Assembly: GCA_015233895.1 (NCBI GenBank)
Contig: JADFXG010000035.1
Coordinates: 1 to 32,694, forward strand
Reading direction: 5' to 3'
From: Nitrospirota bacterium
GTDB lineage: Bacteria > Nitrospirota > Thermodesulfovibrionia > Thermodesulfovibrionales > Magnetobacteriaceae
Length of the DNA stretch: 32,694 nt
Under the pieces are notes generated by a model. The model did not search any database. It saw only the letters and a list, made by a program, of their open reading frames with translations, and was not told where the DNA came from. Position numbers and translations under genes: made by a program. The number at the start of each line of letters is the position of its first letter. Within the stretch, counting starts at the first letter, position 1. Positions 1 to 32,694 of the stretch are shown here, piece by piece.

Positions 1-1
1 C

Positions 2-118
2 CAACAACTTTTGGTAAGTGGATATAGGAAAATTGAGATTATATACAAGAAGGTTATTTCGTTGTTAAACGTTAATATATATAGGACTGACCATTATTAT
101 CCTAAAATATTCGGGTAA
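2..118 (+). CDS. possible 3' end of an unidentified gene
   Basis: One frame is open from the window edge to a TAA at 116-118, giving 38 residues ending in HYYPKIFG. I do not recognise the sequence. A stretch this long can stay open by chance, so this is only a candidate C-terminal fragment of a gene beginning outside the window. No start codon or ribosome site is visible. Confidence 0.22.
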   Translation, partial: QQLLVSGYRKIEIIYKKVISLLNVNIYRTDHYYPKIFG

Positions 119-210
119 TGTCAGCCTGTAAAGGTGATTCCCCTGCTAATTTACTCGGCGGTACGCCGGTTGAAAAAATCTTTTCTCATAAGCATAGCTA
201 ATTAAAAGAA

Positions 211-250
211 GAGATTGCCACACCCCTTTCAGGGGTTCGCAATGACGGCG
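211..250. repeat. REP-like palindromic intergenic repeat
   Basis: Nested inverted repeat: ATTGC (214-218) pairs with GCAAT (239-243), and ACCCCT (222-227) pairs with AGGGGT (231-236) around a TTC loop. The flanks GATTGCCAC and CGCAATGACGG resemble the GATTGC...GCAATGACG intergenic repeats I know from many Nitrospirota and deltaproteobacterial genomes. That family assignment is from memory; the palindrome is seen directly. Confidence 0.6.
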
Positions 251-281
251 TGGGATTATCGCTAACATCCAAACCGGGGGT

Positions 282-302
282 CACGGGGAATCATTCCCCG
301 TG
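282..302. repeat. perfect 9-bp-stem hairpin
   Basis: CACGGGGAA (282-290), loop TCA, TTCCCCGTG (294-302). The stem is perfect and GC-rich. No T-run follows directly, so it is not a simple terminator. It is probably part of the same repeat-rich block. Confidence 0.65.
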
Positions 303-390
303 CGGGTGGGTCTAAGGGAGGGCAGCGCCATCCCTTACTACTTACTCTTTTATCTCTTTACTCTTTTTATCTTCTTTATCTTTCTTCACA

Positions 391-1002
391 CTACTTATCA
401 TGCACAATCGTAGGTTTTCCGCTGAAGGTGGACAGAATATTACAGGCTGTCTGAACACCTGAACCTGCTGCGGTAGCAAACATGCTGCTGACTCCGGAAA
501 GTGTTCCTGCGATGTATATTCCATCAGCCGCCATGCTGTTTGAATCGGTTTCTATCATCATGCGTCTGGGCTTACTTGTGTGCTTATGAGGTACAGCCTT
601 AAGGCCGCCAATATCCAACTCAAAGCTCTTATAGCCGGTTGCAATTACAATGATTTCAGCTTTAACATTGCTATCGTCTTTTAGTTTTATACTAAAACCA
701 CCTTTTGTGCCGACTACCTCTGATACCTCACCGCTTAGAAAATCAACGCAGCCGTAATGGTTTATCTGTTGTCTGATTTGCTCTAATACATTCTGGCCGC
801 TAACGCCTAAAGCAACTCCTGGCGCATTGAATAACTTTGCTTTTAAGAGGTCGGAGCTGCCGCTATCAATCACCACATATCTCTTATCTTTAGTCCAGTC
901 ACCTTTGTCCTTTGACGAGGCCAAAGTAAGAGCGCACGACAGGCCTGCTACCCCTCCGCCTATTATTGCCACTGTGTATTTATCCAATTTAGAAATCACC
1001 AC
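391..1002 (-). CDS. short thioredoxin-reductase-like FAD/NAD(P)-binding oxidoreductase
   Basis: A 203-aa flavoprotein-like protein. An N-terminal dinucleotide-binding motif (AIIGGGVAGLS, about residues 13-23), a central ATG motif (VIATGYKS, about 120) and a C-terminal GIYIAGT segment (about 161) followed by a helix form the FAD-binding halves of the thioredoxin reductase fold. It lacks the inserted NAD(P)H-binding domain of full-length enzymes (about 310 aa) and the redox-active CxxC. It therefore probably binds FAD but is not a classical thioredoxin reductase; substrate unknown. The start is GTG at 1002, immediately followed by another GTG, with AAGG about 8 nt upstream. A MITE-like repeat lies directly upstream. 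Transcribed alone. Confidence 0.7.
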   Translation of the reverse strand: MVISKLDKYTVAIIGGGVAGLSCALTLASSKDKGDWTKDKRYVVIDSGSSDLLKAKLFNAPGVALGVSGQNVLEQIRQQINHYGCVDFLSGEVSEVVGTKGGFSIKLKDDSNVKAEIIVIATGYKSFELDIGGLKAVPHKHTSKPRRMMIETDSNSMAADGIYIAGTLSGVSSMFATAAGSGVQTACNILSTFSGKPTIVHDK

Positions 1003-1021
1003 CTTAGTGCCTTCATTTTAG

Positions 1022-1129
1022 GTTATACCAAGCTGCATTCTATCGTCTAACTTCGTTGGCATCGTCAAAAGCTCCTCAACGTACTAAAAAGTACGCCTGC
1101 GTCGCTTTCTCCGTGCCGCCTTGTTATAC
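1022..1129. repeat. MITE-like repeat with imperfect terminal inverted repeats
   Basis: The left end TTATACCAAGCTGC and the right end (reverse complement TATAACAAGGCGGC) are imperfect inverted repeats about 107 bp apart. Inside lies a perfect small palindrome, GTACT-AAAA-AGTAC (1081-1094). The interior is GC-richer than the flanks and carries no gene. I recall similar sequence between genes of magnetotactic Nitrospirota and deltaproteobacteria, but cannot confirm copy number from one window. Confidence 0.5.
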
Positions 1130-1156
1130 TCTGACTGCTACTCGGTATTATATTAG

Positions 1157-1450
1157 TTACGTTGTATTCTTTACTTCTTTGTAAAAAGAGCACTCTGTAC
1201 AGTCTTTTAGTTTTTTAGAGTGGATACAATATGGGTTTTTACCGCTAAAAGATCCAGCCATAAGCCAGCATCGCCTTCCTGCGTGCCCTGTAAAAGCAGG
1301 ACACCTTAAATAAACATTAGCCGGGCAGTTTGTGAATTGCCAACAAGCCTGCTTTTCAGTGTGTTCTATTCCCCACTGAGCAAAAGCCTTCTCCAGCCCC
1401 TCTATTGCCATACGTGCAGGACATGGTATTTTCTTTTTTTCCTTTTCCAC
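1157..1450 (-). CDS. two-CW domain cysteine-rich protein
   Basis: A 97-aa cytoplasmic protein whose middle and C-terminus carry a regular cysteine pattern: ACWQFTNCP, RCPAF, RRCWLMAGS, PYCIH and CTECSFYKE. Two Cys-Trp pairs and CP motifs match the small 'two-CW' family common in deltaproteobacteria and Nitrospirota, whose function is unknown; the cysteines suggest metal or cluster binding. The start is GTG at 1450. No good Shine-Dalgarno site precedes it, but a TATAAT hexamer lies at 1459-1464, so the mRNA may have almost no leader. It ends 24 bases before the MITE-like repeat and follows the decarboxylase gene by about 25 bp on the same strand. Confidence 0.7.
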   Translation of the reverse strand: MEKEKKKIPCPARMAIEGLEKAFAQWGIEHTEKQACWQFTNCPANVYLRCPAFTGHAGRRCWLMAGSFSGKNPYCIHSKKLKDCTECSFYKEVKNTT

Positions 1451-1474
1451 CAGCTATTGTATTATAGCAGAGTT

Positions 1475-2254
1475 TTAATGGTAAGAAACACCTTTTGATG
1501 TCAAATTGTCGTTTATATTTTTTTTACTCATATATTTATCAGTCTCCGGTAGTTTTAAAATAAGGTTTGTAGCGTAGTCTATTTTTACCTTGCCTTCTTT
1601 TAACTTGCATGCCAGCAGATGTCCGCCTTTTGTTCTGTCATCTGATAAAAAATGGAAGTGAAAACCGGTTATGCTTGCTCCTTGCATAAAATCCGGAAAC
1701 CAAAAACCCAGCATAGTACCGCTTACGTTTTCATAATTAAACACAGTTTTACTTTTAACAGCTTCTAAAAGACCCGGAAAGGGTTCCTTTTGAGCCGGTA
1801 CGCTTCTAAGCTGTAATTTTTCAAATGACCCGTCCACCCTTACAGCATAGAATATGCTCCCTGAGGGAAGACGCTTAGTGATTTCATCAATTACCTCCTC
1901 ACAGGTTGCATCTTTTTTAATATCAAATGAAATATCGGTTTTAAAAAATATCATATCTGCAAAAGGAGTTTTCATGTCCGGAGTAACCGGATAAACAACG
2001 CCATCGCTCTTTATCTGATAAAACTCACCGTCAAGGGCTGCCATCTCTCCGTCAAGGTTGTCAAAGGTGCCAAGACCGAAATCACCATGTTTTTTTAATT
2101 CGCTAAACTCAATAAATGCTTCATAGTTGCCACTTAGAAGCGCATCAAGAGTTGAGGCCTGATAAATGGTGTCACGCCTGAGCGTATCCTGCGTAACACA
2201 CCCGGCTAATATTAAAAACAAGAAAGCTGCAAGCGCCTTTTTCATATTTTTCAT
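1475..2254 (-). CDS. budA: alpha-acetolactate decarboxylase family lipoprotein
   Basis: Predicted to convert (S)-2-acetolactate to (R)-acetoin plus CO2. The C-terminal half has the family's zinc-ligand cluster GFHFHFLSDDRTKGGHLL (two His, then a third) and the conserved Arg in LQLRSVPAQKEPF; the N-terminal part has GTFDNLDGEMAALDGEFYQ, which holds the conserved Glu. Unusually, residues 1-20 are a lipoprotein signal (KKALAAFLFLILAGC lipobox), so it would be tethered to a membrane and act outside the cytoplasm. I chose ATG at 2254 rather than the in-frame TTG at 2269, because the TTG overlaps the end of the upstream Uma2 gene and ATG sits directly before the Lys-rich signal start. It is probably cotranscribed with Uma2. 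Confidence 0.8.
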   Translation of the reverse strand: MKNMKKALAAFLFLILAGCVTQDTLRRDTIYQASTLDALLSGNYEAFIEFSELKKHGDFGLGTFDNLDGEMAALDGEFYQIKSDGVVYPVTPDMKTPFADMIFFKTDISFDIKKDATCEEVIDEITKRLPSGSIFYAVRVDGSFEKLQLRSVPAQKEPFPGLLEAVKSKTVFNYENVSGTMLGFWFPDFMQGASITGFHFHFLSDDRTKGGHLLACKLKEGKVKIDYATNLILKLPETDKYMSKKNINDNLTSKGVSYH

Positions 2255-2261
2255 ACTAAAT

Positions 2262-2774
2262 TTACTCAAATATTTCAGCGATGTTAACCTGAAGCCCTTC
2301 TATGACTTTAGATATAACAACGCCTTCAAATGCAGCAACGGAATGCAGCTTGTACTTATCGCCTTCTATCGTTAATATTTCAACAGTTTTAAACTCAGGC
2401 AGGACTAACCAGTACTCTGGGACTTTATACTTCTCATAAATACCCCTCTTAACGGCAGTATCTCTTTCGTAAGTGCCTGGTGAAATTATCTCGCAAACCA
2501 TATCCGGCACACCCCGTATCCAGTCCTGGAAGATACTCATGTTCTCTTTCTTAATAAACAATATATCCGGTTGAAGCCTGTTAAGCCCCTCTTCAAAGAT
2601 TATATCAAGAGGCGAATAATAAACCTGTCCTAAGTCTCTCATTTTAACATAGTGATGAATAATGTAATTAAGATTACTGCTAACCCTCTGATGGACTCCA
2701 AATGGACTAGGCCCCATAATTTCCTCTCCATCAATAATTTCCGTTAAGTCTAAATCTCTTTCAATTGTTTGCAT
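2262..2774 (-). CDS. Uma2 family (DUF820) PD-(D/E)XK endonuclease-like protein
   Basis: A 170-aa single-domain protein of the Uma2/DUF820 family, a restriction-endonuclease fold that is abundant but poorly understood. Seen in order: ELIDGE-like start (TEIIDGEEIMGPSPFGVHQ), LQPDILFI with the catalytic Asp, MVCEIISPGT with the catalytic Glu, and the KRGIYEKYKVPEYWLV block with the family Lys/Tyr region. The active-site pattern looks intact. ATG at 2774 has no ribosome-binding site; a consensus promoter places the transcript start on the ATG, so translation may be leaderless. The decarboxylase gene follows after 7 bp if its ATG is used. Confidence 0.82.
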   Translation of the reverse strand: MQTIERDLDLTEIIDGEEIMGPSPFGVHQRVSSNLNYIIHHYVKMRDLGQVYYSPLDIIFEEGLNRLQPDILFIKKENMSIFQDWIRGVPDMVCEIISPGTYERDTAVKRGIYEKYKVPEYWLVLPEFKTVEILTIEGDKYKLHSVAAFEGVVISKVIEGLQVNIAEIFE

Positions 2775-2779
2775 ATGTT

Positions 2780-2809
2780 AATATAGCAACAAATTCAGCA
2801 CTGTGTCAA
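2780..2809 (-). promoter_or_regulatory. sigma70-type promoter of the Uma2 gene (leaderless)
   Basis: On the minus strand TTGACA (2809-2804), an 18-bp spacer, then TATATT (2785-2780). Only 5 nt separate the -10 box from the ATG of the Uma2 gene, so transcription should begin on or beside the start codon. Confidence 0.65.
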
Positions 2810-2874
2810 TTTTGGAGCAGATGTGCGTTGAGTTAATGAAAAGCAGCCCTGTAAATTTATCTTAAATTCATGCG

Positions 2875-2903
2875 TTTAAGTTTTCACAGGTTTTCTGTAT
2901 AAT
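2875..2903 (+). promoter_or_regulatory. probable promoter of pgi
   Basis: Perfect -10 hexamer TATAAT (2898-2903), with a weak -35 (TTTAAG, 2875-2880) 17 bp upstream. It lies about 50 bp ahead of the pgi start. Confidence 0.5.
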
Positions 2904-2956
2904 ATGTGACAGCATTTTAAATGAAACGATAAAAAAATAAACATTGGAGGCATATA

Positions 2957-4561
2957 ATGAGCGGTAAGAGTTCATGGGAGCGTTACAAAAAATATTTATA
3001 CCATAATAAGGAGTTGGGGCTTACCATAGACGTAAGCAAGATGAATTTCCCGGCGGATTTTATAACTAAACTGTCACCTTTGATAAGCAATGCTTTTAAA
3101 AACATGGACGCCCTTGAATCCGGCGTTATAGCCAACCCTGACGAAAATCGTATGGTTGGCCACTACTGGCTTAGAAACGCCGCCCATGCACCCTCTAAAG
3201 AGCTGACAACCGAGATAGACTCAACCCTTTCAGCGGTTAAGGAGTTTGCTAAAAAAGTGCACAGCGGCGTAATCGTTTCACCGGAAAGCGGTAAGAAATT
3301 TAAAAACATACTGGTAATCGGCATAGGCGGGTCGGCTCTTGGGCCTCAATTGGTATCATTTGCACTGGGCAACGCTAATGACCCCATGACCTCATACTTT
3401 TTTGACAACACCGACCCTGATGGCATGGACTACGTACTGGGACAAATTGGTGACAGTCTCGATGAGACCCTCTCGGTTGTGATTTCAAAAAGCGGAGGCA
3501 CTAAAGAGACACGAAACGGAATGCTTGAGGCTAAAGCCGCGTATGAGGCAAAGGGTCTTAATTTTGCCCATCACGCGGTTGCAGTAACCGGCAAAAACAG
3601 CGATCTTGATAAGATTGCCGTAGCCGATAAGTGGATTGAGCGTTTCCCTATGTGGGACTGGGTTGGAGGACGCACATCTGTAACCTCAGCTGTTGGAATG
3701 CTCCCTGCCGCCTTACAGGGATTAGACATAGATACGCTGCTTAAAGGCGCTGCCTCCTGTGATGAGGCATCCAGAGTTAAAGAGCCGCTTAAAAATCCGG
3801 CCATGCTGCTATCTTTAATGTGGCACTACGGCACAGCCGGTCTTGGACTTAAAGATATGGTCATATTGCCCTACAGAGACCGTCTCCATTTGTTTGCAAA
3901 GTACCTTCAGCAGTTGATTATGGAGTCTTTGGGTAAGGAGAAGGATTTAAACGGAACGGTTGTAAATCAGGGAATTACCGTATATGGTAATAAGGGGTCA
4001 ACCGATCAGCATGCCTACATTCAACAGCTTAGAGACGGCGTTAATAATTTCTTTGTCACATTTATAGAGGTTTTAAGAGACAGAGAGGGCGCCTCAATGA
4101 AAGTAGAGGATGACTTCACAACCGGTGATTATCTAAATGCCTTCTATCAGGGTACACGCACCGCTCTTTCCGGTAACGCTCGTGAATCTGTCACTATTAC
4201 AATAGAAAAACTGGACGCATTTTCAATGGGAGTTCTTATTGCTCTCTATGAAAGGGCTGTCGGTTACTACGCAACACTTATCAACATAAACGCTTACCAT
4301 CAACCCGGTGTCGAGGCCGGGAAAAAAGCCGCCGGTGTTGTAGCAAAACTTCAGCGGGCAGCCTTCTCACACCTCAGGGCTAACTCCGGCAGCGCTCACA
4401 CAGCCGATGAGACAGCTGCAGCTATAGGCTCACCAGAGGATGTTGAAACCCTGTTTAAGCTCCTTCTGCACGCAGCATCTAACCCCGACCATAAGATTAA
4501 AATTCTTAAATCAGATAACCTTACAGATTCCAGGTTTCAGTTTGTTAAAGAGAGAATGTAG
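2957..4561 (+). CDS. pgi: glucose-6-phosphate isomerase
   Basis: Cytoplasmic interconversion of glucose-6-phosphate and fructose-6-phosphate (glycolysis, gluconeogenesis, sugar storage). 534 aa, normal for the family. Sugar-isomerase domains are shown by [14 protein letters not shown] (about residue 120), the phosphate-binding [15 protein letters not shown] (about 176), and [16 protein letters not shown] (about 237), the PGI signature region. The C-terminal [13 protein letters not shown] contains the conserved Gln/Lys region. ATG at 2957 has a clear GGAGG seven bases upstream. Monocistronic: a repeat-rich convergent gap follows. Confidence 0.95.
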
Positions 4562-4587
4562 AAATCAAGAAAGTAAGATACAGAATA

Positions 4588-4657
4588 ATCCGCAGATGAC
4601 ACAGATAAACGCAGATGAAAGAAAAATAATCTGCGAAAATCTGCGCAATCTGCGGAT
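4588..4657. repeat. ATCTGCG-type inverted repeat element
   Basis: The left arm 4588-4616 (ATCCGCAGAT...ACGCAGAT) is the approximate inverted complement of the right arm 4629-4657 (ATCTGCG...ATCTGCGGAT), with only a handful of mismatches. Each arm is itself built of reiterated CAGAT or ATCTG(CG) units. I know very similar 'ATCTGCG' hairpin repeats from intergenic regions of many bacteria. The right arm is followed by AAGATTCTTTTTTGG, so it could also end pgi transcription. Confidence 0.65.
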
Positions 4658-4671
4658 AAGATTCTTTTTTG

Positions 4672-4711
4672 GTATCAAAAAAACAAAGGGAAAGGCGGAT
4701 GCCTTTCCCTT
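4672..4711 (-). terminator. intrinsic terminator of the SQR-DUF1641 operon
   Basis: Perfect 11-bp stem, AAGGGAAAGGC (4686-4696) with GCCTTTCCCTT (4701-4711), loop GGAT. Read on the minus strand, the stem is followed by TTTGTTTTTTTG, a classic U-tract. It lies 23 bp beyond the DUF1641 stop. Confidence 0.85.
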
Positions 4712-4734
4712 CTTAATGTTATAACTTAGCTAAT

Positions 4735-5448
4735 CTATCGCGTCTTAGGTTTAAACACTTCTCCGCTTGCCTCAATGGTTTCAAGCATACACTGTGGCAT
4801 ATTTTTTGCGAATGTTGTCATAAGTACAAATCCCTTTTGAACCTCAGGGTCCTTTATAGCAGTAAAGAGGCTCAACATTCCTGGCTTAAGGGGTTTTTCC
4901 ATAAGCTGCTGCATGGTACGAACAGCGCACTTCTCCATACCCTTTATCATAAACTCTGTTTCTTTGGCAAAGGCAGTCTTGAGAGTAAAATCCAGGTCAC
5001 CGCTTTTTTCAAAACTGTTTAAAAAGTCCAGAAGTTTGTTGAATACCGGCACGTTCTCACCTGTTTTAATGAGTAACTCAAGAGTTTCATCCCTTTCAAA
5101 TAACAATCTTAATGAATTAATCGCCGGTGTTACCTCTTTAATGATGGTGCCTACGGCAGGCATTATATCATCAAAAAACCCTTTAAATGCCTTCATAGCA
5201 TCAAGCATCTGAATGAAAGTAGGGATATTGTCGCCTATTTTTTTAATCAGCTCTAAGGTCTCATCTCTTTCATAACGGTATCTGAGATCATTTATAGTCT
5301 CGCCGATTTCCCTTGTAATTTTCTCCATAGCAGGCACCATATCAGTGACAAGTCCCTCTATAATTCTAAGTCTGTTATAAATGTCATTAACTTGTGCGGC
5401 TACTACTTCTATACCGCCTGAACTTACATCTGTGTTTTTCTTAGCCAT
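4735..5448 (-). CDS. DUF1641 domain protein paired with SQR
   Basis: A 237-aa soluble, mostly helical protein with an internal duplication: LRYRYERDETLELIKKIGDNIP (split: LRYRYERDETLELIKK / IGDNIP) is repeated about 68 residues later as LRLLFERDETLELLIK / TGENVP. DUF1641 proteins of unknown function recur beside sulfide:quinone oxidoreductase-like flavoproteins, as here. The gene lies 12 bp downstream of the flavoprotein in the same operon, so it probably assists or scaffolds that enzyme (inference). ATG at 5448 is preferred to GTG at 5457 because AGGGGTGG lies 5 nt before the ATG. An intrinsic terminator follows. Confidence 0.82.
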   Translation of the reverse strand: MAKKNTDVSSGGIEVVAAQVNDIYNRLRIIEGLVTDMVPAMEKITREIGETINDLRYRYERDETLELIKKIGDNIPTFIQMLDAMKAFKGFFDDIMPAVGTIIKEVTPAINSLRLLFERDETLELLIKTGENVPVFNKLLDFLNSFEKSGDLDFTLKTAFAKETEFMIKGMEKCAVRTMQQLMEKPLKPGMLSLFTAIKDPEVQKGFVLMTTFAKNMPQCMLETIEASGEVFKPKTR

Positions 5449-5460
5449 AGCGTCCACCCC

Positions 5461-6618
5461 TTATATTAAGCCGTTAAGCATGAGGTTCCAGTAAAGAGGC
5501 CTGAGCATATGTACCTTTAGTATCCAGTTGGAGTAGCTCTCTAAGGCAGGTGAAATAGACTCGTCGTAGTTGAAATGAGCAAACATAACTCTCTTGTGTT
5601 TTGTGAGCATCGGGCATATAATCTCACCGTCATACTTATAGTCGGATACTTCACCCTTCATGTTTGCTTTTAGACGTTCAACGAGCACCTTCGCCTGCTT
5701 TCTGATACCGGAGGCGGTCTTAGATGTCGGATAATCGGCAGCATCTCCAATGCCATAAATATTAGCGAACTTTTTGCTTACCATTAGATGTTTATCACAG
5801 CTTACCCACCCTGCTGCATCTCCAACGTTTTCTGAGTTCTCAATAACAAACTCACCGCCGTGAGGAGGGGTTATGGATAGGAGGTCAAATTTAACCTCTT
5901 TTCCGCCAAAATCCTTCAACACTCCCTTTTCGTGGTCAACCTCCGAGGGGGTGAAGTTTGCAACTGTCTCAATACCTCTTGATGCAAATATTGCATTGAG
6001 CTTTGAAGCATACGGCTCTCTGCTAAAAACAGCCGGCATAGGTGTTGTAAAGATAAATTTAAACTTGTTCCTAAGCCCTTTCAGCCTCATTGTATCCTCT
6101 GCCATCATGATGAACTTCATAGGAGCCGCCGGACACTTTATCGGCATCTCACACACGGATGAAACTATCGTGCCGCCGTCCATATCCTTAAGTTTGTCCC
6201 TAAGCTTAATAGCACCATTAAGGTTATAGAAGGTAAACACATTTTTGTCTGCCTCCATGCTCTCTTGTAACCCCTCGGTCTCATCAAAAAGCAGTTTTGC
6301 TCCGGTTGCTATTACAAGATAGTCGTAGTAAAGCTCACCGCTTTTACCGGTTATTACCTTGTTGTTTGCTCCGTCAATCTTTACAGCCTCATCGTGAATC
6401 AGCGTGATACCTTCAAAAAACAAATCTTTCACGGGTCTTATTAAATTTTTAGGATCATCCAGACCAAAAACGACAAGAGTAAATGCCGGCTGATAAAAAT
6501 GCTTTTCACTCCGTTCAATTACCACGATTTCCACGTCGTCAGGACTGTATTCCTTCCTCATGCGGTTTGAAAACATAACCCCACCGCTTCCACCACCAAT
6601 GACCACTATTCTCTTCAT
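5461..6618 (-). CDS. sqr: sulfide:quinone oxidoreductase-like flavoprotein
   Basis: A membrane-associated flavoprotein expected to oxidise sulfide (or a related reduced sulfur compound) and pass electrons to quinone. The N-terminal FAD site is VVIGGGSGGV, with the YYDYLVIATGA motif (about 102) and a second FAD contact NIYGIGDAADYPTSKT (about 285). Family cysteines appear in CEMPIKCPAAP (about 158-164) and ICPMLTKHKRVMFAHFNYD (about 335), which match two of the three redox cysteines of SQRs; the third is not obvious. The hydrophobic/aromatic C-terminus (ILKVHMLRPLYWNLML) resembles the SQR membrane-binding helices. ATG at 6618 with GGAGG 10 nt upstream is preferred over TTG at 6627. First gene of a two-gene operon. 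Confidence 0.8.
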   Translation of the reverse strand: MKRIVVIGGGSGGVMFSNRMRKEYSPDDVEIVVIERSEKHFYQPAFTLVVFGLDDPKNLIRPVKDLFFEGITLIHDEAVKIDGANNKVITGKSGELYYDYLVIATGAKLLFDETEGLQESMEADKNVFTFYNLNGAIKLRDKLKDMDGGTIVSSVCEMPIKCPAAPMKFIMMAEDTMRLKGLRNKFKFIFTTPMPAVFSREPYASKLNAIFASRGIETVANFTPSEVDHEKGVLKDFGGKEVKFDLLSITPPHGGEFVIENSENVGDAAGWVSCDKHLMVSKKFANIYGIGDAADYPTSKTASGIRKQAKVLVERLKANMKGEVSDYKYDGEIICPMLTKHKRVMFAHFNYDESISPALESYSNWILKVHMLRPLYWNLMLNGLI

Positions 6619-6668
6619 GAGTGACAAGCCTCCTTACTTTAAAAACGTTTATTAAAGCCGCTCCTCAT

Positions 6669-6682
6669 GCCTGTCAACAGGC
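6669..6682. promoter_or_regulatory. palindrome in the sqr 5' leader
   Basis: GCCTGT-CA-ACAGGC, 6-bp arms around 2 bp, lies about 17-30 nt downstream of the predicted sqr transcription start and 51 bp before the ATG. It could be an operator or an mRNA hairpin. No cognate regulator is identifiable. Confidence 0.45.
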
Positions 6683-6705
6683 AGAGTACTATTGTAACCG
6701 GCTGT

Positions 6706-6735
6706 ATCATACACAAATTGATTATGAAATGTCAA
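6706..6735 (-). promoter_or_regulatory. near-consensus promoter of the sqr operon
   Basis: Minus strand TTGACA (6735-6730), 18-bp spacer, TATGAT (6711-6706). The predicted start near 6699 gives a leader of about 80 nt. Confidence 0.7.
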
Positions 6736-6781
6736 CAACAAAAGAGTATTTGAAATTCACGGTAAAAAAATAAAAATTACT

Positions 6782-7807
6782 CTATTTTTTTGAGAAACTA
6801 AACCCCTTTTGAAACAGTTCTACGCATACATCCACCACATCCTCATCATAATAAATTCCTCTGTATGATGTTATTTCCGACATAGCAGCGTCAATGCCAA
6901 GAGCGGCTCTGTACGGCCGATGCGACGATATGGCCTCTACAACGTCGGCAACGGCTATTATCCGGGCACCTGACAAAATATCGTCTCCCCTAAGTCCCCT
7001 CGGATAGCCTGAACCGTCCAATTTCTCGTGGTGCTGATACACAATGTCGGCTATCATCCACTCAGATTCGATGTTTTTGAGGATATTGTATCCGACCTCG
7101 CTGTGGGTCTTTAAGAGGTTGAATTCAATTTCAGTGATTTTCCCCGGTTTTGAAAGTATCTCCGCAGGAACGTTAACCTTACCTATATCGTGAAGTATCG
7201 CAGCTACATAAAAACCCTCTGCCTCATTGTTGCTAAACATCATAGCCATAGCAATTTCACACGTAAGCTCTGCCACCCTCCTTTGGTGTCCGGCAGTGTA
7301 TGGGTCTCTTGTCTCCGCCATGGTTGAGAGAGCCTCTACAGTACCATAAAACAAACGCTTCATCTTGAGGAGATTTAGTTCAACCATATTCTGTTGTATT
7401 AATCGCTTTTCCAACTGCATCTGTCTCTTTAGCGCTAAGTGATTCTTAGTGCGCAGTTTAACTATGTTTTGATTTATTGGTTTAGTGATGTAATCTGCAG
7501 CGCCAAGCTCCAATCCGATAGTTTCATCCGCTCCGTCACTCATAGCCGTTACAAATATCACTGACACATCGTTTAGTGTAGGCTCTTTCTTTAAAAGGCT
7601 ATACAGCTCATAGCCATTCATATCGGGCATTACCACGTCAAGAAGTATAAGGTCAGGCTTTATTGCCAAGGCTATCTCGAGGGCTTTCTTAGCGTTAGTG
7701 GCAAAGTACGTTGTGTAACTGTCATGCAACGCATCATTGATTATTTCAATGTTCGAGACAGCGTCATCTACTATCAGTATCTTTTGTTTTTCAATATCTT
7801 CAGACAC
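6782..7807 (-). CDS. response regulator with HD-GYP c-di-GMP phosphodiesterase domain
   Basis: Output protein of the phosphorelay: a receiver domain (about residues 5-125; [19 protein letters not shown] with the phospho-Asp, [13 protein letters not shown]) followed by a helical linker and an HD-GYP domain (HDIGK at about 205, [14 protein letters not shown] at about 265), so it should hydrolyse cyclic di-GMP. The catalytic HD and GYP motifs are intact. I place the start at GTG 7807 (MSEDIEKQ), because the paralogous gene upstream starts with the same MSENIEKQ and GGGAG lies 5 nt before it; an ATG at 7837 would overlap the previous gene by 38 bp. The GTG overlaps the previous stop by 8 bp. Last gene of the three-gene operon. 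Confidence 0.9.
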
Positions 7808-9403
7808 TTTTGCTCCCGGAGGCTGTATGTTTTTCAATTAGTTTACATAACTCCTCTGCCGCAAACGGTTTTGAAATATAGTCATCCATGCCTGTTGCCA
7901 GACAAAGCTCCACATCTTCCTCACTTGCGTGTGCAGTTACGGCTATTATCGGTATCCCTGCATTTATCTTAGCATCTTTTGTATTTCTTATGTGCCTTGT
8001 TGCCTCTAACCCGTCCATAACCGGCATCTGTATATCCATAAGGACAAGGTCAAATGGTCTCTGAGCTAACATATCGAGAGCCTCTCGCCCGTTTACAACT
8101 GCTACCGGCGTATATCCGCGCCTTTGCAGAAGTCTGATGAGAAGTGTTTGGTTAACAATATTGTCTTCTGCTATTAAAATATTAAGATGCGCTCGAAATT
8201 CCATCATACTTTGGCATATCGGAACCGGCTCCGGTGTTTGCTGAAGTAAAAAATTGGCTATAAAGTAAAATGTGCTGCCTTTGCCTGAATCGCTCTCTAC
8301 CCAAATATCACCACCTGTCATACAGAGAATCTTTTTTGCTATTGCAAGGCCCAGTCCCGTACCTCCATATCTCTTTGTCATAAAATGATCACATTGAGTG
8401 AAGCTATCAAAAATCATATCAAAATTTTCCTTTGAGATTCCTATTCCGGTATCAGACACCGAAAACAATAAACGAGTCTCTTTATCAGACAGTGCAGGCA
8501 AGTCTTTGCCATTTACTGTTTCCGGAGCTACGGTTGCTTTTAAATCTATACTGCCTCTTTCGGTAAACTTCAGAGCATTGCTTATAAGATTAGTAAGCAC
8601 ATATTTTAGCTTTCTGACATCCCCCTTTAACGTTGCAGGCACATTTGGAGAAATTTCGGTACTAAGTTTTATCCCCCTGCTCTGCGCCTGAGCTATAAAC
8701 GGCTCAAGTGTGACATTTATCATAGAGAGTACATCAAAATCCACCTCCTCTGCCACCATTTTTCCGGCTTCTATGCTGGAAAAATCAAGGATGCTGTTTA
8801 TCAGACTGAGCAAATTGTGTGATGACTCTTTAACCATCATGAGATATTCTCTCTGTTCGGTGTCCAGTTTGGTATCCAAAACAAGTTCAGTAAACCCTAT
8901 TATGCCGTTCATAGGTGTGCGAAGTTCGTGGCTCATGTTGGCTAAAAATGCGGTTTTTGCCCTGTTTGCCTCCTCTGCCAGTTTTACCTTTAGTATCAGT
9001 TGCTGTTCTATCAACATCTGTCTCTTTAACGCTAAGTGATTCTTAACGCGCAGTTTAACTATGTTTGGATTAATTGGTTTTGTTATATAGTCTACAGCAC
9101 CAAGCTCCAACCCGATGGTTTCATCTGTTTCATGGTTCATAGACGTTACAAACATCACAGGCACATCTTTTAGTGAAGACTCTTTCTTTAACCTGCGGCA
9201 CAGCTCGTAGCCATCCATATCGGGCATTACCACATCAAGAAGTATTAGGTCTGGTTTTACCGTAAATGCTATTTCAAGGGCTTTCTTAGCATGAGTGGCA
9301 AAGTATAGTGTATAAGTGTCTTGTAATACCTCATTGATTATCTCAATGTTTGAAATAGCGTCATCAACTATCAGTATTTTTTGTTTTTCAATATTTTCAG
9401 ACA

Positions 9404-9404
<1 letters not shown>
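7800..9404 (-). CDS. hybrid sensor histidine kinase (REC-HisKA-HATPase-REC)
   Basis: A 534-aa cytoplasmic kinase without its own membrane sensor. Receiver 1 (about 8-125; [11 protein letters not shown]), HisKA with phospho-His in [14 protein letters not shown] (about 160), HATPase ([21 protein letters not shown]; about 265-390), receiver 2 (about 405-525; [19 protein letters not shown]). Phosphate likely comes from the membrane kinase upstream through receiver 1 and passes on to the HD-GYP regulator. The GTG start (9404-9402) overlaps the previous stop as TAGTG and has GGAGGA 4 nt upstream. Receiver 1 and the receiver of the HD-GYP gene are close paralogues even at DNA level, indicating tandem duplication. 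Confidence 0.92.
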
Positions 9405-12883
<3,479 letters not shown>

Positions 12884-13212
12884 GTTACCCTAATCATAAT
12901 CAGCCCTCCACCACCTTTATAAAGACGCCCTTACTTACTCAACCACCTTAAAACAAGCCCTTAAGTAAAGTCAATACATTTTCCCTACCCTTTTACGCCC
13001 TGCACCATTTTTACAATACCCTCCATTTACTACCAAGTAAAAACGTAATAGAGGAGTGTAGCATATGGGGACTTACAGATGACTTACAGATGACTTACAG
13101 ATTGAGAATTTTTTTGCATACTGTGCAGATTTTTGCACATAGTTTTTCCTCACCTGCGTCCATTTGAGGATTATTCCTTACCTTTTTGACAGATGCCTGA
13201 TATAAAAGTTAC
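12884..13212. other. intergenic region carrying the phosphorelay promoter
   Basis: There is no gene in this stretch. It contains the triple direct repeat and -10 box of the phosphorelay promoter, an untranslated leader of about 165 nt, and a palindrome TGTGCA-N6-TGCACA (13122-13139) about 20 bp upstream of the repeats. The palindrome could be an additional operator; no T-run follows it on the minus strand, so it is not a terminator for rlmD. Confidence 0.55.
13055..13102 (-). promoter_or_regulatory. promoter with three 11-bp-spaced direct repeats
   Basis: On the minus strand ATCTGTAAGT occurs three times (ending at 13093, 13082 and 13071), each separated by one base, a strict 11-bp period. 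After the last GTAAG there are exactly 11 nt, then a -10-like TACACT (13060-13055). The repeats cover the -35 region, as expected for an OmpR/SARP-fold activator. The same layout recurs at 25934-25970 and 27497-27533. Confidence 0.65.
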
Positions 13213-14460
13213 TTACTTAGGGAGTTTTGGCTCATTTTTCAGTTCAAATACTGAAAGAGTTTCAGCATGGTATGTGTTTGGAAACATGTCAAATAATCTG
13301 ACTGATAGAAGCTCATACATATCCATGAGTTTTGCAGCGTCACGGGCAAACGTTGAGGGATTGCATGAGACATAGGCAATCTTTACGGGTGAAAGCGCTT
13401 TCAGTGTTTCCATCGCTTTGTTTGTTAACCCGGAACGAGGAGGGTCTATTATTACGATATCATATTTTTGCAGTGAGCGGTGTTTTTCAAATGGTTTCGT
13501 TTTAAAGGCCACATTCTTAACGTTGTTTAGTTTAATGTTACGCAGACCGTCCTCAACACTGTGCCGGTTTTCCTCAATAACTGTAACATTATGAGCTGAA
13601 AATGACAGCGGAATGGCAAAATTCCCGCCGCCACCGTAAACATCCAGAATATTTTTTCCCTCAAGCGGCTCAAGAAGCTCCAACATCTTCTCTATCAACA
13701 AAGAGTTCATAGCCCAGTTGGACTGAATAAACCCCATTGGCGATACAGTATATGTAAATGCAGGGGTGTCACTTTCAAACACACAAAACGTCTTCTCCGC
13801 CGATATCCCCTCATCGGAAACAACTGCGTCAAAACCAATATCAAGGAAAAAATCCAACTGCGACTCATCCACACCCTCCCCTTTCACATAAGCTATCGTG
13901 TTAGAGCCGGAAAGAATTTGAACTTCCCTTAAACCCCTTAAAAAACGAGCGCCTGTCAATTTTCCAAGGAATTTATTAATCACAGGGTTTAACAAATGGC
14001 ATTCACTGATGGGAATCACATGCCTTGAGTTTTCCCGATAGAAACCGATTTCAGGCTCACTGCCCCCTGAAATCTTAAACTGCGCCTTGTTTCTGTAATT
14101 CCATTGGTTTAGAAAAACTGTCTCTTTAAGCGGTATTCCGCCCTCATTCATTTTACCAATTCTAACGAGGCAGTCCAAAAGGATTTCCTCTTTGATGGAA
14201 AGCTGCCTTTCATAAGAAATGTGCTGATAGTGGCAGCCCCCACAGAGGTTATAATCCTTGCAACGGGGAGTGACCCTGTCTGATGAAGCGTTAAGTATCT
14301 CTACTGCTTGCGCTATCGAGTAGTCACGTTTACTTTCAGTAAGCTCCGCTATGACCCTCTCGCCGGGCAGTGTCCCTTTTACGAAGATGACGCCGTCTTT
14401 TTTTGACAGGCACATTCCTCCATAAACAGGGGCTGCCGGCTCAAGCTCCAGGAGTTTCAT
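13213..14460 (-). CDS. rlmD: 23S rRNA (uracil-C5)-methyltransferase, RlmD/RumA family
   Basis: S-adenosylmethionine-dependent 5-methyluridine methyltransferase of the TrmA/RlmD family. A TRAM-like N-terminal domain (about 1-57) precedes the [4Fe-4S] cysteine pattern CKDYNLCGGCHYQH (about 65-78) with a fourth Cys in SECHLLNP (about 160). The SAM-binding segment is ILDVYGGGGNFAIPL (about 272), then IIDPPRSGL and the catalytic Cys in YVSCNPSTFARD (about 368). 415 aa, usual size. ATG at 14460 overlaps the upstream receiver gene's stop as ATGA, so the longer reading from 14541 is rejected. The target uridine is not certain; RlmD/RlmCD-like is inferred from the iron-sulfur cysteines. Confidence 0.87.
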   Translation of the reverse strand: MKLLELEPAAPVYGGMCLSKKDGVIFVKGTLPGERVIAELTESKRDYSIAQAVEILNASSDRVTPRCKDYNLCGGCHYQHISYERQLSIKEEILLDCLVRIGKMNEGGIPLKETVFLNQWNYRNKAQFKISGGSEPEIGFYRENSRHVIPISECHLLNPVINKFLGKLTGARFLRGLREVQILSGSNTIAYVKGEGVDESQLDFFLDIGFDAVVSDEGISAEKTFCVFESDTPAFTYTVSPMGFIQSNWAMNSLLIEKMLELLEPLEGKNILDVYGGGGNFAIPLSFSAHNVTVIEENRHSVEDGLRNIKLNNVKNVAFKTKPFEKHRSLQKYDIVIIDPPRSGLTNKAMETLKALSPVKIAYVSCNPSTFARDAAKLMDMYELLSVRLFDMFPNTYHAETLSVFELKNEPKLPK

Positions 14461-14816
14461 TTCCTGGCTAAAAGGGTCTTTATCGTGCTCTTTAGCTCTG
14501 TTAAGTCTGCTGATTTTACAACATACGCATCCGAGGCCCACACGGAGAAATCATCCCTGTAATCATACGCCGTTGACATTATCACTGGGAGATTTGGTTT
14601 CTTTTCCTTCATCCGTCTAAGCACCTCTATGCCGTCCATGCCTGGCATCAGAATATCCAAAGTTACAATGTCAGGGGTTTCCTTCTCAAAAAACTCCAGA
14701 GCTTCTTTGCCTGAGCTTGCTATGAAAACCTCGTACTGTTCATCCTCAAGCTCTGCCTGATACAGCATTCTAAGATGTTGGTCGTCATCAACTATCAGCA
14801 CCTTCGGTTTACTCAT
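14457..14816 (-). CDS. single-domain response regulator (REC only)
   Basis: A 119-aa CheY-like receiver with no output domain: acidic pocket VDDDQH, phospho-Asp in LDILMPGMDGIE (about 54), Thr/Ser switch MSTAY, and Lys in VVKSAD (about 104). It probably takes phosphate from the kinase encoded just upstream, whose 3' end it overlaps by 8 bp, and acts through protein contacts. ATG at 14816 with GGAGGG 5-6 nt upstream. Its stop overlaps the rlmD start as ATGA, so translation of the three genes is likely coupled. Confidence 0.9.
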   Translation of the reverse strand: MSKPKVLIVDDDQHLRMLYQAELEDEQYEVFIASSGKEALEFFEKETPDIVTLDILMPGMDGIEVLRRMKEKKPNLPVIMSTAYDYRDDFSVWASDAYVVKSADLTELKSTIKTLLARK

Positions 14817-17800
14817 TGTTTCCCTCCTTTAATAATAGATTAATTTTAAATATCGTTCCTACACCTACTAAACTATTAACTTCTATGGTTCCTTTATGTT
14901 CCTCAATAATCTTTTGCGCTATAGTCAGCCCCAAACCAGCCCCCGTTGTCTTTGTCGTATAAAATGGGTCAAACAGGTGTTTTAACTCCTCACTGGTAAT
15001 CCCAGCCCCTGTGTCCTCTATTTCTATACAAGCCATGTTTTGTTCCCGTTTTGTGCAAACACTAATGCGTCCCCCGCCTGCTACTGCCTGTTTGGCATTG
15101 TCTATTATGTTGAAAACGGCCTCTTTCAGGCTGCCAGGGTTTCCGATTATTTCAAGATTTTTTTGAAAATATCGTTCCTCCACGGTGATTTTTCTATTTA
15201 CAGGCCACTCTGTTTTAGAAAGTACGGAATGCAAAAGGGCGTTAATATCCACCTTCTCATTGGCAATTTTGTTTTCTCTGACAAAACTCAGAGTTTGTCT
15301 GAGAAGTGCCTCAAGGCGTCCCACCTCGTTTACTATTATGTGCGCATAATCCTTTAGAGGCTCATCGAGTTTTGTCTCAAGTCTTCTTGCAAATCCGCCT
15401 ATAGAGGAAAGCGGATTCCTTATCTCATGCGCTACACGAGCTGACATCTCACCGAGGGCAGCCACTTTCTCTATGCTTGCCAACTGCTCACGAAGGGATT
15501 TTATCTCCGTCACATTACTTACTATATGAATCGTTCCTTGAAACTCACCGTGGTGGTCATATATCGGAGAGCTTGAAACACTGTACGTATCCTTTGTCCG
15601 GTAATAAAACCCCTCTACTTCTATTATCCGCGATTTCCCCTTTTCAAGTGCCTGTTTATGCGAACAGTGAGGCCATGGCTCTGTACTGTTATGAAATACC
15701 TCGTGACACTTTTTTCCTATTATTTGTGCAGGCGTAAGCCCAGTAAGATCACACACAGACTTATTAACCTTTATAATGTTCAAATCCATATCAGTTATGT
15801 AAACCAGATCGTTTATGGATTCAAAGATGTTTTCCAGCTCGGTCTCGGCCAGTTTCACCTGCTCAAAAAGTCTGGCGCTTTCTATGGCTGTTGCAGCCTG
15901 ATCGGCAAAACTCAACAGATACTCGGCATCATCCTCTGTTATGGGCCTCAGGTTGAATAAATTGTCAACCCACAGTACCCCTATAGCATTGTTACGCGCT
16001 ATTATGGGTACAACCAGATAAGCCTCAGTGCCGAGATATTGAGTCAGTATGGGGTTAGACAAGGGGTCTGCTGCCGCATCTTTTACGTTGTAATGTGTTT
16101 TTTTAGCTACGGCCATAGACAGATAGCATGAGGAGTCCAGAGGTATCTGAAGCCTCATTGAGAGTTTATCCATAAAAGAGTCTTTACTGAGATGGCCATT
16201 CTCTATTTCTTGCAGAATACTATGCAGGGATTTTTCCTCAAAAGACAAATCCTGCCATATCCGTGCGGCCTCCTCGTGATTTGTCGGACCCACTCCCATC
16301 TTTCCTCTGAGCATATGGCTTGCTTCATCGCAGAGAAAAATTATTGCCCTGTTAAATCCTAACCCGTCGCTTACAGTCACTGCCGTAAGAATCATCCTGA
16401 GCAGCTTGTCAAGCTCAAGGGTGCCTCGCATAGCGGAACTTATGAAAAACAGTCTGGAAAACTTCCTGTTACTATTAACAAGCTTTTCCTCAATAGATTT
16501 CCGTAAAGATATATCACGCGCTATCATGCTCATTCCGGTAACAACTCCCGATGCGTCCTTTATCGGAGATATTGTCAAACTTATGTCAACACGTGAACCG
16601 TCCTTACGGGTTCCACGTGTTTCCACATCTTTTAGAATCTCTCCCTGTCTGATTGCATCGAGATGTGCTTTGCCGCTAATCAGAGCCGACTCCGGCAGAA
16701 ACGGTATGAAGGTATCTAATGCCTCCTGCTCGGTAAAGCCAAAAATACTTTCCGCACTCTTGTTCCATGACGTTATCATACAGTCTAAATTGGCTGTTAT
16801 TATGGCATCGGCAGAGTTTTCGATGAGGCTCTCAAGACGTTCCTTGGTATCAGAGACTTTTATGTATAACTCGGTTATCTCAGTTTGGCTGGCTATCCTG
16901 TCGGTTATATCCCTTATCATGACGATGCACTCGTCTATCCGGTCATCTTCTTCTCGTATCGGATAAGCGCTGATTTCAGCATATCTGTCATTTTTAACAT
17001 AATTAACCGTGCTAATCTGTCCTGAGTTAAAAGTTGCCTCTGCCACACACTGCGGGCAGACGCCATCCTCGTATGGAAAGACTTCATGACATTTCCTGCC
17101 TGGGATTTCCATGACTCTGAATGATGTCCATTTCTCTATAGCCTTATTAGCAGTGGTTATGGTCAGTTTTCTGTCAACTGTGGCAATGGCAGCATTTACA
17201 CTGTTAAAGAGAATTTCCATCCTGTTTTGAGAGACGGTTTTAGCCCGTTGCCATTGAAGTTCCTTTCTGTGTGCCAAAGCACGCTCGATGCTAAGGGCGG
17301 CCAGAATTGCAAAACCCTCTAACGTCAAAAGGTCGTCTTTAGTAATTAATGACACGGCTATGCCGGGAAGCTTTGCCTTATCATATACTTCAAGGGTGCC
17401 AATCAGTGAGCTGCCTGTCTTAAGAGGTACAACGGCCATAGAGCGAATCATCAACTGCAGCACTCGCAGCTCATTTGGCAGTGCACTGGTATCATCTATA
17501 AGAAGCGCCTGATTTTTTTTTAGAACCTGTGAGAACACCTCCTCGCCGACCTTCTGTGCCAATATACTTAAAACGCCCTGCGCAAGACCATAGGATGCCT
17601 TTATCGTGTAACCGGTGCGTCCCTTTAACCGGATGGCACAGCCGTTAACATTGGCAAGGGATGTGACTGTTTTGCAGATAGTATCAAGGAGCTTATCGAG
17701 GTCAGAGACGGAACCTGTTTGTCTTGCAAAATCAAAAAGACAAAGGAGTCTCTCAGCCTTTATAAAAGGTTTGTAGTGAAGTAACAGTTCAGGGTCGTTA

Positions 17801-17838
17801 AACCCTGACAATTGCCTTTGTGCCGTCTCAGTGAGCAA
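14809..17838 (-). CDS. soluble multi-sensor histidine kinase (GAF-PAS-PAS-GAF-PAS-HisKA-HATPase)
   Basis: A 1009-aa sensor kinase without clear membrane segments, so it should sense cytoplasmic signals. In order: GAF (about 30-195), PAS (205-315), PAS (335-455), GAF (465-665), PAS (680-795), HisKA with VAHEIRNPLSSIGGF (about 830), and HATPase (DNAKQAV, DTGAGI, GAGLGLTI). PAS 1 and PAS 3 each contain a CHEVF...C..C cluster that could bind a metal, cluster or haem (inference). There is no receiver of its own; the adjacent REC-only gene is the natural partner. The start is TTG at 17838 with only a weak GGGA upstream. galT ends 35 bp upstream on the same strand. Confidence 0.9.
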   Translation of the reverse strand: MLTETAQRQLSGFNDPELLLHYKPFIKAERLLCLFDFARQTGSVSDLDKLLDTICKTVTSLANVNGCAIRLKGRTGYTIKASYGLAQGVLSILAQKVGEEVFSQVLKKNQALLIDDTSALPNELRVLQLMIRSMAVVPLKTGSSLIGTLEVYDKAKLPGIAVSLITKDDLLTLEGFAILAALSIERALAHRKELQWQRAKTVSQNRMEILFNSVNAAIATVDRKLTITTANKAIEKWTSFRVMEIPGRKCHEVFPYEDGVCPQCVAEATFNSGQISTVNYVKNDRYAEISAYPIREEDDRIDECIVMIRDITDRIASQTEITELYIKVSDTKERLESLIENSADAIITANLDCMITSWNKSAESIFGFTEQEALDTFIPFLPESALISGKAHLDAIRQGEILKDVETRGTRKDGSRVDISLTISPIKDASGVVTGMSMIARDISLRKSIEEKLVNSNRKFSRLFFISSAMRGTLELDKLLRMILTAVTVSDGLGFNRAIIFLCDEASHMLRGKMGVGPTNHEEAARIWQDLSFEEKSLHSILQEIENGHLSKDSFMDKLSMRLQIPLDSSCYLSMAVAKKTHYNVKDAAADPLSNPILTQYLGTEAYLVVPIIARNNAIGVLWVDNLFNLRPITEDDAEYLLSFADQAATAIESARLFEQVKLAETELENIFESINDLVYITDMDLNIIKVNKSVCDLTGLTPAQIIGKKCHEVFHNSTEPWPHCSHKQALEKGKSRIIEVEGFYYRTKDTYSVSSSPIYDHHGEFQGTIHIVSNVTEIKSLREQLASIEKVAALGEMSARVAHEIRNPLSSIGGFARRLETKLDEPLKDYAHIIVNEVGRLEALLRQTLSFVRENKIANEKVDINALLHSVLSKTEWPVNRKITVEERYFQKNLEIIGNPGSLKEAVFNIIDNAKQAVAGGGRISVCTKREQNMACIEIEDTGAGITSEELKHLFDPFYTTKTTGAGLGLTIAQKIIEEHKGTIEVNSLVGVGTIFKINLLLKEGNNE

Positions 17839-17873
17839 TTTTTATTCCCGCAGGCGTTCCTCTTTAGTTCCCT

Positions 17874-18869
17874 CTACTGTCCGCCCTTTAAGAATCTTAC
17901 GGCATCCTCAGGAGATGTGGGATTAATATAGAATCCGGAGCCCCACTCAAACCCTGCCATTTTCGTAAGTTTAGGGAATATTTCTATATGCCAGTGGTAG
18001 TAGTGGTTTTCCTCGGCATTTAGCGGAGATGTGTGAATTACGAAATTATACGGCGGGACATCCAAAATTTTATCAAGCATCTTAAGTGTTGTCTGCATTA
18101 TTTCAGCAAGAGCTGCAAAGGAGTTTTCTTTGGGTCTGAAAGAGGATTCGTGGTTTTTTGGCATTATCCACATTTCAAAAGGCACGCGCGGCGCATAGGC
18201 TGAAAGCGTTATATATAAATCATTTTCACACACAACACGTTTGTTCATATGTTTTTCCTGCTCTATAAGATCGCAGTATATGCACTTTTCCATAAAATCA
18301 AAATACTTCTTTGAAGAGTCCAGCTCCTCCTGCACTCTTTTGGGCACAATAGGGAGAGCGATTAGTTGGCTGTGCGTATGTTCAAGAGTTGAACCAGCAG
18401 ATTCTCCCTCGTTTTTATAAATTAAAATGTACTGAAACCTGTGGTCTTTCTTTAAGTCTGTCAGGCGGGAGTAAAAAGCCCACAAAACGTCCTCTGCAGA
18501 CTTTGAGGGCATTGTAGCCAGAGAGAGCTCGTGGCTGGGGGTCTCTACGATTACCTCATGGGCTCCGATACCGTTCATCCGCCCAAAAATGTGCTCACCT
18601 GCCCTTTCCAGCTCTCCTTCTATCTGCAGTGCCGGGAACTTGTTGGGTACTACTCGCAGTGTCCAATCAGAGGGACCAGTCTTTTGTGAGCCTCTGAAGG
18701 CGAGAATCTCATTTGGGGTTGTGTACTCATGTCCCGGACAGAAAGGACAAAATCCGGATAGTTTTTTCCGCCTCGATGAGGGGGACATGAAATCAGAGGG
18801 TCTCTTGCCCCTTTCCGTTGATATTATAACCCAACGCCCTATTATAGGGTCTTTTCTTAACTCTGACAT
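17874..18869 (-). CDS. galT: galactose-1-phosphate uridylyltransferase
   Basis: Leloir-pathway enzyme of the HIT superfamily, transferring UMP between UDP-glucose and galactose-1-phosphate. 331 aa, as usual. Zinc-type cysteines occur in GFCPFCPGHE (about residue 40) and MEKCIYCDLIEQE (about 192). The nucleotidyl-acceptor His lies in STLEHTHSQLIALP (HTH in place of the E. coli HPH; this variant also occurs in other bacteria). The C-terminal half has HYYHWHIEIFPKLT with the second metal-site residues. ATG at 18869 is preceded by AGGAGG. It heads the run galT-kinase-regulator-rlmD, an odd mix without obvious metabolic link; no galE or galK is in view. Confidence 0.92.
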   Translation of the reverse strand: MSELRKDPIIGRWVIISTERGKRPSDFMSPSSRRKKLSGFCPFCPGHEYTTPNEILAFRGSQKTGPSDWTLRVVPNKFPALQIEGELERAGEHIFGRMNGIGAHEVIVETPSHELSLATMPSKSAEDVLWAFYSRLTDLKKDHRFQYILIYKNEGESAGSTLEHTHSQLIALPIVPKRVQEELDSSKKYFDFMEKCIYCDLIEQEKHMNKRVVCENDLYITLSAYAPRVPFEMWIMPKNHESSFRPKENSFAALAEIMQTTLKMLDKILDVPPYNFVIHTSPLNAEENHYYHWHIEIFPKLTKMAGFEWGSGFYINPTSPEDAVRFLKGGQ

Positions 18870-19039
18870 TTAAGCCTCCTGTTTATTTAATATGTTTGCT
18901 TTGAATATTTTTTATTCTTAGCCTGCTTTATATCAAAACAGCCTTTTATCTGTCTATATTAAAATCTTTTAAAAAACCATCCCTTTCCATTACTATAAAA
19001 TAGTCAGGGTATTGTATCATAAATAAAGAAAAGTTTAAC

Positions 19040-20014
19040 ATGAAAACAACATTTTTTTGTAAACAGATAAATAATCCTTTTGAGGACCCCTCGGTATATG
19101 TCAGGCTGAGGTGCCAAAGGCACACTTTTCTCTTTGATTGCGGTGACATATCTGCACTTCAGCCAGCGGAGATATTAAAAATAGCCACAATTTTTGTCAC
19201 TCATATGCACATTGACCACTTTATTGGCTTTGACCTAATCCTGCGGCTTGTGCTTGGACGTGATATGCCGCTTACCATCTACGGCCCGGAGGGAATAATT
19301 TACGCAGTGGAGAGTAAGCTAAAGGGCTTTACATGGAATCTGATTAAAGAATATCCAATTAAAATAGAAGTATTTGAAATTACAGGAAATTCAATGTCTC
19401 ACGCCAGTTTTTATGCCGAATCCGGATTTGAGAAAATTCAACGGCCTGACTTACCCTTTAAAAGGACTATTTATAATGAGGATGGAATTACGGTTAATGC
19501 AGAGATTTTTGACCACGGGATACCGGTTGCCGGTTATTCGATGAGTGAGGAAAACCATATAAACATAAATAAGGATGAACTCTTAAGACGTGGATTTGAA
19601 ACAGGTCCGTGGCTGACTGGATTCAAAAAAGCAATCAGAAACGGTAGCAACGACTATAGGGTAACCCACAGCGGTAAAACATACACCAAAGATGATCTTA
19701 ACAGTCTTGTTATGATAACGGAGGGCCAGAAGATTTCATACATCACAGACATTGCCCCAACTGATGAAAACATAAGCAGAGCCATCGAGCTTGCCCGCAA
19801 CTCGGACATCCTCTACATCGAGGCCTTTTTTTTGAAAGAAGACCACGAGCGGGCATTTAAAAGGAACCACCTGACTACAGCCCATGCCGGTCACATTGCT
19901 AAAGCTGCCGGAGCAAAGCATATTGAATTAATTCATATTTCGCCTAAGTACACAGGCCTGTACAGTAAGGCAGAGTCGGAGGTGTTGGAGATGTTAGAAG
20001 AAAGCAAGGAATAA
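19040..20014 (+). CDS. RNase Z-like MBL-fold metallohydrolase
   Basis: A 324-aa metallo-beta-lactamase-fold hydrolase. The metal motif FVTHMHIDHFIGFD (HxHxDH, about residue 54) is intact, and later ligands are present as EIFDHGIPVAGYSM (His), ISYITDIAPTD (Asp) and LIHISPKYTG (His), with HLTTAHAGHIAKAAGAK before the last. The overall plan matches tRNase Z-related proteins, which cleave tRNA 3' trailers, but canonical RNase Z identity is not certain. ATG at 19040 has only a weak purine stretch upstream. It is divergent from galT and has no operon partner. Confidence 0.8.
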   Translation: MKTTFFCKQINNPFEDPSVYVRLRCQRHTFLFDCGDISALQPAEILKIATIFVTHMHIDHFIGFDLILRLVLGRDMPLTIYGPEGIIYAVESKLKGFTWNLIKEYPIKIEVFEITGNSMSHASFYAESGFEKIQRPDLPFKRTIYNEDGITVNAEIFDHGIPVAGYSMSEENHININKDELLRRGFETGPWLTGFKKAIRNGSNDYRVTHSGKTYTKDDLNSLVMITEGQKISYITDIAPTDENISRAIELARNSDILYIEAFFLKEDHERAFKRNHLTTAHAGHIAKAAGAKHIELIHISPKYTGLYSKAESEVLEMLEESKE

Positions 20015-20332
20015 TCCGCTAGTTTATTCTCATCCAGTTTTCCAAGTATTTCAGCCAATTTTTGGAGTACATGATACTCTATAGGTACTGTCTAAGTCAA
20101 AAATTTATTTAAACTCCAGCGTATAACCTATTGAACGTTTTATGAGTTTCTGTGTGCACAACTATATGGAACGAATCTCTACAAACATATATAGAACCCT
20201 ATCTCTTTTACTATGTTATGGGAATTTCGGCTTTTGCACCTACTACCCCACCCACCCCTTTTGCTTTTTGACGGCAACAATGCCGTGCAGGACAAGTGTT
20301 TGTACAGATAGTTAATGACTGCCAACGCATCC
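20015..20332. other. intergenic region downstream of the decayed caspase/FGE gene
   Basis: I see no gene on either strand. It contains a perfect hairpin (20271-20286) and the 8-bp palindrome TGTGCACA (about 20153-20160). It may be the former 3' flank of a DGR target, but no reverse transcriptase or accessory gene is recognisable. Confidence 0.5.
20271..20286. repeat. perfect hairpin downstream of the AAC-rich gene end
   Basis: ACGGCA-ACAA-TGCCGT: 6-bp stem, 4-nt loop. No T-tract follows on either strand, so it is not an obvious terminator. It lies about 80 bp beyond the IMH-like GGGTTCCGCCTC of the adjacent pseudogene. Confidence 0.5.
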
Positions 20333-21589
20333 TTAAACGCTATAGTCCTCCATCAATCTGTGCTTGAGGCGGAACCCTATGTTGTTGTTTCTGTTGTCGG
20401 GGGTGTTGTTGTTCCGGTTGGAACATCGCACATTCTGGGGGCGGCGGCCCCACTACCACCACGATCAACACGGTAGCCGCCACTTACACTACTCGTCCAT
20501 TGCCACACATTTCCCAACATATCATACAACCCATAATTGTTCGCCTTAAAACTACCCACTGGGGATGTTACCGCATATCCATTCATCACAATTAAATAAT
20601 GCCCAATCGAAATTAAATACTCTTTTAGCAGTTTTATCATAAACATTAGCATAACGACAGGCATCCTCTTCTCTGTCCCAATAAGTATCTTTCCCTGTTC
20701 CTGCCTTACAGACACTCTCAAACTCTCCTTCTGTTGGTAAACTATAATTCTTACCTGTTTTACCCGACAACCATCTCACAAATTCATCTGCATCATCTGC
20801 TGATACCATCACTACCGGTTGATTATCTCCATTCAAGAATTACCCTTATAGTCTTTACTGTCATGACTTGGTTTAAACTTCCTGTACTGTGCATTTGTTA
20901 CTACATATTTCCCCATATATACACCATTCGGTAACTTCACAAACTCCATACCCGTTACAGTATCGGTATACGAAGCACCACCTGTTGTTACACTCTCTTG
21001 CTTTGGGCGGCTTGCCATCGCCAATCTTTCCGCTTCTAATTTCTCTCTTTCTGCCTTTAGCCGACTTTTCTCCTGTTCCAACGCTTGTGATTGTTCTTCC
21101 GCTTCTTTCCGCTTTTTCTCTTGCTCCAATTTCCTACGTTCTTCTTCCAACTGATTTTTTTCCTCTTGAACTCTTTGTCTCTCAGAGGATAACTGTTGTT
21201 CCGCCTCGTCAACCTTGCTGTTACCTGTTGGTTCAGATACTTGCGGTGTTTGATTTTTTGCAGATACCAATCCTTCACCAGAAAAGTAAAAAGTCTCCTA
21301 CTAAAGATGATGATTCCCACGGAGTTTGTCTATTGTTTGTATTACCCATCACTCCTTCTCTTGTTTTCTTAAATACATCCTCTATTTTAATCCGGATTTT
21401 TTATGTTCTTAGCCAATTCTGCCGTGTAAACACCATACTCCCTGTCCCGTCTTCTGCTGTGCTCCCCGGCGTTGAATCACCCGATTTCTTTTTTATAACC
21501 GCCGCCCTATTCTCTGCATTTGATACACCAGCCACAAAAAATATAAATATAAGCATTAACGATATGTATCTTAGTGGTTTCATATTCAT
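20333..21589 (-). pseudogene. decayed secreted caspase-like / formylglycine-generating-enzyme (SUMF1) fusion gene
   Basis: Remnant of a secreted multidomain protein. It begins with a good ribosome site (GGGGGAGG) and an intact signal peptide (ISLMLIFIFFVAGVSNA, ATG at 21589). It then runs, only if frames are changed, through the tail of a caspase (peptidase C14) domain (TPGSTAEDGTGS, YTAELAKNIKNPD, RQTPWESSSLVGDF), a long charged coiled coil (about 21030-21220), and an FGE/SUMF1 C-type-lectin-like domain ([43 protein letters not shown]), ending at TAA 20333-20335. Frame breaks are near 21443, 21390, 21290, 20836, 20590 and 20447. The caspase core with its His and Cys is missing: the signal peptide is joined almost directly to the caspase tail. 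It cannot make the original protein. Confidence 0.85.
20366..20460 (-). other. DGR variable-repeat-like 3' end of the FGE domain
   Basis: In the restored frame the gene end encodes [33 protein letters not shown]. Eight codons are AAC within about 17, and the segment ends in GGGTTCCGCCTC (20377-20366), like the initiation-of-mutagenic-homing site of DGR target genes. DGRs mutate adenines, chiefly in AAC codons of C-type-lectin folds, including FGE-type domains. The upstream GGC CGC CGC codons differ from AAC only at adenines. No template repeat or reverse transcriptase is visible, so this would be an orphan variable repeat. Confidence 0.45.
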
Positions 21590-21735
21590 TTGCCTCCCCC
21601 GTTAATTATAAGTCCTAATCCCCGTTGTATTTAAACCAGCATATTTGCATGGAAATATACCATATTGACTTCTCTTGATTCAATATCTCTGTGTTTCAAC
21701 GAAAAAATATATCTCGACAACATTGAATTTATTGA

Positions 21736-21765
21736 TTGCAAATTTGTGCTGTTATTTACTAATAT
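21736..21765 (+). promoter_or_regulatory. probable leaderless promoter of the PAS-GAF kinase
   Basis: TTGCAA (21736-21741), 18-bp spacer, TAATAT (21760-21765). The GTG start of the kinase begins 6 nt after the -10 box, so the mRNA would start at or next to the start codon. No Shine-Dalgarno sequence is present. Confidence 0.5.
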
Positions 21766-21771
21766 ACAAGT

Positions 21772-23565
21772 GTGACAGAGAAAGTTTTAAATGTATCTTC
21801 GGACGAAAACCCTCAGGGTAAGTCCTCGGCAGCCTCTATGGAGGAGAAAATCGCTCTTAAAGAGCATGAGCTTCTCAGAATTCTAATGGATAACGTTCCC
21901 GACTCCATATATTTTAAAGACCATGAGGGCAGGTTTGTCATGGTAAACAAGGCTAAGGCGTACAATTCCTCAACTACTCCTGAAGCAATGATTGGAAAGA
22001 CGGACTTTGACTACTTAAGCCCTGCTCAGGCATCGCGCGTGAGACAACTTGAGGAGGAGATAATAAAAACCGGCAAGCCGATGGTTGGGAACGTTGAAAC
22101 GCTGACGCGTAAAAGCGGCAACACTGTCCACGTTCTGGCCAACAAGGTTCCGTGGTATGATAGTGAGGGAAACATAATTGGCACAATAGGTATATCACGA
22201 GATATAACGGAGTTTAAAGATGCAAGGGAAGCTCTTGAACTGGCAAAAAATGACCTTGAAAAACGCATTGATGAACGCACCCATCAACTTAAAGAGCTAA
22301 ACGACACACTTCTTGCCGAGATAAATGAGCGCAAACGCATGGAAGAGGAAATCCGGAAAAACTATTACACGCAAAGAGCTATCAACAACGTTTTAAAAAT
22401 AGCGCTTGAACCCGTCTCTTTAACTGAGCAACTTGATAAAACGCTTGACTTAGTTCTTTCCATTCCGTGGCTTTCCCTGCTGTCAAAGGGTTCTATATTT
22501 TCCTACGATGATGCCACATCTTCTTTAAATATGATCAGTGTCAGGGGACTGTCAGACTTTTTGCGTCAAACCTGTAAAACCGTTCCTGTTGGAATGTGTC
22601 TGTGCGGCAGGTGTGCTCTTACCAGAGAAACAATCTTTGTTAACCACTTAGACGACAGACACGACATTGGGTACGATGGAATGACAAATCATGGCCACTA
22701 CTGCGTCCCTATTCAAAAAGGCTCACAACTGCTTGGCGTGATTAATCTGTACGTAAATGCAGGGCACACGACAACCCACATGGAGGTAGCGTTTCTCCTT
22801 GCAGTGGCAGACTCGATAGCCGGCATGATGGAAAGAGATAAAAATGAACTTGAAAAGCATAAGCTGCAAAAACAGCTGATTCACTCTGAGAAACTTTCGG
22901 CTCTTGGAAGACTTTCGGCCAGTGTTGCCCATGAAATCAGGAATCCGCTTACCGCTATCGGAGGATTTGCCAGAAGGCTTCATAAAATGGTGTTAGACGG
23001 TACAAAAGAAAAAGAGTATGCCGATGTAATCAGTGCTGAGTCCACGCGTCTTGAGATTATCCTGAAAAACATTCTTTCTTATTCCAGGGCTGAAAGCCAC
23101 AACATGAGCTCTCAGAACTTAAACGAAATAATTGCCGAAACAATCAGAAATTACAGTGAAACAATGGTGGAAAAATGTGTTAAGGTTTTTTTTACAGCCG
23201 GTAATTTGCCGCTCATTAAGGTGGACAGAACTCAGATCCGGCAGGTTTTTGATAACCTTGTCACAAATGCAATTGATGCCATGCCCAGTGAGGGCGGCTC
23301 TGTCAGAATAATAACAAAAGCCACAGTCAAGGACAATGTTAAATGTGCCATGATTCAGATTGAGGACTCAGGGACAGGTATTCCGGCAGACAAAATCAGC
23401 ATGATATTTGAGCCGTTTTTTTCGACAAAGGAAATGGGGCGGGGCACAGGGCTTGGACTTCCCATCACAAGGCGGATTGTTACCGAACACGGCGGGATGA
23501 TAAACGTGGAGAGCTATCCTGGGGCCGGTTCAGTGTTTACCGTTTATTTGCCTTTTAAAGAGTAA
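21772..23565 (+). CDS. PAS-GAF sensor histidine kinase
   Basis: A 597-aa cytoplasmic sensor kinase. PAS (about 30-155, ending in TIGISRDITEFK), a coiled-coil linker (about 155-205), GAF (about 210-360) with a Cys-rich GMCLCGRCA and HGHYCVPI, HisKA with phospho-His in VAHEIRNPLTAIGGF (about 387), and HATPase (DNLVTNAIDA, DSGTGI, GTGLGLPI). No receiver or partner regulator is adjacent, so it is an orphan kinase here. The GTG start lacks a ribosome site; a leaderless promoter is proposed. trpC follows after 17 bp on the same strand, probably cotranscribed by readthrough. Confidence 0.9.
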   Translation: MTEKVLNVSSDENPQGKSSAASMEEKIALKEHELLRILMDNVPDSIYFKDHEGRFVMVNKAKAYNSSTTPEAMIGKTDFDYLSPAQASRVRQLEEEIIKTGKPMVGNVETLTRKSGNTVHVLANKVPWYDSEGNIIGTIGISRDITEFKDAREALELAKNDLEKRIDERTHQLKELNDTLLAEINERKRMEEEIRKNYYTQRAINNVLKIALEPVSLTEQLDKTLDLVLSIPWLSLLSKGSIFSYDDATSSLNMISVRGLSDFLRQTCKTVPVGMCLCGRCALTRETIFVNHLDDRHDIGYDGMTNHGHYCVPIQKGSQLLGVINLYVNAGHTTTHMEVAFLLAVADSIAGMMERDKNELEKHKLQKQLIHSEKLSALGRLSASVAHEIRNPLTAIGGFARRLHKMVLDGTKEKEYADVISAESTRLEIILKNILSYSRAESHNMSSQNLNEIIAETIRNYSETMVEKCVKVFFTAGNLPLIKVDRTQIRQVFDNLVTNAIDAMPSEGGSVRIITKATVKDNVKCAMIQIEDSGTGIPADKISMIFEPFFSTKEMGRGTGLGLPITRRIVTEHGGMINVESYPGAGSVFTVYLPFKE

Positions 23566-23582
23566 TTTGAAAAGAATTCACT

Positions 23583-24395
23583 TTGAGCATCCTTACTGAA
23601 ATCATTGCTAAGAAAAAAGAACGCCTCATTGCTAAGAAAAAATCTGCTGCCTTAAAGGATTTGATTGAAAAGTCAGGTGACATGCCGCCGGTACGGAATT
23701 TTTATAGTGCCCTAAAAAGAAAAAAACCAGCGGAGCAAATAAAAATAATCGCAGAAATAAAGCGTGCCTCACCCTCTGAGGGACTAATACGCAGTGAATT
23801 CGACGTAAGAGAAATAGCTGCTATATATGGCAAAGGGGGGGCATCTGCAATATCGGTTCTTACTGAGGAGGACTATTTCAGGGGCGATTTGAAGTATATC
23901 AGCGAGGCGAGGTACGAGACAGATGTACCGGTTTTAAGAAAGGATTTTATCTTTGACACCTACCAGATGTATGAGTCACGAGCGGGCAGCGCTGATGCTG
24001 TTTTATTAATAGCAGCTGCTTTAAGCAAAGATCAGGCTGGAGAGCTTATGGCACTTGCCACAGAGCTAACTCTTCACGTGCTCTTTGAAGTGCATAACCT
24101 CAAGGAGCTTGATATGGCAATGTATCTAAACGCCCCAATAATTGGAATTAATAACAGAAACCTGACGACTATGAAAGTTGACCTAAGGACATCACTGGAT
24201 ATGATGAAAGACATATCTTCTGAGGAGAAAGTGGTGGTAAGTGAAAGCGGCATAAAGACCTCTGAGGATGTCAGAGCGCTGGATGAAGCCGGAGCAGATG
24301 CCATACTGGTTGGCACATCTTTAATGAAAGCCGCCAATATTGCACAGAAATTAGGCGAATTCCGTAATTACAGATCATCTTCCTTAAACATCTGA
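23583..24395 (+). CDS. trpC: indole-3-glycerol-phosphate synthase
   Basis: Tryptophan pathway enzyme converting carboxyphenylamino-deoxyribulose-phosphate to indole-3-glycerol-phosphate, CO2 and water. A 270-aa TIM barrel with family motifs in order: IIAEIKRASPSEGLI (catalytic Lys), AISVLTEEDYFRG, PVLRKDFIFDTYQ (Lys), IIGINNRNLTTMKVDL, VVSESGIKTSEDV, and ADAILVGTSLMKA. The start is TTG at 23583; AAAAG is the only purine stretch upstream. No other trp gene is nearby; it sits behind an unrelated sensor kinase, so the pathway is dispersed in this genome. Confidence 0.93.
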   Translation: MSILTEIIAKKKERLIAKKKSAALKDLIEKSGDMPPVRNFYSALKRKKPAEQIKIIAEIKRASPSEGLIRSEFDVREIAAIYGKGGASAISVLTEEDYFRGDLKYISEARYETDVPVLRKDFIFDTYQMYESRAGSADAVLLIAAALSKDQAGELMALATELTLHVLFEVHNLKELDMAMYLNAPIIGINNRNLTTMKVDLRTSLDMMKDISSEEKVVVSESGIKTSEDVRALDEAGADAILVGTSLMKAANIAQKLGEFRNYRSSSLNI

Positions 24396-24432
24396 GTTCA
24401 AGTTGCCGGTAATCTCACTAATTCCGGTAAAA

Positions 24433-25782
24433 CTATTTAAGATCACAATTTCGTTTTATTGTTATAGTAAACTGAGCCCCACCATCATTATTTCTGACAG
24501 ATAATACCCCTCCTATTTTTTCCTCAACAATTTTCTTTGCCAAATATAATCCTAATCCAGTTCCATTCTCTGAAGATTTTGTGCTTACATATGGCTCATA
24601 GATTTTATCTATAACATATGCTGGTATCCCACCACCATTGTCTTGTACTGTCACAATTATTTCATCTTCTGTTCCTTTAAGAAAAATCAAAATGGTTCCC
24701 TTATATCCGTTATCTGATAGTTTGTTTTTACTGATTATCGCATCTCTTGCATTGTTAATTAAATTCAACAGTACTTGTTTAAATTCGGTAGAGCAACCAA
24801 CAAATGATAAATAAGATTCACTCCCCTTAATTTTTACTATAATTTCAAGATTATGTGCTTTTCTGTAGGATTCTCCAAACATAAACATTAAATCATCAAT
24901 TATTTTCTTTACGCTGATAATCTGTTGTTTTTTTGCAGGCATTAAAAAATCTCTGAAATTATCTATTGTCTTTGACATAAATTTAATCTGTGAATGAATT
25001 ATCTCAATAGATTTATATAAAGATTCTTTGCTCATTTCATTATAAACGTATGTATCCTTTACATCTTCTACGGTAAGCGATATAGCATTCAAAGGCTGTT
25101 TCCATTGATGGGCTATCATGGATATAATCTCACCCATGCTTGCCATCTTTGATTGCTGTATCAACATTTGCTCATGTTGGTATCTGTTATTCACCTCCTC
25201 TTCTACTCTTTTTTCAAGGTGCTGATTTAAAGATAATAAGTCTTTCTCGACTAACTTCTTCAAATTGATCTCATTTTGTAATTTTTGATTGATAGCTGTT
25301 AGCTCATTTGTACGCTCTAATACCATCTCTTCTAACTTCTCCTTCTCCGCACCTATATTCCTAAATAAAAGGTTAAAGGGTTTATTCAAACCCATTAAAA
25401 AAATTGCTTTATATATAAAATAGTAGGACATAACTTTTAAAATATGCCCAGATACGTTCAGATAGCCATATAAATCTTCATAGAAAGTAAAACAAAGCCC
25501 TGACAGTACTGTGAAAAATATTGAAATTGCTATTAAATCCAAAACATCTTTATGAAAAAATCTCTTGCTTTTAAAAAGTAGGTACTTATTTTCCATATAC
25601 TGACGTGTATTGCATGTGAGAGTAAAAAGGCAAAATGCTATAACTATACAAAACAATTCAACAATCGTATGATATGCTAAATACCCGTAAAGACAGCTTA
25701 AAACTAGAACTAATATTAGGAAACCCAACAAAAAATTACTTTTTAAAACCTTTAAATTATAAGATTTTATTATGTTTTCCAT
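24433..25782 (-). CDS. MASE3-type membrane sensor histidine kinase with shortened sensor
   Basis: A 449-aa kinase anchored by N-terminal membrane helices. The sensor begins like MASE3 (YHTIVELFCIVIAFCLF) and ends like MASE3 (GLCFTFYEDLYGYLNVSGH, YYFIYKAIF...NKPFNLLFRN), but the middle helices that normally follow NKYLLF seem absent: it jumps straight to KSKRFFHKDVLDLIAISI. A long coiled coil (about 145-210) leads to HisKA with IAHQWKQPLNAI (about 226) and an intact HATPase (INNARDAI, DNGGGI, GTGLGLYLAKKI). There is no receiver in cis. ATG at 25782 has GAGGG 4 nt upstream. Upstream lie an 11-bp-repeat promoter and a Crp/Fnr-type site, so it may answer to both. Confidence 0.88.
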   Translation of the reverse strand: MENIIKSYNLKVLKSNFLLGFLILVLVLSCLYGYLAYHTIVELFCIVIAFCLFTLTCNTRQYMENKYLLFKSKRFFHKDVLDLIAISIFFTVLSGLCFTFYEDLYGYLNVSGHILKVMSYYFIYKAIFLMGLNKPFNLLFRNIGAEKEKLEEMVLERTNELTAINQKLQNEINLKKLVEKDLLSLNQHLEKRVEEEVNNRYQHEQMLIQQSKMASMGEIISMIAHQWKQPLNAISLTVEDVKDTYVYNEMSKESLYKSIEIIHSQIKFMSKTIDNFRDFLMPAKKQQIISVKKIIDDLMFMFGESYRKAHNLEIIVKIKGSESYLSFVGCSTEFKQVLLNLINNARDAIISKNKLSDNGYKGTILIFLKGTEDEIIVTVQDNGGGIPAYVIDKIYEPYVSTKSSENGTGLGLYLAKKIVEEKIGGVLSVRNNDGGAQFTITIKRNCDLK

Positions 25783-25804
25783 AATCCCTCACTCAGTTTA
25801 AATA

Positions 25805-25915
25805 CTATTCAACTTGTGTTTCAGATACTATCTCTCTAATAATCCCCTCCAGTTCTTCTGATGTCCTGAAAGTTTTTGCTTCTTCATTATTTAGTTCCTC
25901 ATTCTCCCCTAAAAA
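25805..25915 (-). pseudogene. truncated copy of the 52-aa small ORF
   Basis: The frame ends NNEEAKTFRTSEELEGIIRE then IVSETQVE and a TAG at 25807-25805. About 75 bp are nearly identical to the end of the intact copy (27236-27394), and the sequence just upstream matches that copy's leader (GAGGAACTAA). The roughly 110 bp between them in the intact copy are missing, so the start and the first half of the protein are lost. No in-frame start codon is present. It is a remnant of a duplicated promoter-ORF cassette. Confidence 0.6.
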
Positions 25916-25933
25916 AGTACCGTTGTTGCATTT

Positions 25934-25970
25934 ATAATAAATGAAGGTATCTTACATATTACTTACAAAT
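25934..25970 (-). promoter_or_regulatory. promoter with two 11-bp-spaced direct repeats
   Basis: Minus strand ATTTGTAAG (25970-25962) and ATATGTAAG (25959-25951) lie 11 bp apart. After the last GTAAG come exactly 11 nt, then TATTAT (25939-25934) as -10. It faces the small-ORF remnant and the MASE3 kinase. Confidence 0.6.
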
Positions 25971-26129
25971 TTGTGATAACACTTCTATACTTTAAAAAAG
26001 ATATACTACATACTCTAATGCCTATGTATCAATATAATGAACGGCACAATTACCATACTTGAGATTTGTGTCATAAACTAAAGATATATTTATATACCAG
26101 GATATTATCTTATGCTTTAACTTCAAGAT

Positions 26130-26175
26130 ATCATAGCAACACAAAGCCCTGAATTGTGTAATGCAAACTACAAAA
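26130..26175 (-). promoter_or_regulatory. Crp/Fnr-type site and -10 box ahead of the MASE3 kinase
   Basis: Half-palindromic site TTGTGTA-N8-TACAAAA (26154-26175; spacer ATGCAAAC), nearly identical to the perfect site at 27074-27095. On the minus strand 18 bp separate it from TATGAT (26135-26130). The site centre falls about 41.5 bp upstream of the expected start, the class II activator position. It overlaps the last codons of the Crp/Fnr gene. Confidence 0.5.
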
Positions 26176-26872
26176 TAAAATCATTTTCAAAAAATTTTGT
26201 GTTAAAATAATAGTATTTCTTTTTAACATCCAAAATATAGCCTTCTTTTCTCCAATGTGCCAGCACTGATGTGACTGTCTCGCGAAACAAACCTGTCATA
26301 TCAGCAATATCCTGATGGGTTACTTGAATTTCTATCTTGATTCCGTTAGGGGTTTGTGCTACAAATTTACTTGCTAACCTTTGAAACATCGCTTTTATTC
26401 TCTGTTCAGCCTTATTATAGGTTAATCTTTTAATAATATCATTTGCTTCTCTTACTTTTGAACATAAATCCGTCATTAAATAGTGAACAAAGCTGGGTTC
26501 TGAACTAACCAAAAGCCAAAAATCATTTTTTGACATAATTGCAACAAGGGTGTTCTCCACAGCAATTACCGTTGCGCTTGTTGTTTGATTATCAATCAGA
26601 GACATTTCTCCAAAATATTCACCGATACCTCTTACTGCAATCGTTACATCTTTCCCATCATCGTTTATAACATTTACTTTAACCTTGCCAGTTAAAATCA
26701 TGTACAGTTGTTTATTTTCACTACCGTGCTGGACAAGCACTACATCCTTCTTATACTTTCTAATCAGTATTTTATTAGATATCTGTTCTATATCAGCAAC
26801 ACTTAGACAGGATAAAAGCGGCACTTTTCTCAATAGACAGATAGCATTGTCACTCTTGCAGTATTTTTTCAT
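26168..26872 (-). CDS. Crp/Fnr family transcriptional regulator
   Basis: A 234-aa regulator: cyclic-nucleotide-binding-like beta barrel (about residues 15-135; LYMILTGKVKVNV, GEYFGEMSLIDNQTTSATV), dimerisation helix (about 140-170), and C-terminal winged helix-turn-helix (VTHQDIADMTGLFRETVTSVL, written here in two parts: VTHQDIADMTG / LFRETVTSVL; about 187-207). No Fnr-type N-terminal cysteine cluster is visible (only isolated Cys), so it is probably not an oxygen-sensing Fe-S Fnr; the effector is unknown. ATG at 26872 overlaps the stop of a 49-aa upstream ORF as ATGA and has no good ribosome site of its own, which suggests coupling. Matching palindromes at each end of the gene suggest autoregulation. 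Confidence 0.9.
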   Translation of the reverse strand: MKKYCKSDNAICLLRKVPLLSCLSVADIEQISNKILIRKYKKDVVLVQHGSENKQLYMILTGKVKVNVINDDGKDVTIAVRGIGEYFGEMSLIDNQTTSATVIAVENTLVAIMSKNDFWLLVSSEPSFVHYLMTDLCSKVREANDIIKRLTYNKAEQRIKAMFQRLASKFVAQTPNGIKIEIQVTHQDIADMTGLFRETVTSVLAHWRKEGYILDVKKKYYYFNTKFFENDFIL

Positions 26873-27018
26873 GCGGTTAGATAGTCAATGTAAACTTGAA
26901 ACTCAGAAATGTTATTAAGTTTTAGATTATTTATCTGGAAACACATCCTGTACAATCGTCCAAAAGAACGACGTCGCCACAAGTAACAAATCGCTACTAC
27001 CACATATATAACATCCAT
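26869..27018 (-). CDS. candidate 49-aa small protein coupled to the Crp/Fnr gene
   Basis: The frame opens at ATG 27018, about 10 nt after an AGGGAGG ribosome site, and runs MDVIYVVVAICYLWRRRSF... to a TGA that overlaps the crp-like ATG (ATGA). The first 14 residues are hydrophobic and followed by RRR, so it could be a small membrane peptide; alternatively it is only a leader that couples crp translation. A competing frame (GTG 27025 to TAA 26927, 32 aa, LYGCYICGSSDLLLVATSFF) has too short a ribosome-site spacing. I do not recognise a family. Confidence 0.4.
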   Translation of the reverse strand: MDVIYVVVAICYLWRRRSFGRLYRMCFQINNLKLNNISEFQVYIDYLTA

Positions 27019-27048
27019 ATAACACATTCCTCCCTTTAGGAACAGTAG

Positions 27049-27095
27049 ATTGTAACAAATAATTATTTGCTAATTTTGTAATCCAAACTACAAAA
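27049..27095 (-). promoter_or_regulatory. Crp/Fnr-type operator and -10 box of the small-ORF-crp operon
   Basis: Perfect palindrome TTTTGTA-N8-TACAAAA (27074-27095). On the minus strand, 19 bp later, comes TACAAT (27054-27049). With a start near 27042 the palindrome is centred about 42 bp upstream, which is class II activator geometry. The AGGGAGG of the small ORF follows directly. No good -35 box exists, as expected for activator dependence. Confidence 0.55.
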
Positions 27096-27235
27096 TGAAT
27101 GAATTACAATATAGTTACGCATAATTTATATATTCTCACGAAAAGAATTGTGACACAAAGATTTATTAATGCTGCGGTTTATAATTTACGATAAAAATGA
27201 AGTGTATTCAATGTGATGGCAAAAAGAGTGAACGG

Positions 27236-27394
27236 TTAATCTTGAGTTTCAGATACTATCTCTCTGATAATCCCCTCCAGTTCTTCTGATGTCTTGAAAG
27301 TTTTTGCTTCTTCTGATGAAATATTTTTTACGGTGCCAATTATAGAGTGTTGACCATCATTTCTATAAATGCTCAAGATATATGTGGATTTCAC
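27236..27394 (-). CDS. 52-aa conserved-looking small protein
   Basis: GTG start (27394-27392), GAGGA 6 nt upstream, TAA at 27238-27236. Sequence features: YILSIYRND at the start, then a Gly/Ile strand (HSIIGTVKNI), then an acidic helix (SEEAKTFKTSEELEGIIREI). The strand-strand-helix pattern and the IYR...GTV...F.S.EEL spacing resemble small uncharacterised bacterial ORFs of the 'RIYRR...GVVE...F.S.EELW' kind, function unknown. A truncated copy lies at 25805-25915, showing that the cassette was duplicated. It is preceded by a 15-codon ORF with a GTGA overlap and by an 11-bp-repeat promoter. Confidence 0.6.
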   Translation of the reverse strand: MKSTYILSIYRNDGQHSIIGTVKNISSEEAKTFKTSEELEGIIREIVSETQD

Positions 27395-27438
27395 GATGTT
27401 TCCTCATATATTTGTACCTTTATTGTTAGCGACTCCAT
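27391..27438 (-). CDS. possible 15-aa leader peptide
   Basis: ATG at 27438 lies 7 nt after GAGGA; the peptide is MESLTIKVQIYEETS and its TGA overlaps the GTG of the 52-aa ORF (GTGA). A well-placed ribosome site and overlap suggest translational coupling, but so short a frame may be chance. Confidence 0.3.
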   Translation of the reverse strand: MESLTIKVQIYEETS

Positions 27439-27496
27439 TGTTAGTTCCTCGTCCTCCCATAAAAAACTTCCCTAAAATAGCATCTATGTTGTGTTT

Positions 27497-27533
27497 ATTT
27501 TAAACAATAGTATCTTACAGATCACTTACAGAT
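27497..27533 (-). promoter_or_regulatory. promoter with two 11-bp-spaced direct repeats ahead of the 52-aa ORF
   Basis: Minus strand ATCTGTAAG (27533-27525) and ATCTGTAAG (27522-27514), 11 bp apart. Exactly 11 nt then precede TAAAAT (27502-27497). The site lies 67 bp beyond the stop of the BTAD regulator gene, so it is positioned to be controlled by that protein. Confidence 0.65.
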
Positions 27534-27600
27534 TCGCCATAATTTTGAAAATTATGGTATTTAGCAGAGGATTGTCAGAGGTTTAAAGAAGTGCACACAG

Positions 27601-30600
27601 TCAATTATTTTCCATAATAGACTTATAAAGATTCTCTGTTTTCACAGATGGGCTGATAGCAAGTACAGTGTTAAATATGTGCTTACACTTATTGTATGTG
27701 GCAAGCGCCTCTCCTTTTAAACCGGCTTTCAAGTAACACGTTATTAGATGGCTGAAACATTCCTCCCGAAGATAATCCGTATCCAATGATGTCTTATAAC
27801 ATTCTATGGCTTTGCCACACTTATTGACACTTTCGTAGAATGATCCTGCTTTATTACAAATACGGATGAACTCGTCCTTCAAACGCTCTCTTTGGTATGC
27901 TGCCCATGACTGGTCATGTTCACCCGGAAGAAAGTCGCCTTTATAAATGTTTAAGGCTTTTTTGTATAAATTATCTATTTTCTGCTCAACGTCTGATAAC
28001 GCTACCGTACTCTCTAACTCATCTATAATATCCCGCAACGACCACACATCTATCCAGCAATAGTCAGAATTAATAGATACGTGGTTATCTGACATAATAA
28101 TAGCGTCGGAATCGAATCTTAAAAGTTTACGTAAGCGATGTAGTGTAGTATGAAAAGATTTCGTCGCCAGGTCACCGTCCACATCGGGCCACAAGGTGTC
28201 AGACAACTGCGTAATGCCTACGTCTTTTCCTCCATACGCTATTATTGCCTTCAGCATTTCAAGAGGTTTTCGTTGGGTTTTGCCCGAAAAGTTGACTAGT
28301 TTTTCATCTACTGTTATTGCAAATCTTCCGAGCGTATAAACTTTTAGCGGATATGGCCAGTTTTCATCTTTATAGCTACCGGGGGTAATATTATGAAGCC
28401 TGATCATTTCCTTAATAAAATCCGTTTCAATTCCTTTTTCAATAGCCGCTATGCATAAACGTTCCGTGGAACTTTGCAAGAAAAACGTAAATCTCATCCC
28501 AATTTCTCTGGAGAGCGTAACGTCGCTTTTAATTTTTTCAACAAATTGCTTCTCGTTATTTTCATAAAAAGATATGAGGGCCTCAAGCATTGTGCATATG
28601 TACGTGGGAAGCGTACTGCCGGTAATAACGCCAAAATTTAAGCTCTCTTTTATATGATGTCTTGCCTCCTCATACTGTCCAGACTCAGTGTATATATATG
28701 CAATACTATATTCAAATATCCCAAGGATCAAATAAGAACCTAAGTCCACCGTTAACTGTATGTTTATTTCAGCGTGATCAATAGCTGACTTGTATTGGCC
28801 ACGGCTAAGGGCTACAAGTGAAACAATCTGATGATAATATATATTGCCAAAACATTGCACGTTGACCATGGAAGATTCCATTTTCTTCAGATATTTTTCT
28901 GCAGCTTCATTGTCGCCAATAGCGAGGGAAATATAAGTGGCCGTACCGAAAAGCATTAAATCCAGCATATGTACATCATACTCTCTTGCAAGTTCTAATC
29001 CCTCTTCCACAACCTTCAGTCCCTGTCTATATGATGCAGAATAAAAAAAGTATAGCGATTGTGACCTGCAGAACATCAATCTTGCTAATAGGTTTCCTTT
29101 TGACTTTTCGATAACTGGAAACAAGGTTTCAATTATAACACCGGCTTTGTATATCTTGCCGGTATAGAGATAGTATAGAATTAGGTTATGGCCGAGAGAC
29201 ATAAGTTGTATAATATTTTGAGAATGGCGTAATATTTTTAACACTTCCTCTTCCCAGTAAGGCATGTCTTGATGCCAAGGCTGTCGAAACATAAGTGCTG
29301 AGAATATACTTGAAGATAATCGCTGTCTAAGTTCTAATGGGATATCCTGTATGGAGAAACTCAGCGATAAAGGAGTGTCTTTATGCCTATTGGTCAATTC
29401 TTCATACTCGTTAATCCAATAATCCAGAGGGTGAAAGTCTTTCCATTCATAAACAAAAGTATCTACTATACTGCAAAATGCAGATAACAACCCTTTGAGG
29501 TCATCCGTAGATTTAAATTTTTCGTACGAGATCTCTAATATTTTGCGTGTTTCTGCAGGGTTGGTTTGCAGCATATTCATTCCTTTCCAATAAAGCAGCC
29601 ACGGTTGCTTTTCGATGAAGTCATCAGGGATAGCAGCAAACCATCTGTTAAGTATAGCACCCCTACCATGGGCAATCATGGACGCTACATGTTTAAGCAC
29701 AATAGTCGTGAGCTTTTCCCAGTCCGACATGTCTATACATAGTTGGACAGCAGCCTCGAAATACCCGTCTTCTTCTAAAATATCTTCAGCCCTTCGCACT
29801 ATTTCATCTTCGTTTTGTCTAAAATACTCTTTGGCATGGGCACGTAAAAAAGCATGAAACAGATCGTGATACACAAACATGACTCCACTATGAGTATGTT
29901 TTTTAGTAATAAAATACTGGCGGTGTTTCTCTGATAAGATTTTACGGCTATGCACGTATCCAGTCAATCTCTCCGCCATAGGAATGCTGAATTCCTGAAG
30001 GTATGCCGTCTTAAACAAGAAATCCCGAACATTGCTTTCTGTTTTTTCTAATATCTCTCTGGCAAAATAATCAAAAACTACTTCGTTTACTTCTGTTTTT
30101 TCTAAAAAGGACATAAGAGATGCAATATTTCCTCTTTCTATCGCCAATATTAATCCTGCCACCCAACCTTCCATCTTTTTGTGCAATTGCCTGATTATTT
30201 CCTCCGGCACCTCGATTTTTGTAAAAGCCCTTACCAGATTTAAGGTATCGTCCATGGTAAACAAAAGGTCATTCCATTCAAAAAAGCCTAAATCACCATT
30301 TCTTCTTAAATCGGCATACTCTATTGGAGGCTCTAACCTGCTTATTACGATAGAGGCAAATCCCTCAGGCATTAAAGAAAATCCTATGCCCAGAACGTCA
30401 TGAATCGCTGAATCTGCAAGAGTATTTTGATAATTATCGAAAACAATTAAGAAAGGGGCGTGAGTTTCAGTTGAGCGGTAAATGTCCTCTTCTTTTACAG
30501 CCTCCGCTACCAATGTAAATAATTTTTTAAAATATCTGGCAGCGAATGCCGGCACGTTTTTAAAATATTCAGATGTAAATTCCGGCAACTCTGCATTCTT

Positions 30601-30870
30601 TTGGTGCAGCAGCGTTTTAACGGCCAGAGTCATATAGGAGAAAAAAGTTGAAACGTCTATATCAGTTCCGTCCATATGATACCAGAGAAAGGGATTGCTA
30701 CGGCTTTTAAGATAGCTTGCAGCTAACGTGGTTTTACCAGAGCCCGCCGGGGCTGACATCCAAACAATCCTCTTTTGCAAAGAACTGTCAATAGCTTTAA
30801 AACATAACTCCCGCTCTATAACATCTTGTAAAACCGGAGCTGTAATCTTTGTTAAACCAGCCTGTGCCAA
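27601..30870 (-). CDS. MalT-like ATPase transcriptional activator with OmpR/SARP-type winged helix and BTAD
   Basis: A 1089-aa cytoplasmic STAND-type regulator. N-terminal P-loop NTPase (APAGSGKTT, residues 40-48; Walker B-like FLIVFDNYQ, about 155), a winged-helix connector, a long TPR-like helical region (about 390-840), then at the C-terminus an OmpR/SARP-like winged helix (YTLGRFAITVDEKLV ... LSDTLWPDVDGDLATKSFHT, split here; about 845-940) and a bacterial transcriptional activator domain (about 945-1085). Such proteins use an inducer-triggered ATP switch and bind direct repeats. TTG at 30870 is preceded by AGGGGTGG. It has its own consensus promoter, and the repeat-bearing promoter of the next gene lies just downstream. 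Inducer unknown. Confidence 0.9.
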   Translation of the reverse strand: MAQAGLTKITAPVLQDVIERELCFKAIDSSLQKRIVWMSAPAGSGKTTLAASYLKSRSNPFLWYHMDGTDIDVSTFFSYMTLAVKTLLHQKNAELPEFTSEYFKNVPAFAARYFKKLFTLVAEAVKEEDIYRSTETHAPFLIVFDNYQNTLADSAIHDVLGIGFSLMPEGFASIVISRLEPPIEYADLRRNGDLGFFEWNDLLFTMDDTLNLVRAFTKIEVPEEIIRQLHKKMEGWVAGLILAIERGNIASLMSFLEKTEVNEVVFDYFAREILEKTESNVRDFLFKTAYLQEFSIPMAERLTGYVHSRKILSEKHRQYFITKKHTHSGVMFVYHDLFHAFLRAHAKEYFRQNEDEIVRRAEDILEEDGYFEAAVQLCIDMSDWEKLTTIVLKHVASMIAHGRGAILNRWFAAIPDDFIEKQPWLLYWKGMNMLQTNPAETRKILEISYEKFKSTDDLKGLLSAFCSIVDTFVYEWKDFHPLDYWINEYEELTNRHKDTPLSLSFSIQDIPLELRQRLSSSIFSALMFRQPWHQDMPYWEEEVLKILRHSQNIIQLMSLGHNLILYYLYTGKIYKAGVIIETLFPVIEKSKGNLLARLMFCRSQSLYFFYSASYRQGLKVVEEGLELAREYDVHMLDLMLFGTATYISLAIGDNEAAEKYLKKMESSMVNVQCFGNIYYHQIVSLVALSRGQYKSAIDHAEINIQLTVDLGSYLILGIFEYSIAYIYTESGQYEEARHHIKESLNFGVITGSTLPTYICTMLEALISFYENNEKQFVEKIKSDVTLSREIGMRFTFFLQSSTERLCIAAIEKGIETDFIKEMIRLHNITPGSYKDENWPYPLKVYTLGRFAITVDEKLVNFSGKTQRKPLEMLKAIIAYGGKDVGITQLSDTLWPDVDGDLATKSFHTTLHRLRKLLRFDSDAIIMSDNHVSINSDYCWIDVWSLRDIIDELESTVALSDVEQKIDNLYKKALNIYKGDFLPGEHDQSWAAYQRERLKDEFIRICNKAGSFYESVNKCGKAIECYKTSLDTDYLREECFSHLITCYLKAGLKGEALATYNKCKHIFNTVLAISPSVKTENLYKSIMENN

Positions 30871-30911
30871 CTATTTACCACCCCTTTTTGTGTTCGCCAA
30901 CACTAAGATAA

Positions 30912-30941
30912 AATATAGCACTCTCTTGTGAAAGTTGTCAA
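30912..30941 (-). promoter_or_regulatory. consensus sigma70-type promoter of the BTAD regulator
   Basis: Minus strand TTGACA (30941-30936), 18-bp spacer, TATATT (30917-30912), about 40 bp upstream of the TTG start. A strong core promoter suggests constitutive supply of this regulator. Confidence 0.7.
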
Positions 30942-31095
30942 AAAAAGATCGAATATAGTTTTTATGGGTTCAAAGTTTTTATTATGTTTTCCCGGTTTTT
31001 TTAAACATCTGAACAATAGCGATGTATTTTTAATCTTTCATTTGCTAAAATACTGTGCGTTTATTTAAAATATTGTCAAAAAGGGAGGAGATACA

Positions 31096-31773
31096 GTGTC
31101 AACCCTGATAATAAAAAATATAGGCAACGAGGGTCCGGGTACTATTGAGGATTACCTAAAAAACAACTCCAAAGCCTATACAATTGTTTATATGAAGCAG
31201 GAAAGACCTCCAAAAGGAGATGAGTTTGATTCCCTTGTAGTCCTTGGCGGCCCGATGAGCGTTAACGAGACGGATAAGTACCCGTTCCTCATTGAGGAGG
31301 AGGCACTGTTAAAGGATTTTATTGCCAGAGGAAAGCGGGTTTTAGGGATTTGTCTGGGCTCTCAGATGATAGCCAAAGTGCTTGGTGAAAGGGTCTATAA
31401 GGGCACTGCTCCGGAGATAGGCTGGTATGATATTAATGTCACAGAGGCTGCAAAGAATGACGTGGCTTTCTCAAGGCTGATAGTGCCTGGCACATCAGCC
31501 CTAAAAGTGTTCCACTGGCACGGTGAGACCTTCGATATTCCCGCAGGTGGTAAGAGGCTTGCCTCCTCTAAACTCTATCCTAATCAGGCATTTAAGTATA
31601 AAGACAATGTGTATGCTTTTCAGTTTCACATGGAGGTCAACAAACAGATGGTTATGGAGTGGATGAGCACAGAGAATGTGGATTTAGATGGGTTAAAAAG
31701 ACAAACTGATGAGATATATGATTCATACTTAAAGCGGGCTATGGATTTTTATGATGAATTTTTTGGAAAATAG
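31096..31773 (+). CDS. class I glutamine amidotransferase (GMP synthase-like)
   Basis: A 225-aa stand-alone GATase1 domain: oxyanion region VVLGGPMSV (about 48-56), nucleophile elbow VLGICLGSQMIAKVLG with Cys86, and catalytic His/Glu in AFQFHMEV (about 174-181). It releases ammonia from glutamine or acts as a gamma-glutamyl hydrolase; the acceptor substrate is unknown because no synthetase domain is attached or adjacent. GTG at 31096 follows a strong GGGAGGAG. It lies 29 bp upstream of glnB in the same direction, so it is plausibly in the nitrogen operon. Confidence 0.85.
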   Translation: MSTLIIKNIGNEGPGTIEDYLKNNSKAYTIVYMKQERPPKGDEFDSLVVLGGPMSVNETDKYPFLIEEEALLKDFIARGKRVLGICLGSQMIAKVLGERVYKGTAPEIGWYDINVTEAAKNDVAFSRLIVPGTSALKVFHWHGETFDIPAGGKRLASSKLYPNQAFKYKDNVYAFQFHMEVNKQMVMEWMSTENVDLDGLKRQTDEIYDSYLKRAMDFYDEFFGK

Positions 31774-31790
31774 CACAAATAACCTGATAA

Positions 31791-32141
<351 letters not shown>

Positions 32142-32180
32142 GATAAAAAAACTTATAACAAACCGGAGGTTTAGAATTAC

Positions 32181-32694
32181 ATGACACCAAAAGAGGTACT
32201 GGAGTTAACTAAGAAAAACAATGTGGTAATGGTAAATTTACTGTTTGTGGATTTTCCCGGCGTGTGGCAGAATCTGTCTGTGCCTATAGGGCAGCTGCAG
32301 GAGTCGTCCTTTGAGGAGGGGTTTGGCTTTGACGGCTCATCGATTAGGGGCTGGCAGGCGATTAATGCCTCTGATATGCTGCTTATGCCTGACGCTACAT
32401 CGGCATTTATTGACCCTTTCAGGACACACACCACGTTAAATCTGATTTGCAACATTCTGGATCCGATAACAAAAGAGTCCTATAGCAGAGACCCGCGCTA
32501 CATAGCGATGAAGGCGGTAAATTACCTGAAATCAACAGGGATAGCCGACACGGCATACTTTGGGCCTGAGGCTGAGTTTTTCATCTTTGACGATGTACGT
32601 TTTGACCAGAAAACCAATGAGGGCTACTACTATATAGACTCCATCGAGGGAATATGGAACTCCGGGCGTGACGAAAAACCAAACCTTGCCTACA
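32181..32694 (+). CDS. glnA: glutamine synthetase type I (5' part; runs off the window)
   Basis: ATG at 32181 with GGAGG about 11 nt upstream. The visible 171 codons cover the beta-grasp N-terminal domain and the start of the catalytic domain: [33 protein letters not shown] (the Asp region of the adjacent-subunit active site) and [17 protein letters not shown] with the metal-binding Glu residues. ATP-dependent ammonium assimilation. Likely cotranscribed with glnB 39 bp upstream. No sigma54 site is seen between them. Confidence 0.95.

Follow-up and report, generated by a model that had tools for sequence, protein, structure and literature searches.

Escherichia coli MalT, a STAND ATPase, ends in a LuxR-type helix-turn-helix. 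PhoB is a winged-helix (wHTH) protein; in its PHO box, direct repeats of 11 bp stop some 10 bp short of the -10 element. Among SARP regulators, the AfsR repeat is given in the available part of a 2024 review as CGTT(T/C)ATCGNN, and the same part describes SARP regulators as exclusive to actinobacteria (PMC10972967). R92 of AfsR recognises T-38 and T88 the base pair at -36, and the 3' repeat of SARP sites lies 8 bp from the -10 element, according to the accessible text of a second source (PMC10936776). The PimR operator consists of three CGGCAAG heptamers with 4-nt spacers, hence an 11-bp period; in the excerpted report, binding needs at least two copies and the heptamers do not overlap the -35 position (PMC5930380). 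The SARP domain comes first in PimR, as stated in the portion available (PMC3367932). A BTAD/TPR regulator of a Streptococcus is mentioned, with no operator in the available excerpt (PMC5987052). Limited literature listings, many of them unrelated, contained no paper on the operator described below or on SARP-STAND operators outside actinobacteria.

Here, a repeat ahead of a kinase/HD-GYP operon in a Nitrospirota bacterium is read, from sequence comparison, as very probably a SARP-type operator for MalT-SARP hybrid activators. This activator class is the main result; the first-pass annotation, made from the DNA letters, had not named it.

The repeat and the operon downstream

The window, meaning the whole 32,694-nucleotide stretch analysed, contains three perfect copies of ACTTACAGAT (plus-strand letters) at 13071-13080, 13082-13091 and 13093-13102. 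TRF agrees with the three tandem copies first annotated, returning 13070-13102 with period 11, 3.0 copies and 100%. The period-11 self-match of 22 consecutive positions is the window maximum, and 40 first-order Markov simulations reach at most 9, so the repeat is not a product of chance. The interval originally assigned to the repeat, 13055-13102, needs trimming: the repeat itself occupies 13071-13102, and 13055-13070 is the -10 region and spacer. On the minus strand, from which the operon is read, the order is ATCTGTAAGTC, ATCTGTAAGTC, ATCTGTAAGT, CCCCATATGC and TACACT (13060-13055), the hexamer starting 10 bp past the last repeat. Direct repeats with an 11- or 22-bp period that overlap the -35 position characterize SARP operators; here the period is 11 and the last unit covers the -35 position. 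The previously described -10 box after the repeat, leader of about 165 nt before the ATG at 12883, and palindrome farther upstream were all recovered (Table 1), with a predicted start site for the leader.

Three other candidates in this region were rejected. A search of 12860-13260 for an ordinary sigma70 promoter found no -35/-10 pair. Known RNA elements such as a riboswitch were rejected for the leader, as Rfam gave no match in the window or the leader and folding of the leader is not unusual (z -0.95). The palindrome was dismissed as a terminator: the single terminator-like match has plus-strand orientation, and no gene on that strand ends there.

The operon runs leftward from the operator through three genes. 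The HD and HHExxDGxGYP motifs are present in the product of gene 3, in keeping with the HD-GYP output proposed for the operon. Residues 1-284 of the gene 1 kinase share about 60% identity with the N-termini of other proteins of the same genome (contigs 1 and 39), and appear from this alignment to be a shared sensor part.

Table 1. Features of the window
Feature	Position	Strand	Basis or remark
Response regulator with HD-GYP domain (gene 3), 351 aa	6782..7837	-	
Histidine kinase with two receiver domains (gene 2), 534 aa	7800..9404	-	
Hybrid histidine kinase (PAS, HisKA, HATPase, two receivers, Hpt; gene 1), 1159 aa	9404..12883	-	
Untranslated leader, about 165 nt to the ATG at 12883	12884..13048	-	putative start site near 13048
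Extended -10, TGC TACACT; hexamer TACACT 13055-13060	13055..13063	-	sequence and fixed spacing
Predicted operator, three perfect 11-bp units ATCTGTAAGTC, the last ending ATCTGTAAGT	13071..13102	-	
Palindrome TGTGCA-N6-TGCACA, upstream of the operator	13122..13139	.	
Two-unit operator, -10 TATTAT at 25934-25939, before the MASE3 histidine kinase (24433-25782)	25950..25970	-	
Small uncharacterised protein, 52 aa	27236..27394	-	after the window regulator and its site
Two-unit operator, -10 TAAAAT at 27497-27502, just downstream of the regulator gene	27513..27533	-	
STAND regulator, MalT-like ATPase, TPR sensor and C-terminal SARP (wHTH and BTAD), 1089 aa	27601..30870	-	

A promoter set with fixed spacing

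A pattern search for the repeat units across the host genome (3.71 Mb, 65 contigs) finds at least two units at six promoters on four contigs, and each promoter has a TANNNT hexamer 10 bp beyond the last unit. Five further weak matches, with 3 mismatches, are chance-like. The annotated idea of a shared, activator-type promoter thus stands, as a set of six with a fixed phase between repeat and -10. The contig 4 site has a CRP-type regulator downstream and the contig 5 site an HD-GYP protein; in the window, site 25950 precedes the MASE3 kinase and site 27513 the small protein. The sixth promoter lies at the edge of contig 49, and the matching site (L116) in G003, a genome of the same genus, precedes a MASE3 sensor protein. 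An HD-GYP gene follows the site on contig 5 and also at a locus in a relative (L120), so c-di-GMP turnover genes recur among the targets.

The spacing extends to relatives. In 60 genomes searched with the repeat only, leaving the -10 out of the selection, every one of the 14 distinct sites with no more than a single mismatch places TANNNT exactly at +10 (chance about 0.025 each), as do 5 of 11 sites with two mismatches. In a 54-site set picked on the hexamer and not on TG, 30 sites have TG one base ahead of the hexamer, forming an extended -10, versus a background of about 4%. The motif occurs with AAG, AAC, AAT, AGG or AGT, and because the motif varies by clade, site counts are lower bounds; many of the surveyed genomes are metagenome bins. 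Three genomes of one genus (G005, G011 and G013) carry 9 to 11 sites each, mostly ATnTGTAAC replacing AAG, which by sequence would represent an enlarged site set with shifted specificity. At L090:1323-1423, four tandem 11-bp units of the ATGTAAC/GTGTAAC type lie between a regulator gene and that of its small protein.

The intergenic region of the operon aligns throughout with that of G003, apart from one absent 11-bp unit, which leaves two units versus three here, and a separate gap further down. The -10 and both palindrome arms are kept, and the conserved pair comprises the two units closest to the -10; unit number therefore changes and phase does not. The change from three units to two between close species is what a functionless tandem repeat arising by replication slippage could also produce. 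Slippage is nonetheless an extremely improbable account of a motif that occurs at six promoters on four contigs, keeps an exact distance from the -10 and accompanies the same regulator class in other phyla, and it is contradicted by the conserved phase: the ortholog and all 14 close-match sites keep the repeat in register with the -10, and the free drift expected of a neutral repeat was not seen. What does not survive this comparison is the triple repeat as the key feature, because the third copy is missing from the only close ortholog and a third full unit, on the upstream side, occurs at 3 of 57 collected sites. One listed site in a further genome (G094) also has three units. The leader is a separate curiosity: 12884-13030 is 95% identical to G003 over about 145 bases, versus 86% for the first protein, and was found in 2 of 19 genomes of the family.

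The regulator class and its linkage to the operator

The window regulator joins parts of two known proteins. NCBIfam assigns it a MalT-like N-terminus and an AfsR-like C-terminus, with both matches under the curated cut-offs. A Walker A motif (APAGSGKTT) and a TPR domain III mark it as a MalT-type STAND protein; at the C-terminus, a SARP/BTAD region, an OmpR-type wHTH followed by BTAD, occupies the place of a LuxR-type helix-turn-helix. In the structure model (mean pLDDT 81.6, pTM 0.55), residues 6-418 match the MalT ATPase 8bob domain by domain only (Z 21.4, rmsd 16.0, 379 residues), residues 451-829 match MalT domain III 1hz4 (Z 29.0, rmsd 3.4, 358 aligned) and residues 841-1089 match the AfsR SARP 8k60 (Z 19.8, rmsd 3.8, 241 aligned). 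Foldseek and structure comparison liken the C-terminal part to the AfsR SARP and EmbR. A profile search among solved structures (profile A1) retrieves AfsR over its length at E 9.3e-17 and EmbR at 8.1e-10, with designed TPR proteins and O-GlcNAc transferase outranking AfsR owing to the TPR part of BTAD.

The resemblance may extend to DNA contacts. By manual count on the alignment, the window regulator has the same residues as AfsR at W74, T88, R92, R94 and K95. Assuming a register in which the unit is written TnTGTAAGnnn, it would agree with the AfsR repeat in having T as its third base and a pyrimidine as its fifth, and the gap to the -10 would be 8 bp; written ATnTGTAAGT, the gap is 10 bp. 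Changes in the recognition helix follow no clear rule against the AAG, AAC and AGG motif variants.

Sites and regulators of this class occur together across genomes. When 84,980 genomes were scanned on DNA sequence alone for two motif units followed by TANNNT, 26 stretches came back, of which 9 belong to bins of the host's own family, 1 to another Nitrospirota bin and 16 to other groups. Regulators were sought with a wHTH and BTAD profile built from five Nitrospirota regulators. A strong SARP-STAND gene lies in the DNA surrounding 7 of the 16 stretches outside Nitrospirota, and a weak one beside 1 more. Behind the out-of-family matches are 16 genomes (one is the other Nitrospirota bin, and two stretches come from one genome), of which a 22-row profile gives 10 strong, 1 weak and 5 no matches; apart from the other Nitrospirota bin, those without a match are four genomes whose site matches appear to be low-complexity or chance. 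Besides Nitrospirota, the regulators occur at loci labelled Gamma-, Beta- and Deltaproteobacteria, and sites immediately adjoining regulator genes include loci labelled Delta- and Gammaproteobacteria.

Within Nitrospirota, a survey of 395 genomes with a looser pattern (at most one mismatch) finds 89 sites in 40 genomes, whereas the reversed pattern gives 9 in 9 genomes. The regulator profile matches 107 of the 395, including 32 of the 40 site genomes versus 75 of the 355 others (Fisher p = 1.8e-13, phylogeny ignored); it was not found in 8 site genomes, and 4 of the 9 reversed-pattern genomes carry the regulator. Distances were available for 88 of the 89 sites, with regulator positions among the matches listed for site genomes: 40 sites, in 26 genomes, lie within 5 kb of a regulator domain, 35 of them downstream on the same strand and 30 within 700 bp, where a rough estimate for random positions equally near is below 1%. 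Most surveyed regulators have no detected adjacent site under the strict pattern. A de novo repeat count beside 35 genes, at 13 rows versus 0.05 by shuffle, is weaker than it looks because many loci were chosen by motif; in 19 loci chosen for a BTAD gene or a kinase match, the count is 3 rows at 2 loci.

This linkage also bears on whether an OmpR/PhoB-family response regulator binds the repeat as a PHO-box-like site. The PHO box likewise has 11-bp repeats before the -10, so the geometry and the wHTH superfamily are shared, and the genome encodes four OmpR-type regulators. The AfsR box is itself also recognised by PhoP in Streptomyces, in the available part of the review (PMC10972967). None of the four OmpR-type genes, however, shares a contig with any of the six sites, while 26 of the 40 site genomes have a site no more than 5 kb from a SARP-STAND gene and distant groups show the same pairing, which makes an OmpR/PhoB-type binder quite unlikely.

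Given a SARP-type operator, which protein acts on it is a further question. The genome encodes four paralogous candidates, on contigs 35 (the window), 17, 4 and 32, so a single common activator for the promoter set is putative. Two of the four have an adjacent site, and the operon's operator lies about 14 kb from the window regulator. That the contig 4 or contig 32 paralog acts there, and not the window regulator, is slightly favoured: of the four regulators, only those on contig 4 (89% identity) and contig 32 (97.7%) have orthologs in G003, where the operator is kept, which is the reason for leaning, with low certainty, to one of these two, and the spacer letters TC are common to the contig 4, contig 5 and operon sites. 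On the other side, the recognition helices of the paralogs are very similar, the G003 genome is 93% complete and its contig 4 ortholog (L115:5273-8400) is split over two reading frames. The kinase ortholog in G003 has an internal stop; these split orthologs are broken genes or assembly errors. Action by another paralog refines the reading as a MalT-SARP operator and is no alternative to it.

Homologues of the small protein often follow the site, at loci from Geobacteraceae, Gammaproteobacteria and other Nitrospirota. Neither Pfam nor NCBIfam has a family that accounts for the small proteins; the model is beta-beta-beta-alpha (pLDDT 85.5), with no match in the PDB at E <=0.001, an absence that carries no weight as evidence. 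The protein could be a feedback partner of the activator. At L184:979-1422 the small domain is fused ahead of a PilZ domain, a possible direct link to c-di-GMP, and a PilZ protein at L223:306-758 matches the small-protein profile more weakly. A remnant of a small-protein gene lies in the MASE3 kinase leader (25808-25951, with a match in L007), so the unit of regulator, site and small protein has seemingly been partly duplicated.

An alpha/beta-hydrolase gene adjoins the regulator gene, or shares its operon, on contig 4 and in G016, and hydrolase genes also lie beside regulators at L023:12160-13065 and L122:9322-10275. At L122 the order of site, hydrolase, Phenol_MetA_deg protein and regulator suggests autoregulation. 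The esterase Aes inhibits MalT in E. coli, so these regulators could conceivably have a similar partner.

Proposed mechanism, significance and comparison with known systems

From these patterns we infer binding and activation as follows. In a sigma70-type promoter that depends on an activator, the repeat would act as operator and take the place of the -35, with one SARP-type winged-helix domain reading each 11-bp unit (core ATnTGTAA[G/C]). Two protomers would sit side by side on one helix face, ending a fixed distance from the extended -10. The presumed activators are large, MalT-like STAND ATPases in which an AfsR-type SARP tail replaces the DNA-binding domain of MalT. By analogy with AfsR and MalT, an inducer together with ATP may free the SARP domain, which would then keep region 4 of sigma in place at a promoter that lacks a good -35. 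Activation would turn on the histidine kinase, the second kinase and the HD-GYP response regulator as one operon.

The operator and this kind of regulator occur together in Nitrospirota and in proteobacterial lineages. Such loci outside actinobacteria count against the exclusivity claimed in the 2024 review, not against homology to SARP regulators. The evidence is evenly poised on whether they represent a widespread, undescribed module, in which a MalT-bodied STAND/SARP activator has its own operator after its gene and a dedicated beta3-alpha partner made from that operator (PilZ-fused in one genome). Such a module, if real, would connect the sensing of an inducer with histidine-kinase and c-di-GMP circuits. 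For bacteria that can hardly be cultivated, the work predicts a regulon and adds a new family of small proteins, and many "BTAD domain" proteins that lack known targets become testable, their operator being predictable from the DNA just past their own gene.

The PhoB system resembles the operator in repeat geometry and in the wHTH, and differs in box sequence and in the linked OmpR-type gene that is missing here. MalT (PDB 8bob and 1hz4) shares the STAND ATPase at the N-terminus and the TPR sensor of domain III, with the LuxR-type helix-turn-helix where the SARP domain sits here: a modular swap that leaves the MalT body and exchanges its DNA-reading end for a SARP tail. PimR, a SARP-LAL protein, has the 11-bp period, but its CGGCAAG units, their position clear of the -35 and its leading SARP domain, as far as the excerpted sources describe them, set it apart. 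The likeness to AfsR and the afs box of Streptomyces coelicolor (PDB 8hvr and 8k60) covers SARP fold and sequence, including T88 and R92, a pair of 11-bp direct repeats that overlap the -35, and a STAND ATPase with TPR; here, however, SARP forms the C-terminus behind a MalT-like ATPase/TPR part, the core is ATnTGTAAG instead of CGTT(T/C)ATCG, and the hosts are not actinomycetes.

Follow-up and report, generated by a model that had tools for sequence, protein, structure and literature searches.

Organization of the locus

The window, i.e., the whole stretch of 32,694 nucleotides analyzed here, belongs to contig C35 of a 3.71 Mb Nitrospirota MAG (G000). Its minus strand carries a large regulator gene and three promoters in which directly repeated half-sites precede a -10 element:

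27601 to 30870, minus strand: regulator of 1089 aa, with an N-terminal MalT-like STAND NTPase, a TPR-like middle and a C-terminal SARP-like wHTH-BTAD
27514 to 27533, minus strand: promoter 1 operator, two half-sites ATCTGTAAG(TG)ATCTGTAAG, from sequence reading and the genome pattern search
27497 to 27502, minus strand: promoter 1 -10 element TAAAAT, 11 nt past the second half-site, in line with the class-wide -10 enrichment
27236 to 27394, minus strand: small ORF of 52 aa, from an unnamed small-protein family recurrent behind these promoters
26168 to 26872, minus strand: Crp-like regulator, following promoter 1 and the small ORF, cotranscription putative
25951 to 25970, minus strand: promoter 2 operator, two half-sites ATTTGTAAG(TA)ATATGTAAG, a partial duplicate of promoter 1
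25934 to 25939, minus strand: promoter 2 -10 element TATTAT
25813 to 25885, minus strand: remains of a duplicate of the small ORF, behind promoter 2 (96% identical over 73 bp)
24433 to 25782, minus strand: MASE3 sensor histidine kinase, the first full-length gene behind promoter 2
13072 to 13102, minus strand: promoter 3 operator, three half-sites ATCTGTAAG with an 11-bp period
13055 to 13060, minus strand: promoter 3 -10 element TACACT, 11 nt past the last ATCTGTAAG unit
9404 to 12883, minus strand: hybrid histidine kinase (HisKA-HATPase, two receiver stretches, Hpt), the first gene behind promoter 3
7800 to 9404, minus strand: histidine kinase with two receiver stretches, second in the promoter 3 run
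6782 to 7837, minus strand: receiver-HD-GYP protein (HD_5), a predicted c-di-GMP phosphodiesterase at the end of the promoter 3 run

An earlier note on this DNA had described repeats exactly 11 bp apart, followed after 11 nt by TAnnnT, at three places, and all three were confirmed in the sequence. The minus strand reads ATCTGTAAGTGATCTGTAAG from 27533 to 27514, with TAAAAT 11 nt further on at 27502 to 27497, and ATTTGTAAGTAATATGTAAG from 25970 to 25951, with TATTAT at the same distance. The earlier note was also correct in placing the stop of the regulator gene 67 bp from the first promoter, behind which the 52-aa ORF and then the Crp-like gene follow. Promoters 1 and 2 are partly duplicated, both in the small ORF (73 bp at 96%) and in the promoter surroundings (76 bp at 74%); they are therefore not independent, and the window holds approximately two independent origins of the arrangement.

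Occurrence of the repeats in the genome and its relatives

Genome-wide counts were obtained by pattern searches, with the pattern read backwards as a control. The scan that the earlier note had proposed, with TGTAAG-N5-TGTAAG-N11-TAnnnT, returned six exact matches in the own genome (C35:27497, C35:25934, C35:13055, C4:114505, C5:42030 and C49:392) and none in the backwards control. All six are intergenic or in promoter position. Searching for ATCTGTAAGTNATCTGTAAG with up to 3 mismatches gave 8 matches, again with none in the control.

Outside the window, the C4 site directly follows a second MalT-like/BTAD regulator and precedes a Crp-like gene, whose cotranscription is putative here too, and the C5 site is followed by a DUF3391-HD-GYP gene. 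Behind the C49 site there is a short stretch that, by eye, resembles the start of the MASE3 kinase, with 52 bp at 83% nucleotide identity to the window copy. It stops early near the contig end (L032 1-620, G000:C49), possibly representing a broken copy. The small ORF, sensor kinase and c-di-GMP phosphorelay named earlier as the regulon are thus indeed found behind the sites, but the gene set is wider, as it also includes the Crp-like and the DUF3391 HD-GYP genes.

The C4, C5 and 13055 sites match one another only within the box, over up to 35 bp, and the first two are two more independent origins outside the window. The view that the identical spacing is not due to chance is upheld by the six exact matches against none in the control, but two of the window promoters count as partial duplicates. 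One could still regard the sites as a chance or local duplication artefact with no regulatory role, as promoters 1 and 2 share partly duplicated sequence and the C49 region is similar to that around 25934. Nevertheless, the other three sites have just the box in common, and variants of the motif are found in several phyla, where a -10 element that was not selected for follows at a fixed distance (see below), and hence we find this explanation hardly credible.

Across 149 genomes (the own genome and 148 relatives), the full pattern was found 24 times exactly, the six own matches included, against 2 in the control, and the exact matches were concentrated in the own family. The sites adjoin BTAD-type genes in relatives G003, G016, G018, G020, G061 and G146, and a BTAD homologue is commoner in site-bearing genomes than in others (p = 8e-4). 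Within this set, G131 has a site with no BTAD homologue detected, and G002 has a homologue with no exact site found. Moreover, G003 retains the 13055-type site in front of the hybrid kinase orthologue (L084), and in G014 (L077) a comparable site precedes a gene with a similar N-terminus.

Domain composition of the regulator

The C-terminal part of the window regulator was taken as the query for searches and structure prediction:

27604 to 28383, minus strand: SARP-like domain, residues 830-1089
28126 to 28158, minus strand: recognition helix, residues 905-915 (SFHTTLHRLRK), with H907, T908, T909 and H911 as covarying residues

Pfam assigned a BTAD to the protein (8.5e-15). In NCBIfam, residues 8-430 matched MalT (NF003420, 2.5e-53), below the whole-protein cut-off, and residues 842-1087 matched AfsR (1.5e-12). 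The C-terminal 260 residues were modelled by AlphaFold2 with a pLDDT of 93, and the best PDB folds for this model were the AfsR activation complexes on the afsS promoter (8k60 and 8hvr, TM 0.73), followed by EmbR. In the PDB sequence search, a profile of the wHTH only (110 aa) had no match at 0.001, and the longer domain profile reached AfsR.

The protein thus combines an OmpR-like winged helix with a BTAD, as evidenced by the BTAD match, the AfsR profile match and the AfsR/EmbR fold over the whole domain, and is associated with 11-bp direct repeats at a fixed distance from the -10 element. In addition, the DNA-contact residues T88, R94 and K95 of AfsR are conserved as T908, R914 and K915 in the HMM alignment. 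In SARP proteins the SARP domain stands at the N-terminus; here it makes up residues 830-1089 of 1089. Pfam detected neither a LuxR-type HTH at the C-terminus, as expected for MalT/LAL regulators, nor a Response_reg match, as expected for PhoB/OmpR-type proteins with a receiver. The earlier note had taken the regulator to have the sole such DNA-binding domain in the window. The genome encodes four Trans_reg_C proteins, and none of them is on the window contig.

Repeats at homologue loci in several phyla

We then considered 78 loci around homologues of the C-terminus of the window regulator, from several phyla. The homologues were found via the peptide DxLWP[DE]x[DE]GD, and the sample is limited to the best 80 of 492 relatives. 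In an unbiased scan that covered all hexamers repeated with spacers of 3 to 10, ATCTGT-N5-ATCTGT came first, with 33 copies in 31 of the 78 loci against 0.1 expected; TGTAAC-N5 and TGTAAG-N5 repeats were also prominent. A consensus, ATCTGTAASNNATCTGTAAS, was derived from the same loci after the hexamer scan, the original TGTAAG motif having come from the window alone. With up to 3 mismatches it gave 64 sites in 54 loci, whereas shuffles gave 0.2 and the reversed control 1, and approximately one third of the loci have no site at this threshold. The locus of a homologue from the cultured Desulfonema magnum (L099) has three sites. In a second, partly overlapping set of 30 relative loci, 17 had a site at up to 4 mismatches, against 2 in the reversed control. 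The class-wide half-site is ATCTGTAA(C/G), which corrects the narrower TGTAAG motif proposed earlier.

The sites lie mostly 3' of the regulator gene and are nearly all oriented like it: a good site was found within 300 nt 3' of the stop for 30 of 83 BTAD genes, compared to 8 of 451 other ORFs. Furthermore, the -10 element (TGnTAtaaT), which had played no part in the selection, has its TA at exactly 11 nt in 52 of the 64 sites, with TGn in front. Chance was rejected as an explanation on the counts in the own genome, in the relatives, in the hexamer scan and for BTAD adjacency, each against its control. When the downstream genes were tallied by Pfam, no shared function emerged, with PAS sensors, PEP-CTERM and other secreted or surface proteins each seen no more than twice.

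Covariation of half-site bases with the recognition helix

Bases 7-9 of the half-site differ between loci (AAC, AAG, AAT, ACC, TAC, GAC and GGG), and it was therefore possible to ask which positions of the protein vary with them. With clustering at 75% identity, columns 80, 82, 84 and 81, which lie in the recognition helix, rank 1, 2, 3 and 5 of approximately 230 variable columns in the domain alignment, and all four are among the first seven at 62% and 55% clustering. The single pairings are base 9 with column 80, base 8 with column 81 and base 7 with column 84. In the HMM alignment, the covarying columns correspond to R87, T88, Y89 and S91 of AfsR, and the invariant R912 corresponds to R92. 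In the AfsR structure, T88 and R92 touch bases, and R87 and S91 touch phosphates (PMC10936776).

Out-of-sample confirmation was partial. Six loci with xGG (L180, L190, L192, L194, L196 and L197) all have E at column 80, against 1 of 8 other loci (Fisher p 0.002), and all have a residue other than His at column 84, against 2 of 8 (Fisher p 0.009), both tests being hand-worked and all covariation P values approximate, as the loci are kin by descent. The GGG training loci likewise have E at column 80 and non-His at column 84. The residue that follows this E at xGG sites is V, I or M. The simplest rule is broken by L178 (GTGAC with His), L191 (GTTAG with His) and L189 (AAC with Phe). Judging from this agreement between bases and helix, it is most likely the SARP-like wHTH that directly reads the repeats, and the covariation is the strongest indirect evidence for it. 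The earlier attribution of the repeats to SARP/BTAD activators is therefore well sustained, as adjacency, the unselected -10 element, helix covariation and the AfsR-like fold all agree; the repeats, their spacing and these four lines of support are computed results.

The same geometry is also found at Pho boxes in the own genome. Before pstC and pstS (L035 3846-3862 and 16909-16936, G000:C6), TGTAAC-N5-TGTAAC lies 11 nt from the -10 element, which means that 11-bp repeats are not exclusive to the BTAD regulator. Similar TGTAAC-type pairs are present at C3:149304 and C32:3280. As OmpR-fold regulators bind direct repeats of this kind and the genome has its four Trans_reg_C proteins, the sites could be operators of an OmpR/PhoB-type response regulator instead of the BTAD protein. 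Nevertheless, those four genes are located elsewhere than on the window contig, the Pho boxes end the half-site in C rather than G and have no ATC before TGTAA, the sites gather next to BTAD genes in different phyla, and their bases vary together with the recognition helix of the BTAD protein. Altogether, we consider a response regulator a very improbable owner of the sites.

Possible contribution of paralogous regulators

A SARP-type activator being favored as the protein behind the sites, it may be asked which one is concerned, as the genome holds more than one. The C4 regulator has a recognition helix nearly identical to that of the window protein (FNTTLHRLR and FHTTLHRLR, respectively), and the promoter downstream of it has the same half-sites. 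Moreover, G003, in which the 13055-type and C4-type sites are kept, has a C4-type homologue (570-aa open frame) and one more frame of 867 aa. These observations would fit operators run by the C4 paralogue, or by both proteins, and not mainly by the window protein. On the other hand, the window gene lies only 67 bp from promoter 1, and sites adjoin its close homologues at L090 and L091, which are 62% identical to it. We regard a leading role of the C4 paralogue as possible, if somewhat doubtful. A regulon tied to the window BTAD protein, as put forward in the earlier note, is hence supported in its link to a SARP-type protein, but the C4 paralogue may share or own it. Regarding a third large BTAD gene, on C17, no relaxed site above chance was found nearby, and this paralogue is accordingly not tied to the motif.

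Two further observations concern genes of this type. In G003, the C4-type regulator at L085 5273-8400 (G003:C263) is in two frames of 481 and 542 aa, a split caused by mutation or by an assembly error. In the own genome, L089 1560-2944 (G000:C32) encodes a separate short SARP-like protein, partly N-masked, which is divergent from a gene preceded by a TGTAAC repeat pair.

A small-protein family behind the promoters

The 52-aa ORF behind promoter 1 belongs to a family of 50-90 aa with the core YIVRIYRRxxxxPxxLVGxVEEVGxxGKKAFxNxxELWxIL. A member is found downstream of the regulator in approximately 30 of the 78 loci, in many of them directly behind the site, and the family occurs behind these promoters in different phyla:

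7153 to 7341 of locus L104: further family member

A search with the small protein alone found it in 45 of 396 genomes of the phylum. Among the genomes also covered by the BTAD survey, 17 of 19 have, by our own reading, a copy on the same contig at approximately 5 kb or less from the BTAD match. In 19 loci of this kind, the best upstream match has 5 mismatches or fewer in 12, against 3 in the reversed control. The family had no Pfam, NCBIfam or PDB match; its model has three strands followed by a helix, and comparison with PDB folds gave no meaningful match. By analogy with afsS for AfsR, this family is the predicted recurrent first target of the regulators.

A 15-codon leader ORF at 27391-27438 precedes the 52-aa ORF, whose GTG start codon overlaps with the TGA of the leader (GTGA). 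This overlap suggests that the leader and the 52-aa ORF may be translationally coupled.

Comparison with known systems and proposed mechanism

The closest known system is AfsR on the afsS promoter of Streptomyces coelicolor (PDB 8hvr, 8k60 and 8jke; PMC10936776). AfsR likewise joins STAND (NOD), TPR and SARP parts in one protein, uses the same DNA-binding fold with equivalent DNA-contact residues, and acts at a pair of 11-bp direct repeats that extend into the -35 region, with a small-protein gene as its target, as predicted here. In contrast to AfsR, the order of the parts is reversed in the window regulator, with the SARP part at the C-terminus and a MalT-like N-terminal part; the half-site is ATCTGTAA(C/G) instead of the afs box; and the hosts are Nitrospirota and other non-actinobacterial phyla. 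The YIVRIYRR family, lacking a Pfam or NCBIfam model, is compared with AfsS by its position.

With MalT/LAL regulators the window protein shares the N-terminal STAND region, whereas their LuxR-type C-terminal HTH is replaced by the wHTH-BTAD. PhoB and its Pho boxes offer the OmpR-fold wHTH and the 11-bp direct repeats in place of -35, but the window regulator has no receiver, its half-site has a final G and a leading ATC, and the sites adjoin BTAD genes and not phoB. EmbR of Mycobacterium tuberculosis (PDB 2fez/2ff4) has the same wHTH-BTAD fold, with a C-terminal FHA and no STAND/TPR.

Taken together, the repeats are very probably operators of SARP-type activators that carry a C-terminal wHTH-BTAD on a MalT-like STAND/TPR protein, and they would replace the -35 element, as for AfsR on afsS. 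From these features, we infer binding, activation and signal sensing, as well as the choice between the C35 and C4 proteins at each site. Two (or three) wHTH-BTAD protomers would occupy neighbouring 11-bp half-sites. Similarly to AfsR at the afsS promoter, the protomers would hold RNA polymerase on a -10 element, often extended by TGn, exactly 11 nt downstream. The STAND/TPR part presumably senses a signal, and would then free or oligomerize the DNA-binding part. In the own genome, the proposed regulon comprises the small protein, the MASE3 kinase, the run of hybrid kinase to HD-GYP protein, the Crp-like gene and the DUF3391 HD-GYP gene. The genes turned on by the activator would thus encode further signalling proteins, predicted c-di-GMP phosphodiesterases among them. 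The unnamed small protein may, in turn, exert feedback on either the regulator or RNA polymerase.

Significance

To our knowledge, SARP activators have been studied almost only in actinobacteria. In the open-access literature, which as opposed to subscription papers was the scope of our search, no description of the motif or of the small protein outside actinobacteria was found. We lean towards seeing here a widespread new module of non-actinobacterial phyla, consisting of a MalT-like STAND-TPR protein whose SARP part is C-terminal, a readable code between bases and helix and a dedicated small first target, in a manner similar to AfsR-afsS. The genome titles of the hosts name Nitrospirae, Deltaproteobacteria, Gammaproteobacteria, Scalindua, Poribacteria, Rokubacteria and others. 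For the large family of MalT-like STAND proteins with a SARP part, the results define an operator and the layout of its promoters, and they add part of a recognition code as well as a small protein that recurs as the predicted target. Regulons of such activators could be read from sequence in uncultured genomes, and both the code and the role of the small protein are directly testable.
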